This document shows positions 1-64,000 of a stretch of 64,000 bases of DNA, one piece after another (position 1 is the stretch's first letter; each line of letters starts with the position of its first letter). Source of the DNA: Coprococcus comes ATCC 27758 (GTDB lineage: Bacteria > Bacillota > Clostridia > Lachnospirales > Lachnospiraceae); the NCBI RefSeq assembly GCF_025149785.1, contig NZ_CP102277.1:806001-870000 (forward strand). The letters are read 5' to 3'. Position numbers and translations under genes: made by a program. Below the pieces are notes generated by a model. That model was not told the DNA's origin and did not search any database. It saw only the letters and a program-made list of their open reading frames with translations.

Positions 1-2
1 TA

Positions 3-1055
3 TTCAATTCACTGACAAAAGCAGGAGCAGAATCAGCCAACTACCCATTCTGTACCATTGATCCAAATGTGGGCGTTGTTACTGTACCGGATGAACGTCT
101 GAATGTGCTTGGTGAGATGTATCACACCAAAAAGATCATCCCGGCAGCGATTGAGTTTGTAGATATCGCAGGTCTTGTAAAAGGTGCATCCAAAGGAGAA
201 GGTCTTGGAAACCAGTTTCTTGCAAATATCCGTGAGGTTGATGCAATTGTTCATGTAGTACGTTGTTTCGAGGACAGCAATATTGTCCATGTAGACGGAA
301 GTATCGATCCACTGCGTGACATTGAGACGATCAACCTGGAGCTGATCTTTTCAGACCTTGAGATCCTGGAAAGAAGAATTTCCAAAGCAGTCAGAGCAGC
401 AAGAAATGACAAGACGATCGCAAAAGAGCTGGCACTGATGGAAAGAATTAAAGCACATCTGGAAGATGGAAAGATGGCAAAGAGCTTTGATGATATCAAT
501 GACGAAGATGAACAGCAGTGGCTGGAAAGCTACAATCTTCTGACCTACAAGCCGGTCATTTTTGCTGCAAATGTGGCAGAAGATGATCTTGCAGATGATG
601 GTGCAAGTAATGCGGGAGTACAGGCAGTCCGTGAGTATGCAAAAAGAGAGGACTGCGAAGTATTCGTTGTCTGTGCGGAAATTGAGCAGGAGATTGCGGA
701 ACTTGATGATGATGAAAAGAGCATGTTCCTGGAAGAACTGGGACTTAAGGAATCTGGCCTTGAAAAGCTGATCAAGGCAAGCTACAGCCTTCTCGGACTG
801 ATCAGTTACCTGACAGCAGGAGAACCGGAAGTCCGTGCATGGACGATCAAAAAAGGAACGAAAGCACCACAGGCAGCAGGAAAGATCCATTCTGATTTTG
901 AAAGAGGATTCATCCGCGCTGAAATCGTATCCTATGATGACTTGATGGCATGTGGCACTTATAACGCTGCAAAAGAAAAAGGTCTGGTAAGACTGGAAGG
1001 TAAGGACTATGTTGTACAGGACGGAGATATTATTCTGTTCAGATTCAACGTATAA
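3..1055 (+). CDS. ychF: Redox-regulated ATPase/GTPase YchF (5' end outside window)
   Basis: Obg/YchF-family P-loop NTPase that associates with ribosomes; in characterised members it prefers ATP over GTP. The frame is open from base 3 and enters just after the P-loop, so the Walker A motif lies upstream of the window. Visible are the switch II-like DIAGLVKGA with GEGLGN, the helical middle region, and the C-terminal TGS-type domain with [15 protein letters not shown] and [12 protein letters not shown], both diagnostic of YchF. About 350 of the usual 365 residues are present. It ends at a TAA followed by a terminator, so it is probably the last gene of its transcript. The identification is very secure; only the start is unseen. 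Confidence 0.96.
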
Positions 1056-1088
1056 TAGTCGTTAATAAAGTAATTGATAATGTATGGT

Positions 1089-1118
1089 GAGAGGCGGACA
1101 GATGTCCGTCTCTTTTAT
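1089..1118 (+). terminator. Terminator after ychF
   Basis: A stem of about 11 bp (agaggcggaca with gtccgtctct, one G-T pair) has a short loop and runs into TTTTAT. It lies 35 bases after the ychF stop. Confidence 0.8.
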
Positions 1119-1156
1119 AATATAGGATAGTTAAAACTTACTGCAGTTTGCATAAA

Positions 1157-1182
1157 ACAACCCTGTGAAATACAGGGGTTGT
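1157..1182 (+). other. Hairpin in the nifJ upstream region
   Basis: Near-perfect inverted repeat (acaaccctgt / acaggggttgt, one bulge) without a T-tract, about 140 bases before nifJ. It could be an operator or an mRNA stem. The rest of the 264-base gap holds only a possible TATAAT at 1240-1245 with no good -35, and the nifJ ribosome site. Confidence 0.4.
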
Positions 1183-1319
1183 ACGTCAAAAGGAACAATC
1201 AGAACAGTAAAATGACTGGACTTTTCATATATGAACAGCTATAATAATATCGAACGAAAGTGTAAAAAAATTTTAACACAAGTAAAAGTTTTGACACAAT
1301 CTAAGGAGGAACAAAGAAA

Positions 1320-4300
1320 ATGGCAAGATCAATGAAGACCATGGATGGTAACCATGCAGCTGCTCATGCTTCTTATGCTTATACAGAAGTTGCTGCTATT
1401 TACCCGATCACACCTTCATCTGTAATGGCTGAAGCCACAGACGAATGGGCAACACAAGGAAGAAAGAATATTTTTGGTCAGACTGTTCAGGTAACAGAAA
1501 TGCAGTCTGAAGCAGGTGCAGCAGGTACTGTACACGGCTCACTGTCAGCAGGTGCGCTTACTACTACTTACACAGCTTCCCAGGGCTTACTTCTTATGAT
1601 TCCTAACTTATATAAAATTGCTGGTGAACAGCTTCCGGGTGTATTCAACGTATCTGCCCGTGCAGTAGCTTCACACGCTCTTAATATTTTTGGTGATCAT
1701 TCAGATGTTTACGCCTGTCGTCAGACTGGATGCGCAATGCTCTGTGAATCCAGCGTACAGGAAGTTATGGACCTGACACCGGTTGCACATTGTGCAGCAC
1801 TGAAAGGTAAAATTCCTTTCATTAACTTCTTCGATGGTTTCCGTACATCACACGAAATCCAGAAGATCGAAACATGGGATTACGAAGATCTGGAAGATCT
1901 CGTAGATAAGGATGCAATCAAGGAATTCCGTGCACATGCACTGAACCCGAACCATCCATGTGAAAGAGGATCAGCTCAGAACCCGGATACATTCTTCCAG
2001 GCTCGTGAAGCATGTAACCCATACTACGATGCTATGCCGGCAATCGTACAGGAATACATGGACAAAGTTAACGCTAAGATCGGAACAAACTACAAACTGT
2101 TCAACTACCATGGTGCAGAAGACGCTGAAAGCGTAATCATCGCTATGGGATCTGTTTGTGACACAATCGATGAAACAATCGATTACTTACTTGCTCAGGG
2201 CAAGAAGGTTGGTGTTGTTAAAGTTCGTCTTTACAGACCATTCTGCGCACAGGCACTTGTAGATGCAATTCCAGATTCTGTTAAGTACATCAATGTTCTT
2301 GACAGAACAAAAGAACCAGGATCTCTTGGAGAACCTCTGTACCTTGATGTTGTTGCAGCTCTTAAAGGAACCAAATTCGACGCTGTTAAGATCAACTCAG
2401 GACGTTACGGACTTGGTTCTAAAGATACAACACCGGCTCAGGTTGTTGCTGTATTCGAGAACGAAGCAAAAGCTAAATTCACAATCGGTATTGTTGATGA
2501 TGTAACAGGACTTTCTCTTGAAGTTGGTGCTCCACTGGTTACAACACCAGAAGGAACAATCAACTGTAAGTTCTGGGGACTTGGAGCTGACGGAACAGTC
2601 GGAGCTAACAAGAACTCTATCAAGATCATCGGTGATAACACAGATATGTATGCACAGGCTTACTTTGATTATGATTCAAAGAAATCCGGTGGTGTTACAA
2701 TGTCTCACCTCCGTTTCGGTAAGAAACCGATCAAATCTACTTACCTGATTCATAAAGCAAACTTTGTTGCATGCCACAACCCGTCATACATCAACAAATA
2801 CAACATGGTTCAGGAACTTGTAGATGGTGGTACATTCCTTCTTAACTGCCCATGGACAGCAGAAGAACTTGACAAACATCTTCCGGGACAGGTTAAAGCA
2901 TTCATCGCCAACCATGACATCAAATTCTATACAATCGATGGTATCAAGATCGGTAAAGAAATCGGACTTGGCGGACGTATCAATACAGTTCTTCAGTCTG
3001 CATTCTTCAAACTGGCTAACATCATTCCGGAAGAAGAAGCTATCGACCTTATGAAGAAAGCTGCAAAGGCTACATACGGTAAGAAAGGTGATAAGATCGT
3101 ACAGATGAACTACGATGCGATCGATGCCGGAGCTAAACAGGTTAACGCTGTTGAAGTACCGGAAAGCTGGAAGAACTGCGAAGACGAAGGCCTGTTCACA
3201 CCAGAAGTTAAGGGTGGAAGAGAAGATGCAGTAGCATTCGTTAAGAACATCCAGGCTAAAGTTAATGCTCAGGAAGGTAACACACTGCCTGTATCTGCAT
3301 TCAAAGACTATGTAGATGGATCTACACCGTCAGGAACAGCTGCATACGAAAAACGTGGTATCGCAGTAGATATCCCAATCTGGCAGTCAGAGACATGTAT
3401 CCAGTGTAACCGTTGTGCATATGTATGTCCGCACGCTGCAATCCGTCCGGTAGCTCTTACAGAAGAAGAACTTGCAAAAGCACCAGAAGGACTGAAAGCA
3501 ATCGACATGATCGGTATGCCGGGAATGAAGTTCACAATGACTGTATCAGCTTATGACTGTACAGGATGTGGCTCTTGTGCTAATGTCTGCCCAGGTAAGA
3601 AGGGTGAAAAAGCTCTTGTTATGGGTAACATGGAAGAGAACGCAGGAGAACAGGTATACTTTGACTTTGGTACAGAAATCGAAGTAAAACCGGAAGTTGT
3701 TACTAAATTTAAAGAAAATACAGTAAAAGGATCTCAGTTCAAACAGCCACTGCTTGAGTTCTCAGGAGCTTGTGCTGGATGTGGAGAGACTCCATACGCT
3801 AAACTTATCACACAGTTATTCGGTGACAGAATGTACATTGCTAATGCAACAGGATGCTCATCTATCTGGGGTAACTCATCACCGTCTACACCTTACACAG
3901 TAAACTCTAAGGGACAGGGACCGGCTTGGTCTAACTCACTGTTCGAAGATGCTGCTGAGTTTGGTTACGGTATGTTACTTGCTCAGAAAGCAATCAGAGA
4001 AGGTCTGAAAGCGAAAGTTGAAGAAGTTGCTGCATCAGATAAAGCCAGCGAAGAAGCAAAAGCTGCTTGCAACGAATGGCTTGAAACATACGGATGTGGA
4101 GCTACTAACGGAACAGCTACAGACAAACTTGTTGCTGCATTAGAAGGATGCGACTGCCCGACATGCAAAGATATCGTTGAAAAGAAAGACTTCCTTGCTA
4201 AGAAATCCCAGTGGATCTTCGGTGGTGACGGATGGGCTTACGATATCGGATTCGGTGGTGTTGACCACGTACTTGCAAGTGGAAAAGATATCAACGTAAT

Positions 4301-4859
4301 GGTATTCGATACAGAAGTTTACTCTAATACAGGTGGACAGTCTTCTAAGTCTACTAAGACTGGTGCTATCGCTCAGTTCGCAGCAGGCGGAAAAGAAACT
4401 AAGAAGAAAGACCTTGCTTCTATCGCAATGAGCTACGGTTACGTATACGTTGCACAGATCGCTATGGGTGCTGACTTCAACCAGACTGTAAAGGCTATCG
4501 CAGAAGCTGAAGCATATCCGGGACCATCCCTGATCATCGCTTACGCTCCATGTATCAACCATGGTATCAAGAAAGGTATGAGCAAAGCTCAGACAGAAGA
4601 ACAGCTTGCAGTTGAATGTGGATACTGGAACAACTTCCGTTTCAATCCGGCAGCTGAAGGATCTAAGTTCACTCTTGACAGCAAAGCACCAGACCTTGCT
4701 GGATACGAAGACTTCCTTAACGGAGAAGTTCGTTACAACGCTCTTGCTAGATTCAATCCTGAAAAGGCTAAAGTTCTGTTTGCTAAGAACGAAGAAGAAG
4801 CAAAAGCTAGATATGCATATCTGCAGAAACTCGTTACACTGTACGGTTCTGAAGAATAA
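1320..4859 (+). CDS. nifJ: Pyruvate:ferredoxin (flavodoxin) oxidoreductase
   Basis: Single-chain PFOR oxidising pyruvate and CoA to acetyl-CoA and CO2 while reducing ferredoxin; a cytoplasmic central enzyme of anaerobic fermentation. The 1179-residue length is typical. The order is: N-terminal pyrimidine-binding domain (YPITPSSVMAE), gamma domain, two 4Fe-4S clusters (CIQCNRCAYVCP from residue 693; CTGCGSCANVCP from residue 747), proximal cluster cysteines (CAGCGE), then the thiamine-diphosphate domain (GGDGWAYDIG near residue 968, with the later EVYSNTGGQ). The start is set by AAGGAGG eight bases upstream. It is monocistronic between two terminators. Its strongly biased codon use, like ppdK, fits high expression. 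Confidence 0.98.
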   Translation: MARSMKTMDGNHAAAHASYAYTEVAAIYPITPSSVMAEATDEWATQGRKNIFGQTVQVTEMQSEAGAAGTVHGSLSAGALTTTYTASQGLLLMIPNLYKIAGEQLPGVFNVSARAVASHALNIFGDHSDVYACRQTGCAMLCESSVQEVMDLTPVAHCAALKGKIPFINFFDGFRTSHEIQKIETWDYEDLEDLVDKDAIKEFRAHALNPNHPCERGSAQNPDTFFQAREACNPYYDAMPAIVQEYMDKVNAKIGTNYKLFNYHGAEDAESVIIAMGSVCDTIDETIDYLLAQGKKVGVVKVRLYRPFCAQALVDAIPDSVKYINVLDRTKEPGSLGEPLYLDVVAALKGTKFDAVKINSGRYGLGSKDTTPAQVVAVFENEAKAKFTIGIVDDVTGLSLEVGAPLVTTPEGTINCKFWGLGADGTVGANKNSIKIIGDNTDMYAQAYFDYDSKKSGGVTMSHLRFGKKPIKSTYLIHKANFVACHNPSYINKYNMVQELVDGGTFLLNCPWTAEELDKHLPGQVKAFIANHDIKFYTIDGIKIGKEIGLGGRINTVLQSAFFKLANIIPEEEAIDLMKKAAKATYGKKGDKIVQMNYDAIDAGAKQVNAVEVPESWKNCEDEGLFTPEVKGGREDAVAFVKNIQAKVNAQEGNTLPVSAFKDYVDGSTPSGTAAYEKRGIAVDIPIWQSETCIQCNRCAYVCPHAAIRPVALTEEELAKAPEGLKAIDMIGMPGMKFTMTVSAYDCTGCGSCANVCPGKKGEKALVMGNMEENAGEQVYFDFGTEIEVKPEVVTKFKENTVKGSQFKQPLLEFSGACAGCGETPYAKLITQLFGDRMYIANATGCSSIWGNSSPSTPYTVNSKGQGPAWSNSLFEDAAEFGYGMLLAQKAIREGLKAKVEEVAASDKASEEAKAACNEWLETYGCGATNGTATDKLVAALEGCDCPTCKDIVEKKDFLAKKSQWIFGGDGWAYDIGFGGVDHVLASGKDINVMVFDTEVYSNTGGQSSKSTKTGAIAQFAAGGKETKKKDLASIAMSYGYVYVAQIAMGADFNQTVKAIAEAEAYPGPSLIIAYAPCINHGIKKGMSKAQTEEQLAVECGYWNNFRFNPAAEGSKFTLDSKAPDLAGYEDFLNGEVRYNALARFNPEKAKVLFAKNEEEAKARYAYLQKLVTLYGSEE

Positions 4860-4871
4860 GATTGACTTGAA

Positions 4872-4906
4872 TAGGGGTCAGGGACGAAAGTCTCTGACTC
4901 CTTTTG
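4872..4906 (+). terminator. Terminator after nifJ
   Basis: Twelve-base arms (ggggtcagggac / gtctctgactcc) close a GAAA tetraloop and are followed by TTTTG, 12 bases after the nifJ stop. Confidence 0.88.
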
Positions 4907-4984
4907 TCGTTGCACATTCAAAAGTCTGGGAGTGGTATGTGGTGGAAAGGGACTGGAAATTTATGTATAAATAGCAATTATCTC

Positions 4985-5013
4985 TTGCAAAAATGAAAAT
5001 TTTATAGTATGGT
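4985..5013 (+). promoter_or_regulatory. Probable promoter of the lysine-riboswitch transcript
   Basis: TTGCAA at 4985-4990, a 17-base spacer, then TATGGT at 5008-5013. It sits about 30 bases before the riboswitch P1 stem. The -10 is not ideal. Confidence 0.5.
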
Positions 5014-5040
5014 TGATAAAGAAAATGATGAATATTCAGC

Positions 5041-5200
5041 TTGATAGAGGCGCGGGATTTATCAGTACCTTCTGAAAGATGCGGCAGGGAAGCCGACAGA
5101 AGAGAAAGGAAATACCGCCGAAGGAGCCGGAACCCCAACCCCGGTTTCTGGGACGATGCAGAAGATGCAGCGTACTGTCACACATGTGGAGCGCTATCGG
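5041..5200 (+). ncRNA. Lysine riboswitch (L box) aptamer
   Basis: P1 forms between GATAG (5043-5047) and CTATC (5194-5198). Hallmark conserved segments appear in order: GAGGCGCGG near the 5' side, GCCGAAGGAGCCGG in the middle, and ACTGTCAC followed by GGAGCGCTATC at the 3' side. This is the established lysine-box architecture. It stands directly before a terminator hairpin and a transporter gene, so lysine binding should lower expression of the downstream gene. Assignment rests on pattern recognition; a covariance-model score was not available. Confidence 0.9.
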
Positions 5201-5224
5201 AAGAACATTTAAGGAAGACTATAC

Positions 5225-5274
5225 ATGCCATGAATGCGTTTTGACGGTGCAAGCGTTATTCATGGCATTTTTAT
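5225..5274 (+). terminator. Expression-platform terminator of the lysine riboswitch
   Basis: Arms atgccatgaat (5225-5235) and attcatggcat (5258-5268) are perfectly complementary, extended by a partial inner stem, with TTTTT directly after. It lies between the aptamer and the AGGAGG of the transporter. Lysine-bound aptamer would favour this stem and stop transcription. Confidence 0.88.
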
Positions 5275-5298
5275 GTTTTAAAATAGGAGGTTTTTTAA

Positions 5299-6942
5299 TT
5301 GAGAGAAAAAATGAAAAAGTTAAGCAGTCTGCTCGCAGCTATAATGATCTGCGTAATGGCAAGTCCCCTTGTCGCTTTTGCAGCAGACGCGGAAGAGTAT
5401 GTACCGAAGATGTATGCCAGCATCTGGTCACTGGTTCCACCGGTGGTTGCGATCGCACTGGCACTGATCACAAAAGAAGTGTACAGCTCGTTATTTGTAG
5501 GGATTTTAGTGGGTGGAATGTTTTATTCCGGATTTTCCTTTGAAGGAACCATCACCCATATTTTTCAGGAAGGGATCGTAGGTGTTCTTTCTGACAGCTA
5601 TAATGTGGGAATCCTGATTTTTCTGGTTATCTTAGGAACCATGGTCTGCCTGATGAATAAGGCAGGAGGATCTACCGCATTCGGTGAATGGGCAAGTTCC
5701 CATATCAAGAGCCGTGTCGGTGCACAGCTTGCAACAATCGTTCTCGGTGTGCTGATCTTTATCGATGACTATTTTAACTGTCTGACAGTCGGAAGCGTGA
5801 TGCGTCCGGTAACGGATGCGCAGAATGTTTCCAGAGCAAAGCTTGCGTATCTGATCGATGCGACAGCAGCTCCAGTATGTATCATTGCACCGATTTCATC
5901 TTGGGCAGCAGCCGTTACCGGTTTTGTAGAAGGTGAAGATGGATTTTCGATATTTATCCGTGCAATTCCATATAACTTCTATGCAGTCCTTACCATCGTG
6001 ATGATGATCGCAATGGTTGTGATGAGGGTTGAGTATGGCCCGATGAAGGTTCATGAAGATAATGCGAAAAAAGGTGATATTTACACCACACCGGACAGAC
6101 CGTATGCAAATGCGGAGGAAGAGACAGTGGATAACGGTAAAGGAAAAGTAATGGATCTTTTGATCCCGATTATTTCACTGATCATCTGCTGTGTGATCGG
6201 AATGATCTACACCGGTGGGTTCTTTGACGGAGTCGGTTTTGTAGAAGCATTTTCAGGAAGTGATGCTTCCCAGGGACTGGTGTACGGAAGTTTCTTTGCT
6301 TTTGTGATCACAATCGTGCTGTATCTGGTAAGACGTGTGCTGAAATTCGATGAGTGTATGGCATGTCTCCCGGATGGATTTAAGGCGATGGTTCCGGCAA
6401 TCCTGATTCTTGTTTTTGCATGGACACTGAAATCTATGACAGACAGTCTTGGAGCGGCGGAATATGTAGCAGGTATTGTAGCCGGAAGTGCGGAAGGTAT
6501 GGTAAATCTTCTTCCGGCAATCATCTTCCTTGTGGGATGCTTCCTTGCATTTGCAACCGGTACAAGCTGGGGAACATTCGGAATCCTGATCCCGATCGTG
6601 GTACATGCATTTGAAGGAAAGAATGAGACGATGATGATCATTGCTATCTCCGCATGTATGGCCGGAGCAGTTTGTGGTGACCACTGTTCACCGATTTCGG
6701 ATACAACGATCATGGCATCTGCTGGTGCACAGTGCAATCATATTAATCATGTCAATACACAGCTTCCATATGCGGCAAGCTGCGCGGTGATCTCGTTTAT
6801 CACTTATATTATTGCCGGATTCGTACAGAGTGCATGGATCGCACTTCCAGCAGGAATCATCATGATGCTTGCCTTTGTGACATTCATGAAATTTTCACAG
6901 AAAAAGCAGACAGCAGCTTTTTCACAGAAGAAAGAAGCATAA
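5299..6942 (+). CDS. NhaC-superfamily transporter, probable lysine importer (LysW type)
   Basis: Polytopic inner-membrane protein of the NhaC Na+/H+ antiporter superfamily, 547 residues with about a dozen hydrophobic segments. The lysine riboswitch immediately upstream points to lysine uptake. NhaC-like genes under L boxes were proposed earlier as lysine transporters (LysW), so substrate is inferred from regulation, not from binding residues. The start is TTG at 5299: AGGAGG ends 8 bases before it, whereas the next ATG (5311) is 20 bases away. The N-terminus looks like a cleavable signal (LLAAIMICVMASPLVAFA then ADAEEY), which is unusual for this family. Monocistronic, with a terminator after the stop. 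Confidence 0.85.
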   Translation: MREKMKKLSSLLAAIMICVMASPLVAFAADAEEYVPKMYASIWSLVPPVVAIALALITKEVYSSLFVGILVGGMFYSGFSFEGTITHIFQEGIVGVLSDSYNVGILIFLVILGTMVCLMNKAGGSTAFGEWASSHIKSRVGAQLATIVLGVLIFIDDYFNCLTVGSVMRPVTDAQNVSRAKLAYLIDATAAPVCIIAPISSWAAAVTGFVEGEDGFSIFIRAIPYNFYAVLTIVMMIAMVVMRVEYGPMKVHEDNAKKGDIYTTPDRPYANAEEETVDNGKGKVMDLLIPIISLIICCVIGMIYTGGFFDGVGFVEAFSGSDASQGLVYGSFFAFVITIVLYLVRRVLKFDECMACLPDGFKAMVPAILILVFAWTLKSMTDSLGAAEYVAGIVAGSAEGMVNLLPAIIFLVGCFLAFATGTSWGTFGILIPIVVHAFEGKNETMMIIAISACMAGAVCGDHCSPISDTTIMASAGAQCNHINHVNTQLPYAASCAVISFITYIIAGFVQSAWIALPAGIIMMLAFVTFMKFSQKKQTAAFSQKKEA

Positions 6943-6951
6943 TAGAGAAAA

Positions 6952-6988
6952 TGAGGAATGGCTTTCGTAGCTGTTCCTTATTTTATTT
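6952..6988 (+). terminator. Terminator after the lysine transporter
   Basis: Stem gaggaatggct / agctgttcctt around a TTCG-type loop, followed by ATTTTATTT. Confidence 0.75.
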
Positions 6989-6989
6989 A

Positions 6990-7086
6990 CGCGAGTAATG
7001 AATCAAAGTCCGTGCTTGCACGAGACCTTGGTGACTGCCGCGATAACTTGAGAAACTCGCGGAGCGTGTTTCTCATAGTTGGCGGA
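6990..7086 (+). repeat. Palindrome-rich intergenic element
   Basis: Two nested inverted repeats in a 97-base non-coding stretch. One is small (GTCcGTGC / GCACgaGAC near 7010). One is long, pairing ccgcgataacttgagaaac (7038-7056) with gtttctcatagttggcgg (7068-7085) imperfectly. The terminal CCGCCAACTA (read on the minus strand) recurs as a stem at 48269-48278, which suggests a repeated extragenic element. No ORF with a ribosome site is seen. Confidence 0.4.
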
Positions 7087-7145
7087 AAAGTCATAAAGAA
7101 CTGGGGAGGTACAGCGGATTATGAAAAACAATTCCCACCAAGACC

Positions 7146-7174
7146 TTGTATCAAATCAAAGAAATGTGTACAAT
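7146..7174 (+). promoter_or_regulatory. Promoter of the M16C peptidase-era operon
   Basis: TTGTAT (7146-7151), 17-base spacer, TACAAT (7169-7174). The predicted transcript start near 7181 rules out the longer reading frame that begins at 7121. Confidence 0.6.
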
Positions 7175-7216
7175 GTTATTTATGAGACTAACTACAGAAC
7201 TTGGAGGAAATCATAT

Positions 7217-10141
7217 ATGGATTTAACAAAGCTTACAGCATATGAGATCATTGAGCACAGACCTCTTCCGGATCTGAAATCGGAAGGAGCGCTTTTAAGA
7301 CATAAAAAGAGCGGTGCGAGGGTGCTTCTGATCTCCAATGATGATGAAAATAAAGTATTTAATATCGGATTCCGCACACCGACAACGAACAGTACCGGAG
7401 TGCCACATATCATGGAACATACTGTTCTGTGTGGCTCGGAAAAGTTTCCGACCAAGGATCCGTTTGTGGAACTGGTAAAAGGATCTTTGAACACCTTTTT
7501 GAATGCGATGACTTATCCGGACAAGACGGTATATCCGGTTGCAAGCTGTAATGAAAAGGATTTTCAGAATCTGATGGACGTGTATATGGACGCAGTTCTG
7601 CATCCGAATATTTATAAATACGAAGAGATCTTCCGGCAGGAGGGATGGAATTATCACCTGGAGGAAGCAGATGGGGAGCTTTCTTATAACGGAGTTGTTT
7701 ATAATGAGATGAAGGGAGCTTTTTCTTCACCGGATGGTGTTCTGGACCGTATGATCCTGAATTCTCTTTTCCCGGATACGACTTATGCAAATGAGTCCGG
7801 CGGAGATCCGGATGTGATCCCGGAACTGACTTATGAAGAATATCTGAATTTTCACAGAACCTATTATCATCCGTCCAACAGCTATATTTACCTCTATGGA
7901 AATATGGATATGGAAGAGAAATTAAATTGGCTGGATCAGGAATATCTGTCTGCTTACGATAGAAAAGAAGTAGATTCTGAGATCCATCTGCAGAAGCCGT
8001 TTGAGCAAATGCATGATATCACAAAGCCGTATTCGATCGCAAGTAATGAATCGACAGAAGATAACACCTATCTTTCCTACAATAAGGTCATTGGGACTTC
8101 TCTGGATGAAAAGCTGTATCTGGCATTCCAGATCTTGGATTATGCACTGCTTTCTGCACCGGGAGCACCAATTACAAAAGCACTTCTGGAAGCAGGAATC
8201 GGAAAAGATATCAGCGGGTCGTATGACAGCAGCACCTATCAGCCGATCTTCTCCATTGTGGCAAAGAATGCCAATGAAGAACAGAAAGCAGAATTTGTAA
8301 AAGTGATCGAAGATACATTGAAGGCTATCGTAGAAAACGGAATGGACAAAAAGGCACTGGAAGCGGGAATCAATTACCATGAATTCCGTTACCGTGAAGC
8401 AGACTTCGGAGGCTATCCAAAGGGACTGATGTATGGTCTGCAGATATTTGACAGCTGGCTTTATGATGAGACAAAGCCGTTTATCCATGTGGAGGCACTG
8501 GACACCTTTGCGTTCTTAAAAGAACAGATCAATACCGGGTATTTTGAAAAGCTGATTCAGACATATCTTTTGGATAACCAGCATGGAGCACTGGTCACGA
8601 TCGTGCCGGAACCGGGACGTACAGCCAGATTGGATGCGGAATTAAAAGAAAAACTGCAGGTATATAAAGAAGGCCTTAGCAGGGGAGAAATCGAAAAGCT
8701 GGTTGCAGATACAAAGCATTTACAGGAGTATCAGGAAGAACCGTCAAGTCAGGAGGATTTGGAGAAGATACCGATGCTGACAAGAGCGGATATTTCCCGC
8801 GAGATCGCACCGATTTATAATGAAGAGATGAAGATTGCAGATATCCCGACGGTATTCCATGAGATTGAGACGAACGGGATCGGTTATCTGGATCTGATGT
8901 TTGACCTTTCGGATGTGCCGGAAAAGGATCTCCCGATGGTGGGGCTTCTGCAGGCAGTTCTCGGAATCATTGACACTGAGCATTATGAATATGGAGAACT
9001 TTTTAATGAAATCAACAGACACACCGGAGGAATCGGAACTTCACTGGAGCTTTACCCGGATGTGACGAAAGTAAAAGAAAAAGAATTCAAGGCAACTTTT
9101 GAAATCAAAGGGAAAGCACTTTATGGACAGATTCCATTTGCCATCCGTATGATGAAAGAGATTCTGACAGCATCGAAACTGGATGATGAAAAACGTCTGA
9201 AAGAGATTCTTTCTATGACAAAGACCAGATTGCAGGATCGTTTCCTGTCTGCAGGACATTCCGCAGCAGCACTCCGGGCAATGTCTTATAAGTCACCGAT
9301 TTCAAAATTCAAAGATACGACGAATGGAATAGAATATTACCAGAATATCCGTGAGATGGAAGAACATTTTGATGAGAAGAAAGAAGAAATCATCAGCGGA
9401 TTGAAGGCTTTGTCGGAATTGCTTTTCAGAAAAGGCAATGTGATGATCAGTTACACAGCCTCAAGAGAGGGACTTGCCGTTTTGGAAGAGGAGATCGGAA
9501 GCTTAAAAGAAGCTCTTTATCTGGAGAGAACGCCAGAGAGCCGATGCATCCTGCACTGTGAAAAGAAGAATGAAGGATTTAAAACTTCTTCTAAAGTACA
9601 GTTTGCGGCAAAGGCAGGCAACTTTATCGACGCAGGGGAGGAATATAACGGGGCACTGCAGATCCTGAAAGTGATCATGAGTTATGAATACCTCTGGATC
9701 AATATCCGCGTAAAAGGTGGTGCGTATGGCTGCATGAGTAACTTCAACCGCATTGGTGAGGGCTATTTTGTATCTTACCGTGACCCGAATCTTGGAAGAA
9801 CCCTGGAAATCTACGACGGAGTTCCGGAATATCTGGAGAATTTCACGGTCAGCGAACGCGATATGACAAAATATATTATCGGAACGATCAGCAACATTGA
9901 TCAGCCGATGACTCCGGCAACCAAGGGAGACCGTTCCATGAACCTTTATATGAATCATGTCAGTGCAGAGATGATCAGAAAAGAAAGAGAACAGATCCTT
10001 ACAGCAAACCAGGAGGATATCCGCGCACTTGCAGGTGTGGCACGTGCAGTGCTTGCAAATGATCAGATCTGTGTGATCGGAAATGAAGCAAAGATAGAAG
10101 AAGAAAAAGAATTATTTATGACAGTTGAGAATTTATTTTAG
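7217..10141 (+). CDS. M16C (PreP/insulinase-like) zinc metallopeptidase
   Basis: Large cytoplasmic oligopeptidase of the presequence-protease type, 974 residues, consisting of two M16 halves joined by a linker. The inverted zinc motif HxxEH is HIMEH beginning at residue 64, and the distal zinc ligand is Glu164 in NEMKGA. A C-terminal inactive half carries the RVKGGAYG motif that binds substrate. The start at 7217 is chosen for its GGAGG nine bases upstream and because the promoter lies within the 5' extension. It is followed by era after 11 bases, hence one operon. The likely role is clearance of peptides; no specific substrate can be read from the sequence. Confidence 0.93.
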   Translation: MDLTKLTAYEIIEHRPLPDLKSEGALLRHKKSGARVLLISNDDENKVFNIGFRTPTTNSTGVPHIMEHTVLCGSEKFPTKDPFVELVKGSLNTFLNAMTYPDKTVYPVASCNEKDFQNLMDVYMDAVLHPNIYKYEEIFRQEGWNYHLEEADGELSYNGVVYNEMKGAFSSPDGVLDRMILNSLFPDTTYANESGGDPDVIPELTYEEYLNFHRTYYHPSNSYIYLYGNMDMEEKLNWLDQEYLSAYDRKEVDSEIHLQKPFEQMHDITKPYSIASNESTEDNTYLSYNKVIGTSLDEKLYLAFQILDYALLSAPGAPITKALLEAGIGKDISGSYDSSTYQPIFSIVAKNANEEQKAEFVKVIEDTLKAIVENGMDKKALEAGINYHEFRYREADFGGYPKGLMYGLQIFDSWLYDETKPFIHVEALDTFAFLKEQINTGYFEKLIQTYLLDNQHGALVTIVPEPGRTARLDAELKEKLQVYKEGLSRGEIEKLVADTKHLQEYQEEPSSQEDLEKIPMLTRADISREIAPIYNEEMKIADIPTVFHEIETNGIGYLDLMFDLSDVPEKDLPMVGLLQAVLGIIDTEHYEYGELFNEINRHTGGIGTSLELYPDVTKVKEKEFKATFEIKGKALYGQIPFAIRMMKEILTASKLDDEKRLKEILSMTKTRLQDRFLSAGHSAAALRAMSYKSPISKFKDTTNGIEYYQNIREMEEHFDEKKEEIISGLKALSELLFRKGNVMISYTASREGLAVLEEEIGSLKEALYLERTPESRCILHCEKKNEGFKTSSKVQFAAKAGNFIDAGEEYNGALQILKVIMSYEYLWINIRVKGGAYGCMSNFNRIGEGYFVSYRDPNLGRTLEIYDGVPEYLENFTVSERDMTKYIIGTISNIDQPMTPATKGDRSMNLYMNHVSAEMIRKEREQILTANQEDIRALAGVARAVLANDQICVIGNEAKIEEEKELFMTVENLF

Positions 10142-10152
10142 AAGGAGAATGC

Positions 10153-11049
10153 ATGAGAGCAGATTTTAAATCAGGATTTGTAACGTTGATCGGCAGGCCG
10201 AATGTGGGGAAATCCACCCTTATGAACTATCTGATCGGTCAGAAGATCGCTATTACATCGAATAAACCACAGACTACCAGAAACCGGATCCAGACGGTAC
10301 TTACGACCGATGAAGGACAGATTGTATTTGTCGATACACCGGGAATCCATAAGGCGAAGAACAAGCTTGGGACCTACATGGTAAATGTGGCAGAGCGCAC
10401 CTTAAATGAAGTTGATGTGGTACTGTGGCTGGTTGAGCCAAGTACCTTTATCGGAGCCGGAGAGCAGCACATTGTGCAGCAGCTTGGAAAGGTGACAACA
10501 CCTGTCGTGCTGGTCATTAACAAGGCAGATACCGTGAAGAAGGAAGATATTCTTCCGTGTATCGCAAAATACAATGAAGTATACCAGTTTGCAGATATCG
10601 TTCCGGTATCTGCGAGAACCGGTGAAAATACAGACGAGCTTTTAAAGGTCATCATGAAATATCTTCCGTATGGACCGCAGTTTTATGATGAAGATACCAT
10701 TACCGACCAGCCGGAAAGGCAGATCGTGGCAGAGCTGATCCGTGAGAAAGCACTGCACTGCCTGAATGAGGAGATTCCACATGGAATTGCGGTATCAATC
10801 GAGAAGATGAAAGCACGCAAAAAAGTGATGGATATTGAGGCAACGATCATCTGTGAACGTGATTCACATAAAGGAATCATCATTGGCAAGCAGGGATCCA
10901 TGCTGAAAAAGATCGGCAGTACGGCGCGATATGAGATCGAGCAGATGCTCGAATGTAAGGTAAATCTCCAGCTTTGGGTAAAAGTAAAGAAGGACTGGAG
11001 AGACAGTGATTTCCTGATCAAAAACTTTGGATACCGAGAAGACGAGTAA
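10153..11049 (+). CDS. era: GTPase Era
   Basis: Essential ribosome-assembly GTPase that binds the 3' end of 16S rRNA. At 298 residues it has the family length. G1 is GRPNVGKST, G2/switch I is KPQTTRNRI, G3 is DTPG, and G4 is NKAD. The C-terminal KH domain shows GIIIGKQGSMLKKIG. It is cotranscribed with the upstream peptidase (11-base gap, AGAAGGAG ribosome site) and followed by yqzL and recO, an order conserved widely in Firmicutes. Confidence 0.98.
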   Translation: MRADFKSGFVTLIGRPNVGKSTLMNYLIGQKIAITSNKPQTTRNRIQTVLTTDEGQIVFVDTPGIHKAKNKLGTYMVNVAERTLNEVDVVLWLVEPSTFIGAGEQHIVQQLGKVTTPVVLVINKADTVKKEDILPCIAKYNEVYQFADIVPVSARTGENTDELLKVIMKYLPYGPQFYDEDTITDQPERQIVAELIREKALHCLNEEIPHGIAVSIEKMKARKKVMDIEATIICERDSHKGIIIGKQGSMLKKIGSTARYEIEQMLECKVNLQLWVKVKKDWRDSDFLIKNFGYREDE

Positions 11050-11165
11050 AAAATGTCAAGGTGTTTCTCTGAAAAACAGTTGGCAGATATTACGCAGTAT
11101 AGCATCTGAAAATATGGGAGAACCTAATCTTAAAAGGCATAAGAAAAAGATGAGGTGACCGAAGG

Positions 11166-11336
11166 ATGAATCAGGAATACTGGGATCAGTTTGCAAGAAC
11201 AGGACGGGTGGAGGATTATCTCTCCTACCGGGAAAAGGAAGTCTGCAAAGCGAAAACGGAGAAATACGGGGACAAATGCAGTGAATCAGTTAACAACAAT
11301 GACAGGGATGATTCTGTCGGTAGCACCGATTGGTGA
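11166..11336 (+). CDS. YqzL-family small protein
   Basis: A 56-residue ORF starting MNQEYWDQFARTGRVEDYLS, with the pattern W-x2-F-x2-TG-x2-xDYL typical of YqzL, the short protein found between era and recO in Bacillus and Clostridia. Ribosome site GAGGTGACCGAAGG precedes the ATG. Its last 56 bases overlap the start of recO in another frame, so translation of the two is probably coupled. The function of the family is unknown. The C-terminal half (from residue about 30) is acidic and poorly conserved in appearance. Confidence 0.75.
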   Translation: MNQEYWDQFARTGRVEDYLSYREKEVCKAKTEKYGDKCSESVNNNDRDDSVGSTDW

Positions 11337-12033
11337 GTATGATAAAAGAGTCGTGATCCTGACAAAAGAAAAAGGGAAAATATCAGCGTTTGCAAAAGGG
11401 GCGAGACGACCGAACAGTCCGCTTGCAGGGGCTTGTACACCTTGTAATTTCGGAAAATTCATGCTGTATGAAGGAAGAAATTCCAACACTCTCCAGTCGG
11501 CAGAGATCGAAAATTATTTTGCAGAGCTCCGCACGGATGTGGAAGCGGCATACTATGCATTTTATTTTCTCGAATTTGCAGATTTTTATACAAGGGAAGC
11601 CAATGACGAGCGGGAAATGCTGAAGCTTCTTTATCAGACGATGCGCGTGTTGACGAAAAAGATCATTCCATTTGAGCTGGTACGCTACATATTTGAACTG
11701 AAGGCACTCAGTGTCAGTGGGGAAGGACCGCAGGTATTTCAGTGTGTCAGATGCGGGAACAGGGAACGTCCCTGTGTGTTCAGTGTAAAGGAGGGTGGTT
11801 TGGTCTGCAGTGAATGCGGTCAGAATGTCTATGACGGAATGCGGCTGAATACGTCTACCCTTTATGCTATGCAGTTCATTGTCGGGACACCGGTGGAAAA
11901 GCTCTATACCTTTACCTTAAGCGATGAAGTTTTAAAGGAACTGGGAAAGCTAATGGGGCGTTATCTGGATGTATACGTGGCTCACAGATTCAAGTCGCTT
12001 GAGATTCTGGAGCAGCTCATAGGGCTGAAATAA
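11281..12033 (+). CDS. recO: DNA repair protein RecO
   Basis: RecFOR-pathway protein that loads RecA onto SSB-coated single-stranded DNA, 250 residues. The N-terminal OB fold is recognisable (TGMILSVAPIGEYDKRVV, GKISAFAKGARRPNSPLAG). The helical part is followed by a CxxC...CxxC zinc finger (CVRCGN, CSECGQ). The frame stays open 30 codons further upstream, but those codons are the yqzL region read out of phase. GTG at 11281 aligns with the usual RecO N-terminus and has GGGGA nine bases upstream, so it is preferred. It overlaps yqzL by 56 bases. Confidence 0.93.
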   Translation: MNQLTTMTGMILSVAPIGEYDKRVVILTKEKGKISAFAKGARRPNSPLAGACTPCNFGKFMLYEGRNSNTLQSAEIENYFAELRTDVEAAYYAFYFLEFADFYTREANDEREMLKLLYQTMRVLTKKIIPFELVRYIFELKALSVSGEGPQVFQCVRCGNRERPCVFSVKEGGLVCSECGQNVYDGMRLNTSTLYAMQFIVGTPVEKLYTFTLSDEVLKELGKLMGRYLDVYVAHRFKSLEILEQLIGLK

Positions 12034-12096
12034 CCGGAAAATTGTATATTAGATTAGAAAATAAAGACAAATTCGGCAAAAATTAGCAGGATAAGC

Positions 12097-12125
12097 TTGC
12101 AAAACCTATATGCAATAGGTATAAT
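12097..12125 (+). promoter_or_regulatory. Promoter of glycyl-tRNA synthetase
   Basis: TTGCAA (12097-12102), exact 17-base spacer, TATAAT (12120-12125). The leader to the ATG at 12212 is only about 80 bases and shows no T-box elements. Confidence 0.8.
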
Positions 12126-12211
12126 AGGTGAATCAGAGAGGAATAAATGTTATCGCGATAAGTGGCGTTGTTCTTCTAACGAAAAATAAAAAGAATGCGA
12201 GGATTAGTGTT

Positions 12212-13603
12212 ATGGTAGAAAAGACAATGGACAAAATTGTAGCTTTGGCAAAATCAAGAGGCTTTGTATATCCGGGGTCTGAAATCTACGGTGGGCTTGC
12301 AAATACATGGGATTATGGTAATCTGGGTGTTGAACTTAAGAACAACGTAAAGAGAGCATGGTGGAAGAAATTCGTACAGGAGAACCCGTATAACGTAGGT
12401 GTTGACTGTGCGATCCTGATGAATCCGCAGACATGGATCGCTTCCGGACATCTGGGAGGATTCAGTGATCCGCTGATGGACTGTAAGGAATGTCACGAAC
12501 GTTTCCGTGCAGATAAGATCATTGAAGATTATGCACATGAGCATGGAATTGATATTCCGGACAGCATTGACGGATGGTCACATGAAGAGATGGAAGGATT
12601 TGTAAAAGAACACGAAGTTCCGTGTCCGACCTGTGGAAAACACAATTTCACGGAGATCCGTGAATTTAACCTGATGTTCAAGACTTTCCAGGGCGTAACA
12701 GAAGATGCAAAGAACGTTGTTTACCTTCGTCCTGAGACTGCGCAGGGAATCTTCGTAAACTTTAAGAACGTACAGAGAACTTCAAGAAAGAAGCTTCCAT
12801 TTGGTATTGGTCAGATCGGTAAATCATTCCGTAACGAGATTACACCGGGTAACTTTACATTCCGTACCCGTGAGTTTGAACAGATGGAACTTGAATTCTT
12901 CTGCAAACCGGATACAGACCTTGAATGGTTTGCTTACTGGAAGAAATTCTGTCTTGACTGGCTGTTCTCTCTTGGACTTAAGGATGAGGAAGTCCGTTAC
13001 AGAGATCATGACAAAGAAGAGCTTTCTTTCTACAGCAAGGCTACAACAGACGTAGAATTCCTCTTCCCATTTGGATGGGGCGAGCTGTGGGGAATCGCAG
13101 ACAGAACAGATTATGACCTGACACAGCATCAGAATGTATCAGGACAGGATCTGACTTACTTTGATGATGAGACCAATGAAAAATACATTCCATACGTTAT
13201 CGAGCCATCACTTGGTGCTGACCGTGTGGTACTTGCGTTCCTTTGCGCAGCATATGATGAGGAAGAACTGGAAGACGGTTCTACACGTACCGTTATGCAC
13301 TTCCATCCGGAACTTGCACCGGTTAAGATCGGTGTACTTCCGCTTTCCAAGAAGCTGAATGAAGGTGCTGAGAAAGTTTATGCAATGCTGAGCAAGTATT
13401 ATAACTGTGAATTTGACGACAGAGGAAATATCGGTAAGAGATATCGTCGTCAGGATGAGATCGGAACACCGTTCTGCGTAACTTATGACTTCGATTCAGA
13501 AGAAGACGGAGCAGTTACTGTTCGTGACCGTGATACAATGCAGCAGGAAAGAATTAAAATTGAAGATCTCAAAGCATACTTTGAGAAAAAATTTGAGTGG
13601 TAG
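12212..13603 (+). CDS. glyQS: Glycyl-tRNA synthetase, single-chain dimeric type
   Basis: Class II aminoacyl-tRNA synthetase charging tRNA-Gly, 463 residues, of the homodimeric type rather than the alpha2/beta2 type. Visible: the N-terminal motif ([15 protein letters not shown]), motif 2 ([20 protein letters not shown]), motif 3 ([10 protein letters not shown]), and the C-terminal anticodon-binding domain starting at [13 protein letters not shown] 12212 has GAGG nine bases upstream. The frame is open to 12128, but that lies at the transcription start, so the longer form is rejected. It neighbours the glycine-cleavage operon but has its own promoter and terminator. Confidence 0.96.
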
Positions 13604-13610
13604 AGATTTG

Positions 13611-13654
13611 AAAAGATCCGGATTTCCCAGGTTTGGGAAGTCCGGATCTTTTTG
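13611..13654 (+). terminator. Terminator after glyQS
   Basis: Strong stem aagatccgga-tccca / tggga-tccggatctt with TTTTT, beginning 8 bases after the stop. Confidence 0.92.
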
Positions 13655-13955
13655 TGCAAAAAAAGTTTGTTTGGGAGGTTGTGAGACAAATGGGACAAAT
13701 ATAAGTGTTCAAATTCCGTTGTGCCAACCATTCTGAGGAGCCTCTGAAAGCGAAAATTATGTCAGCAGAGACTAGGGAGTGTAATCGTGATAGGTTGGCT
13801 AGAATGTGTGGATTTTGAGAAAAAATTTGATTTGTAAAAATAGACAAAGAAAATCGATGATATAGTTAAAAAATAGTTAATAAAAACAATGCCTATAGGG
13901 AAAAACTATTAAATATTCTGATAAATAATAAACAATAAAGAAAATTATTTAACGC
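13655..13955. other. 301-base spacer between glyQS and the glycine-cleavage promoter
   Basis: AT-rich and apparently non-coding. The only structure noticed is at 13815-13835, where the text tttgagaaaaaatttga repeats the last codons of glyQS (FEKKF) and is again followed in frame by a stop. This may be the decayed tail of a duplicated synthetase end, or chance. Confidence 0.4.
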
Positions 13956-13984
13956 TTGACTAATTGTAACGACAATTATATAAT
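13956..13984 (+). promoter_or_regulatory. Promoter of the glycine-cleavage operon
   Basis: TTGACT (13956-13961), exact 17-base spacer, TATAAT (13979-13984); a near-consensus housekeeping promoter. The transcript would start near 13991, about 20 bases before the riboswitch. Confidence 0.88.
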
Positions 13985-14009
13985 GAGACTAACGTTAAGG
14001 TTGGAAGAT

Positions 14010-14215
14010 GAATATGTGAGATACTTGTTGTACAGACGGCGCGCACCGTTATTTAATGTATAGCATGAGCCGAAGGGGCAGGCAGAAACTCTCAGGCAAA
14101 AGGAACATATTCGGACAACACTCTGGAGAACAATATATATGTATTGTACCGAAGAAGTAGTCTGGACTATATAGCGCAAAAGTCCGGGTGATCTTTCAGG
14201 TGAACGGACAGAGGC
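14010..14215 (+). ncRNA. Tandem glycine riboswitch
   Basis: Aptamer 1: P1 pairs gaatatgt (14010-14017) with acatattc (14105-14112) and encloses GCCGAAGGGGCAGGCAGAAA and CTCTCAGGCAAAAGGA, both signature segments. Aptamer 2 begins at the conserved linker CTCTGGAGAA, carries ACCGAAGAAG and TCTTTCAGGTGAACGGACAGAGG, and its P1 pairs CTCTG with CAGAG. This is the two-aptamer arrangement known upstream of gcvT operons, normally an ON switch that permits transcription when glycine is abundant. Confidence 0.93.
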
Positions 14216-14263
14216 AGACAAAAAAGATTTCAATGACGAAAACTTTTTTGCCTGTTTTTTTTG
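14212..14263 (+). terminator. Expression-platform terminator of the glycine riboswitch
   Basis: AGGCAgacAAAAAAG pairs with CTTTTTTGCCT, followed by eight T. The 5' arm overlaps the 3' strand of aptamer-2 P1 by about 2 bases, so ligand-stabilised P1 could block terminator formation. The next 118 bases up to glyA hold a weak attcagaa / ttctgaat stem and the ribosome site. Confidence 0.85.
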
Positions 14264-14381
14264 TACCCTAAAAAGGGGAATATTCAGAAAAATACATATA
14301 TAAACGATAAAATTCTGAATCAAATACACCGGAAGGGGAGCAAAAAAGACCAGGTAGTTGGTTCTAAGGAGGTAAAAGAGA

Positions 14382-15629
14382 ATGAACAGAATTGAAGATG
14401 TAACAAATTACATTACTGAATGTGATGAAGAAGTAGGGAAAGCGCTGCAGTTAGAACTTGACCGTCAGCGTAGAAACCTTGAACTGATCGCATCAGAGAA
14501 TATCGTAAGCCCGGCAGTTATGCTTGCGATGGGAACTGTACCGACAAACAAGTATGCAGAAGGTTATCCGGGAAAACGTTATTATGGCGGATGCGAGGAT
14601 GTAGATATTCTTGAAAATCTTGCAATTGAACGTGCAAAGAAATTATTCGGATGTGACCATGTATGTGTACAGCCGCATTCAGGAGCAAATGCGAATACAG
14701 CTGTATATCAGGCGCTGATCAAACCAGGTGATACAGTTATGGGACTGAACCTGGCACACGGCGGACATCTTACACATGGTTCACCGGTAAACCTTTCCGG
14801 TATCCTTTACAATTTCGTACCTTACAATGTCAATGATGACGGTGTTCTGGATTACGATGCAATCAGAAAGCTTGCACGTGAATGCAAACCAAAGATGATC
14901 GTAGCAGGAGCTTCGGCTTATCCAAGAGAGATCCGTTTTGATATTTTTGCAGATATCGCAAAAGAAGTTGGAGCTTATCTTTTCGTAGATATGGCACACA
15001 TTGCAGGTCTTGTTGCAGCAGGACTTCACCAGAGCCCGGTTCCTTATGCTGATGTAGTTACAACAACAACACATAAGACACTCAGAGGACCTCGTGGTGG
15101 AATGATCATGTGCAAAGAAGAATATGCAAAAGCGATCAACAAAGCAATCTTCCCGGGAACACAGGGCGGACCTCTGATGCACATTATCGCAGCAAAAGCT
15201 GTATGCTTCGGAGAAGCATTAAAACCGGAATTCAAAACCTATCAGGAACAGGTTGTCAAGAATGCAAAAGCACTTGCAGAAGCCATGGTTGAAGAAGGAT
15301 TCAACCTTGTCAGTGGTGGAACAGACAACCATCTGATTCTGGTAGATCTTCAGAACATGAACATCACAGGAAAAGAACTTCAGAACAGACTGGATGAAGT
15401 TTACATTACAGTTAATAAGAATGCAGTTCCGAATGATCCTGCAAGTCCGTTTGTGACCAGTGGAGTTCGTATCGGAACACCGGCTGTTACAACAAGAGGT
15501 CTGAAAGAAGAAGATATGAAGACCATCGCAAAACTGATCAAGATGACGATTACAGACTTTGATACCAAAGCAGATGAAATCCGTGCCGAAGTTACAAAGA
15601 TCTGCGATAAATATCCACTTTATGAATAA
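14382..15629 (+). CDS. glyA: Serine hydroxymethyltransferase
   Basis: PLP enzyme interconverting serine plus THF with glycine plus 5,10-methylene-THF, 415 residues. PLP lysine lies in [14 protein letters not shown]; substrate-binding regions [13 protein letters not shown] and [13 protein letters not shown] are intact. AAGGAGG is eight bases before the ATG. It is the first gene after the glycine riboswitch, so serine formation from glycine is coupled to glycine cleavage. The gap to gcvT is 15 bases. Confidence 0.98.
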
Positions 15630-15644
15630 CAGGAGGAAAAAATA

Positions 15645-16733
15645 ATGGAATTAAAAACACCCCTTTATGACGCTCATGTAAAAGCAGGTGGAAAGATCGT
15701 GCCGTTTGCCGGATACCTTCTTCCGGTTCAGTATGAGACAGGCGTGATCAAAGAGCATATGGCAGTACGTACACAGGCAGGACTTTTTGATGTATCTCAT
15801 ATGGGCGAAATCCTTTGTGAAGGAAAAGATGCTCTTGTCAATCTGCAGCACATCCTTACAAACGATTTTACAAATATGGTAGACGGACAGGCAAGATACA
15901 GCCCGATGTGTAACGAGAACGGTGGAACTGTAGATGACCTGATCGTATACAAAAGATCAGATGATCACTATTTTATCGTAGTAAATGCAGCAAACAAGGA
16001 TAAGGATTATCAGTGGATGCTCGCACATCAGTCAGGAGAGGTTACATTTACAGATGTATCCGACCAGTATGGACAGATCGCTCTTCAGGGACCGAAGGCG
16101 ATGGAAATCTTAAGAAAACTTACAACAGAAGAAAATATTCCAAAGAAATATTATCATGCAGTATTTGGCGCAGAAGTTGCCGGAATGCCTTGCATCGTAT
16201 CCAAGACAGGATATACCGGTGAAGATGGTGTAGAGATCTACCTGGCAAGTGATCTGGCAGAAAAGATGTGGGAGACACTTCTTGAAGCAGGAAAAGAAGA
16301 GGGACTAATCCCTTGTGGACTTGGTGCTCGTGATACACTTCGCATGGAAGCTGCAATGCCTCTTTACGGACATGAGATGGATGATGAAGTATCACCTCTT
16401 GAAACAGGTCTGAACTTCGGTGTTAAGATGAAGAAAGACGAATTCATCGGAAAGAAAGCCATAGAAGACAGAGGAACACCAAAGATCGAAAGAATTGGTC
16501 TTAAAGTAACAGGAAGAGGAATCATCCGTGAACATCAGGATCTGTATGCTGGAGATCAGAAGATCGGACATACAACATCCGGAACGCATTGCCCTTATCT
16601 TGGATATCCAATCGCCATGGCACTTGTTGATGCCGGAAGCGTAGCAATTGGCGACAAGGTAGAAGCAGATGTACGTGGAAGAAGAGTGGAAGCAGAAGTT
16701 GTGCAGCTTCCGTTCTATAAGAGAGCAAAATAA
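15645..16733 (+). CDS. gcvT: Aminomethyltransferase, glycine cleavage T protein
   Basis: Transfers the one-carbon unit from aminomethyl-lipoyl GcvH to THF, releasing ammonia and methylene-THF. 362 residues, the normal size. Recognisable are the start (LYDAHVKAGGKIVPFAGY), LFDVSHMGE, the folate-binding GYTGEDGVEIY, GLGARDTLRMEAAMPLYGHE, and the C-terminal barrel. AGGAGG is nine bases upstream. Second gene of the riboswitch operon; a 106-base gap to gcvH shows no terminator. Confidence 0.97.
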   Translation: MELKTPLYDAHVKAGGKIVPFAGYLLPVQYETGVIKEHMAVRTQAGLFDVSHMGEILCEGKDALVNLQHILTNDFTNMVDGQARYSPMCNENGGTVDDLIVYKRSDDHYFIVVNAANKDKDYQWMLAHQSGEVTFTDVSDQYGQIALQGPKAMEILRKLTTEENIPKKYYHAVFGAEVAGMPCIVSKTGYTGEDGVEIYLASDLAEKMWETLLEAGKEEGLIPCGLGARDTLRMEAAMPLYGHEMDDEVSPLETGLNFGVKMKKDEFIGKKAIEDRGTPKIERIGLKVTGRGIIREHQDLYAGDQKIGHTTSGTHCPYLGYPIAMALVDAGSVAIGDKVEADVRGRRVEAEVVQLPFYKRAK

Positions 16734-16839
16734 AAGAAAATAATAACGAAAATAGATTAACAGTCCGGTCGCAGAAAAAAGCGATAGAGAGTGTTTGGAA
16801 AAGGCGATCGGCAGTTGAAAAGAAAAGGAGATTAAAATC

Positions 16840-17217
16840 ATGGAAGTAAGAGCAGAATTAAAATATACAAAATCACACGAATGGGTAAAAGAAGAAGGTG
16901 GAGTCTGGACAATTGGACTTACGGATTATGCACAGTCAGCACTCGGTGATCTCGTATTCGTAAATCTTCCGGAAGCTGGAGACAGTGTAGAAGCCGGAGA
17001 AGTATTTGGAGATGTTGAATCTGTAAAAGCGGTATCAGATGTATACTCACCGGTAACAGGAGAAGTTGAAGAAATCAACGAAGAACTTCTTGACGCACCA
17101 GAAAAGATCAATGGCGCTCCGTATGATGCATGGTTCATCAAAGTAAAAGATGTATCGGGAACAGAGGAACTTCTTTCAGCAGAAGAATATGAGGCATTTG
17201 TAGCAAGCGAAGAATAA
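16840..17217 (+). CDS. gcvH: Glycine cleavage H protein
   Basis: Lipoyl carrier shuttling the aminomethyl group between P, T and L proteins, 125 residues. The lipoylated lysine is Lys63 within [11 protein letters not shown]. The fold's start (YTKSHEWVK) and [13 protein letters not shown] are typical. The start ATG has AAGGAG nine bases upstream. The lplA gene four positions downstream would attach its lipoate. Confidence 0.97.
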
Positions 17218-17241
17218 TCAGGGAAAGGCGGTGGACCATTT

Positions 17242-18555
17242 ATGGGAAGCTATGTACCGAATACAAAAGAACAGCGTCAGGAAATGCTGAAAGAAATCGG
17301 GTTTCAGACAATTGATGATTTGTTCGCACACATTCCGGCAGAAGTAAAGATCCAGGGCGGTCTTAATATTCCGGAAGGAAAAACAGAATTAGAAGTACGT
17401 CGTGATATGGAAAATATTGCTGCAAAGAATCAGGTCTTTAAGACGATTTTCCGCGGCGCAGGCGCTTACCGGCATTTTATTCCGGCAACAGTAAAGAGCG
17501 TGATTTCAAAAGAAAATTTATTAACTGCATATACTCCTTATCAGGCAGAGATCAGCCAGGGAATCCTGCAGTCGATCTTTGAATATCAGACCATGATCTG
17601 TGATCTGACAGGAATGGATATTTCCAATGCCTGCGTATATGATGGTGCAGAAGCATCCGCAGAAGGTGTGGCAATGTGCCGTGACAGAAAACGTAGCAAA
17701 GCACTTGTTTCAGCTACCGTGAATCCATATGTTCTTGAAACAATCAAAACATACTGCTTCGGTAATGAAATGGAAATAGAAGTAATTCCGGAAAAAGACG
17801 GACTTACAGATATTGAATATCTGAAAGAACATGTAGATGCACAGACAGCATGTGTACTGATCCAACATCCGAACTATTACGGTAATCTGGAAGAAGCAGC
17901 CGAGATTGGTGAGATCACACATGGAGCTGGTGCGAAATATGTGATGAATGTCAATCCGATTTCTCTCGGTGTAGTAAAGACACCGGCAGAATATGGAGCT
18001 GATGTGGCAGTTGGCGAAGGACAGCCACTTGGACTTTCTATTGCATTCGGCGGACCATATCTTGGATTTATGGCTGCAACACAGAAGATGATGAGAAATC
18101 TTCCGGGACGTATTGTTGGACAGACAGAAGACCACAATGGAAAGAAAGGTTATGTACTTACTCTTCAGGCAAGAGAACAGCATATCCGTCGTGAAAAAGC
18201 ATCCAGCAATATCTGCTCAAACCAGGCACTCTGCGCACTTGCAGTAGGCGTTTATCTGGCAACAATGGGCAATGAAGGGATTAAGAAAGCAGCAACACTT
18301 TCAACTTCAAAAGCACATTATCTTTCAGCAGAACTTGCAAAAGTTGGATATCAGACCGAGAACAAAGGAGAATTTTTCCATGAATTCGTAACTGTATCCG
18401 ATGTTCCGGCCGCAAAAGCACTTGCAGCACTTGAGGAAAAAGGAATCCTTGGAGGATTTCCGCTTGACGAACACAGAATTCTGTGGTGCTGTACAGAAGT
18501 GAATACCAAAGAAGAGATGGACGCAGTTGTTCAGATTCTGAAGGAGGTGCAGTAA
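17242..18555 (+). CDS. gcvPA: Glycine dehydrogenase (decarboxylating) subunit 1
   Basis: N-terminal half of the P protein, encoded separately as in many Firmicutes and archaea. With GcvPB it decarboxylates glycine and loads the aminomethyl group onto GcvH. 437 residues beginning MGSYVPNTKEQRQEMLKEIG, with FRGAGAYRHFIPATVK and LTAYTPYQAEISQG as family markers, and LQAREQHIRREKA later. Its stop TAA overlaps the ATG of gcvPB in TAATG, implying coupled, equimolar translation. Confidence 0.97.
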   Translation: MGSYVPNTKEQRQEMLKEIGFQTIDDLFAHIPAEVKIQGGLNIPEGKTELEVRRDMENIAAKNQVFKTIFRGAGAYRHFIPATVKSVISKENLLTAYTPYQAEISQGILQSIFEYQTMICDLTGMDISNACVYDGAEASAEGVAMCRDRKRSKALVSATVNPYVLETIKTYCFGNEMEIEVIPEKDGLTDIEYLKEHVDAQTACVLIQHPNYYGNLEEAAEIGEITHGAGAKYVMNVNPISLGVVKTPAEYGADVAVGEGQPLGLSIAFGGPYLGFMAATQKMMRNLPGRIVGQTEDHNGKKGYVLTLQAREQHIRREKASSNICSNQALCALAVGVYLATMGNEGIKKAATLSTSKAHYLSAELAKVGYQTENKGEFFHEFVTVSDVPAAKALAALEEKGILGGFPLDEHRILWCCTEVNTKEEMDAVVQILKEVQ

Positions 18556-19985
18556 TGTTAATATTTGAAAAAAGCAGACCTGGAAGAGGTTGCGATTTAC
18601 TGCCAGAATGCGATGTAGAAGTAACACTTCCACAGGAAAAAGATAAAAGAGAGAAAAAACTTCATCTGCCAGAGCTTTCTGAAATTGAACTGAGCAGACA
18701 TTATACAGAACTTGCAAAGAAATCACATGGTGTGAATGATGGTTTTTATCCACTCGGATCTTGTACAATGAAATACAATCCGAAGATCAATGAAGATATG
18801 GCAGCACTTCCGGGATTCACAGAGATCCATCCACTGCAGCCGACACATACGGTACAGGGATGCCTGGAAGTCATCAAAGAATCTGAAAATCTTCTCTGCG
18901 AGATCACAGGTATGGATCGTATGACATTCCAGCCGGCAGCCGGTGCTCACGGAGAATTTACAGGACTTCTTCTGATCAAAGCATATCATAAGAGCCGTGG
19001 AGACGAAAAGAGAAAGAAAATTATCGTTCCGGATTCTGCACATGGAACCAATCCGGCAAGTGCGGCAATGGCAGGATTCCAGGTAGTCAGCATTGAATCT
19101 GCACCGGATGGTGGTGTTGATCTTGAAAAATTACAGGAAGTATGCGGAGAGGATACAGCAGGACTTATGCTTACCAATCCAAATACGGTAGGACTTTTTG
19201 ATAAGAATATTCTGAAGATTACGGAGATCGTTCATAACTGTGGCGGACTTTGCTACTATGACGGAGCAAACTTAAATGCAGTTATGGGAACTGTTCGCCC
19301 TGGAGATATGGGATTTGATGTGATCCATCTGAATCTTCACAAAACATTCTCAACTCCGCACGGTGGCGGTGGCCCTGGAAGCGGACCTGTTGGATGCAAG
19401 AGCATGCTGGTTCCGTTCCTTCCATCTTATGTAGTAGATGGGGAAGAAGAACTGAAATTTGTAAAAGAACCACAGAGCATCGGTGAGATGAAGAGCTTCT
19501 ATGGAAACTTTACAGTCATCGTAAAAGCACTTACTTATGTGAAGACACTGGGACGCGAAGGTATTCCGGAAGCGAGCCAGAATGCAGTTCTGAATGCAAA
19601 TTACATGATGAACAAACTGAAAGACCTTTATACAATGGCGTATGACGAGGTATGTATGCATGAATTCGTAATGAGTCTTGCAGATTTGAAAAAGAAAACA
19701 GGAATTTCTGCAATGGATATTGCAAAAGGACTTCTTGATAACGGTATCCATCCACCGACAATGTACTTCCCGCTGATCGTTGAGGAAGCACTGATGGTAG
19801 AGCCGACAGAGACAGAGTCCAAAGAAACTCTGGATGAAGCAGTAGAAGTATTACGCAAACTGTATGAAATCGCAGAAACAGATGCCGAACAGCTTCATCA
19901 GGCGCCTGTTACAACACCGGTTACAAGAATGGATGAGGTTGGAGCAGCAAGACATCCATATCTGCGATACGAATGGCAGGACTAA
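18555..19985 (+). CDS. gcvPB: Glycine dehydrogenase (decarboxylating) subunit 2
   Basis: PLP-bearing C-terminal half of the P protein, 476 residues. The PLP lysine is in NLHKTFSTPHGGGGPGSGP. SCTMKYNPKINE is visible as GSCTMKYNPK, and ADLKKKTGIS lies near the end. The frame is open 24 codons further up, inside gcvPA, but AAGGAGGTG immediately before the overlapping ATG at 18555 fixes the start. 30 bases separate it from lplA. Confidence 0.97.
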   Translation: MLIFEKSRPGRGCDLLPECDVEVTLPQEKDKREKKLHLPELSEIELSRHYTELAKKSHGVNDGFYPLGSCTMKYNPKINEDMAALPGFTEIHPLQPTHTVQGCLEVIKESENLLCEITGMDRMTFQPAAGAHGEFTGLLLIKAYHKSRGDEKRKKIIVPDSAHGTNPASAAMAGFQVVSIESAPDGGVDLEKLQEVCGEDTAGLMLTNPNTVGLFDKNILKITEIVHNCGGLCYYDGANLNAVMGTVRPGDMGFDVIHLNLHKTFSTPHGGGGPGSGPVGCKSMLVPFLPSYVVDGEEELKFVKEPQSIGEMKSFYGNFTVIVKALTYVKTLGREGIPEASQNAVLNANYMMNKLKDLYTMAYDEVCMHEFVMSLADLKKKTGISAMDIAKGLLDNGIHPPTMYFPLIVEEALMVEPTETESKETLDEAVEVLRKLYEIAETDAEQLHQAPVTTPVTRMDEVGAARHPYLRYEWQD

Positions 19986-20015
19986 TAAGTTATAGCTTAA
20001 AGCGAGGGAAAAACT

Positions 20016-21014
20016 ATGATTGAAAAGATTACTTATATTGAAAGCAATCAGTTCAGTCCATATAGAAATCTTGCAGTGGAGGAGTATTTGCTCCTCCACT
20101 GCGAGGATAAAGAATGTATTCTTTATCTGTGGCAGAATCAGAATACAGTTGTTATCGGACGGAATCAAAATGCTTGGAAAGAATGTAGAACAACAAAGCT
20201 TGAAGAAGAAGGTGGTCATCTTGCCAGACGCCTGTCAGGTGGCGGAGCTGTGTACCATGATCTGGGAAATATGAACTTCACATTTCTGATCAATAAAGAA
20301 GAATATAATCTGGACCGGCAGCTTCAGGTAATCATAGGAGCGATGGAGATCCTTGGATTGAAGGCTGAAAAATCCGGGCGTAACGATATCCTGATCGATG
20401 GAAAGAAATTCTCGGGGAATGCGTTTTATGAGCAGGAAAAGCATTGCTATCATCATGGCACGATCATGGTAGGAGTAAATATGGAAACCTTATCCAGATA
20501 TCTGACTGTATCAAAGGATAAACTGAAATCAAAGGGGGTTGATTCAGTAAAATCCAGAGTGACAAATTTAAGAGATTATCTTCCGGAGCTTACAATGGAA
20601 GAACTGAAGGTGGCACTTAAACAGTCATTTGAAAAGGTATACGGATTAAAGGTACGTGATAAAAAAATAGAAGACCTTGATACCGGAGTAATTGCAGAAA
20701 GAGAGAAATTTTTCTCTTCATGGAACTGGCTTTATGGAAGAAAAATTGATTTTCAGTATGAGCTTTCCCACCGTTTTGGATGGGGAGGGATTACACTTCA
20801 GTTTGCAGTAGAATCAGGAAAGATCAAGGATGCAATTGCATGGTCGGATGCACTGAATCCGGATTTCATACATACACTTCCGAAGTATCTGAAAGGATTG
20901 AAGTACAGAAAGGAAAGTATCTGTACGGAATTGGGGCTTTTCTGGTCAGATGATCCACAGGAAGAAGAGATGATGAAAGACATTATCGAATGGATTCGGG
21001 GCGAGGAACTGTAG
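20016..21014 (+). CDS. lplA: Lipoate-protein ligase A
   Basis: ATP-dependent ligase attaching free lipoate to lipoyl domains, here presumably GcvH. 332 residues: the catalytic BPL/LplA domain with ARRLSGGGAVYHDLGNMNF and a following NDILIDGKKFSGNA, then the small C-terminal accessory domain (after about residue 250). Placement between gcvPB and lpdA, with short gaps on both sides, ties it to the glycine-cleavage complex. No lipoate synthase gene lies in the window, so scavenging is plausible. Confidence 0.96.
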   Translation: MIEKITYIESNQFSPYRNLAVEEYLLLHCEDKECILYLWQNQNTVVIGRNQNAWKECRTTKLEEEGGHLARRLSGGGAVYHDLGNMNFTFLINKEEYNLDRQLQVIIGAMEILGLKAEKSGRNDILIDGKKFSGNAFYEQEKHCYHHGTIMVGVNMETLSRYLTVSKDKLKSKGVDSVKSRVTNLRDYLPELTMEELKVALKQSFEKVYGLKVRDKKIEDLDTGVIAEREKFFSSWNWLYGRKIDFQYELSHRFGWGGITLQFAVESGKIKDAIAWSDALNPDFIHTLPKYLKGLKYRKESICTELGLFWSDDPQEEEMMKDIIEWIRGEEL

Positions 21015-21028
21015 GAGGATGAAATAAA

Positions 21029-22432
21029 ATGAGTGAGAAGTTTGATGTAGTAGTAATTGGAGCCGGTCCGGGAGGATATGTGGCAGCAATCAAATCTGCG
21101 AAGCTTGGAATGAAGACCGCAGTGATCGAAGAGAGAGAAGTCGGCGGAACATGCCTGAACAGGGGATGTATTCCGGCAAAAGCAATGATTCATGCATCGA
21201 CATTATATCGTGAAATCAAAGAAGCGGATCGTTTCGGAATTTCAGCATCAGATGTTACTTATGATTTTGAAAAAATACTGGAATATAAGGAGCAGACAAC
21301 CGGACAGCTTGTTCAGGGAGTAGAACAGCTTCTGCAGGCAAACGGCGTAACAAGATATTATGGAAAAGGCACACTTTTTGAGGGGAAAAAAGTTAAGATT
21401 ACAGGGAATGAAGAACAGTCTGTCGAAGCAGAGAATGTCATTCTGGCTTCTGGTTCCAAACCACTGATTCTTCCGATTCCGGGAATGGATCTTCCGAGAG
21501 TTCTGACAAGTGATGAACTTTTTAAGCTGAAAGAAGTTCCAAAGAGTCTGGTTATCATCGGTGGTGGTGTGATCAGTGTAGAATTTGCAACCGTATATTC
21601 CGCACTTGGATCTAAGGTTACCATTCTTGAAGCAATGTCGCGCCTGGTTCCAAATATGGATAAAGAGATCGCACAAAACCTGAAACTGATCCTGAAGAAA
21701 CGTGGCGTAGAAAGCCATACATCAGCAGCAGTACAGGGTGTGCATATGGAAGGGGATACTTGTGTATGTACCTTCGTTGAAAAAGAAAAAGAACAGACTG
21801 TAGAAGCAGAATATGTTCTGTGTGCAGTCGGAAGATGCCCGAATACCGACGGATTATTTGCAGAAGGTGCTGCTCCGGATATGGAAAGAGGACGCGTTCT
21901 TGTAAATGACAAATTCGAAAGCAGTATTCCGGGAGTCTATGCGATCGGTGATCTGATCTTTGGTGCACAGCTTGCCCATGCAGCAAGTGCACAGGGAATC
22001 GTTGTTGCAGAACAGCTGGCGGGAAAAGAACCTTCTGTGAATCTGGATGTGGTTCCGGGATGTGTTTATACAGATCCGGAAATCGCATCAGCAGGTATTA
22101 CCGAAGATGCAGCCAAAGAACAGGGAATCAAAGTGAAGACTGGTAAATTTATCATGAGTGCCAATGGTAAATCGCTTATTACAAAAGAAGAAAGAGGATT
22201 TATCAAGATTGTGGCAGATGAAGAGACAGATGTGATTCTCGGAGCACAGATGATGTGTGCAAGAGCCACAGACATGGTTGGTGAATTTGTAACTGCGATC
22301 GCAAACAAAATGACGGTTGCACAGCTTTTGAAGGGAATGCGTGCACATCCGACGTATAATGAAGGAATCGGAGAAGCCCTGGAAGAAGCAGAGGGTGGAG
22401 CGATCCACGTTGTACCAAAGAAAAAGAAATAG
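21029..22432 (+). CDS. lpdA: Dihydrolipoyl dehydrogenase (glycine cleavage L protein)
   Basis: FAD/NAD disulfide reductase reoxidising dihydrolipoyl-GcvH, 467 residues. N-terminal FAD fold (VVVIGAGPGGYVAAI), redox pair GGTCLNRGCIP, NAD-binding VIIGGGVISVEFA, and the C-terminal dimer domain with AHPTYNE carrying the catalytic histidine. GGAGG precedes the ATG. Last gene of the glycine-cleavage set; 80 bases later the folate genes begin without a visible terminator, so read-through is possible. Confidence 0.97.
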   Translation: MSEKFDVVVIGAGPGGYVAAIKSAKLGMKTAVIEEREVGGTCLNRGCIPAKAMIHASTLYREIKEADRFGISASDVTYDFEKILEYKEQTTGQLVQGVEQLLQANGVTRYYGKGTLFEGKKVKITGNEEQSVEAENVILASGSKPLILPIPGMDLPRVLTSDELFKLKEVPKSLVIIGGGVISVEFATVYSALGSKVTILEAMSRLVPNMDKEIAQNLKLILKKRGVESHTSAAVQGVHMEGDTCVCTFVEKEKEQTVEAEYVLCAVGRCPNTDGLFAEGAAPDMERGRVLVNDKFESSIPGVYAIGDLIFGAQLAHAASAQGIVVAEQLAGKEPSVNLDVVPGCVYTDPEIASAGITEDAAKEQGIKVKTGKFIMSANGKSLITKEERGFIKIVADEETDVILGAQMMCARATDMVGEFVTAIANKMTVAQLLKGMRAHPTYNEGIGEALEEAEGGAIHVVPKKKK

Positions 22433-22512
22433 AACTGTACAGCAGTAAGGGAATATGATAAAATATTCAGATATCAGCATATGCTGAAAAGTACAAAAAG
22501 GAAAATTAAATC

Positions 22513-23838
22513 ATGTTATACGAAGAAGCAAGGGTATATTTGGATCATGTATCGAAATACGGAAGTGTACTTGGCTTAGATAGTATAAAGAGCTTATTGG
22601 GTGAGCTTGGAAATCCGCAGAAAGATTTGAAATTTATACATATAGCCGGGACTAATGGAAAAGGATCGATTCTCGCCGGACTCTCCGGTATCCTGCAGCA
22701 GGCTGGATACCGAACCGGAAGATACTGTTCTCCGACCGTGATGGGATATATGGAACGATTTCAGGTTGATAGCCAATGGATGGCGGAGGACGAGCTCGCC
22801 CCTTTTGTATCTCAGGTGAAAGAGGCAGCAGAAAAAGTAGAAGAAAAAACGGATCTCACCGTAACTGTTTTCGAGATAGAAACAGCGATCGCATTTCTCT
22901 ATTTCAGAGAAAAACAGTGTGATTATGTCGTTCTGGAAGCCGGGATGGGTGGGCTTCTTGATGCGACAAATGTAATAGATACAACTGTTTTGAGTATTTT
23001 TGCATCGATCAGTATGGATCATATCGGAGTGCTGGGAAACACATTAGAAGAGATAGCAGAAAATAAAGCCGGAATTATAAAACCATCATGTCTGGCAGTT
23101 GTCACGTCGCCACAGCAGATGTCTGTGACCGATATTCTCCAGAAAAAGGCCGGAGAGTGTGGATGCCGGTTTGTGGTTTCGCATCCGGAAAAGGCTGTGA
23201 TTTCTGAAGAAACGATGGATGGACAGATTTTCTCTTATGGAGAATATAAAGATATCCGTCTTCGCCTGGCTGGCAGATATCAGATTGACAATGCGGCGAC
23301 AGTATTGGAAGCTGTGGATGCGTTAAGAAGGAACGGTGTTTCGATTCCGGAAGACGCTGTAAGAAAGGGATTTGTGAAAGTGACATGGCCTGGACGGTTT
23401 CAGGTACTTGAAAAAGAACCGACCGTGATCGCCGACGGAGCACATAACAGGGATGCCGCAAGAAGACTTGCGGAAAATGTGAGAACCTATCTGACGGACA
23501 GAAAGATTGTCGGTGTGATGGGGGTTTTTAAAGATAAAGAATATGAACAAATCGCAGAGATCATGGCTCCGTATCTTTCAAAGGTGTATACGATCGATCT
23601 TCCAAATGGGGAGAGGAATCTGGGAAAAGAGAGATTATGTGAAGTATTAAAGGCCAAGAACATACAGTCAGAACCGGCAGAGAACATTGCAGATGCGCTT
23701 GAAAAAGCAAAAGCAGAATGTGGGAAAGAAGATGTTGTTCTGGTGTTTGGTTCCTTATCTTATCTGGGAGAAGTGATAAGACTTGAACGGGAAACAAACG
23801 TGTTTGAAAGAAAAAAGGAAGAGAGAACATTATGGTAG
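22513..23838 (+). CDS. folC: Folylpolyglutamate synthase / dihydrofolate synthase
   Basis: Mur-ligase-type enzyme adding glutamate to dihydropteroate or folates, 441 residues. ATP loop [10 protein letters not shown] is near residue 45. Further marks are [13 protein letters not shown], the MGGLLDATN segment, the SMDHIGVLG motif, and the C-terminal domain start (VIADGAHN). It overlaps folE by 7 bases, so it heads the folate operon. Folates polyglutamylated here serve the GlyA and GcvT reactions encoded upstream. Confidence 0.96.
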
Positions 23839-24386
23839 ATCATAAAAAAGTAGAACAGGCAATCCGTCTTTTACTGGAAGGAATCGGTGAAGATCCGGAT
23901 AGGGAAGGACTGGCTGAGACACCGGACCGGATTGCAAGAATGTATGAAGAAATCTGTGGCGGAATGAATGAGGATGCAGCGGAACACCTGAAAAAGACAT
24001 TTACAGCAGAAAACAATGAGATGGTTGTGGAAAAAGATATTACGTTTTATTCCATGTGTGAACATCATATGCTGCCATTTTACGGAAAGGTTCATATTGC
24101 CTATATTCCGGATGGAAAGGTAGTGGGACTTAGCAAGCTTGCACGGACTGTGGAAGTGTTTGCCAGAAGACTTCAGCTGCAGGAGCAGATGACAGCACAG
24201 ATCGCGGATGCCCTGATGGAGAATCTTCATCCAAAGGGAGTAATGGTACTTGCTGAGGCAGAGCATATGTGTATGACCATGCGTGGAATCAAGAAGCCGG
24301 GAAGCAAGACGGTCAGTGTTGTTACAAGAGGTGCATTTGAAGAAAATGAAAAGCTGCAGAACATGTTTTTCCGTATGATAGGTTAG
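23832..24386 (+). CDS. folE: GTP cyclohydrolase I
   Basis: Zinc enzyme converting GTP to 7,8-dihydroneopterin triphosphate, the first step of folate synthesis; 184 residues. Zinc ligands Cys76 and His79 in [12 protein letters not shown] and Cys147 in CMTMRG are present, with GLSKLAR between them. Four bases separate its stop from the HD-domain gene. Confidence 0.98.
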
Positions 24387-24390
24387 TGCG

Positions 24391-24927
24391 ATGGAAATAA
24401 AACGAAAACTGGAAGAGCAGAGGAGCATGCAGAGAATCTGGAAAATATATGAGCATCCTCTTTTTATAGAAGGACTGGTAAAGAATAAAGATGCAGAAAA
24501 GGAAAGAATATTCTGCCATCATGATATGAACCATTTTCTGGACGTGGCACGTCTGATGTATATTTTTTCGATGGAGCGTGGATATGCCTTTGGAAAAGAA
24601 GAGATTTATGCGACGGCATTACTTCATGATATCGGGAAATGGCAGCAGTATAAGGCGGGAGTTCCCCATGAGATAGCGAGTGCTGAAATTGCAAAAAGGA
24701 TTCTGGAAGAGACTGGATTTACAAAGGAGGAGTCGGACAGGATTCTTTTTGCAATTTTAAGTCACCGGGGCAATGCAGAAGAGACAGAAAATGCAGGGCA
24801 GGATAAGTGGCAGCTTGCAGAAATCCTTTATGATGCAGATAAGATTTCCCGTGCGTGTTATACGTGTCCGGCTGAGAAGGACTGTAACTGGAGCGGAGAA
24901 AAGAAGAATCAGAAAATCATCTGGTAG
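24391..24927 (+). CDS. HD-domain phosphohydrolase inside the folate operon
   Basis: 178-residue protein with a complete metal-binding HD signature: His44 (or 43), His79-Asp80 in LLHDIGKW, His93, and Asp150. A cysteine set (Cys156-x2-Cys159-x5-Cys165) near the C-terminus is an added feature. HD proteins are metal-dependent phosphohydrolases. It is sandwiched between folE (4-base gap) and folP (16-base gap), so a role in pterin processing is plausible: the operon has no recognisable enzyme to dephosphorylate dihydroneopterin triphosphate. That is inference; a general housekeeping nucleotidase is the alternative. Confidence 0.8.
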   Translation: MEIKRKLEEQRSMQRIWKIYEHPLFIEGLVKNKDAEKERIFCHHDMNHFLDVARLMYIFSMERGYAFGKEEIYATALLHDIGKWQQYKAGVPHEIASAEIAKRILEETGFTKEESDRILFAILSHRGNAEETENAGQDKWQLAEILYDADKISRACYTCPAEKDCNWSGEKKNQKIIW

Positions 24928-24943
24928 AAAACGAGGAAACAAA

Positions 24944-25753
24944 ATGAAAATTGGGAATAAAGAATTTGACACAGCAAAACATACTTATATTATGGGAATC
25001 TTGAATGTGACACCGGATTCTTTTTCGGACGGGGGAAAGTGGAACGGTTATGATGCGGCAATGCGTCATGCAGAAGAGCTTTTAGAAGGCGGAACCGATA
25101 TCCTGGATATCGGAGGAGAGTCCACAAGACCAGGACACCAGCAGATTACGTCAGAAGAAGAAATTACAAGAACTGCGCCGGTTATCGAGGCTGTTAAAAA
25201 GAATTTTGATGTGCCGGTTTCGATTGATACTTATAAGAGTGATGTGGCAGAGGCAGCACTTCAGGCAGGGGCAGATCTGGTAAATGATATCTGGGGATTC
25301 CAGTACGATGAAAAGATGGCAGGTCTTGTGAAAAAATATGATGCGGCATGCTGTCTGATGCATAATAAAAATGAGGCGGTGTACAAGAATTTCCTGAAGG
25401 ATATGTATGCAGAATTGCAGAAGTGTGTAGATACAGCGAAAGCGGCTGGGATTGGAGATGACCGGATCATGCTGGATCCGGGGGTTGGATTTGGAAAGAC
25501 CTACGAGATGAACCTGGATGTGATGAAGCATCTGGAGCTTTTTAACGGACTTGGATATCCGATGCTTCTTGGAACTTCCAGAAAATCCATGATCGGTCTG
25601 ACACTGGATCTGCCGGTAACAGAAAGAGAAGAAGGAACTCTTGTCACAACCGTGATGGCAGTACAGAGTCATTATGGATTTGTGCGCGTTCATGATGCTG
25701 AGAAAAACCGCAGAGCGATCAAGATGACAGAAGTGATTCTGGCAAGAGAGTAA
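24944..25753 (+). CDS. folP: Dihydropteroate synthase
   Basis: TIM-barrel enzyme joining 6-hydroxymethyl-dihydropterin diphosphate to p-aminobenzoate; the sulfonamide target. 269 residues. MGILNVTPDSFSDGG, DIGGESTRPG, and LDPGVGFGKT are the classic loops, with GTSRKSMIG later. The frame is open upstream across the HD gene, but ATG 24944 with GAGG upstream gives the standard N-terminus. Confidence 0.97.
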   Translation: MKIGNKEFDTAKHTYIMGILNVTPDSFSDGGKWNGYDAAMRHAEELLEGGTDILDIGGESTRPGHQQITSEEEITRTAPVIEAVKKNFDVPVSIDTYKSDVAEAALQAGADLVNDIWGFQYDEKMAGLVKKYDAACCLMHNKNEAVYKNFLKDMYAELQKCVDTAKAAGIGDDRIMLDPGVGFGKTYEMNLDVMKHLELFNGLGYPMLLGTSRKSMIGLTLDLPVTEREEGTLVTTVMAVQSHYGFVRVHDAEKNRRAIKMTEVILARE

Positions 25754-25766
25754 GCAGGAGAAAAAG

Positions 25767-26588
25767 ATGGATCAGATAAAAATTGAAAACCTAGAAATAT
25801 TTGCAAATCATGGGGTGTATCCGGAAGAAAACAGACTGGGACAGAAGTTTCTGGTTTCCTGCATTTTGTATGTGGATACACGCAAGGCGGGAAAAACGGA
25901 TGACTTGGAAGCGTCTGTGAATTACGGAACCATTTCCCATTTGATAAAAGAAAAGATGGAAGAGAAGAATTACAGGCTGATCGAAGCAGTAGCAGAGCAG
26001 CTTGCAGAAGAGATCTTATTATTTGATGAGAAGATCCGGAAAGTCATGGTGGAAGTAAAGAAACCATGGGCACCGGTAGGACTGCCGCTTGAGACGGTTT
26101 CTGTGAAGATTGAACGTTGCTGGAATGAAGCGTTTATCGCACTCGGATCGAATATGGGTGATAAGAAAAAATACATTGAGAATGCGGTAGAAGAGCTGAA
26201 AAATGAAAAACTTTGCAGAGTCCTGAAGGTATCGAAACTGATCGGAACCGAGCCATATGGCGTGACGGATCAGGATGAATTCCTGAACGGGGCACTGAAA
26301 ATGGAAACACTGCTTACCCCGCATGAGCTTCTGGAGCTGTTACACCGAATTGAGCAGGAAGCCGGAAGAAAGCGGATCCGCAGATGGGGACCGAGAACAC
26401 TGGATCTGGACATCATTTTCTATGGGGATCAGATCATTGAAGAGGATGATTTATGTATACCACATATCGATATGCAGAACAGGGAATTTGTGCTTGGACC
26501 AATGTGTGAGATCGCACCGCATAAACGGCATCCGGTTTTGAAGGAAACGATGACGGAAATGCTTGTAAAGTTAAAGGGTAATAATTGA
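25767..26588 (+). CDS. folB-folK: Bifunctional dihydroneopterin aldolase / HPPK
   Basis: Fusion of 273 residues. Residues 1-117 are dihydroneopterin aldolase (IFANHGVYPEENRLGQ, VNYGTISHLI, LIEAVAEQLAE). Residues 118-273 are 6-hydroxymethyl-7,8-dihydropterin pyrophosphokinase (FIALGSNMGDKKKYI, RRWGPRTLDLDIIFYG, with the Mg-binding D-x-D). The two consecutive steps feed FolP. FolB-FolK fusions are common in clostridia. Last gene of the folate operon; a separate promoter overlaps its stop codon. Confidence 0.97.
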   Translation: MDQIKIENLEIFANHGVYPEENRLGQKFLVSCILYVDTRKAGKTDDLEASVNYGTISHLIKEKMEEKNYRLIEAVAEQLAEEILLFDEKIRKVMVEVKKPWAPVGLPLETVSVKIERCWNEAFIALGSNMGDKKKYIENAVEELKNEKLCRVLKVSKLIGTEPYGVTDQDEFLNGALKMETLLTPHELLELLHRIEQEAGRKRIRRWGPRTLDLDIIFYGDQIIEEDDLCIPHIDMQNREFVLGPMCEIAPHKRHPVLKETMTEMLVKLKGNN

Positions 26589-26613
26589 CTTCTTATCGGG
26601 AGAGGGTTATACT
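26585..26613 (+). promoter_or_regulatory. Promoter of the M18 aminopeptidase
   Basis: TTGACT (26585-26590, overlapping the folBK stop), exact 17-base spacer, TATACT (26608-26613). It gives the peptidase its own transcript with a leader of about 40 bases. Confidence 0.8.
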
Positions 26614-26659
26614 GAAAGCATTGTGGGGAATCCCAACTGAATTGAAGAGAGGTATAGAA

Positions 26660-28060
26660 ATGGAAGAAAAAAAGAATCTCTGGAGCTCTTATGATGAAGC
26701 TGCCAAAAAAGAACTTCATGAAATCAATGAAAAGTACAAAGCTTGCCTGGATGCCGGAAAGACAGAGCGTGAATGCGTAAAGCTTGCGGTTGAGATGGCG
26801 AAAGAAGCAGGATATCAGGATATCAAAGATGTTCTGAAAGAAGGAAAGAGCCTGAAAGCAGGAGATAAAGTATATGCGGTATGCATGGAAAAAATGCTTG
26901 CCATGTTCCGTATGGGCGAAGAACCGCTTTCAAACGGTATGAATATCCTTGGAGCTCATATCGATTCACCACGTATTGATGTGAAACAGAATCCATTATA
27001 TGAAAGTGAAGGAATGGCTTATCTGGATACACATTACTATGGTGGAATCAAAAAATACCAGTGGGTAACAGGACCGATGGCACTTCATGGTGTTGTTGCG
27101 AAAAAAGATGGAAGCGTAGAAGAGATCAGCATTGGGGAAAAAGAGTCTGATCCGGTATTTGTTATTACAGACCTTCTTGTTCATCTTGCAGCAAACCAGA
27201 TGTCAAAGAAAGCAAGTGAAGTGATCGAAGGAGAAAAGCTGGATCTTCTGATTGGAAACAGTCCACTTGATAAAGCGGAGGGACTTGATGAAGAAGAAAA
27301 AGAAACGATCAAGGCTAACGTACTTCATATTTTAAAAGAGAACTATGGAATCGAAGAAGAGGATTTTGCATCGGCTGAGCTGGAAATTGTTCCGGCCGGA
27401 AAGGCAAGAGACTGTGGATTTGACCGCAGCATGATCCTTTCTTATGGACAGGATGACAGAGTCTGCGCATTTACTTCTCTGTTCGCCATGCTGGATGTGG
27501 AAAATGCAAAGCGTACAGGATGCTGTCTGTTAGTAGATAAAGAAGAGATCGGAAGCGTCGGAGCAACTGGAATGCATTCTCGTTTCTTTGAAAATACAGT
27601 TGCAGAGCTTGTTGCACTTACAGAAGGTGAATCTGAACTGAAGGTACGCCGTGCACTTGCTAATTCAAGAATGCTTTCTTCTGACGTAAGTGCTGCTTAT
27701 GATCCGATGTTTGCAGAAGCATTTGAAAAGAGAAGTGCCGCTTTCTTTACAAAGGGACTTGCATTCAACAAGTTTACAGGAAGCCGCGGAAAGAGCGGAT
27801 CCAATGATGCAAATGCAGAATATCTTGCAAGACTGCGCAAGGTGATGGACGATGCAGGCGTTACTTACCAGTTCGCAGAACTTGGTAAAGTCGATGTAGG
27901 CGGCGGCGGAACCATTGCATATATTATGGCAAATTATGGTATGGAAGTGATCGACAGCGGTGTTGCTGTACTTTCTATGCATGCACCTTATGAAGTCAGC
28001 AGCAAAGCTGATGTGTATGAAGCAGTAAAGGGATATAGAGCATTTCTTCTGAATATGTAA
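26660..28060 (+). CDS. M18-family zinc aminopeptidase
   Basis: Cytoplasmic dodecameric-type aminopeptidase of the aspartyl-aminopeptidase family, 466 residues. Metal and catalytic segments: AHIDSPRIDVK, DTHYYGGIKKYQW, LVDKEEIGSVGATGMHS, and a C-terminal histidine in SMHAPYEVSSKADVYE. AGAGAGG lies upstream of ATG 26660; the 25 codons further upstream fall on the promoter and are rejected. Preference for acidic N-termini is the family tendency and is not proven here. Confidence 0.94.
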   Translation: MEEKKNLWSSYDEAAKKELHEINEKYKACLDAGKTERECVKLAVEMAKEAGYQDIKDVLKEGKSLKAGDKVYAVCMEKMLAMFRMGEEPLSNGMNILGAHIDSPRIDVKQNPLYESEGMAYLDTHYYGGIKKYQWVTGPMALHGVVAKKDGSVEEISIGEKESDPVFVITDLLVHLAANQMSKKASEVIEGEKLDLLIGNSPLDKAEGLDEEEKETIKANVLHILKENYGIEEEDFASAELEIVPAGKARDCGFDRSMILSYGQDDRVCAFTSLFAMLDVENAKRTGCCLLVDKEEIGSVGATGMHSRFFENTVAELVALTEGESELKVRRALANSRMLSSDVSAAYDPMFAEAFEKRSAAFFTKGLAFNKFTGSRGKSGSNDANAEYLARLRKVMDDAGVTYQFAELGKVDVGGGGTIAYIMANYGMEVIDSGVAVLSMHAPYEVSSKADVYEAVKGYRAFLLNM

Positions 28061-28066
28061 GAGATG

Positions 28067-28121
28067 AAAAGAACTCAGGCAAAACAATGGATGCAGTCCG
28101 GTTTTGCCTGAGTTCTTTTTT
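28067..28121 (+). terminator. Terminator after the M18 aminopeptidase
   Basis: Perfect 17-bp stem (aagaactcaggcaaaac / gttttgcctgagttctt) with TTTTTT. Confidence 0.95.
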
Positions 28122-28250
28122 GATAATAACAAAATTTTTAGTATATAAAAGAAATTTAATTACGGAGATTTTTTTATAGAAGAAATCACTTGAAGAAATT
28201 GAACTCTTCGATAAATTCACTTTTTTTGTACGAAAAAAAGTGCATAAGGG

Positions 28251-28279
28251 TTGACTATCACAGTTAAAACATTTACAAT
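28251..28279 (+). promoter_or_regulatory. Promoter of ppdK
   Basis: TTGACT (28251-28256), exact 17-base spacer, TACAAT (28274-28279). The leader is about 120 bases. Confidence 0.82.
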
Positions 28280-28405
28280 ATTAGTGCGGTAAAATCCGTT
28301 TTTTAAGGGCGATATAAGATATGAAAAGAGCAGACAGTTACCAGTCTGACTGTGATTTTCAAGTTTTATATATATCAATTACCAATAACGAGGAGGAATT
28401 GTAAA

Positions 28406-31042
28406 ATGGCAACAAAATGGGTTTACATGTTTACAGAAGGTAATGCCGATATGAGAAACCTGCTTGGTGGAAAAGGCGCTAACCTTGCTGAAATGACAAA
28501 CTTAGGTCTTCCAGTGCCACAGGGCTTCACAATCACAACAGAAGCTTGTACTCAGTATTATGAGGACGGAAGACAGATCAATGAAGAAATCATGGCTCAG
28601 ATCATGGAAGCTATTACAAAGATGGAAGGAATCACAGGAAAGAAATTCGGTGATAAAGAGAATCCACTTCTTGTTTCCGTTCGTTCTGGTGCAAGAGCAT
28701 CTATGCCTGGTATGATGGATACAATCCTGAACCTTGGTCTTAACGAAGACGTTGTCAATGTACTTGCTGAAAAATCAGGCAACCCACGTTGGGCTTGGGA
28801 CTGCTACAGAAGATTTATTCAGATGTACTCTGACGTAGTTATGGAAGTAGGTAAAAAATACTTCGAAGAACTGATCGACAAGATGAAAGCTGAAAGAGGC
28901 GTTAAACAGGACGTTGAACTTACAGCAGAAGATCTTCACGAATTAGCTAACCAGTTCAAGGCAGAATATAAAGAAAAAATCGGTGCTGAATTCCCGACAG
29001 ATCCAAAGGAACAGTTAATGGGAGCTATCAAAGCCGTATTCCGTTCATGGGACAACCCGAGAGCAAATGTATACCGTCGTGACAACGATATCCCGTATTC
29101 ATGGGGAACTGCTGTTAACGTACAGATGATGGCATTTGGTAACATGGGTGATGACTGTGGTACAGGTGTTGCATTTACACGTGACCCAGCTACAGGAAAT
29201 AACGGACTGTTCGGAGAATTCCTTACAAATGCTCAGGGAGAAGACGTAGTTGCAGGTGTTCGTACACCAATGCACATTTCAGAAATGGAACAGAAATTCC
29301 CAGAAGCATTCAAACAGTTCAAAGAAGTATGCAAGACTCTGGAAACACATTACAGAGATATGCAGGATATGGAGTTTACTGTAGAACATGGTAAACTGTA
29401 CATGCTTCAGACACGTAATGGTAAGAGAACAGCTCAGGCTGCTCTTAAGATTGCTTGCGATCTCGTTGATGAAGGAATGAGAACCGAAGAAGAAGCAGTT
29501 GCTATGATCGATCCTCGTAACCTTGATACACTGCTTCATCCACAGTTCGATGCAGCTGCACTGAAAGCTGCTGTACCGATGGCTAAAGCACTTGGAGCAT
29601 CTCCAGGAGCTGCTTGTGGTAAGATCGTCTTCACAGCTGATGATGCTGTAGAATGGGCTGCAAGAGGAGAAAAAGTTGTTCTTGTACGTCTTGAAACATC
29701 ACCGGAAGATATCACAGGTATGAAGTCTGCTCAGGGTATCCTGACAGTTCGTGGTGGTATGACATCACACGCAGCCGTTGTTGCACGTGGTATGGGAACA
29801 TGCTGTGTATCTGGTTGTGGTGACATCAACATGGATGAAGAAAACAAGAAATTCACACTTGGTGGAAAAGAATACCATGAAGGAGATGCAATCTCTCTTG
29901 ATGGATCTACAGGTAACATTTATGACGGAATCATCCCGACTGTAGACGCTACAATCGCAGGTGAATTCGGAAGAATCATGGGATGGGCTGACAAGTACAG
30001 AACTATGAAAGTTCGTACAAATGCTGATACACCAGCTGATGCTAAGAAAGCCCGCGAACTTGGTGCTGAAGGTATCGGACTTTGCCGTACAGAGCATATG
30101 TTCTTCGAAGGCAACAGAATTGATGCATTCCGTGAAATGATCTGCTCTGAAACAGTAGAAGAAAGAGAAGCTGCACTTGCTAAGATCCTTCCGGAACAGC
30201 AGGGAGACTTCGAAAAACTTTATGAAGCACTGGAAGGAAATCCGGTTACTATCCGTTTCCTTGATCCACCGCTTCATGAATTCGTTCCAACAGAAGAAGA
30301 AGATATCAAGAAACTTGCTGATGCACAGGGCAAATCTGTTGACCAGATCAAAGCAATCATCAGCTCTCTGCACGAATTCAACCCAATGATGGGACATCGT
30401 GGATGCCGTCTTGCTGTAACTTATCCGGAAATCGCTAAGATGCAGACAAGCGCAGTTATCCGTGCTGCTATCAATGTTAAGAAAGCTCATCCGGATTGGA
30501 ATGTTAAACCGGAAATCATGATCCCGCTGGTTGGCGATATCAAAGAGCTTAAATATGTTAAGAAGTTTGTAGTAGAAACAGCTGACGCTGAAATCGCTGC
30601 TGCAGGAAGCGACCTTGAGTACGAAGTTGGTACAATGATCGAAATTCCTAGAGCTGCTCTTACAGCTGATGACATCGCAAAAGAAGCTGACTTCTTCTGC
30701 TTCGGTACAAACGACCTTACACAGATGACATACGGATTCTCACGTGATGATGCTGGTAAGTTCCTTGAAGCTTACTATGACGCTAAGATCTTCGAGAATG
30801 ATCCATTTGCTAAACTTGACCAGACAGGTGTTGGTAAACTTATGAAGATGGCTATCGAACTCGGAAAACCGGTTAATCCGAAACTTCACGTTGGTATCTG
30901 TGGAGAACATGGTGGAGATCCAAGCTCTGTAGAATTCTGCAACAGCATTGGTCTTGATTATGTATCTTGCTCACCATTCCGTGTACCGATCGCTCGTCTG
31001 GCTGCTGCTCAGGCTGCAATCGCTCAGAAGAATGCAAAATAA
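28406..31042 (+). CDS. ppdK: Pyruvate, phosphate dikinase
   Basis: Interconverts pyruvate, ATP and Pi with PEP, AMP and PPi; in Lachnospiraceae it usually takes part in PPi-linked glycolysis. 878 residues. N-terminal ATP-grasp (LLGGKGANLAEMT, VRSGARASMPGMMDT), swivelling domain with phospho-His455 in GGMTSHAAVVARGMG, and a C-terminal PEP/pyruvate barrel (GLCRTEHMF, FGTNDLTQMTYGFSRDD, GICGEHGGDP). ATG 28406 has AGGAGG nine bases upstream; 18 further open codons lie in the leader. Codon use is strongly biased like nifJ. Monocistronic. Confidence 0.98.
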   Translation: MATKWVYMFTEGNADMRNLLGGKGANLAEMTNLGLPVPQGFTITTEACTQYYEDGRQINEEIMAQIMEAITKMEGITGKKFGDKENPLLVSVRSGARASMPGMMDTILNLGLNEDVVNVLAEKSGNPRWAWDCYRRFIQMYSDVVMEVGKKYFEELIDKMKAERGVKQDVELTAEDLHELANQFKAEYKEKIGAEFPTDPKEQLMGAIKAVFRSWDNPRANVYRRDNDIPYSWGTAVNVQMMAFGNMGDDCGTGVAFTRDPATGNNGLFGEFLTNAQGEDVVAGVRTPMHISEMEQKFPEAFKQFKEVCKTLETHYRDMQDMEFTVEHGKLYMLQTRNGKRTAQAALKIACDLVDEGMRTEEEAVAMIDPRNLDTLLHPQFDAAALKAAVPMAKALGASPGAACGKIVFTADDAVEWAARGEKVVLVRLETSPEDITGMKSAQGILTVRGGMTSHAAVVARGMGTCCVSGCGDINMDEENKKFTLGGKEYHEGDAISLDGSTGNIYDGIIPTVDATIAGEFGRIMGWADKYRTMKVRTNADTPADAKKARELGAEGIGLCRTEHMFFEGNRIDAFREMICSETVEEREAALAKILPEQQGDFEKLYEALEGNPVTIRFLDPPLHEFVPTEEEDIKKLADAQGKSVDQIKAIISSLHEFNPMMGHRGCRLAVTYPEIAKMQTSAVIRAAINVKKAHPDWNVKPEIMIPLVGDIKELKYVKKFVVETADAEIAAAGSDLEYEVGTMIEIPRAALTADDIAKEADFFCFGTNDLTQMTYGFSRDDAGKFLEAYYDAKIFENDPFAKLDQTGVGKLMKMAIELGKPVNPKLHVGICGEHGGDPSSVEFCNSIGLDYVSCSPFRVPIARLAAAQAAIAQKNAK

Positions 31043-31078
31043 GCATATACAGATATTATAGCGAATAATGAATAATAG

Positions 31079-31122
31079 AATCCCCCTGATATCTATGAAA
31101 TGGATGTCAGGGGGATTTTTCT
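31079..31122 (+). terminator. Terminator after ppdK
   Basis: Stem atccccctgatatc... / ...gatgtcagggggat with TTTTT. Confidence 0.93.
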
Positions 31123-31383
31123 ATCGGGAAGATTTTTTCTGGTAAAGAATGCATTCCATGTTTCATGGAAACAAGTCAAAGTCTTTAATTTTAGGAGACT
31201 TTGATGATTGCTGTGGCAAGGAATATAATTTGCAGGGTGAGTTTTATTTTATATCGTTAAAATTTAAAAACATTAAATTTGCGCTAAAATAAAAAAATCA
31301 CTATTTTTTTTAAAATGTATATGATACAATGAACCAATTAAATCTGAAATATTCTTATAAAATCATTTTAGAAGAGCGTAAGA
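31123..31383. other. AT-rich non-coding lead-in to the 53-bp array
   Basis: Two small perfect hairpins occur: ttccatg-ttt-catggaa (31154-31170) and caaagtct / agactttg (from 31177 to about 31203). An extended -10-like TGATACAAT at 31322-31330, without a clear -35, could start a transcript running through the array into the downstream gene. No ORF was seen on either strand. Confidence 0.45.
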
Positions 31384-31910
31384 TGATTGCAAGTTATTAA
31401 AATCTAAAACAAATCAATAATAGTGGAAAGAAAAATTGATGATATTCTATGGAATAAGAAATAAATCAATTGTGATGAAGAAGAAAATTGATTGTAATCC
31501 ACAAATATCTAAAGTAAATCAATGGAAGCGACAGGAAATGTTGATCATATATCAAATGATTAAATCTTAGGTCAATGTAATTGGTGAAATAAATTGATTG
31601 TAAATCCAATAAATTAAAAACAAATCAAGAAGATTGTAGAAAAAGATTGACTGTAACTTTAAAAACTTGAAAATGAATCAAGGAAAAAACGAAAATAGAT
31701 TGACTGGAAAAGCTAAAACTTGAAAACAGATCAAGAAGACTCAGGAAATAGATTGACCGTATGTTTGAAGACTTAAAAATAGATCAAGAAGATCTTGAAA
31801 ATTGCTTGACTGGAATACAAAAATTAGAAAATAGATCAAGAAAATTCTGGAAATAACTTGACTGGAAAATTAGAAACACGAAAATAAATCAAAAAGAAAT
31901 AAAACGATAG
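31384..31910 (+). repeat. Degenerate tandem array with 53-bp period
   Basis: Nine units plus one decayed unit. TTGA cores start at 31436, 31488, 31541, 31594, 31647, 31700, 31753, 31806 and 31858. TCAA cores start at 31414, 31466, 31519, 31572, 31625, 31678, 31731, 31784, 31836 and 31889. Steps are 52-53 bp throughout, and TTGA to TCAA within a unit is 30-31 bp. The better units read aaatagATTGACTGgaa ... aaatagATCAAGAAGA, so both half-sites share AAATAGAT. Units close to the downstream gene are most alike. The period is not a multiple of three and no ORF crosses it. Function unknown; not a CRISPR. Confidence 0.9.
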
Positions 31911-31944
31911 ATAAAAAACAATTTCAAATAAAGGGGGATAGTCT

Positions 31945-32733
31945 ATGTATAAATTAAAAAATATGCTTCTCCAAGAGCAAAAACATTTGGAGAAAATCGT
32001 TATGCAAGCTAAAACTAACTTAAGTACAGAACCAGAAGGACACCTTAGAATTTCGATAGATCAAAATAAGCCACGTTATTATCAATGCATAAATGACAGC
32101 AAAGGAATTTACATTCCAAGAGATGAAAAAGAGTTGCCGAGACGTCTTGCACAAAAAGGTTATAATGAAGCGGTGATAAAAAAAGGGGAAACAAGGCTTA
32201 AACAAATAAAGAAAATAACAAAAAATTATTCGGATGATGAAATTGAGAAAATTTATACGTCTATGAATAAAGCGAGACAATTACTGGTAACTCCGATCGA
32301 ACCAACATGGGATCAGCTGCTTACAAAATGGTATGAAGAAGAATATCAGGGGAAAGAGTTCAAGGAGGGAACACCATTAATTCTTACTGAGAAGGGAGAA
32401 CGTGTCAGATCAAAGTCAGAGAAGATATTAGCAGATTATTTTTATAGAAAGAATATTCTTTACAAATATGAAAAGCCACTTCATCTGAAAGGGTATGGTA
32501 CCGTGTATCCAGATTTTACATTTTTGTCAAGAAAGACTTACCGGGAAATATATTGGGAACATGAAGGAATGATGGATAAACAGGATTATGCAAGAGCAGC
32601 TGTGCGAAAAATAGAATTGTATCAAATAAATCATATATATCCAGGCGATCGGTTGATTATATCTTTTGAGACAGAACAAAATGTATTGAATTCAAAGATA
32701 ATAGAGAATCTGATAGAAAAATATTTGATATAA
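31945..32733 (+). CDS. Putative PD-(D/E)XK-fold nuclease of unknown role
   Basis: 262 residues. The C-terminal half resembles a restriction-endonuclease-like core: SKSE (Glu159) at the end of the first helix, YEKPL (residues 175-179), PDFT (Asp190), and YWEHEG (Glu205), then D-x3-Y (Asp211, Tyr215) and a lysine-bearing helix (Lys222). The usual motif lysine after Glu205 is not in its canonical place. The N-terminal half (residues 1-110) is charged and helical, possibly coiled. AAGGGGG is about 10 bases before the ATG. Composition is more AT-rich than neighbours. The gene stands alone directly behind the 53-bp array, which suggests a functional link, but none is demonstrated. Confidence 0.75.
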   Translation: MYKLKNMLLQEQKHLEKIVMQAKTNLSTEPEGHLRISIDQNKPRYYQCINDSKGIYIPRDEKELPRRLAQKGYNEAVIKKGETRLKQIKKITKNYSDDEIEKIYTSMNKARQLLVTPIEPTWDQLLTKWYEEEYQGKEFKEGTPLILTEKGERVRSKSEKILADYFYRKNILYKYEKPLHLKGYGTVYPDFTFLSRKTYREIYWEHEGMMDKQDYARAAVRKIELYQINHIYPGDRLIISFETEQNVLNSKIIENLIEKYLI

Positions 32734-32892
32734 AAGGACTTATGATATAATTAGCTTGTTGGGGAGAAGGATACCCTGATGGAGAGATAGAGCTGTTTGG
32801 AAAAATCTTACACCGCGATGAACATTTGCTATACAAGTATGCAGAGAATGAAATGTTTAAAAAGAATAAAGTCTAGGACGGAGGAGAACTAC

Positions 32893-33426
32893 ATGGAATT
32901 AGTAAACGGAAGACCAACAGACACACAAGGCAGATTGGACAAGGAAATCCGCGTATATGACTTCCTTGATTCGCTTGGAGTCGTATACCAGAGAATCGAC
33001 CATGAAGCCGCAATGACAATGGAGGCATGCGAGGAAATCGACCGGACGCTGGAGGCGACGATCTGCAAGAATCTGCTTTTATGCAACCGACAGGAGACAC
33101 AGTTTTATTTACTGATGCTTCCGGGGGATAAGGTGTTTAAAACAAAGGATCTGTCAGCGCAGATTGGTTCGTCCAGACTTTCTTTTGCAAAAGTGGAGTA
33201 TATGGAACAATATCTGGACATCACGCCGGGATCTTTAAGTGTGCTTGGACTGATGAATGATAAGGACAGGATGGTACGGCTTCTGATCGATGAAGATGTG
33301 CTTACAGGAGAATATATAGGATGTCATCCATGCATCAATACATCGAGTCTCAGACTTCGGACAAAAGATCTGGTGGAGAAGATTATTCCGGCAATGGAAC
33401 ATGAGCCGACCATCGTGAAGCTGTAA
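32893..33426 (+). CDS. Prolyl-tRNA editing protein (YbaK/ProXp-ala type)
   Basis: 177-residue trans-editing deacylase of the YbaK domain family; such proteins hydrolyse mischarged Ala-tRNA-Pro. Marks are RPTDTQGRLDKEIRVYDFLD, ICKNLLLCNRQETQFYLL (conserved lysine), LPGDKVFKTKDL, and GCHPCINTSSLRL near the C-terminus. ATG 32893 with GGAGGAG eight bases upstream is preferred to an in-frame ATG at 32797 that gives an extension unlike the family. The 159 bases before it contain no other recognisable gene. Confidence 0.88.
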   Translation: MELVNGRPTDTQGRLDKEIRVYDFLDSLGVVYQRIDHEAAMTMEACEEIDRTLEATICKNLLLCNRQETQFYLLMLPGDKVFKTKDLSAQIGSSRLSFAKVEYMEQYLDITPGSLSVLGLMNDKDRMVRLLIDEDVLTGEYIGCHPCINTSSLRLRTKDLVEKIIPAMEHEPTIVKL

Positions 33427-33640
33427 ATCCGCCAGAAAATGAAAAGGGTAGCAGAAACAGCAATATAGAAACAGAAAGATTTTTGACAGTGCAAATATAA
33501 AAACTGGATAATGAAAAATATAACAAAATCTATATAAAAAACAAAATAAATTCATGCAAAATTCATACAAAAAAGAAAGAAACACCTTGACGAAAAGAAA
33601 GATTTCTCTTAAAATATGAAAGGTTGTGCAAAAGAAGAAC

Positions 33641-33692
33641 AACTGCCGTGCAGAATCATCTGGATACAGACAGATATGCGGCAGTTTTATTA
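33641..33692 (+). terminator. Possible terminator before the COG2509-like gene
   Basis: Arms aactgccg / cggcagtt with a 30-base loop and TTTTATTATG. The rest of the gap 33427-33797 is AT-rich with nothing else recognised. Confidence 0.5.
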
Positions 33693-33797
33693 TGTGACAT
33701 AGTATAGAATTGCACATATATTACAGTCTATATTTATGACACAGGCAATTTAGTGAAAATTATATTTTATCATGCAAATAAAAGGAGAGATATACGG

Positions 33798-35171
33798 ATG
33801 AAGTATGATGTAATTATTATCGGTGCCGGACCAGGCGGGATTTTTGCTGCTTATGAGTTGATGAAAAAGAAACCAGACTGCAAGATTGCAGTATTTGAAG
33901 AAGGTTATCCGCTGGAAAAGAGAAAATGTCCGATTGATGGCGAAAAAGTAAAGAGCTGTATCAACTGCAAACGCTGCTCGATCATGTGCGGATTTGGCGG
34001 AGCTGGAGCATTTTCAGATGGAAAATACAATATCACCAATGATTTCGGCGGAACTTTATTTGAGTATATCGGTAAAAAACAGGCTGTTGAGCTGATGAAG
34101 TACGTCGATGAGATCAATATGGAAAATGGTGGAGAAGGGACAAAACTGTACTCCACAGCCGGAACAAAATTTAAAAAGCTTTGCCTTCAGAATAAGCTGA
34201 ATCTTCTGGATGCATCTGTACGTCATCTGGGAACAGATATCAATTATGTCGTTCTTCAGAATCTTTATGATCAGATGAAGGATAAAATGGACTTCTTCTT
34301 TGATGCACCGGTTGAGACAATCGAGATCACTGATGGCGGATACCGCATTATATGTGAAAATGGCGCTTATGAATGTAAGAAATGTGTGGTTTCTGTCGGA
34401 CGAAGCGGAAGCAAATGGATGGAAAAGGTCTGCAAGGATCTTGCAATCCCGACCAAATCAAACCGTGTGGATATTGGTGTCCGTGTAGAGCTTCCGGCAG
34501 TGATCTTCTCACACCTGACAGATGAGCTTTACGAGAGCAAGATCGTATACCGTACAGAAAAATTCGAGGACAATGTGCGTACTTTCTGTATGAATCCGAA
34601 CGGTATTGTGGTAAATGAAAATACAAACGGTATCATCACAGTAAACGGACACAGCTATGAAGGAAATGAAAAAAAGACGGACAACACCAACTTTGCCCTT
34701 CTGGTTGCAAAGCATTTCTCTGAGCCATTTAAGGACAGTAACGGATATGGTGAAAGTATCGCAAGACTTTCCAATATGCTAGGCGGTGGTGTGATCGTAC
34801 AGCGTTTTGGTGATCTGGTACGTGGAAGAAGAAGTACAGAAAAGCGTATTGAAGAAGGTCTGGTAACACCAACCTTATCAGCAACGCCTGGTGATCTGAG
34901 TCTGGTTCTTCCAAAGCGAATCATGGATGGAATCATTGAGATGATCTATGCTCTGGATAAGGTAGCACCTGGTACAGCAAATGACGATACCCTTCTCTAT
35001 GGTGTGGAAGTAAAATTCTACAATATGGAAGTAGAGATCGATAAGAATCTGGAAAGCTGCCATAAGGGACTGTATGTGATCGGTGACGGAAGTGGTGTTA
35101 CACATTCTCTGTCCCATGCATCTGCAAGTGGTGTTTATGTTGCGAGACATATTATCAGCGAAGAAGAATAG
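33798..35171 (+). CDS. Uncharacterised FAD-dependent dehydrogenase (COG2509-like)
   Basis: 457 residues. N-terminal dinucleotide-binding fold (YDVIIIGAGPGGIFAAYEL). A cysteine group follows at about residues 40-60 (C, then C-x2-C-x2-C-x3-C in SCINCKRCSIMCGFGGAGAF), leading into the family signature GGAGAFSDGKYN. The C-terminal FAD motif is GLYVIGDGSGVTHSLSHASASG. The reaction of this family is unknown; the cysteines could be structural, redox-active or hold a metal cluster. The start is chosen at ATG 33798 with AAAGGAGAG upstream. Single gene ending at a shared bidirectional terminator. Confidence 0.85.
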   Translation: MKYDVIIIGAGPGGIFAAYELMKKKPDCKIAVFEEGYPLEKRKCPIDGEKVKSCINCKRCSIMCGFGGAGAFSDGKYNITNDFGGTLFEYIGKKQAVELMKYVDEINMENGGEGTKLYSTAGTKFKKLCLQNKLNLLDASVRHLGTDINYVVLQNLYDQMKDKMDFFFDAPVETIEITDGGYRIICENGAYECKKCVVSVGRSGSKWMEKVCKDLAIPTKSNRVDIGVRVELPAVIFSHLTDELYESKIVYRTEKFEDNVRTFCMNPNGIVVNENTNGIITVNGHSYEGNEKKTDNTNFALLVAKHFSEPFKDSNGYGESIARLSNMLGGGVIVQRFGDLVRGRRSTEKRIEEGLVTPTLSATPGDLSLVLPKRIMDGIIEMIYALDKVAPGTANDDTLLYGVEVKFYNMEVEIDKNLESCHKGLYVIGDGSGVTHSLSHASASGVYVARHIISEEE

Positions 35172-35222
35172 TCTGCAAATAAAAAGTCGGACTGGGATGG
35201 AAAAGTAAAATAAAGAGAAAAT

Positions 35223-35287
35223 TAAAAACCGTAAATCCGGAGATTTGCAGTATTGTAAAGAGCAAATCCGGATTTACGGTTTTTGTT
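35223..35287. terminator. Bidirectional terminator
   Basis: aaaaccgtaaatccgga-gatttgc pairs with gcaaatccggatttacggtttt around a 14-base loop. It has A-tract and T-tract on both sides and serves the convergent FAD protein and MATE genes. Confidence 0.93.
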
Positions 35288-35326
35288 GTATCGAAAAAGT
35301 AGTAGAACTTTTTGATGCAGATATGC

Positions 35327-36655
35327 CTATTTTTTTATGGTTGCCCGCCGGTAAGTCATATAGGCGATCACAGCAGTTGCAAATTCGGTAATTCCGAATG
35401 CGTACCAGATCCCGGAAGCCCCGAAGATCCGGCTTAAGATAAATGCGGCCGGAATAATGATGATCGTATATCTGCACAGTGAGATGATCAGGGACGGTGT
35501 TCCCTTTCCAAGTCCTTCGAGTGCACCAGAGCTGGTGATGGACACGGAAGAAACTAAAAATCCGAGGCTGATAATCCGAAGTGCTATTCCTCCTGCCTGA
35601 ATGGTTTCCGGATTAGAACTGAACAGTGCGATCAGTGAATCCGGGAAGATCTGGCAGTAAACGGTACCAAAGAGCATGATCCCAAGACTCAGATAAAGGG
35701 TATCGGCAAACAGTCTGTGGACACGCTTTGTCTCACCGGCACCGTAGTTGTATCCGATCAACGGACGCATTCCCTGGATGATTCCATTTGCCGGAAGATA
35801 CAGGAAGGTCTGAAGCTTGTAATAGATTCCGAGCACCACCACGTAAACCTGGGAGTAGGCGGAGAGAATCCCATTTAGTGCGGTGATAAGCAGGGATGGA
35901 AGTGCCATATTCAAAGTGGCAGGGATTCCAACCGCGTAAAGCCGTCCGGCCATGGCACGGTCTACGTGGCAGCTTTTATGAATCTTCACCGGAAGCGGTC
36001 TGGTAAAATAAAAGGCAAGGTACAGTACCAGTGTGACAACCTGACCAAGACCGGTTGCAAGTGCGGCTCCTTCAATTCCCATTTTCGGGAACGGTCCGAT
36101 TCCGAAGATCAGAAGTGGATCCAGTACGATATTGAATATACATCCGCTCATCATGCAGATCATGGACACGCGCATCCGTCCGACTGCCTGAAAAATTTTT
36201 TCCCAGGTAATTTCAAGAGAGATTACAATGGAAAATCCAAATGCGATCCGGGAGTAGGCATTTCCCATCTGAATAACGGTCACGTCTTTTGTAAAAATCT
36301 GTAAAAATAGCGGCATTACGGCAATTGTGACTACGGTAAGAACAATACCGTGGATGACAGAGAGAAAAAGTCCCTGTGTGGCAGCTGTATCCGCTTTTTT
36401 CTGATCCTGGGCGCCAAGGAAAAAGGCAATGGCAGCATTGATCCCGATTCCAAAGCCGACACCGACTGAGGTGATAAAATTTTGGATCGGGTAGACTAAG
36501 GACAGAGCAGTCATTGCTTCTTCACTGATCCGTGCAACGAAATAGCTGTCAACAATATTATAAAGAGAGTTGACCATCATTGAGATCACCATTGGCAGAG
36601 CCATGGAAAGCAGAAGCGGCAGAATCGGTTTTTCTTTCATGTAAGTCTGGTTCAT
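35327..36655 (-). CDS. MATE-family efflux transporter
   Basis: Twelve-helix multidrug/toxin extruder using Na+ or H+ gradients, 442 residues. Typical N-terminal region (PILPLLLSMALPMVISMMVNSLYNIVDSYFVARI) and the second-half repeat are recognisable. The frame starts at 36661, but AGGAGG lies one base from that ATG and seven bases from the next, so 36655 is preferred. The roughly 180-base leader contains two terminator-like hairpins, suggesting attenuation. Drug specificity cannot be read from the sequence. Confidence 0.93.
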   Translation of the reverse strand: MNQTYMKEKPILPLLLSMALPMVISMMVNSLYNIVDSYFVARISEEAMTALSLVYPIQNFITSVGVGFGIGINAAIAFFLGAQDQKKADTAATQGLFLSVIHGIVLTVVTIAVMPLFLQIFTKDVTVIQMGNAYSRIAFGFSIVISLEITWEKIFQAVGRMRVSMICMMSGCIFNIVLDPLLIFGIGPFPKMGIEGAALATGLGQVVTLVLYLAFYFTRPLPVKIHKSCHVDRAMAGRLYAVGIPATLNMALPSLLITALNGILSAYSQVYVVVLGIYYKLQTFLYLPANGIIQGMRPLIGYNYGAGETKRVHRLFADTLYLSLGIMLFGTVYCQIFPDSLIALFSSNPETIQAGGIALRIISLGFLVSSVSITSSGALEGLGKGTPSLIISLCRYTIIIIPAAFILSRIFGASGIWYAFGITEFATAVIAYMTYRRATIKK

Positions 36656-36699
36656 AAACATTCCTCCTGATAAATATAAAGCATAAGGTACAAAATCTG

Positions 36700-36768
36700 T
36701 AAAAAAGGGCAGAAGCCCGATATATAAAAAGCCACATAACTGTTGCTGTATGCAACAAGTTATGTGGC
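36700..36768 (-). promoter_or_regulatory. Tandem terminator-like hairpins in the MATE leader
   Basis: On the minus strand gccacataac-ttgttgc pairs with gcaacagttatgtggc and is followed by TTTTTATATA. Then gggc-ttct-gccc is followed by TTTTTT. Both stand between the MATE promoter and its start codon. A small frame starting with GTG at 36809 runs through the first hairpin. Confidence 0.75.
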
Positions 36769-36838
36769 GAAAAGTAGATATCTATTTTGATATCCAGAAA
36801 AATCCACAAAGATTTTGGTATAAAATTACACAGATAGT

Positions 36839-36867
36839 TATTTTAAAAATTTTATTTCCATTTGTCA
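36839..36867 (-). promoter_or_regulatory. Promoter of the MATE gene
   Basis: Minus-strand TTGACA (36867-36862), 17-base spacer, TAAAAT (36844-36839). Confidence 0.75.
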
Positions 36868-36898
36868 ATATCTTTTTGAAAAAATAACAATTAAAATA

Positions 36899-36927
36899 TT
36901 GACAAAAAAGTAAGCCTAAACTAACAT
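36899..36927 (+). promoter_or_regulatory. Promoter of the ABC transporter operon
   Basis: TTGACA (36899-36904), exact 17-base spacer, TAACAT (36922-36927); arranged back to back with the MATE promoter. Confidence 0.75.
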
Positions 36928-36984
36928 GAGTGTATGAAATATAACATTACTATGATACGAGTAACTAAAGGAAGGAGTAGAGGA

Positions 36985-37683
36985 ATGTTTTTAGAGATTA
37001 AGGGGATCAAAAAGTCGTTTGGAACAGGCGACAGCCGGGTAAATGTTCTGAAAGGATTTGATCTGGAAATTGAAAGAGGAGAGTTTTGTGTGCTTCTGGG
37101 ACCATCCGGTTCCGGAAAATCGACTCTTCTGAATATTATAGGCGGTATTGACGGGGCAGATGAAGGAAGTATTACGATTGATGGAGAACAGCTGGAGAAT
37201 ATGACAGAGAAGAAGCTGTCCCTGTACCGGAGAAAGCATCTGGGTTATATATTCCAGATGTACAATTTGATTCCAAACCTGACACTTAGAGAAAATATTG
37301 AAATCGGTGCTTATTTAAGTAATCGTCCGCTGGATGTGGATGAGCTGATGCAAACGCTGGGTATTTATGAACATCAGAACAAGCTGCCGAACCAGCTTTC
37401 CGGAGGACAGCAGCAGAGAACCGCGATTGGACGTGCAATTGTCAAAAATCCGGACATCCTGCTCTGTGATGAGCCAACCGGTGCGCTGGATTATAAGACA
37501 TCCAAGGAAATTCTGAAGCTGATCGAAACAGTCAATCAGAAATATGGGAATACCATTGTTATGGTTACCCATAACGATGCAATCAAGAATATGGCAGACC
37601 GGGTGGTAAAACTTCGTGATGGAATGATCCGCAAAAATTACTGTAATGAGCATAAACTTTCTGCAAGTGAGCTGGAATGGTAA
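36985..37683 (+). CDS. ABC transporter ATP-binding protein (MacB/LolD type)
   Basis: 232 residues. Walker [11 protein letters not shown]-loop region [12 protein letters not shown], signature [14 protein letters not shown], Walker [13 protein letters not shown], and the H-loop in VMVTHN. This subfamily pairs with FtsX-like permeases for export of peptides, antibiotics or lipoproteins. The start at 36985 has GGAAGGAG upstream; an in-frame ATG at 36934 falls next to the -10 and is rejected. The permease starts 14 bases after its stop. Confidence 0.95.
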
Positions 37684-37697
37684 GGAGGACGCGTGTT

Positions 37698-40016
37698 ATG
37701 AAGAGTCCGTTGAGAAAACGGCTTCCGAGAGAACTGAAGGGAGAAATTGGAAAATACCTGGTGGTTCTGATCCTTATGATTGCAACGATTGGGTTTGTAT
37801 CCGGCTTTCTGGTTGCTGACGGAAGCATGATAAAAGCATATAATGAAGGCTTTGAGAAATACAAGATTGAAGATGGAAATTTCCGGGTAAAGAAAAAAAT
37901 TACCAAAGCACAACAGGAAAACATCGAGAAAAATGGTGTGACGCTGTATGAAAACTTTTATCTGGAAGAGGCACTGGATAATGGAAGTACCATGCGTATT
38001 TTCAAAAACAGGGAAGAGATCAACCTGGTGTGCCTGATGGAAGGAAAGCTTCCTGAAAAAGCAGGAGAAATGGCAATTGACCGTATGTATGCGGACAATA
38101 ATAAGATTTCTGTCGGAGATACACTGAAAAGTGGTTCACAAAAGTGGAAAGTCACAGGATTTGTGGCACTGTCTGACTATAGCTGCCTGTTCCAGAACAA
38201 TAATGACAGCATGTTTGATGCAATCAAATTCGGGGTATCGGTTGTAACACCGGAAGAGTTTGAATCTCTGAATCAGGATAAGATTCAGTACAGTTATTCC
38301 TGGGTGTATGACAAAGAACCGAAAAATGAAAAACAGGAAAAAAAGATGTCGGAAGATCTGATGGAAGCACTGGGGGAAGAAGTCACTCTGGAGTCTTTTG
38401 TGCCACAGTATCTGAACCAGGCAATTACATTTACCGGTGATGATATGGGGAGTGACCGTGCAATGATCACAATGCTCCTCTATATGATCATTGTGATCAT
38501 TGCGTTTGTATTTGGAATCACGATCAGCAATACAATCCGGAAAGAAGCAGGCGTGATCGGAACTCTGCGGGCTTCTGGGTATACAAGAAAAGAACTGATC
38601 GGACATTACATGGCACTTCCGGTGATCGTCACGCTGATCGGTGCGGTGATCGGAAATATTCTGGGTTATACAGCACTGAAAAAAGTATGTGCGGGGATGT
38701 ATTATGGAAGCTATAGTCTGCCGACCTATGTGACAGTATGGAATGCAGAGGCTTTCTGGATGACAACGGTGGTTCCGGTGCTGATCATGCTGGTAGTCAA
38801 CTATGGAATCCTTCGTTACAAGCTGAGGCTTTCACCGCTGAAATTTCTGAGAAGAGATCTTTCTGGAAGTAGGCGGAAAAGAGCAGTCCGGCTAAGTCCG
38901 AAGCTTGGAATCTTTCATCGATTCCGGCTCCGTGTAATCTTCCAGAATATGAGCAATTACATTGTACTTTTTATTGGAATCATATTTGCGAATCTGCTTT
39001 TATTCTTTGGACTTTTGCTGCCGTCAGTACTTTCGCACTATCAGCAGGATATCCAGAGCAATATGCTTGCAAAATACCAGTATATGCTGGAGGTTCCGGT
39101 AAGTGCGATGAGCGGAAACAAACTGGACAGTATGCTGGAGCTTTTACAGTTCTCTTATGGAACAAAGACGGAAAATGAAGATGCGGAAGCGTTCAGCGCT
39201 TACTCATTGGAAACATTGCCAAGCAAATATAAGACAGATGAAGTGATCCTGTATGGAATCAAACCGGACAGTAAATATATCGATGCAGATCTGGAGGACG
39301 GTGACGGTGTCTATATTTCCAGTGCCTATGCAGAGAAGTTTCTGTTGAAGCCGGGCGACTCGATCACGTTGAAAGAAAAATATGAAAAGACAAAGTATAC
39401 ATTCAAGGTTAAAGGAATCTACAAATACAGCGGTGGAATCTGTGTCTTTATGCCACAGGAGAAGTTGAATGATACCTTTGATCTGGGAAACGATTATTTC
39501 AGTGGATATTTTTCCAATTCGAAGATCAAGGATATTGACGGAAAATACATCGGTTCGGTGCTTGATCTGGAAGCACTGACAAAGATTTCAAGACAGCTGG
39601 ATGTATCTATGGGAAATATGATGGGGATGGTCAACGCATTTGCAATCGGTATTTATATGGTTGTGATCTATCTGTTATCCAAGATCATTATTGAGAAAAA
39701 TGCACAGGCTATTTCCATGACGAAGATCCTGGGATATACCAATGGAGAGATCAGCAGGCTTTATATCTGGTCGACAACTATCGTGGTGATCATCTGTCTG
39801 CTTCTCAGCCTGCCGATTGAGAAAGCAGTTATGAATGTGCTGTTCCGGGAAATGATGCTGACCAGTATTTCCGGCTGGATCGCACTTTGGATCGATCCGA
39901 AGATCTATGTGGAAATATTCCTGATCGGAATCGGAACCTATGCAGTTGTGGCAATGATAGAATATCGAAGGATTAAACATGTGCCGATGGATGAGGCACT
40001 GAAAAATGTAGAGTAA
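37698..40016 (+). CDS. ABC transporter permease, FtsX/MacB-like with eight or more helices
   Basis: 772 residues. One N-terminal helix (near residues 20-40) is followed by a large extracytoplasmic domain. Then come an FtsX-type membrane block (about 255-370), a second helix start (near 420), another extracytoplasmic domain, and a final three-helix block ending YRRIKHVPMDEALKNVE, a common permease tail. AGGAGG is nine bases before ATG 37698. It forms an exporter with the ATPase upstream. No two-component genes flank it, so no bacitracin-type sensing module is evident. Confidence 0.9.
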   Translation: MKSPLRKRLPRELKGEIGKYLVVLILMIATIGFVSGFLVADGSMIKAYNEGFEKYKIEDGNFRVKKKITKAQQENIEKNGVTLYENFYLEEALDNGSTMRIFKNREEINLVCLMEGKLPEKAGEMAIDRMYADNNKISVGDTLKSGSQKWKVTGFVALSDYSCLFQNNNDSMFDAIKFGVSVVTPEEFESLNQDKIQYSYSWVYDKEPKNEKQEKKMSEDLMEALGEEVTLESFVPQYLNQAITFTGDDMGSDRAMITMLLYMIIVIIAFVFGITISNTIRKEAGVIGTLRASGYTRKELIGHYMALPVIVTLIGAVIGNILGYTALKKVCAGMYYGSYSLPTYVTVWNAEAFWMTTVVPVLIMLVVNYGILRYKLRLSPLKFLRRDLSGSRRKRAVRLSPKLGIFHRFRLRVIFQNMSNYIVLFIGIIFANLLLFFGLLLPSVLSHYQQDIQSNMLAKYQYMLEVPVSAMSGNKLDSMLELLQFSYGTKTENEDAEAFSAYSLETLPSKYKTDEVILYGIKPDSKYIDADLEDGDGVYISSAYAEKFLLKPGDSITLKEKYEKTKYTFKVKGIYKYSGGICVFMPQEKLNDTFDLGNDYFSGYFSNSKIKDIDGKYIGSVLDLEALTKISRQLDVSMGNMMGMVNAFAIGIYMVVIYLLSKIIIEKNAQAISMTKILGYTNGEISRLYIWSTTIVVIICLLLSLPIEKAVMNVLFREMMLTSISGWIALWIDPKIYVEIFLIGIGTYAVVAMIEYRRIKHVPMDEALKNVE

Positions 40017-40057
40017 GAGGCAGAAAATAAGAGAATTAAGGTACGGATCAGGGCAGA

Positions 40058-40990
40058 CTAAGCTGCCCTGTAGATTGCCGGGACGATCTCGCGGAGGAGA
40101 GCAAGAAGCGCCTGGAACTGTGCGTGATGATAAATATTTTTCCGATAGACAGCACAGATGTCCCTGGTGTCATGAAAGTGATCCGGGGTGAAGAAATGAA
40201 TATTCGGAAAGGAAGTTGTTCGTGCATAAATTTCCGGAAGAAACGTAGCACCCATCCCTCGTCTTGCAAGAGAAAAGGCAGTATTACTGCTGGTACAGAT
40301 GCAGCGGATATTCGGATGGAAAGCGGCAGTCTCGCAGATCTTGCGGCTGATCTTTCCGAGATCGTGATCCTCTGAAAGCAGAATAAATGGAATTGCAGAT
40401 AACGCAGGCAAATGAATTTGGGGAGTGGCAGAGATGTCCTCCTCTTTTTGTGATGGATCGGAAAAAGGACACAGAGAGTCAGGGATTGCCAGGACAAAAC
40501 TTTCCTTTACCAGAAGCTCACTCTCATAATTGATAGTGTCCGGGCTGGAAATATCGAGAATCAGATCCAGCTTGTCCTCTTCCAGCATCTGCCGCAGGAT
40601 ATAGGTCGGCTGCTCAATGATCTGGATATCACAGTTCTCATACATGGAATAAAAGCGTTCCAGAACCGGTGCCAGAAGCCGTTCACTTCGGTGGGGACTG
40701 AGACCCAGCCGGATCAGTGTCCGGGAGCCGGAAACGATATCACCAAGCTTCCATTCCAACTGGGTATGAGAGTGGAGGGTAGAAATTGCCCATTCATAGA
40801 AAAGGGAGCCTGCATAGGTAAGCTTCATCTCGCCACGGTTCCGCTCAAAAAGAGGGATTCCGGTTTCTTTTTCCAGAGCCTGAATGCTTAAGGAAAGGGA
40901 AGGCTGGGAAATATAAAGCTTCTGCGCCGCTTTGGTGATACTTTTTTCTTCGGCAATGGTGATGACATATTGCAGCTGATTCCAGTTCAT
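40058..40990 (-). CDS. LysR-family transcriptional regulator (near chromate-type transporter)
   Basis: 310 residues. N-terminal winged helix (LQYVITIAEEKSITKAAQKL, SQPSLSLSIQALE) and a periplasmic-binding-like effector domain. It is divergent from the transporter pair at 41092 with a 101-base shared control region, which suggests it regulates that pair. The effector is unknown. Its stop overlaps a small hairpin (cagggcag / ctgccctg, 40049-40070) between the convergent ends of this gene and the ABC permease. Confidence 0.92.
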   Translation of the reverse strand: MNWNQLQYVITIAEEKSITKAAQKLYISQPSLSLSIQALEKETGIPLFERNRGEMKLTYAGSLFYEWAISTLHSHTQLEWKLGDIVSGSRTLIRLGLSPHRSERLLAPVLERFYSMYENCDIQIIEQPTYILRQMLEEDKLDLILDISSPDTINYESELLVKESFVLAIPDSLCPFSDPSQKEEDISATPQIHLPALSAIPFILLSEDHDLGKISRKICETAAFHPNIRCICTSSNTAFSLARRGMGATFLPEIYARTTSFPNIHFFTPDHFHDTRDICAVYRKNIYHHAQFQALLALLREIVPAIYRAA

Positions 40991-41091
40991 AAAAAATCCT
41001 CCATAGGTTTAAACTATATTTTTAATAATAAAACATATATTTTACTAATGTCAATAGAGATGATAAAGTAAAGAAACAGGAGGAAGAAGAG

Positions 41092-41661
41092 ATGAGTAAA
41101 GAGAGAATCAAAAATGGACTGATGCTGTTTGCATTTTTCTTTAAGATAGGATGTTTTACATTTGGAGGCGGATGGAGCATTCTGGCGCAGATGGAGCAGG
41201 AGTTTGTAGATAAACGAAAGCTGATCACAAAAGAGGAACTGCTGGATATGGTTGCAGTTGGAAAGTCAGTTCCCGGAATTATGATCACCAATATCAGTAT
41301 GCTGTTTGGCTATTATGTAGGTGGCTGGTTCGGAGGTGTCTGTGCAGTACTCGGAATGACCTGTCCGGCGGTTCTGATCCTGTCGTTTGTTACTGCATTT
41401 TATAAGGTGCTGAATAGTAATGTCTGGTGCTATGCGGCACTTCGCGGAATCCGCTGTGCGGTAGTTCCGATTATGGGAAGTGCGGCACTTTCACTGGGGA
41501 AAGAAGCGTTCCGCAGAAAATCAGCAATCCCGATCTGTGCGTTAGCACTGGCGCTCTGTGTATTTACGGATATCAGTAATGTGGTGATGATCGTAGCGGG
41601 AGTGATACTGGCGCTTTCTATAAGAGCGGTGAAAAAGACAAGAGGAGGACAGACGGCATGA
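41092..41661 (+). CDS. Chromate transporter-family protein, N-half
   Basis: 189 residues, one ChrA-type domain: FFKIGCFTFGGGWSILAQME, followed by GKSVPGIM, and hydrophobic helices. In many Firmicutes two half-size ChrA proteins act together. Members are called chromate transporters, but the natural substrate in gut anaerobes is uncertain. The stop overlaps the next start (ATGA), implying translational coupling. Confidence 0.9.
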   Translation: MSKERIKNGLMLFAFFFKIGCFTFGGGWSILAQMEQEFVDKRKLITKEELLDMVAVGKSVPGIMITNISMLFGYYVGGWFGGVCAVLGMTCPAVLILSFVTAFYKVLNSNVWCYAALRGIRCAVVPIMGSAALSLGKEAFRRKSAIPICALALALCVFTDISNVVMIVAGVILALSIRAVKKTRGGQTA

Positions 41662-42203
41662 TCTATCTCAGACTTTTTACAGCGTTTATGAAAATCGGAT
41701 TTACCAGCTTTGGCGGAATGTCGATGATCCCGGTTATTATGCAGGAGATGAAGGTCAATCATTGGATGACGGCGGAGGATCTGACTAACTTGATCGCTAT
41801 CGCAGAAATGACACCGGGACCGCTTGGGATTAACTGTGCGACTTTTGCCGGGATGCAGACGGCAGATGTTCTGGGTGGGATTGCAGCGGTTATGGGCGTG
41901 CTGATGCCAGCTTATACGCTGGCGCTTGGCGTAGCGGTGTGCTTCGCAAAGTTCCGTGGCAATGATATTATGAGCTGTATGTTAAATGTGATCAAGCCGA
42001 TCTGCATCGCAATGATCCTTGCGGTGATTCTGGATCTGATGCAGGAAAATTATTTTCCGGATGCGAGGATTGACTGGTTTGGGTGCGGGATCGGAGTGGT
42101 GATGTTCTATCTGATATTGAAGAAGAATTGGTCAGTACCGAAGGTGATCATTCTTGCGACGGTGTTTGGAATAGTTGGATATGGTGTGCTTGGGATTGGA
42201 TAG
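41658..42203 (+). CDS. Chromate transporter-family protein, C-half
   Basis: 181 residues, second ChrA-type domain: FMKIGFTSFGGMSMIPVIMQE, AEMTPGPLGINCATFAG, and helices to the C-terminus. It overlaps the upstream half by four bases. Together the two halves correspond to a full-length ChrA. The pair ends at a terminator followed directly by copy A of the dispersed repeat. Confidence 0.9.
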   Translation: MIYLRLFTAFMKIGFTSFGGMSMIPVIMQEMKVNHWMTAEDLTNLIAIAEMTPGPLGINCATFAGMQTADVLGGIAAVMGVLMPAYTLALGVAVCFAKFRGNDIMSCMLNVIKPICIAMILAVILDLMQENYFPDARIDWFGCGIGVVMFYLILKKNWSVPKVIILATVFGIVGYGVLGIG

Positions 42204-42218
42204 ATTTATAGATAGAAC

Positions 42219-42275
42219 AGGAGAGTTATTCTTTTGCAAATTTGAAGATTTGTAAGAGGGTAACTCTCTTTTTGT
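42219..42275 (+). terminator. Terminator after the chromate-type transporter
   Basis: gagagtta pairs with taactctc, with an inner gcaaat / atttgt stem, followed by TTTTTG. The dispersed repeat begins in this T-tract. Confidence 0.85.
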
Positions 42276-42441
42276 TTCATAGGAAATTCCGAAGGAACTT
42301 CCTATGAAACAAAAGGCACTGCGTGCCGGAGATGAGCAATCGCACGAAGATGAAGAATGTCGCAAGCGGTCTACGCTCCGCTTCGGTCGTTGCTTAACGA
42401 GCGCCACTGGCGCTCAGCAACGCGCTCGGCGCGAGAATGTG
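42271..42441 (+). repeat. Dispersed structured repeat, copy A
   Basis: It starts with a palindrome (TTTCATAGGAAATTCC-gaa-GGAACTTCCTATGAAA). A conserved 120-base body follows with several small stems (ggcact-gcgtgcc, gcgg-ctacgct-ccgc, agcgcc-actg-gcgct). Nearly identical copies are at 52000 and 58618, and a palindrome-only copy is at 48347. An open frame (MKQKALRAGD...) runs through it but lacks a ribosome site. Confidence 0.9.
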
Positions 42442-42492
42442 ATTTTACATAACTATGATCATGGGAAAGAAAAATGATAGAAGAAAGAAAAT

Positions 42493-42509
42493 TTAACCTA
42501 AACTTAACA
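42493..42509 (+). promoter_or_regulatory. Possible PhoP (Pho box) direct repeat
   Basis: TTAACC and TTAACA start 11 bases apart (42493 and 42504), the spacing of PhoP half-sites in Firmicutes. They lie upstream of a Na/Pi cotransporter. No clear promoter was placed beside it. Confidence 0.4.
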
Positions 42510-42635
42510 TAGATTTGATTGGAATTGCATAGACCACAGATAAAATGGAAAATGAGCTGAAAGGGAAGACATCATTGTAAAAAGTAAGTTTAAAAGATAT
42601 TAACAAACACAGGGTAAATTGAGAGAGGAATTAAC

Positions 42636-44324
42636 ATGAACGAGAAAATTCAGATCATTTTTGGACTGCTTGGCGGTCTGGCAGTTTTTATCTATGGAAT
42701 GAATATGATGAGTGAATGTCTGCAAAAGGCGGCGGGCGATAAAATGAAAAGCATTCTTGCACTTCTGACGAAGAATCCGCTTCTGGGTGTGCTTGCCGGT
42801 GCGCTCACAACCGCGGTACTCCAGAGCAGCAGTGCGACGACAGTTATGGCGATCGGTTTCGTAAGTGCGGGACTGATGAACCTGCCACAGGCAATTTCCA
42901 TCATTTTTGGTGCAAATATTGGTACAACCATGACAGCGCAGATTATTGCGTTTAAGATCAGTGACTATATTTATGTGATTATTTTTATAGGATTTCTGAT
43001 TTCATTTGTAACAAAATCAGAGAAAGTAAAAAGTATCGGCCAGACGATTTTTGCCTTTGGTCTTTTGTTCCTTGGAATTGAAACAATGGGAGATGTCATG
43101 AAACCATTGGCATCCAGTCCGGTATTCACAGACTTGATCGGACGGGTTGCACATATTCCGGTACTTGGTGTGGCAGTTGGTACATTTATGACGCTGGTTG
43201 TACAGAGCAGTAGTGCAACGATCGCAGTCTTGCAGAACTTCGCTTCCCAGCCGGGACCGGACGGGGTTACGAGTATACTTGGGCTTGCAGGAGCAATCCC
43301 GATTCTTTTAGGTGATAATATCGGTACAACGATCACAGCACTCCTTGCCAGTATCGGACAGTCAAAAGATGCGAAGAGAACCGCTGTGGCGCATTGTATT
43401 TTTAATATTTCCGGCTGCTTTTTGTTTATCTGGTTCGTAAAACCATTTGCGGCACTGATCCAGAACATTTCGCCGAAAGGTCCGGAGATTGAAGCGATTT
43501 CCAGACAGATTGCAAATGCACATACTGTATTTAACATCACAATGACACTGATCTGGGTATGCCTGATTAAACTGATGGTGAAGATTGTCATGACACTGAT
43601 TCCGGATGGCAAAAAAGGTGTTGAAGATCCAGGCAGCCCGATTTATCTGGATGAAAATATCATCAGTCAGCCGGCAGCAGCGCTGCAGCTTGTGGCAAAA
43701 GAGATTTTCCGTATGAGTGACCAGGTAAGAGATATTCTGAAGAAAACGATTGAGCTTGTGAAAAATGAAGAAGTGAAATCCATTGACGGTCTGAAAGAAA
43801 ACGGAGAACAGGTTGAACGCCTTGGAAAGTGTATTACCGAATATCTTGCAGCTTTGTTTTCTTCAGGTTTATTGACCGAGCAGCAGGCAGCGCAGACGGC
43901 GAGCCTCATGTGTGTACTCAGCGATGTGGAACGTATGGGAACCTTAAGTGTGGAAATGGCAGAATGTATGTTGGAAAGATCAGACCGGAAGTATAAATAT
44001 ACACCGGAAGCGATGGATGAGCTGCAGAAGAGTTTGAAGGTACTGAATAAGATGTTCTGTGATTCTCTGAAGGCACTGCAGGGAGATGATGGTATCGAAC
44101 CAGGCAAGATGATGAAGCGAAAGGATAAGCTTCTGGATCTGGATATCAAGATGCGGAAAGCGCATATTGAGCGTGTCAATAAAGGAAAATGTAAGGCAAG
44201 CCTTACTGCTCCGTTTACCAATATCCTGCATCTGATCGACCGTATGGGAAACAGTTGTATCAATCTTGCGGATGTGGCGGAAAGCGGAACAAGTATGAAA
44301 TACTTTATGCTGGAAGAAAAATAA
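42636..44324 (+). CDS. Na+/phosphate cotransporter family protein with PhoU-like tail
   Basis: 562 residues. Two inverted Na/Pi repeats, each with the QSSSAT signature (LQSSSATTVMAIG near residue 63; VQSSSATIAVLQN near residue 189) and a GANIGTT or GDNIGTT partner. A cytoplasmic C-terminal helical domain (from about residue 345) resembles PhoU. It is expected to import inorganic phosphate with sodium. AGAGAGGA precedes the ATG. Monocistronic with a strong terminator; the possible Pho box upstream fits phosphate control. Confidence 0.93.
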   Translation: MNEKIQIIFGLLGGLAVFIYGMNMMSECLQKAAGDKMKSILALLTKNPLLGVLAGALTTAVLQSSSATTVMAIGFVSAGLMNLPQAISIIFGANIGTTMTAQIIAFKISDYIYVIIFIGFLISFVTKSEKVKSIGQTIFAFGLLFLGIETMGDVMKPLASSPVFTDLIGRVAHIPVLGVAVGTFMTLVVQSSSATIAVLQNFASQPGPDGVTSILGLAGAIPILLGDNIGTTITALLASIGQSKDAKRTAVAHCIFNISGCFLFIWFVKPFAALIQNISPKGPEIEAISRQIANAHTVFNITMTLIWVCLIKLMVKIVMTLIPDGKKGVEDPGSPIYLDENIISQPAAALQLVAKEIFRMSDQVRDILKKTIELVKNEEVKSIDGLKENGEQVERLGKCITEYLAALFSSGLLTEQQAAQTASLMCVLSDVERMGTLSVEMAECMLERSDRKYKYTPEAMDELQKSLKVLNKMFCDSLKALQGDDGIEPGKMMKRKDKLLDLDIKMRKAHIERVNKGKCKASLTAPFTNILHLIDRMGNSCINLADVAESGTSMKYFMLEEK

Positions 44325-44332
44325 GAAGATGG

Positions 44333-44378
44333 AAAAATCCACGGACTTTAGAAGATTCAAAGTCCGTGGATTTTTTTA
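44333..44378. terminator. Bidirectional terminator between Na/Pi gene and pyrC
   Basis: aaatccacggacttt / aaagtccgtggattt stem with A- and T-tracts on either side; it touches the stop codon of the convergent pyrC. Confidence 0.93.
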
Positions 44379-45635
44379 ATCATGATATACGATTTTCCCA
44401 CCACAGATCGTATACTTCACTTTGCCATACATAGGCGTTCCGGTAAATGGTGAGTTGGATGAAAGGGATGCATACTCGGTTGGAGTCCAACATTCGTTTT
44501 CATCGAAGATCACAAGGTCAGCTGCTTTTCCTTCGGCGAGCTGTCCGTATGGAAGGTGGTAAAGCTTTGCAGGATTGATGGTCATCTTTTCCAGAAGCTG
44601 AATAAGAGATAAATGTCCCGGTCTTACAAGGCTTGTGATGCCAAGGGCAAGGGAAGTCTCCAGACCGATGATTCCGCTTGGAGCTTCGGTGATTGGTTTT
44701 GCTTTTTCTTTTTTGCTGTGCGGTGCATGGTCGGTGGCAATCAAGTCGATGGTTCCATCTGCAAGTCCCTGAATAATCGCCTGACGGTCCTTTTCGGTAC
44801 GGAGCGGCGGATTCATTTTCGCAAGTGTTCCATGCTCAAGGACTGCGTCTTCCGTCAGTGTAAAATGATGCGGTGTGGCTTCGGCGTGAAGTTTTGCACC
44901 CATTTTCTTATAAGTACGAACCAGATCGACAGAGATACCGGAGCTGATATGCTGAATCACAACATCGGCGCTGGATTTCAGTGCCAGCATGCAGTCTCTT
45001 GCAACCAGAGATTCTTCTGCAATGGAAGGAGAACCGTAGATGCCAAGCGCATCGGATACCTTTCCGTGGCTGATTCCGTTGTTGCGGATGAAAGAAGGAT
45101 CTTCTTCGTGAAGGCTGACCGGTACGTTAAGCTTTGCCGCCTTTTCCATTGCGTGGAAGCAGAATTCTGCGTTTAGAAGTGGGATCCCGTCATCGGTAAA
45201 TCCACATGCGCCTGCTTCTTTTAAGGCGTCCATATCGGTTTCTTCCTGCCCTTTCAGGTTGCAGGAAATCGAAGCAGCCTGGAAGATACGGATCTTTTCT
45301 TTGGAAGCACGCGAAAGGTTGTCTTTGAGAACCGGAACAGAGTCCACAGTCGGGGAAGTATTTGCCATGCAGATCACGGAAGTAAAACCGCCTTTTGCAG
45401 AGGCAAGTGCGCCGGTGTGGATGGTTTCTTTATAAGTAAATCCCGGATCACGGAAATGAACGTGGGTGTCAATCAGTCCCGGTGCAACCACAAGCCCGGC
45501 TGCGTCAAGGACTTCCTCTCCTTCTTTTGTAATCAGGGATGCCATTTCTTTGATGATGCCATCTTCAATCAGAAGATCCATTTTTTCGGAAAGTCCGGAA
45601 GCAGGATCGATGACAAGTCCGTTTTTGATAATCAT
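44376..45635 (-). CDS. pyrC: Dihydroorotase, class I
   Basis: Zinc amidohydrolase closing N-carbamoyl-aspartate to dihydroorotate in pyrimidine synthesis, 419 residues. Metal motif DTHVHFRDPG, the MANTSPTVDS loop, histidines in SLHEE and QHIS, and DHAPHSKKEK are all present. GGAGG lies ten bases before the ATG. It stands alone, away from other pyr genes. Related hydantoinases are less likely given the FRDPG and DHAPH pair. Confidence 0.93.
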   Translation of the reverse strand: MIIKNGLVIDPASGLSEKMDLLIEDGIIKEMASLITKEGEEVLDAAGLVVAPGLIDTHVHFRDPGFTYKETIHTGALASAKGGFTSVICMANTSPTVDSVPVLKDNLSRASKEKIRIFQAASISCNLKGQEETDMDALKEAGACGFTDDGIPLLNAEFCFHAMEKAAKLNVPVSLHEEDPSFIRNNGISHGKVSDALGIYGSPSIAEESLVARDCMLALKSSADVVIQHISSGISVDLVRTYKKMGAKLHAEATPHHFTLTEDAVLEHGTLAKMNPPLRTEKDRQAIIQGLADGTIDLIATDHAPHSKKEKAKPITEAPSGIIGLETSLALGITSLVRPGHLSLIQLLEKMTINPAKLYHLPYGQLAEGKAADLVIFDENECWTPTEYASLSSNSPFTGTPMYGKVKYTICGGKIVYHD

Positions 45636-45744
45636 AGTAGTTAAGCCTCCTTGCAGGATATTAGTCTGCTTCTAGTATACGGGATGGGAAAAAGGTTTGT
45701 CAATGCGACAGGAGAAGTTGAGAAAATAAGACTGGCTACAGAAT

Positions 45745-45803
45745 CCAAAAGAGATTTCAGTTTTGATGTATCCGATCTGGTATGTATCAAAATTGAAATC
45801 TTT
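45745..45803 (-). terminator. Terminator after the YczE-like gene
   Basis: Twenty-base arms (agatttcagttttgatgtat / atgtatcaaaattgaaatct, one mismatch) lie just past the minus-strand stop, with CTTTTGG after. Confidence 0.8.
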
Positions 45804-45809
45804 TTTCTT

Positions 45810-46499
45810 TTATGCATGTCTCATATTCTTTTCAAGAGCAACTCTCTTTTTCCCAGTTGCACGGTAGAATTCCACGTGTTTTCCAAGAAAACTCTGGATG
45901 GCGGAAACGGTTTTTCCAGTCAGGAATGCACAGAAGACAGTGCCGATTCCGATGCCATAGAATCCGTGGAGGATTGCAAGGGAAAGAACCACAGTAGTCG
46001 TCAGACAGGTGAGATCGAAGGTTGTCTTAACGATTTTATAGTTCTTTTTTACAATACCGGACAGATCGCGAGGGAAGATATCTGTCGGGATGATTGGAAG
46101 CATACAGTTGTTGGCAAGGCAGATACCGAAGCATACCAGTAAGAATCCTGCCAGGAAATAAATCGTGTGAAGAGGCAGGGAGTTCGGCAGAGCCTGGATC
46201 CATGCGTTGTGTACGTCGATCATTTTTCCAAATCCGATCCCGACTACGAAAGAGAAAAGGTAGCCGGGGCAGAATGAACGCTTGAGGATCATCAGTGTAA
46301 TGACAAGCAGTGTCTGGAAAATATAATTCCATGTTCCGAAACTGAACACCGGGAAGGCGATGTTAAATACAAGCGGCACTGAGGAGATCGTTGAGATCCC
46401 GAATCCGCTTTTTGACATCAGATCCACGCCGAGTGAATTGATCAGCAGGACGATGAGCAGAGCGACTTCTCCGGCCAGATGAAATTTTTTTTTATTCAT
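45810..46499 (-). CDS. YczE/DUF6198-like integral membrane protein
   Basis: 229 residues with about five membrane helices, beginning MNKKKFHLAGEVALLIVLLI followed by GVDLMSKSGFGISTISSVP, a pattern typical of the YczE/YyaS group. The family's transport or regulatory role is unknown. It is divergent from a LysR gene (209-base gap), which may control it. No catalytic motif is visible. Confidence 0.75.
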   Translation of the reverse strand: MNKKKFHLAGEVALLIVLLINSLGVDLMSKSGFGISTISSVPLVFNIAFPVFSFGTWNYIFQTLLVITLMILKRSFCPGYLFSFVVGIGFGKMIDVHNAWIQALPNSLPLHTIYFLAGFLLVCFGICLANNCMLPIIPTDIFPRDLSGIVKKNYKIVKTTFDLTCLTTTVVLSLAILHGFYGIGIGTVFCAFLTGKTVSAIQSFLGKHVEFYRATGKKRVALEKNMRHA

Positions 46500-46707
46500 A
46501 GGTACAAATCCTTCTTTCCTGATAGATAATAATTTACAAAAATTTTATATTTAATCTGTTTCTCATTATAATGAAGAAAACTGATAAAAACAAATGATTA
46601 TTTTGAATGAACTGATTCTAAAATAGAATGAAATATGCTAAGATAATGGAGAGTAAAGAGTTGATTTTGAAAAATAAGATGACTGCGGAAGATAAAAGAG
46701 GGAATAT

Positions 46708-47571
46708 ATGAATATCGAATATTTAAAATATTTTTCAGAGCTGGCAAAAATCCAGCATTACGGAAAGGCGGCAAAGGCACTGAATATTTCACAGCCGGGA
46801 CTCAGTCATGCGATCAAGTCGCTGGAAGAAGAGTACGGAGTTCCGCTGTTTCAAAAAGAAGGGCGAAATGTGAGCCTGAGTCATTACGGCAAAGAGCTGA
46901 TGAAGGATGTGGATGAAATTCTGGGAGCGTATCTTCGTCTGGAAGAGCGGGCGGTAGGACTTCGGACGGAAGAGAAAACGGTGCGGATCGGCAGTGTGTA
47001 TCCTCTGGCACCGGGGACGATTCCACATATGCTGAAAGAGTTTGGGGCGACATTTCCATTTATCATCTACAATCGGATGACACCGGAGATCGCAGAAGGA
47101 CTTTTGGATGGAAAATATGATATCGGCTTTTGTTCGGATCTTTTGAAATCGGATGAGATCGAATATTATCCGATTCGGGATTCATATATCGCAGTAGTGG
47201 TTCCGAAGGGACATCCGCTTGAAAATAGAGAACGGATCAGTCTGAAAGAGACAGCTGGATACCCACAGATCATGTTTTCCAAGACCAGCGGTTTCCGTAC
47301 TCTGCAGGAGCAGATTTTTGCAGAAGAAGGAATTAAGGTAAAGCCGGTATGTGCTGCGGAAGAGATTGAAGTTATCACAGGACTTGTGGAGAATGGGTTC
47401 GGGATTTCCGTATTGCCGTATATGGATATCGTGCGGTTGCATAATGTGGTGACGATTCCGGTGAAGACTTCAGGGTGGAATTCCAAATTCTACATTGCGA
47501 GAAGAAAGTATGGAATCCGCTCAGAGCAGGAGGAGGCATTTTTTCAGTACTGGAAGAAAAAACATCATTAA
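46708..47571 (+). CDS. LysR-family transcriptional regulator (near carbonic anhydrase)
   Basis: 287 residues: helix-turn-helix region (YLKYFSELAKIQHYGKAAKA, SQPGLSHAIKSLEEEYG) plus a type-2 periplasmic-binding effector domain. It sits between the divergent membrane protein gene and carbonic anhydrase. The intergenic 46500-46707 is AT-rich and could hold its operator. GAGGGAA lies before the ATG. Which neighbour it controls cannot be told from sequence. Confidence 0.9.
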   Translation: MNIEYLKYFSELAKIQHYGKAAKALNISQPGLSHAIKSLEEEYGVPLFQKEGRNVSLSHYGKELMKDVDEILGAYLRLEERAVGLRTEEKTVRIGSVYPLAPGTIPHMLKEFGATFPFIIYNRMTPEIAEGLLDGKYDIGFCSDLLKSDEIEYYPIRDSYIAVVVPKGHPLENRERISLKETAGYPQIMFSKTSGFRTLQEQIFAEEGIKVKPVCAAEEIEVITGLVENGFGISVLPYMDIVRLHNVVTIPVKTSGWNSKFYIARRKYGIRSEQEEAFFQYWKKKHH

Positions 47572-47587
47572 AATTCATTAAGAATCC

Positions 47588-47617
47588 TTGCACTTACAGA
47601 GAAAAAAAGTCTATAAT
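47588..47617 (+). promoter_or_regulatory. Promoter of carbonic anhydrase
   Basis: TTGCAC (47588-47593), 18-base spacer, TATAAT (47612-47617). Confidence 0.7.
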
Positions 47618-47665
47618 CTGTTTTATGAAATATCGTTGTGAAAATCAAATGGGAGGTTACACAGG

Positions 47666-48205
47666 ATGATAGAACAGATTGTAGAGTATAATAAGAAATT
47701 CGTGGAAAATAAAGGCTATGAGCCGTACCTGACCAGCAAGTACCCGAACAAGAAGCTTGCCGTGCTGACCTGTATGGATACCCGTCTGACAGAGCTTCTT
47801 CCGGCAGCGCTGGGGCTGAAAAACGGAGATGCAAAGATTATCAAGAATGCAGGTGGAGTCATTACGCATCCATACGGAAGTGTGGTCAGAAGCCTTCTGG
47901 TTGCGATTCTGGAGCTTGGTGTGGAGCAGGTTATGGTCATCGGACACACTGACTGCGGCGTGCAGGGAATGGATGGAAATGAACTGTTAGGAGAACTGGT
48001 AGAGCGCGGAATCGACAAAGAACATATTGATATCGTAAGACACAGCGGAATTGATCTGGAAAAATGGCTGGGTGGATTTGAATCTGTGGAGAAGTCGGTA
48101 GAAGAGACTGTGCATACACTGAAGACACATCCATTGATGCCGAAGGATATTAAGATCAAGGGATTCATTATGGATTCGGAGACAGGGGCGCTTACGGAAG
48201 TGTAA
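47666..48205 (+). CDS. Beta-class carbonic anhydrase
   Basis: Zinc enzyme hydrating CO2 to bicarbonate, 179 residues. Zinc ligands are Cys36 (CMDTR, with the Asp38-Arg40 dyad), His94 and Cys97 (GHTDCG). NAGGVITHPYGSVVRSL is family-typical. The small size matches the short beta subtype found in Gram-positive bacteria. GGGAGG nine bases before the ATG; its own promoter follows the LysR stop. Bicarbonate supply for carboxylation or CO2 capture from the PFOR and GcvP reactions is the likely role. Confidence 0.93.
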   Translation: MIEQIVEYNKKFVENKGYEPYLTSKYPNKKLAVLTCMDTRLTELLPAALGLKNGDAKIIKNAGGVITHPYGSVVRSLLVAILELGVEQVMVIGHTDCGVQGMDGNELLGELVERGIDKEHIDIVRHSGIDLEKWLGGFESVEKSVEETVHTLKTHPLMPKDIKIKGFIMDSETGALTEV

Positions 48206-48346
48206 GGGAAACAAAGTTGCCCTTGTAGGTCTTTGCTATGAGATTTTCAAGGGTAAATGGAAATAGCCGCCAACTACAATAGCTGACGGCTGTCATATAA
48301 ATAGCTGTTACTATATAGGGGAGCCACTTGCGGTTTCCCTTCTTTT
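48206..48346 (+). other. Structured non-coding segment after carbonic anhydrase
   Basis: It opens with GGGAAACAAAGTTGCCC and closes with GGGAGCCACTTGCGGTTTCCC followed by TTCTTTTC, each able to form a stem; the last is terminator-like. In between, ccgccaacta-caa-tagctgacgg (48269-48291) forms a hairpin. The stem text CCGCCAACTA also occurs, inverted, at 7076-7085. No coding frame with a ribosome site was seen. Confidence 0.5.
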
Positions 48347-48382
48347 CATTTCATAGGAAATTCCGAAGGAACTTCCTATTCA
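48347..48382 (+). repeat. Dispersed structured repeat, copy B (palindrome only)
   Basis: ATTTCATAGGAAATTCC-gaa-GGAACTTCCTAT as in copies A, C and D, but the 120-base body is missing. It too begins right after a T-rich terminator-like tract. Confidence 0.8.
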
Positions 48383-48383
48383 T

Positions 48384-48605
48384 TTACAGTGGTATAATCT
48401 GAAGAATCACACCAATAACGATCATAATCACACTGATTGCCCAGTACCATGGAATACTGAACTTCATATGATCTTTCAGTTCAACATTGGCAAGACCGGT
48501 TGCCAGATAGGTGGCGGGAACCAGAGGGCTTACCATAAGAGCAAGATTTTTACCGATTACCATAGTAAGTGCAGTACTGAGTGCATCTACACCATAGGCA
48601 GTCAT
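48384..48605 (-). pseudogene. C-terminal fragment of a CitMHS citrate transporter
   Basis: 73 residues matching the last segment of CitMHS carriers: SPLVPATYLATGLANVELKD corresponds to SPVVPATFLGTGLAGVEIKD of the complete transporter at 61978, then one final helix. The remaining roughly 370 residues are absent and a stop lies in frame just before the ATG. Oddly, AGGAGG stands nine bases before that ATG, and the ORF follows the MatC-like gene by 39 bases on the same strand. It is either a remnant that kept an internal start or a selected mini-protein. Confidence 0.7.
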
Positions 48606-48644
48606 TGATAAATCCTCCTAAGTAAATAAAATTTAACTTGTTAT

Positions 48645-49940
48645 TTATAAAAGAAAAGATAATACTGTATTAAATAAAACCGCAGAGATCATACTGATCG
48701 GAACTGCCTGGAACAGAAGCTTCGGGAACATTGTGTTTCGTTCTTCTTCTGTAGCACATGATCCCATGATCAGGCTTCCGCCGGATGAAAACGGGGAGAT
48801 CGCTGAACTCTGTGCACCGATCACGATGCAGGTAAATAAAATCATCGGATCGATTCCTGCTGTATGGGCAAGAGAGGACACCAGTGGAAAGAGAGCCGGA
48901 CATACAACACCTAAGGTGCTGGAGAAAAAGCTCATAACCGCACCGATCAGACTGAATGCGATCGGAATGAACCAGGCCGGGAGACTGCTTCCGGCCCAGG
49001 AAGCTAACAGGTCGATGGTTCCGGCAGAAATTGCCACATTGATCAGCATACCGACACCGCAGATCATGATAATGGTATTCCACGGAACTTTTGCGATCAC
49101 TTCTTTCTGAGGCGCAAGTTTCAGGAACAGTGCAATTGCTGAGAAGATGATTGCTACAAGTCCGACATCCATTTTGCTGTTAATAAAAGTGATTACTTGT
49201 ATATCAGGTAAAAGAATATGAAGAACCGGAAAAATAAGGACGACCAGGATCATGGTGATCATCAGAGAAAGATTTTTCTTCTGAAGATCTGTAAAAGGTT
49301 CCGGTTTATCAAAGGTAACACCTTGTCCGATCTGACGGTTGCTTTTCGGAACGTATCTGAAAAAAGCGATCAGAAGCAGGGAAAAGATCACACTTGCGAT
49401 GAAAATGACAGCAGTATAGCGGAAAGACTGGTCTGCATAGCCGCCTCCTTCCATAAGTCCGCGATAAATGATCCCACTTCCGCTGGTCATAAAGTTGGCA
49501 CCAGATAGTGCACCGCAGTTGATTGCGATTGCCCCGACCAGTTTGCTCATCTTTGCCTCGTCACAGATCAGAAGAGTCAGAGGAGCCATAAAAGCCATGA
49601 CTGTAAAGAATCCGGCTCCAAGTGCGGCGATTCCTGCGCTGGCTGCATAGAGGGCAAAAGGAAGAAGCCCCGGAGCCTTGCGGAATGCATACAGCAGCCA
49701 GCGTGCAGTTTTTTCGAGAGTTCCGTTTGCCAGTGCAAAATTATAGAACAGTGATACGGAAAAGATGACAAACATTGTACTGACAGGCCATCCGCTGATA
49801 ATTTCCTTTGGTGTCATGCCAAGAAGGAAAGCACCGATCAGATAGGCAAACACGATTGCAAAAAATCCGGTGTTAAAACCAGTTTTATATCCAATGATTA
49901 CGGCAATAAAGATTGCCGCTATGATGATGAAACTAAGCAT
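48645..49940 (-). CDS. MatC/SLC13-like dicarboxylate carrier
   Basis: 431 residues with about twelve hydrophobic segments, in two repeats. The N-terminal part resembles the MatC dicarboxylate-carrier N-terminus (LGMTPKEIISGWPVSTMFVI, ALANGTLEKTARW), and the C-terminal half holds a second IT-superfamily loop (GAQSSAISPFSSGGSLIMG). It probably imports a carboxylate. It lies 26 bases after the amidohydrolase gene on the same strand, so the two likely handle one substrate. Confidence 0.82.
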   Translation of the reverse strand: MLSFIIIAAIFIAVIIGYKTGFNTGFFAIVFAYLIGAFLLGMTPKEIISGWPVSTMFVIFSVSLFYNFALANGTLEKTARWLLYAFRKAPGLLPFALYAASAGIAALGAGFFTVMAFMAPLTLLICDEAKMSKLVGAIAINCGALSGANFMTSGSGIIYRGLMEGGGYADQSFRYTAVIFIASVIFSLLLIAFFRYVPKSNRQIGQGVTFDKPEPFTDLQKKNLSLMITMILVVLIFPVLHILLPDIQVITFINSKMDVGLVAIIFSAIALFLKLAPQKEVIAKVPWNTIIMICGVGMLINVAISAGTIDLLASWAGSSLPAWFIPIAFSLIGAVMSFFSSTLGVVCPALFPLVSSLAHTAGIDPMILFTCIVIGAQSSAISPFSSGGSLIMGSCATEEERNTMFPKLLFQAVPISMISAVLFNTVLSFLL

Positions 49941-49966
49941 AATAAATCTCCTTTAATGAATTTATC

Positions 49967-50830
49967 TTAAAGAGTAAGATTGAGAAGTCCAGCCTGGATC
50001 GTATGAGTCATGTAGTAGATCTGCTCTTCCGGGATCTGATGGTCTGCAAGGTACTGAAGATACTGGTAAAGTGCATCTTCCCATGCAGGATTTTCGACCT
50101 GACCTCCATCTGTGCTGATCATAACATTCTTGTAGCCACAGGCTTTGATCGCTTCAAGATTCATCGGAAGGTTGCTCTTATATTTACCCTGGCCGAGTGG
50201 CTGGGCGAAGCAGTGCTCCAGGATGACACCGTAGTCTTTTACCAGCCGGATCTGATCTTCCAGGCTCATTCCGACGAGCCACCATTCCGGATGGGTGACA
50301 ACAATTTTTTTGACACCCGCATTTCGTGCTGCTTCGATGACACGAAAGCATTCTTCCGGAGAGAGATGTCCGGTGCCAAGAACCACATCAAAATCTTTGA
50401 CCAGCTGAAATACGTCCTTTAATTCAGAAACCGGTTTCCCATCACGGATGATATCGACACATTGGTCGGTGGACTGGTTCATCTGCCGGCGGTGGTTTCT
50501 TGCCCACTGTGTCGGAAGCCAGACAACCTTTCCACCTAATTTCAGTCCGCTTTCGACAGCAAATGGATTGATTCCGCCTATTTGACGGTTCAGAGTGATA
50601 CTTCCGTACATTGTAAAATGATTATCACCCTGGTGGACGATTTCGTTATGACGGTTACAGAGAAAAGCGCGGTCAACCGTTGAACCCTGGTGTGTTTTAA
50701 TTACAATGGCACGTGCGCCGACGCGGATTCCGGCTTCCATCAGCTCAAAATCGTCATATCTGCGGTGACGGAGATCCGGGTTTGTATGAACATGCATATC
50801 AATAATATTCTTCAAAAAATCTTTGTTCAT
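49967..50830 (-). CDS. DUF6282-type metal-dependent amidohydrolase-like protein
   Basis: 287 residues. Begins with DMHVHTNPDLRHRRYDDFEL, an H-x-H metal site, followed by KTHQGSTVDRA, GTGHLSPEE, VTHPEWW, and STDGGQ near the C-terminus; together these suggest a TIM-barrel hydrolase. The substrate is unknown. ATG 50830 with AAAGGA nine bases upstream is chosen over an in-frame ATG 17 codons earlier without a ribosome site. It is first in an operon with the MatC-like carrier and divergent from a LysR gene. Confidence 0.78.
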   Translation of the reverse strand: MNKDFLKNIIDMHVHTNPDLRHRRYDDFELMEAGIRVGARAIVIKTHQGSTVDRAFLCNRHNEIVHQGDNHFTMYGSITLNRQIGGINPFAVESGLKLGGKVVWLPTQWARNHRRQMNQSTDQCVDIIRDGKPVSELKDVFQLVKDFDVVLGTGHLSPEECFRVIEAARNAGVKKIVVTHPEWWLVGMSLEDQIRLVKDYGVILEHCFAQPLGQGKYKSNLPMNLEAIKACGYKNVMISTDGGQVENPAWEDALYQYLQYLADHQIPEEQIYYMTHTIQAGLLNLTL

Positions 50831-50975
50831 ATTTGTGAGTCCTTTCAAAAAAAATATATCTGCGTTGTGCAGGATTGCCAAATCTTTGATTCTATTTTAT
50901 AATAGACGATATATAGGCGCAATAGAGAAAAAAAGATGATGTGTATCGGAAAAAACGATGGGAGGATTTCGGATT

Positions 50976-51902
50976 ATGGACATGAAAGAACTAAAATATC
51001 TGGCAGTACTTGCAGAAGAAGAAAGTATTTCAAGGGCAGCAGAGCGGCTCTATATGGCGCAGTCATCATTAAGCCAGTTTTTACATCAGTTTGAGAGTGA
51101 AATAGGAACCAAATTATTTGTGCGGACATCAAAAGGAATTACGCCGACTTACAGTGGAAAAAGATTTATCGAGCATGCTCGGGAGATATTGCTCGAATAT
51201 CAGAGGGCAAAGAATGAATTGTGGGATAATGAAAATCTGCAGTCGGGCAAAGTAATTCTGGGGATCAGTTCCTTTCGTGGACGGCGCAAGCTTCCAACGA
51301 TATTAAGGAAATTTTATGAAAGATATCCAAATGTAAAGGTTCAGGTGGTAGAGGATAACAGTATATGTCTTGAAGAACTGCTTCTGGACGGAAAGATTGA
51401 TATTGCAGTGATCGCGATGCCGGTAACAAAATTAAAAAATAAGGTTGAAATACTGAAAAAGGATGAGATTATTCTGGTGGCGAATAAAAGTCACCCGGTT
51501 ACAAAAGCAATGCATCAGACGGAAGGGATGCCGATCCACTGGATCGATCTGAAAGAAACCGGGGATTACAAATTCATTATGAGTGGATATGATACGATCC
51601 TTGGCAGGTTCAGCCGGAGGCTGTTTACCAGGGAAAAGTTAAAATATAAGTCAGATCACAACGACATTTCCGCAGCGATGGCGGTCGCGATGGCAAGAGA
51701 GGGATTGGGAATAGCGTTTACCTATCAGTCCTGTGCGGAAGAATATGAAGATATCCAGTATATCAGGATCGGAAAAGAAGGAGAATTTCTGGATCTTGGA
51801 GTGGCGTACTCTACGGATGAATATCATTCAAAAGGTGCAATCGAACTGGAAAAGGTAATCCGGGAAGTTTATTCGGATGAGAAATATGATATCTTAGGTT
51901 AA
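50976..51902 (+). CDS. LysR-family transcriptional regulator (carboxylate cassette)
   Basis: 308 residues: MDMKELKYLAVLAEEESISR, RLYMAQSSLSQFLHQFESE helix-turn-helix, then an effector domain. GGGAGG ten bases before ATG 50976 supports this start; six earlier open codons are rejected. It is divergent from the amidohydrolase-MatC operon with a 145-base control region, so it most likely senses that pathway's substrate. A terminator and repeat copy C follow. Confidence 0.92.
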   Translation: MDMKELKYLAVLAEEESISRAAERLYMAQSSLSQFLHQFESEIGTKLFVRTSKGITPTYSGKRFIEHAREILLEYQRAKNELWDNENLQSGKVILGISSFRGRRKLPTILRKFYERYPNVKVQVVEDNSICLEELLLDGKIDIAVIAMPVTKLKNKVEILKKDEIILVANKSHPVTKAMHQTEGMPIHWIDLKETGDYKFIMSGYDTILGRFSRRLFTREKLKYKSDHNDISAAMAVAMAREGLGIAFTYQSCAEEYEDIQYIRIGKEGEFLDLGVAYSTDEYHSKGAIELEKVIREVYSDEKYDILG

Positions 51903-51953
51903 AAATTGGAGTGGAAAATTCAAATAGAATTTTCTATAAAATGTGAGGCACTA

Positions 51954-52002
51954 TGAGCCATAAATACGTATTCGGTGTGAAAATGTATTTATGGCTTGTT
52001 TT
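51954..52002 (+). terminator. Terminator after the LysR gene
   Basis: agccataaatac / gtatttatggct stem followed by TGTTTTTTG. Repeat copy C begins in the T-tract. Confidence 0.88.
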
Positions 52003-52194
52003 TTGTTTCATAGGAAGTTCCGAAGGAACTTCCTATGAAACAAAAGGCACTGTGTGCCGGAGATGCGCACTCGCACGAAGATGAAGAATGTCGCAAGCGG
52101 TCTACGCTCCGCTTCGGTCGTTGCTTAACGAGCGCCACTGGCGCTCAGCAACGCGCTCGGCTCGAGAATGTGCCTCGGCACATTCTTTCTTATT
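52000..52194 (+). repeat. Dispersed structured repeat, copy C
   Basis: Longest copy: the palindrome (here TAGGAAGTTCC variant), the conserved body, and a closing hairpin gaatgtgcc-tc-ggcacattc followed by TTTCTTATT. The closing hairpin is shared with copy D but missing in A. Confidence 0.9.
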
Positions 52195-52340
52195 TGCTGC
52201 TATCGGTAAAACCGATATAAAACTACGATTTTCCATATTTGAAAATGATAATAAAGTATTTTATGATAAAAGCAGGAAAAGCCAAATCTTAAAAACGATC
52301 AAATCTAGGAAAACAATCAAAACAGTAGGAGGAAACAAGA
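52195..52340 (+). promoter_or_regulatory. Control region of the citrate operon
   Basis: 146 bases, AT-rich. A perfect hairpin tatcggt-aaa-accgata lies at 52201-52217, and repeated GATCAAA / AATCAAA text lies nearer the gene. No clear -35/-10 pair was assigned. Confidence 0.35.
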
Positions 52341-54632
52341 ATGGTTAAGCTGTATGACAAAGGAGTTTATCTGGTAGGGGGAACCAGACTTGCTGAGGAA
52401 GAAAACCAGGCAGAAGCATTTGCCGGAAAACCGGTCTGTAAAGAAGAGGCGAGAAAAGGAACTATCGCTTATTCCATTATGGAAGCACATAATACATCCG
52501 GAAATATGGATAAACTGAAAATTAAATTTGATGCAATGGCATCCCATGATATCACATTTGTCGGAATCATCCAGACAGCAAAAGCGTCCGGAATGGAGAA
52601 ATTCCCAATTCCGTATGTACTTACAAACTGCCATAACTCACTTTGCGCAGTCGGGGGAACAATCAATGAAGATGACCATATGTTTGGACTTTCAGCTGCC
52701 AAGAAATACGGTGGTATCTATGTTCCGCCACACATTGCAGTCATCCACCAGTATATGAGAGAAATGTTCGCAGGATGCGGCAAGATGATCCTTGGTTCTG
52801 ATTCACATACAAGATACGGTGCTCTTGGAACTATGGCGATCGGTGAAGGTGGTGGAGAGCTTGTAAAGCAGCTGCTCTGTGACACCTATGATGTAAACCG
52901 TCCGGAAGTAATCGCTATTTACCTTGATGGAAAACCGAATCCATGGGTAGGACCGCAGGACATTGCACTGGCGATCATCGGTGCGGTATTCAAAAACGGA
53001 TATGTAAAAAATAAGGTTATGGAATTTGTAGGACCTGGAGTGTCAACCATGACGACCGACTACAGAAACGGAATCGACGTAATGACGACAGAGACCACCT
53101 GTCTCTCTTCTGTATGGAGAACGGATGAAGATACCAGGGCGTTCCTTACACTTCATGGAAGAGGAGAAGATTATAACGAATTAAACCCGGCGGATGTGGC
53201 TTATTATGATGGATGTGTTTACGTTGATTTAAGTACAGTAAAACCGATGATCGCACTTCCGTTCCATCCAAGTAACACCTATGAAATTGATGAATTAAAT
53301 GCAAATCTTGGAGACATTCTGCGAGAAGTGGAAAAAGAAGCAGCACACGTAGGAAATGGAAGAGCAGACTACACACTGACGGATAAGATCGTGGATGGAA
53401 AGCTGAAGGTTCAGCAGGGCGTGATCGCAGGATGTGCCGGTGGAAACTACACCAATGTGGTCGAAGCAGCAAATGTCCTGCGAGGAAAAAACTGTGGGAA
53501 CGGAGAATTTTCACTTGCGGTGTATCCTTCTTCGCAGCCGGTATTTATCAATCTGGCAAGAAAAGGAATTACGGCAGACCTTATGGAAGCTGGAGCAATC
53601 ATCCGTACAGCTTTCTGTGGACCGTGCTTTGGTGCAGGCGATACGCCGTGCAATAACGGACTCAGTATCCGTCATACGACCAGAAATTTCCCGAACAGAG
53701 AAGGATCCAAACCAGGAAACGGACAGATGTCAGCCGTTGCGCTTATGGATGCCCGTTCCATCGCAGCAACAGCGGCAAACCAGGGATTCCTTACATCAGC
53801 AGAAGAATTTGACTGCTGGGGAGAGATACCGGAATATACTTTTGACGATACTGTTTACAGAAACCGCATTTATTATGGTTTCCAGAAGGGCGATGAGAAG
53901 AAAGATCTGGTATACGGACCGAATATCAAAGACTGGCCGGAAATGAGTGCGCTGACAGACAACATTCTTCTGAAAGTATGCTCAAAAATTATGGATCCTG
54001 TCACAACAACAGATGAACTGATTCCATCCGGAGAGACATCTTCTTACCGTTCCAATCCTTTAGGACTTGCAGAATTCACACTTTCCAGACGTGATCCGGA
54101 ATATGTGGGACGTTCAAAAGCAGTGGATAAGATTGAAAAATCAAGAATCGCAGGAGAAAATCTGACAGAAGTTTATCCGGAACTTACAGAAGTTTACCAG
54201 GTGATCCATGGTATTCCGGGATTTGGAGAGATCAGACCGGAAGAAACGGAAACAGGAAGTATGATCTATGCGGTGAAACCGGGAGATGGTTCCGCAAGAG
54301 AACAGGCAGCAAGTTGTCAGAGAGTGATCGGCGGTCTTGCGAATATCACAAAGGAATATGCGACAAAACGATATCGTTCCAATGTAATGAACTGGGGAAT
54401 GATTCCGTTCCAGATGAAAGAAGAACCGGGATTTGAAGTCGGTGATTATATTTTTGTTCCGAATATCCGTCAGGCACTGGATGGGGATATGAAGGAGATT
54501 AAAGCTTATGTGATCAGACAGGGAAAAGCAGAAGAAATTTCGCTTTATGTGGCAGATATGACATCGGATGAGCGGAAGATTGTAAAGGCCGGATGCCTGA
54601 TCAACTATAACAGAGCAAGAAAAAATCAGTAG
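52341..54632 (+). CDS. Aconitase-family hydratase (YbhJ-like)
   Basis: 763 residues, an aconitase-superfamily protein distinct from AcnA/AcnB. Iron-sulfur ligand regions are an altered [10 protein letters not shown] near residue 364 and [13 protein letters not shown] near residue 426; [20 protein letters not shown] supplies active-site residues, and a swivel domain forms the C-terminus. AGGAGG is eight bases upstream. It heads the transcript leading to citrate lyase (127-base gap to citD). Making citrate from aconitate, isocitrate or a related acid, or the reverse, is inferred; the family's true substrate is not established. Confidence 0.88.
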
Positions 54633-54759
54633 AATGATTTAAAATTACAAACCTTAATAAATATTAAGAAAACCATAGGTGTTTCTGTAAGGTAAGAGCC
54701 CTATGATAAACACAACGAAGCAAATACTAATGCAAATGGATGTTAAGGAGGAAGCACGA
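54633..54759 (+). promoter_or_regulatory. Leader of citD with paired motifs
   Basis: Contains the palindrome cttaataaatattaag (54653-54668), a cataggt... / ccctatg hairpin (54674-54705) and TCTGTAAGGTAAGA (54684-54697). The last is almost the same as text in the citMHS leader. ACCTTA and TAAGGT could pair. Confidence 0.4.
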
Positions 54760-55059
54760 ATGGAAATCAAGAAACCTGCAATTGCAGGAACATTAGAATC
54801 CAGTGACTGCCAGGTAACAGTAGAAGCCGGAGAAGGAAAAGTTGATTTTTCACTGGAAAGCGCAGTGATCAATCAGTATGGAAACCAGATTAAGAAAGTA
54901 GCTTATGAAACACTGGAAAATCTGGGAATCGATAATGTAAAGCTTACAATCGTAGATAAAGGAGCTCTTGACTGTACGATCAAAGCAAGAATCGAAGCAG
55001 CTGTTTACCGTTCGGTAGGACAGATCGAAGATTTACCGTGGGGAGGTGCGATCAGATAA
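54760..55059 (+). CDS. citD: Citrate lyase acyl carrier protein (gamma subunit)
   Basis: 99 residues. Ser14 in AGTLESSDC is the attachment site for the phosphoribosyl-dephospho-CoA arm, and DKGALDCTIKARIEAA is the family's second mark. ATG 54760 has AAGGAGG upstream; 19 further open codons are rejected. Its TAA overlaps the citE start in TAATG. Confidence 0.95.
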   Translation: MEIKKPAIAGTLESSDCQVTVEAGEGKVDFSLESAVINQYGNQIKKVAYETLENLGIDNVKLTIVDKGALDCTIKARIEAAVYRSVGQIEDLPWGGAIR

Positions 55060-55958
55060 TGAATCCGAATAAAAAAAGACTTAGAAGAACTATGATGTTT
55101 TTAAATGCACAGAAACCGGGACTGATCAAAGATCCTTATATTTACAAACCGGATTCCATCATGCTTGATCTGGAAGATGCGGTTGCAGAAAACCAGAAAG
55201 ATGCAGCCAGATTTTCTCTTTATCATGCACTTAAGACGATTAATTATAGAGGATGTGAACGTGTTGTCAGAATTAACGGACTGGACACTCCTTACTGGAA
55301 AGAAGATATCCGCTGCGCAGTAGCAGGCGGTTGTGATGCGATCCGTATTCCAAAGACAGAATCCGCACAGGACGTAAAAGTGGTAGAAGCTGAAGTTGTT
55401 CAGGCTGAAAAAGATTTCGGACGTGAAGAAGGAAGCGTTCTGATCATGGCAGCTATTGAATCAGCACGAGGTGTGATGCGTGCACTTGATATCTGCGAAT
55501 CTTCCGAAAGACTTTTCGGAATTGCCCTTTCCGGCGGAGATTACACTAAAGACCTTCAGACACACATCACCGGAACCGGAATCGAGCTCATGGGAGCAAG
55601 ACAGAACATGGTAATCGCAGCAAGAGCGGCAGGTGTACAGTGCTTTGATACAGTATACACAGACCTTGATGATATGGATGGTTTCCGTCAGGATGTTGAG
55701 AATATCCACCTGATGGGGTTTGATGGAAAATCCATCATCAACCCAAGACAGATCAACATTGTACATGAAATCTTTACACCAAAACAGAAAGATATCATTT
55801 TCGCAGAAAAAGTTGTCCGTGAAATTGATACAAAGAAAGCACAGGGGATCGGTGTATTTACAGTAGATGGTAAGATGATCGATATCGCTTTCTATGACGG
55901 AGCAAAGAGAACAATCGAGCTTGCAAAAGCTTCAGGTGTGTATAAGGGGGATTTATAA
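55059..55958 (+). CDS. citE: Citrate lyase beta subunit (citryl-ACP lyase)
   Basis: Cleaves citryl-ACP to acetyl-ACP and oxaloacetate, 299 residues, in the HpcH/HpaI aldolase family. RRTMMFLNAQKPG, SIMLDLEDAVAENQK, RINGLDTPYW, AAIESARGV and a C-terminal GKSIINPRQI are visible. GGGAGGTG inside the end of citD serves as ribosome site. One base separates its stop from citF. Confidence 0.96.
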   Translation: MNPNKKRLRRTMMFLNAQKPGLIKDPYIYKPDSIMLDLEDAVAENQKDAARFSLYHALKTINYRGCERVVRINGLDTPYWKEDIRCAVAGGCDAIRIPKTESAQDVKVVEAEVVQAEKDFGREEGSVLIMAAIESARGVMRALDICESSERLFGIALSGGDYTKDLQTHITGTGIELMGARQNMVIAARAAGVQCFDTVYTDLDDMDGFRQDVENIHLMGFDGKSIINPRQINIVHEIFTPKQKDIIFAEKVVREIDTKKAQGIGVFTVDGKMIDIAFYDGAKRTIELAKASGVYKGDL

Positions 55959-55959
55959 G

Positions 55960-57519
55960 ATGATTAACGCAGTAGGTAGAGATATCCCGGAAGAGATTTT
56001 AAAAGCAACTGGTAAAGAAGTATTTCAGGGTGTTCATCATTTTGACGGACATGTCTATAAAAAACACGGACCGGAAGTAGAATGTGTGATCAATTCCAAC
56101 GGAAGCAAGATGGTAGACAGTATCCATGATGTTCTTGTAAAATGTGGCATCAAAGACGGTATGACAGTCAGCTTCCATCACCATTTCCGTGAAGGGGATT
56201 ACGTTGTAAATATGGTAATGAAAGAGATCCACGATATGGGAATCAAAGACATTACAATTTGTGCAAGCTCTCTTGGAAAAGCACATGATCCTCTGGTAGA
56301 ATATATTGAAGATGGAACCATTACAAATATCCAGTCATCCGGTGTGCGTGGAAAGATCGGAGAAGCTATTTCCAATGGTAAATTAAAAGGTCTTGCGATC
56401 ATGCGTTCCCACGGCGGACGTGTACGTGCCCTGGTAACAGGTGAGACACAGATCGATATCGCATTTATCGGAACTCCTACCTGTGATGAGTACGGTAACT
56501 GCCGTGGTATCGGTGGAAAATCTGACTGTGGTGTACTTTCCTACGCAATGTCAGATGCTTTCCATGCAAACAAAGTCGTAGCAATCACAGACTGCATGGT
56601 TCCGTTCCCGAACTTTCCGGCACATATTTCAATGACAAAGGTAGACTATGTTGTAGAAGTAGACCAGATCGGTGATCCGAAGAAGATCGCAACAGGTGCA
56701 GCAAAACCGACCACAGATATGAGAAAGCTGATGATGGCTGATTACTGTACACAGTTCGTTGTAAATACACCGTATTTCAAAGACGGATTCTCTTATCAGA
56801 CAGGTGTCGGCGGAGCTTCTATCGCATCTACTATTTCACTTGCAAAGGTAATGAAAGAAAGAAATATCCGTATGCGTTTTGGTGTGGGTGGTCTTACAAA
56901 GCCGATGTGTGACCTTCTGATCAACGGTCAGGTAGATGCACTTCTGGATACACAGGACTTTGACCTTGCAGCTGTAGAATCTGTAAAAGATCTGCATCAT
57001 TTCCGGATCAGTGCAGGTGAGTATGCGAACCCGTTCAACAAGGGTGCAGTTGTCAATAAATTGGATTTCGTAATTCTTGCAGCTCTGGAAGTTGACGTAC
57101 ACTTCAACTGTAACGTTGTTGTAGATTCTAATGGTATGATCACAGGAGCGCAGGGTGGACATCCGGATACAGCAGCCGGAGCAAAATGTGCCATCGTTAT
57201 CGCACCGCTTCTTCAGGGAAGAACACCGGCAATCTGTACAGACGTAACAACCGTCACAACACCGGGAGAAAGTGTAGACGTTGTCATCACAGATTATGGT
57301 ATTGCAATCAACCCGAAGAGACAGGATCTGATCGAAGCAATGAAAGATGTAGACCTTCCATTTAAGACCATCGAAGAGTTACGTGATATCGCTTACTCTA
57401 TCGCGGGGGAACCACAGAAGGTACAGTTTGGAGATCGTGTTGTCGGTGTCATTGAAAGCCGTGACGGTACCATCATGGATGTTGTCCGTCAGATCAAGCC
57501 GTTTGAATTTGATGATTAA
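55960..57519 (+). CDS. citF: Citrate lyase alpha subunit (citrate:ACP transferase)
   Basis: Exchanges acetyl for citrate on the carrier protein, 519 residues. MINAVGRDIPEEI start, TVSFHHHFREGDYVVN, GTPTCDEYGNCRGIGGKSDC, and the late GGHPDTAAGAKC region are typical. AAGGGGG precedes ATG 55960. The subunit set D-E-F is complete and in the usual order. Confidence 0.96.
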   Translation: MINAVGRDIPEEILKATGKEVFQGVHHFDGHVYKKHGPEVECVINSNGSKMVDSIHDVLVKCGIKDGMTVSFHHHFREGDYVVNMVMKEIHDMGIKDITICASSLGKAHDPLVEYIEDGTITNIQSSGVRGKIGEAISNGKLKGLAIMRSHGGRVRALVTGETQIDIAFIGTPTCDEYGNCRGIGGKSDCGVLSYAMSDAFHANKVVAITDCMVPFPNFPAHISMTKVDYVVEVDQIGDPKKIATGAAKPTTDMRKLMMADYCTQFVVNTPYFKDGFSYQTGVGGASIASTISLAKVMKERNIRMRFGVGGLTKPMCDLLINGQVDALLDTQDFDLAAVESVKDLHHFRISAGEYANPFNKGAVVNKLDFVILAALEVDVHFNCNVVVDSNGMITGAQGGHPDTAAGAKCAIVIAPLLQGRTPAICTDVTTVTTPGESVDVVITDYGIAINPKRQDLIEAMKDVDLPFKTIEELRDIAYSIAGEPQKVQFGDRVVGVIESRDGTIMDVVRQIKPFEFDD

Positions 57520-57574
57520 ATTCTGATCGGAAAACTTACAGGTTATTGGCAATTGGATATAAAAGGAGAACCGT

Positions 57575-58501
57575 ATGGGAAAGAATCAGGCAGTAGAGAA
57601 AGCAGAATACTTTGCAGAATCGATTGGCCGGATGGCGTATCAGGCGCTGCTTGAGGAAGTCTATACGGTTCCCAAACCGGGGCTTGTAGATCCGTATTCC
57701 TGTGGTGCCCACACTGATATGGATGTGCAGACCTTTGAAAGAAGTGCAGAGGCGTTGTATCCGTGGTTTGTTAGAATGGCATACCAGGGATATCAGCTGA
57801 CCTGTACGCCGGAAGATCTTTTCCGTGAAATCCGTAAGACCGGAATGCTTGCGGAGGAAGCCATGTATCGGGCAACCGGACATGTGAATACACATAAAGG
57901 GATGATCTTTACCCTTGGAATATTCAGTGCGGCAGCGGGAAGATGTATCCAGGAAGACGGAACGGTTACTTTACAATCCATCCTTCGGATGGAGCAGAAG
58001 ATGACTGCCAGGATCTTAAGAGCCGAAATTGAGATGTTGGGAAAGGAACCTGCGAAAAGTAACGGTGAGAAAAATCTCGTACAATACGGGACTACAGGGA
58101 TTCGCGGGGAAGCGCTTGCTGGATACCCATCTGTTTTTCATATTGCGCTTCCGGTACTGGAGGATGGACTTTTGCGGGGAATGGAGTGGAACCGGATCAA
58201 ATTACAGATCCTTTTTGCACTGATGAGCCGGGTGCAGGATTCCAACATTTTATCGAGAAAGAATCCGTCAGTACTCTATCAGGTACAGATGGAAGCGATG
58301 CAGTTTCTGGAGGAAGGCGGAGCCTACTCAGAAGATGCGTTAGACAAACTGATCCGTATGGATGCGGATTATATAAAGCGTGGTATCAGCGCGGGTGGGT
58401 GTGCCGATCTACTTGCCACCTCACTGTTTCTTGCGATGCTGTGCAATAAAATTCCAAACGAGAACGGGGCAATCCTGAACCTCTTTCCAGTTGTAAAATA
58501 G
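57575..58501 (+). CDS. citG: Triphosphoribosyl-dephospho-CoA synthase
   Basis: Makes the prosthetic-group precursor for CitD from ATP and dephospho-CoA, 308 residues. Key segments: EVYTVPKPGLVDPYSCGAHTDMD, HVNTHKGMIFTLG, GIRGEALAGYP, DSNILSRK, and a final SAGGCADLLA. The family adds phosphate-binding residues in these glycine loops. AAAGGAG lies before the ATG. The partner transferase citX and the acetylating ligase citC are not in the window. A terminator and repeat copy D follow. Confidence 0.95.
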   Translation: MGKNQAVEKAEYFAESIGRMAYQALLEEVYTVPKPGLVDPYSCGAHTDMDVQTFERSAEALYPWFVRMAYQGYQLTCTPEDLFREIRKTGMLAEEAMYRATGHVNTHKGMIFTLGIFSAAAGRCIQEDGTVTLQSILRMEQKMTARILRAEIEMLGKEPAKSNGEKNLVQYGTTGIRGEALAGYPSVFHIALPVLEDGLLRGMEWNRIKLQILFALMSRVQDSNILSRKNPSVLYQVQMEAMQFLEEGGAYSEDALDKLIRMDADYIKRGISAGGCADLLATSLFLAMLCNKIPNENGAILNLFPVVK

Positions 58502-58576
58502 AGCGTATAATAACTGAGAACGGGAATCAAATTTTCTGCCATGAATATGGACTGCACCAGACTGGTGAGGAATAAA

Positions 58577-58622
58577 AAAGATGACTTTTCACAAATGAGC
58601 GGGTGAAAAGTCATCTTTTTAT
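58577..58622 (+). terminator. Terminator after citG
   Basis: gatgacttttcac / gtgaaaagtcatc, 13-bp stem with TTTTTATTT. Repeat copy D begins in the T-tract. Confidence 0.93.
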
Positions 58623-58798
58623 TTCATAGGAAATTCCAAAGGAACTTCCTATGAAATAAAAGGCACTGCGTGCCGGAGATGCGCACTCGCACGAAGATGA
58701 AGAATGTCGCAAGCGGTCTACGCTCCGCTTCGGTCGTTGCTTAACGAGCGCCACTGGCGCTCAGCGCGAGAATGTGCCGAGGCACATTCTTTCTTATT
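58618..58798 (+). repeat. Dispersed structured repeat, copy D
   Basis: Palindrome with compensated change (ATTTCAT ... ATGAAAT), conserved body, and closing hairpin aatgtgcc-ga-ggcacatt plus TTTCTTATT. It lacks about 12 bases (aacgcgctcggc) present in copies A and C. Confidence 0.9.
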
Positions 58799-58846
58799 CA
58801 TTAGGAGAAGATTCTGGATGGAGCCTCTTCTTGATGAAAAGGTCGT

Positions 58847-59533
58847 TTACGGAACAAAACGGTATCCCAGTCCGCGGATTGTCAGGATATACGCCGGATT
58901 CTGTCTGTCATCCTCAATCTTACCACGAAGCCGGTTGATGTAGACCATGATCGCATTGTCATCAACGGCAACCGTATTGCCCCAGACATGCTCATAGATC
59001 ATATCCTTGGTGAAAACCTGCTGCGGATGCTTCATAAAAAGCAGAAGAAGTGCAGACTCCTTGGAAGAAAGGATAAGTTCTTCGCCATTTTTGTAAAAAC
59101 GCATGGTTGTGGTATCATAGCTGAATGGACCGCATTCCAGAGTATCGGAATTGTCGAGTACCAGATTCTTGTTGCGGCGGATCAGTGCTTTTACTTTGGC
59201 ACCAAGTACAAGCGGTCGGAACGGCTTGGTGATATAATCATCCGCTCCAAGTGAAAGCCCGTACAGAGAATCATAGTCTTCATTACGTCCGCTGACGATC
59301 ATAACCGGTGTACTGATCCCCTGATTGCGAAGCCGTTTGATGACCTCAAATCCCTCCATATCTCCCAGCATAATATCCATAAGGATCAGGTCAAATGTAT
59401 GATTTTTCAGGATGGACAGAGCATCCATGCCACAGTTTACTGTTGTTGTTTCCAGCTCATTGCTGTGCATTACCTTTTCCAGCAGCTTACAGATTGCCGG
59501 ATCATCATCTACGATCAGTATTTTGTCAGCCAT
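58847..59533 (-). CDS. OmpR/PhoB-family response regulator
   Basis: 228 residues. Receiver domain with acidic pair (ILIVDDDPA), phospho-acceptor in LILMDIMLGD, Ser/Thr site in MIVSGR, and lysine in YITKPF. The C-terminal winged helix contains VFTKDMIYEHVWG, INRLRGKIE and IRGLGYRF. GGGAGG eight bases before the ATG. It is divergent from the hybrid kinase gene (114-base gap) and so probably its partner. Citrate-responsive control of the flanking genes is inferred from position. Confidence 0.95.
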   Translation of the reverse strand: MADKILIVDDDPAICKLLEKVMHSNELETTTVNCGMDALSILKNHTFDLILMDIMLGDMEGFEVIKRLRNQGISTPVMIVSGRNEDYDSLYGLSLGADDYITKPFRPLVLGAKVKALIRRNKNLVLDNSDTLECGPFSYDTTTMRFYKNGEELILSSKESALLLLFMKHPQQVFTKDMIYEHVWGNTVAVDDNAIMVYINRLRGKIEDDRQNPAYILTIRGLGYRFVP

Positions 59534-59647
59534 TGAGGCAACCTCCCAAAAGTAAAAATTTCAATAAAATTCTATACAACTTATAAAAAACATTATAATA
59601 TTAGAAAGAGAACAAGTCAATTGATAACAAACCGGGGACGAGAATAT

Positions 59648-61795
59648 ATGAAGAAAAACAAAAAGACACTGATTGCTGCGATTCCACTTTTTTTAATCGT
59701 AATTCTTGTATTTGCAGGATTTGGTGTCTGGAAAAAGTACAGAGATACTTTGATGCAGAACCAGGAGGAACAGATGCTCCTGACAACCAGAATCCTGAGT
59801 GAAAATATGGCGATGTCCGCAGAGGAATATGAGGAAAGTTTAAGTTTTCTTGCGAAAACAGCAGAGAACAGACCGCAGGATGAGGCAAAACAACTGTATC
59901 GGGAATTTATAGACACACAGACCAGTTTTATCACGAATCTGTACCTGGAAGACGAACAGGGAAAGCTTTCAGAGCGTGTCAAGGATGTACAGATTGTAAG
60001 TTCACAGCTGCTCACTCAAAGCTCGGCAAAGAATAGCATTTATATGGAAAAAGATACAGATGGGAAAATCTATAATGTATATAAGCGTATTTTGAAGGAT
60101 GGGAGAAAGATCTGTCTGATGATCGATGCGGAAAAATATTATCAGAAACTGATTTCGGGAATTCACATCGGAACGAATGGATACATTGTAGTCAAAGATG
60201 CAGAAGGAACGATCATCATGCATCCGAAGAAAGAACAGTGGGGAATTCCGGTTATTGCAGGAAGGAAGAAAATGTATCCGGATCTGGATTACTCCAGTCT
60301 GGAGAAGATGATTGAGGATCAGAAGAAGAGAAAAGAAGGTATTTCTCATTATTATTCGTATTGGTGGACAAATGAAGAACGTCCGAGAGTACAGAAAATC
60401 AGTGCATATTCTCCGGTTCAGATCGGAGACAGCTTCTGGGTAGTCAGTGCGGTGATCGACTACGATGATCTGTACGAACCGATAGCTGAAGGTTTCTTGA
60501 AAATGGTATGTATTTTTGTTGGTATTTTGTTGGCTGCCGGTATTGCGGTTGTCTTATTTGGCAGAGTGATGCGTGATATGAGAAGAGCTGTGCGGGAGAT
60601 CAATGATCTGAAAGAACTGAATGAGCAGTTGGAAAAAATGCATCGGAGTGAGCAGAGTATCGCACATCAGCAAAGACTTCAGATCATGGGAACTATGACA
60701 GGTGGTATCGCACATGAATTCAATAATTTTCTGACTCCGATCATGGGATATGCAGAGCTTCTGATGATGGAACTTCCGGAAGGATCAGAAGAACAGGACA
60801 GTGCAAAAGAAATTTATGAGGCTTCGGAAAAAGCAAAGGATGTAGTGCGCCAGATTTCGTCCCTGAGTCGAAAGAATGTAGAGACCGTTTATAAAAATAT
60901 TTCGATAAAGAAATTCATGACGCGTGCAGAAAGGATGATGGAATCTGTCTGTACGCCTCTGATCCATATGGAAAGTGAGTTTCGGGTAGATGATGAAATG
61001 ATCCTTGGAAATGCGACACAGCTGAACCAGGTGCTTTTAAATGTCTGCGTTAATGCGGTGCATGCGATTGGAAAAAATCAAGGAAATATCAGAATATCCT
61101 GCCATTCAGAAGAAAAAGAAAAACTGGCTCAGGGAGTGATTGAAAAGCTTTCGGATGTATGGAAAAAGTATATCCATATCCAGGTGAAAGATAATGGGTG
61201 TGGAATGGATAAAGAGACGCTGCGTCAGATTTTTGATCCATTTTTTACAACGAAAAAAGGGGGAGAGGGTACCGGACTTGGACTGGCACTTGCGGAGCAG
61301 ATTATTACTTCACATAAGGGATATATTTATGCAGAGAGCAAAAAAGGAGAAGGAAGTACCTTTCATATCTACCTTCCGGTACTGGATACAGAGCATATGC
61401 CACAGATTGTGCAGAATATTCCCAGAAAGGATTATCGGATCGTGGTGGCAGATGACAATGCAAAGGTATTGCAGCTGCTGAAAAAGAATTTTGAGAAGAT
61501 CGGGATCCAGATTCAGACCTGTATGAAAAGAGAAGAACTGCAAAAATGTCTGGAACAGCAGCAGGCAGATGTGCTGGTAGTAGACGAGACGATGGAGGAT
61601 TGCAGTGGAGTGGATTTCTGTATGTCGCTTGCAGGCAGATATCCGGACATGCTGAAGCTTATTATTATTGATGGAGTCAATCGTGAGATGGCAGAGGCCC
61701 GGCAGAAAGGAATCATTGACGGATATGTAGAAAAACCGGTATCGGATACCGCGATTCTTGAGGCAATTCGGAATTGTGCCAGCCAGCCGGTATAA
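59648..61795 (+). CDS. Hybrid sensor histidine kinase with Cache-like input and C-terminal receiver
   Basis: 715 residues: membrane helix about 8-28; extracytoplasmic sensor about 35-280, dCache-like in appearance (HIGTNGYIVVKDAEGTIIMHP); second helix about 284-307; HisKA with His356 in MTGGIAHEFNN; ATPase (NQVLLNVCVNAVHAIG, DNGCGMD, GGEGTGLGLALAEQI); receiver from about 605 (VVADDNA, VLVVDETM, EKPVS). The receiver has Asp where Ser/Thr is expected (LIIIDGV, near residue 674). Ligand unknown; a carboxylate is plausible given the flanking transporter and lyase genes. The start is ATG 59648. Confidence 0.93.
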   Translation: MKKNKKTLIAAIPLFLIVILVFAGFGVWKKYRDTLMQNQEEQMLLTTRILSENMAMSAEEYEESLSFLAKTAENRPQDEAKQLYREFIDTQTSFITNLYLEDEQGKLSERVKDVQIVSSQLLTQSSAKNSIYMEKDTDGKIYNVYKRILKDGRKICLMIDAEKYYQKLISGIHIGTNGYIVVKDAEGTIIMHPKKEQWGIPVIAGRKKMYPDLDYSSLEKMIEDQKKRKEGISHYYSYWWTNEERPRVQKISAYSPVQIGDSFWVVSAVIDYDDLYEPIAEGFLKMVCIFVGILLAAGIAVVLFGRVMRDMRRAVREINDLKELNEQLEKMHRSEQSIAHQQRLQIMGTMTGGIAHEFNNFLTPIMGYAELLMMELPEGSEEQDSAKEIYEASEKAKDVVRQISSLSRKNVETVYKNISIKKFMTRAERMMESVCTPLIHMESEFRVDDEMILGNATQLNQVLLNVCVNAVHAIGKNQGNIRISCHSEEKEKLAQGVIEKLSDVWKKYIHIQVKDNGCGMDKETLRQIFDPFFTTKKGGEGTGLGLALAEQIITSHKGYIYAESKKGEGSTFHIYLPVLDTEHMPQIVQNIPRKDYRIVVADDNAKVLQLLKKNFEKIGIQIQTCMKREELQKCLEQQQADVLVVDETMEDCSGVDFCMSLAGRYPDMLKLIIIDGVNREMAEARQKGIIDGYVEKPVSDTAILEAIRNCASQPV

Positions 61796-61812
61796 GAAAA
61801 AAGACGCAGATA

Positions 61813-61915
61813 TCTGTAAGGTGTAAGATAAGACAAACCCAACCTTAATACTTTTAAAGATTTACCTTAACAAAATGTAAGGAGGAATCTGTAAGAGTGT
61901 AAGGTTGGGTTTTTA
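61813..61915 (+). promoter_or_regulatory. Leader of the citrate transporter with competing stems
   Basis: AAACCCAACCTTA (61835-61847) pairs perfectly with TAAGGTTGGGTTT (61900-61912), followed by TTTTT: a terminator. The same ACCTTA can instead pair with TAAGGT at 61817-61822, and CCTTA (61864 on) with TAAGG (61878 on) forms an inner stem. It may simply end the kinase transcript, or act as an attenuator for the transporter. Confidence 0.6.
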
Positions 61916-61977
61916 TAATGGAATCATCAAATAAATGGTACGAAAAAGTACCCGTACAAAAGGAAGGAGAAAATGCC

Positions 61978-63315
61978 ATGAGTGAAGCAATGCTTGCCTT
62001 ATTGGGATTTGCAACCATCATTATTGTGATTGCGTTGCTCTTAAGAAATGTAACGGTACCGGCTCTTGCATTTGTCAGTGTATCAACTGTAACAGGTGCG
62101 ATCCTTGTAGCAACCGGAACATTTACGATTGAAGAAATGGGGGAATTTGTAACAGCCGGTGTATCAGGAGTACATGGTACTGCAGCACTGTTTATCTTCT
62201 CTGTACTTTTCTTTGGAATTATGACAGATGTAGGAATGTTCGACAAGATCATCAATGCATTGATGAAGAAAGTCGGAAGTAATGTAGTCGGTGTTGCCAT
62301 GATGACTTGTATCATTGCTATGATCGGACATCTGGATGGAGGCGGTGCCTCTACATTCCTGATCACAATTCCGGCAATGCTCCCGGTTTACAAACGTCTG
62401 AATATGAGACCGACAACTCTGATGCTCATCTGTGTATCTGCAATGGGTGTAATGAACCTTCTGCCATGGGGTGGACCGACAATGCGTGCGGCTACTGTCC
62501 TTGGAATTGAACCAAATGCACTGTGGAAACAGATCATTCCAATGCAGGTTGTAGGTATTTTTATTGCACTTGGAACAGCATTTATCTGGGGAAATATCGA
62601 AAAGAAGAGAGGTGCGGGCACTTCTTCAGCAGAAAAGATCGAGTATGGCGGAATTGAAGATGAAGCCGTAACAGATGATGAAAAGAATGAGCTTGCAAGA
62701 CCGAAACTCTTTGTATTCAATGTAATCGTAACACTGGTAGTGATCGTAAACCTGGTTCTTGCAAAGGTACCGTCTTACTATATCTTTATGGTAGGATGTG
62801 CAGTAGCACTTTTTGTAAACTACCCGGGTGCAAAAATGCAGGGTAAGATTATTAAATCCCATGCAGGTCCGGCACTTACCATGGCATCTACGATTCTTTG
62901 TGCAGGTGTATTCCTTGGAGTTATGCAGCAAACAGAGATCATGACTCATATGGCTAATGTACTTGCAAACGTGGTTCCACAGTCTATGGGAAGATTTTTA
63001 CCGCTTATTGTAGGTCTGGTATCAGTACCGCTTACACTGATGTTTGATACCGATTCTTTCTTCTTCGGAATGCTTCCGGTACTGATCGGAATCGGAAACG
63101 AATTCGGTGTAAATCCGGCACATATTGCCATTGCAATGGTTGTTTGCCGTAACTGTGCAACTTTCATCAGCCCGGTTGTTCCTGCTACTTTTCTTGGAAC
63201 CGGACTTGCCGGTGTGGAGATCAAAGATCACATCAAGAACAGTTTCTTCTGGATCTGGGGTGTAAGTATTATCTGTCTGATCTCAGGTATAATTCTTGGA
63301 GTTATCAAATTCTAG
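61978..63315 (+). CDS. CitMHS-family citrate transporter
   Basis: 445 residues, about eleven to twelve helices, of the CitMHS family that moves divalent metal-citrate or protonated citrate. MTCIIAMIGHLDGGGASTFL, NLLPWGGPTMRAA, MFDTDSFFFGMLPVL and SPVVPATFLGTGLAGVEIKD are diagnostic. ATG 61978 has AAGGAGA nine bases upstream; 20 further open codons begin inside the leader hairpin and are rejected. It supplies substrate for the lyase encoded upstream. A homologous tail fragment exists at 48384-48605. Confidence 0.95.
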   Translation: MSEAMLALLGFATIIIVIALLLRNVTVPALAFVSVSTVTGAILVATGTFTIEEMGEFVTAGVSGVHGTAALFIFSVLFFGIMTDVGMFDKIINALMKKVGSNVVGVAMMTCIIAMIGHLDGGGASTFLITIPAMLPVYKRLNMRPTTLMLICVSAMGVMNLLPWGGPTMRAATVLGIEPNALWKQIIPMQVVGIFIALGTAFIWGNIEKKRGAGTSSAEKIEYGGIEDEAVTDDEKNELARPKLFVFNVIVTLVVIVNLVLAKVPSYYIFMVGCAVALFVNYPGAKMQGKIIKSHAGPALTMASTILCAGVFLGVMQQTEIMTHMANVLANVVPQSMGRFLPLIVGLVSVPLTLMFDTDSFFFGMLPVLIGIGNEFGVNPAHIAIAMVVCRNCATFISPVVPATFLGTGLAGVEIKDHIKNSFFWIWGVSIICLISGIILGVIKF

Positions 63316-63329
63316 TTAGATAAATAAAA

Positions 63330-63378
63330 AGATCCTGTATTTCATGTGATTTGTACATGGAGTACGGGATTTTTTTGG
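63330..63378 (+). terminator. Terminator after the citrate transporter
   Basis: gatcctgta-catgt / acatg-tacgggat stem with one bulge, then TTTTTTT. Confidence 0.88.
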
Positions 63379-63654
63379 ATATGCATATAAAATGGTCTGA
63401 TGATTGAAATGCAATGAAAGTGCTCGAAAATGTTATGCAGGGTATAAGATTTCAGGAAAATGTGATAGAGTTATTTTACTTCGATTTAGTTCTAAAATCG
63501 AAAAAGTATCTAATTAACCATAATCAGAAGGTATCTCATTTTCGGTGCTCAATTTTCGAGTAAACTCCCGACAATGAACAAAGCAAAAGAAAATATAGAA
63601 GTATGGGAGTTTGCCTTTACAAAGGATGACAGTATGTTAAAATATTTATAGTAG
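63379..63654. other. Spacer before the Rpn-type fragment
   Basis: AT-rich and non-coding as far as seen. It contains ttcgattt / aaatcgaa and gagtaaactccc / gggagtttgcc inverted pairs. The missing N-terminal part of the downstream Rpn-type protein is not recognisable here in any frame. Confidence 0.4.
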
Positions 63655-64000
63655 AAAAGTCAGAATGAAACTGGGATCATCCAGTGGATGCGATTTATGA
63701 GCGGAAAGAACAGAAAGGATTTTGCAAAGATGGCAGAGCAAAATGAATATATTAAAGAAGCTTATGAATGTCTGGAGAAGATGAGTGCAGATGAAAGAAA
63801 AAGAAGAGAATACGAAGAAAGACAAAAAATTTTGTGGGATCATAATTCGTTTATGAAAAGTGCAAAAATAATTGGGATGCGAGAAGGTCGTGAAGAAGGA
63901 CGTAAAGAAGGACGTAAAGAAGGGCGTAAAGAAGGGTATAGGGAAGCATTAGTTTCAATTGTTATAAAAAAATTGCAAAAAGGGATGTCAGCAGAGGAAA
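63655..64000 (+). pseudogene. Rpn/PD-(D/E)XK transposase-like protein, C-terminal part only
   Basis: A frame open from just after a TAG (63652-63654) to the window end. It shows the tail of Rpn recombination-promoting nucleases: NEYIKEAYECLEKMSADE, RKRREYEERQKILWDH, then a 12-base tandem repeat (63880-63938) coding REGREEG and GRKEG units, then IKKLQKGMSAEE. The roughly 200-residue nuclease core normally upstream is absent, and no ribosome site precedes the ATGs at 63688 or 63697. Probably a 5'-truncated remnant; the 3' end lies outside the window. Confidence 0.6.

Follow-up and report, generated by a model that had tools for sequence, protein, structure and literature searches.

We describe a bacterial gene for a predicted PD-(D/E)XK/Vsr-like nuclease that is preceded by a tandem array of inverted half-sites, together with a family of homologous loci in which such arrays recur with periods of whole DNA helical turns. 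The array, its phasing, its linkage to the gene, a locus-specific motif, the dispersal of matching arrays and the invariance of the putative catalytic residues were observed in the sequences compared here, and the nuclease fold is predicted. We give about even odds (roughly 0.5) to a reading in which the nuclease is cooperatively bound to its cognate DNA lattice, the two forming a couple like that of REP sequences and RAYT proteins; from the observations we infer the binding, cutting and movement that this reading entails.

An array and a predicted nuclease gene in the window

The array and gene lie in a 64-kb stretch of DNA, analysed at its full length and referred to as the window, and are laid out with their flanking features as follows.

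31072-31124, plus strand: terminator-like inverted repeat (I1) after the upstream gene, taken from the inverted-repeat listing and missing from the sites of the terminator scan
31201-31229, plus strand: promoter-like site TTGATG-17-TATAAT before the array, a weak candidate
31379-31413, no strand assigned: degenerate first array unit (repeat family D2, reference copy 31379-31439)
31414-31892, no strand assigned: phased array of ten TCAA and nine TTGA half-sites, stepping 52-54 bp, with 30-31 bp from TTGA to TCAA (inner distance) and 22 bp from TCAA to the next TTGA (outer distance)
31945-32733, plus strand: gene for a 262-aa protein, with an ATG start and, by sequence reading, a AAAGGGGGA-type ribosome-binding site ahead
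31945-32349, plus strand: N-terminal domain, residues about 1-135, with a helix, a beta hairpin, a long helix and small helices; candidate array-binding part
32353-32730, plus strand: C-terminal predicted PD-(D/E)XK/Vsr-like nuclease domain, residues 137-262

The array is situated downstream of the terminator-like repeat, which follows a gene at 28352-31042 that we take to be ppdK (pyruvate, phosphate dikinase). The scan that gave the promoter-like site found 14 such sites against 9.1 expected. TTGA half-sites start at 31436, 31488, 31541, 31594, 31647, 31700, 31753, 31806 and 31858, and TCAA half-sites at 31414, 31466, 31519, 31572, 31625, 31678, 31731, 31784, 31836 and 31889. This recount bears out the first-pass annotation, an earlier reading of the letters alone, which had described nine units with a 53/31/22-bp geometry. 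The nine complete TTGA-N-TCAA units are consecutive and the array ends 52 bp before the 262-aa gene, whereas the longest run in 2000 first-order Markov resamplings of the array stretch was one unit. Tandem Repeats Finder (TRF) reported a period of 53 bp at 31586-31897, along with its multiples 105 and 106, and no further array with a period above 20 bp in the 64-kb window. The sequence between the cores had been called largely unconserved, which is true of the window array and not of many homologous arrays, which are much more homogeneous. Likewise, array and gene are unusually AT-rich locally (74.5% and 67.3%, against 57.2% for the window), but not as a family trait, the 560 bp upstream of homologues ranging from 55 to 76% AT.

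The 262-aa gene is single-copy in the 3.37-Mb genome of the window. BLAST found no second such array there, and the exact motif pattern occurred seven times (five inside the array and two stray sites; reversed control, 0); a strongly diverged array could escape both searches.

The window protein matched no Pfam or NCBIfam family above cut-off, and a Pfam scan of 35 homologues gave scattered weak matches. At E up to 10, it matched no transposase family in Pfam and no ToxN/CptN/TenpN-type family in Pfam, NCBIfam or PADLOC, and the PADLOC model PDC-S68 matched residues 137-260 (E 1.1e-26). An AlphaFold2 model built with 35 homologues reached a mean pLDDT of 91 and a pTM of 0.72. Its best Foldseek matches in the PDB were BamHI, Bax1 and DrdV, at E 0.04 and above with probabilities up to 0.9 and none at E 0.001; the viral structure library gave three matches at E 0.001 or better, to unnamed or uncharacterised phage proteins. 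VIA-align placed the catalytic domain of I-Bth0305I (3r3p) at Z 8.6 (rmsd 2.8 over 90 residues), Bax1 at 7.7, TnsA at 7.2 and Vsr at 6.6, where values below 8 may reflect a common arrangement only and unrelated proteins reach similar Z through the helical N-terminal part. Nine residues (R155, S156, K157, E159, E176, D190, E205, H206 and G208) are invariant in all 176 homologues, the putative catalytic E159, D190 and E205 among them. The usual (D/E)XK lysine is missing, K157 is invariant, and H206 follows E205; a histidine after the second acidic residue is also found in Vsr-like enzymes.

The prediction thus contains what characterises the PD-(D/E)XK superfamily, an alpha-beta nuclease core with conserved putative catalytic residues, and we accordingly describe the protein as a predicted PD-(D/E)XK/Vsr-like nuclease. 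The same family had been proposed from the letters, and the predicted fold and the Foldseek and VIA-align matches of PD-(D/E)XK type favour it. I-Bth0305I, Vsr, TnsA and Bax1 appear to share the fold of the C-terminal domain but differ in their N-terminal part, and are only 9-16% identical over the aligned parts; beside the module, the 25 neighbourhoods show no recurring intron, transposon or helicase partner gene. The N-terminal domain predicted alone again gave a helix, a beta hairpin and a long helix, and its structural matches (Z below 9) were uninformative, being helical hairpins from prefoldin, Rad50, flagellar parts and other unrelated proteins.

Linkage, periods and half-sites across homologues

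The searched genomes numbered 397 for the family, 295 for the order and 398 for the phylum, and 125, 52 and 20 of them, respectively, had homologues. In the phylum search, 15 of the 20 genomes lay outside the order, and their matches covered the C-terminal domain only (13, mostly in larger frames) or the N-terminal domain only (2). The set for the period test comprised 176 distinct proteins spanning most of the profile, of which 163 had at least 400 bp upstream. With the threshold set at 5.52, the 99% level of a small Markov null (120 resamplings, with a maximum of 19, well beyond that level; scan of 40-96 bp), an upstream periodic array was present in 125 of the 163 and none was detected in 38; downstream periodicity appeared in only 14 of 74. 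The first-pass annotation had linked array and gene and had named two things that would speak against the link: homologues lacking a periodic upstream array, and the array turning up at unrelated loci that lack the gene. With 125 homologues on one side and 38 on the other, the link stands, and the observation made in the window is a general one.

The control DNA, 294 kb made up of the window minus the locus and of the outlying portions of the homologue loci, had only five arrays with a period of 40-96 bp and a TRF score of at least 120. Three of these are of the same type by reading of their units: an array immediately in front of a second copy of the nuclease gene (L071), a further copy (L074) of an array that the same isolate also has in L072, and a TTGAC-type array lying 4.6 kb from its own nuclease (L043). 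The 15 loci with N-terminal-only or C-terminal-only relatives (13 of them C-terminal-only) carried no TRF array with a period above 21 bp. Twelve of the 15 exceeded the 5.52 level when taken as whole loci, but their periods were scattered (30 to 105) and their sequence is mostly coding; we took this as coding periodicity.

The periods of the upstream arrays are quantised. Of the 125 arrays, 119 fell into four classes, with 81 at 51-54 bp, 23 at 61-65 bp, 11 at 72-75 bp and 4 at 83-85 bp; the six remaining significant arrays had periods of 40, 42, 42, 45, 45 and 96. The class means are 52.9, 63.4, 73.8 and 84.3 bp, and a line through them, fitted after sorting into classes, has a slope of 10.45 +/- 0.10 bp and an intercept of 0.7 +/- 0.6, and without such sorting the periodogram has its peak at 10.5-10.6 bp (resultant 0.87). 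The classes therefore correspond to 5, 6, 7 and 8 turns of B-DNA, and the helical phasing earlier suggested for the window is now seen as this quantisation. Within a unit, the centres of the two arms are separated by 26-35 bp, about three turns (52 arrays); outer arm distances are 19-28, 25-36 or 40-47 bp depending on class. The array of one genome (G282, L113) has a TRF period of 71, 2.5 bp short of seven turns. On a protein tree of 176 rows made by a quick method, 18 class changes were needed, compared with 35.7 for shuffled labels, and strongly supported branches alone forced only 3-4 changes per period class. The changes needed on this tree indicate that period classes have been reached more than once.

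The half-sites show symmetry without a shared sequence. The inverted-repeat score of the unit consensus was at least 8 in 28 of 73 arrays, compared with 1.1% of shuffled consensuses. Arms differ almost wholly between genes, as in TTGACTC/GAGTCAA, TACGAATGA/TCATTCGTA, AATTACGTGT/ACACGTAATT and TACGCGCA/TGCGCGTA, and mirror symmetry and spacing persist. Half-sites resemble one another only above about 55% protein identity, and the overall rank correlation was 0.06 (1326 pairs from 52 arrays, double-period consensuses and arms scoring below 6 being omitted), which indicates that specificity changes fast. Paralogues within one genome also have different arrays, as seen in G298 (L093 and L104) and G229 (L090 and L109). 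CRISPR-like spacers were considered and rejected: many arrays are near-identical through whole units, spacers included, and no partner gene recurs.

Neighbourhoods and dispersed arrays

To describe the chromosomal setting we compared 25 neighbourhoods, namely the window plus 24 loci. These come from the 26 whose sequence begins 5 kb ahead of the match, minus L044, which nearly duplicates L043, and the truncated L057. In 18 of them, the module lies just downstream of two genes that we take to be rplM-rpsI; in the window and its nearest relative it lies after ppdK instead. No gene other than that of the nuclease is shared by all 25. Apart from rplM-rpsI no gene cluster occurred in more than five, and no partner gene recurs. 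The end of rpsI in the window's genome (L138) carries a fragment that is presumably an integrase, and in G377 an orphan array lies at the end of rpsI. A phage- or plasmid-borne mobile element was rejected, as viral contigs and phage and plasmid records gave little. No relative was confirmed in viral contigs by a pattern-based search, which can miss distant relatives. The phage collection yielded three records, one of them a nearly full-length match on an unannotated 4.2-kb scaffold, and all nine matches in plasmid records covered the C-terminal half only.

Seven genomes were searched, each with its own motif, and matching arrays were dispersed in five of them. Forward and reversed-control counts of genome-wide cognate sites were 41 and 1 in G282, 34 and 0 in G377, 44 and 0 in G073, 58 and 3 in G180, and 48 and 2 in G312. 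The seven are not a random sample, G180 and G312 having been picked for arrays on both sides of the gene and G377 and G073 sharing genus and motif, so five of seven is no frequency. Only the local array was found in G229 (5 forward, 0 reversed), and its lack of dispersed arrays, like that of the window's genome, shows that dispersal is not universal. The motifs are specific to their genomes: that of G377 and G073 occurred 0 times in five other genomes, that of G180 and G312 0-1 times in five others (controls 0-2), and that of G229 0 times in three others. The same array thus occurs at unrelated loci without the gene in five genomes, and since motif and period match the cognate array, this extends the link between array and nuclease.

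Around the listed sites we counted 34 clusters with at least three half-sites. The cognate nuclease lies next to three of them; for the remaining 31, the fetched stretch contains no nuclease frame. In the dispersed arrays, half-sites are spaced 31/40 in G282, 30/23 in G180, 30/34 in G377 and G073, and 27/25 in G312, nearly all within 1 bp; exceptions include one irregular cluster (L261) and a different lattice (L244). With frames called mechanically, the clusters lie mostly in intergenic gaps, often after the 3' ends of genes. The 13 clusters of G282 are confined to 1.08-2.82 Mb of its 2.86 Mb.

Five array places are orthologous between G377 and G073, the nuclease locus included; there the best flank matches are 87-93% identical and the array stretches about 70-80%. 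Array sharing between the two genomes is partial among the places listed: the G377 array in L266 and both arrays in L269 have no partner among those listed for G073, and L276, L278 and L281 of G073 have none among the fetched G377 loci. The five orthologous places indicate that array movement is rare or old. At the one non-shared site examined, the relative has no array, yet no clean empty site was seen. Different arrays within one genome are alike over hundreds of bases, for example L279 and L281 (74% over 551). This likeness, which comes partly from shared half-sites, suggests that arrays may have been copied from a common source.

A proposed nuclease lattice, its relatives and its alternatives

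In the reading that we prefer, the array would act as double-stranded DNA whose inverted half-sites are turned to the same side of the helix. The nuclease from the adjacent gene would bind there cooperatively, presumably via its N-terminal domain, each nuclease lineage having its own half-site sequence; the encoded protein is the candidate binder, since each locus and genome has its own site sequence and the gene that the loci share is that of the nuclease. Inner half-sites lie about three turns apart and neighbouring pairs about two, three or four turns apart, giving units of five, six or seven turns and rarely eight. Such a lattice would tether the nuclease, whose nicks or cuts in arrays, once mended by copying repair, could amplify, homogenise and occasionally spread the arrays. 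At slightly less than even odds, we tentatively propose that this is a new class of bacterial genome element, a single-gene PD-(D/E)XK nuclease that would form a lattice on cognate whole-turn arrays and would maintain and spread these arrays in the chromosome, their site sequence diversifying freely while their geometry is conserved. Among the open-access titles listed in literature searches, several of which were directed at the comparison systems, none describes this nuclease-array couple; subscription papers and preprints lay mostly outside the scope of that search, and absence from print is not established by it. Periods of 5, 6, 7 and 8 turns, reached repeatedly on the protein tree, would record with unusual clarity how proteins evolved to assemble along a single side of DNA, and pairs of nuclease and array with different sites could serve as DNA-binding nuclease modules that may be orthogonal to one another. 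If the nuclease spreads the arrays, common gut bacteria would have a second, unrelated solution to the REP/RAYT problem.

Two known arrangements come close on the DNA side. In two reports, BIMEs are regularly spaced REPs in alternating orientation, and pairs of REPs with a RAYT (REP-associated tyrosine transposase) combine gene-flanking with dispersed alternating palindromes (PMC2817692, PMC3116915). The likeness lies in an enzyme gene that adjoins species-specific mirrored repeats, in matching repeats dispersed between genes, and in enzyme and repeat sequences that change together. The enzyme here, however, is a predicted PD-(D/E)XK/Vsr-like nuclease and no Y1/HUH tyrosine transposase of IS200/IS605 type, and its arms are short (mostly 5-11 nt) and set in a whole-turn lattice, in contrast to the 20-40-bp palindromes given there for REPs. 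The array also lies mainly upstream, whereas rayt genes are described there as flanked on both sides. By analogy, the module appears to work most like the RAYT/REP/BIME pairs, yet it is no member of them, as both enzyme class and two-sided flanking differ. In F plasmid sopC, twelve 43-bp repeats of about four helical turns each contain an inverted repeat and are bound by the nearby-encoded SopB (PMC9178275). The sopC/SopB system shares tandem units with inverted repeats next to a protein gene, but the present module has a nuclease domain, is chromosomal, comes in several period classes, has dispersed arrays in some genomes and, across the 25 neighbourhoods, has no recurring partner gene in the place of ParA.

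Four other explanations were weighed against the bound lattice. One is that transcription and processing of the array yield 53-nt RNAs, which would inhibit the nuclease, as in type III toxin-antitoxin systems, or guide it; the first-pass annotation had likewise allowed for a guide-like or stem-forming RNA. The CptIN system belongs to Eubacterium rectale, a member of the same family as the window organism. In the type III systems the toxin acts as a ribonuclease, with ToxN a relative of Kid, and the repeats form RNA pseudoknots (PMC4627078). On that description, the repeats upstream of our nuclease gene resemble CptIN in layout only, and arms that change together between species would fit an RNA as well. 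The differences are a predicted PD-(D/E)XK-like fold, spacing by DNA helical turns, and window units without significant folding (z-scores of five units from -1.8 to +0.2 against shuffles). An RNA stem would favour G-U over A-C mismatches, whereas the arms of the 50 arrays scoring at least 6 (314 units, a few misplaced arms included) have nearly equal numbers of G-T and A-C mismatches (45 and 37; others, 62). To our knowledge, nothing would make an RNA keep to whole-turn spacing, whereas proteins lined up along one side of a DNA duplex would keep to it. Together, the whole-turn periods, the geometry kept as arms change, and the mismatch counts lean towards a lattice of double-stranded DNA and away from a guide or antitoxin RNA. 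Dispersed arrays at many unrelated genes, the lack of a terminator-like site on the plus strand between window array and gene in the terminator scan, and the lack of any Rfam family at its gathering score in 31000-33500 also argue against an RNA, which leaves the earlier suggestion unsupported and this explanation very improbable. It is also quite improbable that another host protein binds the array and the nuclease merely travels along. Array binding by the nuclease is itself deduced, which leaves room for such a protein, but with half-sites that differ by locus and genome and motifs absent or at control level elsewhere, the binder would have to be locus-specific, and the nuclease is the sole gene common to the 25 neighbourhoods.

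A chromosome-organising role, with arrays as centromere- or nucleoid-like sites comparable to sopC and the protein mainly an architectural binder, is improbable. The mostly intergenic dispersed arrays, five of their places being orthologous in two species, the confinement of the G282 clusters to part of the chromosome, and a phasing that favours an extended nucleoprotein assembly would all suit it, but a purely architectural role would not need putative catalytic residues that are invariant in 176 of 176 homologues, two of the seven genomes have one array only, and no partner gene recurs among the 25 neighbourhoods. The strongest alternative to the lattice, though somewhat unlikely, is self-control by sequestration. 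The array, as an operator with many sites or as a sponge, would then keep the nuclease inactive and its gene repressed, dispersed arrays would be extra sponge sites, and loss or occupation of the array would free the nuclease to harm the cell or incoming DNA, as a DNA-based antidote or defence switch. The strong upstream bias (125 of 163, against 14 of 74 downstream) argues for it, as do the single upstream array of the window's genome and of G229, which would be its minimal form, and the different arrays of paralogues in G298 and G229. The nuclease domain, moreover, matches the C-terminal part of the PADLOC defence candidates PDC-S68/S69 and of plasmid-encoded AAA/RecD-like/RecQ proteins. The PDC-S68 models, however, span about 1200 positions and are matched only at their C-terminal end, so the full-length architecture is not that of our protein, and the 13 C-terminal-only loci have no TRF array of period above 21 bp. 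Against sequestration stand the single full-length relative in phage records and none in plasmid records, and the absence of any gene cluster outside rplM-rpsI in more than five of 25 loci. Promoter-like sites were only mildly enriched around 69 arrays, with 11 before (5.9 expected) and 10 after (3.7 expected), and 4 inside (11.7 expected). If arrays do restrain the nuclease, they would amount to a DNA-based antidote. For the nuclease lattice that we prefer, the upstream position of the array suggests that the nuclease may also restrain its own expression.

The rpsI end and the 3' flank of the nuclease gene

In most of the relatives examined, the array and the nuclease gene are located at the rpsI end, and in the genome of Coprococcus comes ATCC 27758 an integrase-like fragment is found there. 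The rpsI end is perhaps an insertion hotspot. This fragment, which we read as integrase-like, lies immediately 3' of rpsI, at around 1230-1440 of locus L138. Directly 3' of the nuclease gene in the window, a remnant frame was observed at 32740-32885, and a relative (L031) carries a 106-codon frame at the corresponding place.

Stand-alone genes for the N-terminal domain

In two loci from other Bacillota (L180 and L182), the N-terminal domain was encoded by stand-alone genes, with ORFs of 104 and 113 codons, possibly representing a second use of the domain. Both loci also contained a frame that we read as nucleotidyltransferase-like, and Tandem Repeats Finder detected no array with a period above 21 bp in either.

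Additional modules and dispersed arrays

In Lachnospiraceae bacterium RM5 (L071), a second nuclease module lies roughly 4.8 kb from the first and is accompanied by a 54-bp array of its own. Several genomes of the genera g154 and g208 (e.g., G641, G520, and G551) contained at least eight homologues each, and the upstream periodicity scan detected no array at several divergent copies. In G282, a genome with dispersed arrays matching that of its own nuclease, all 13 site clusters on contig 1 were confined to 1.08-2.82 Mb of 2.86 Mb. One dispersed array of this genome (L244, 1781-2093) followed a different lattice, with steps of 31-32, 51, and 29 bp, that nevertheless remained near whole helical turns, and it shared its half-site with the other G282 arrays.
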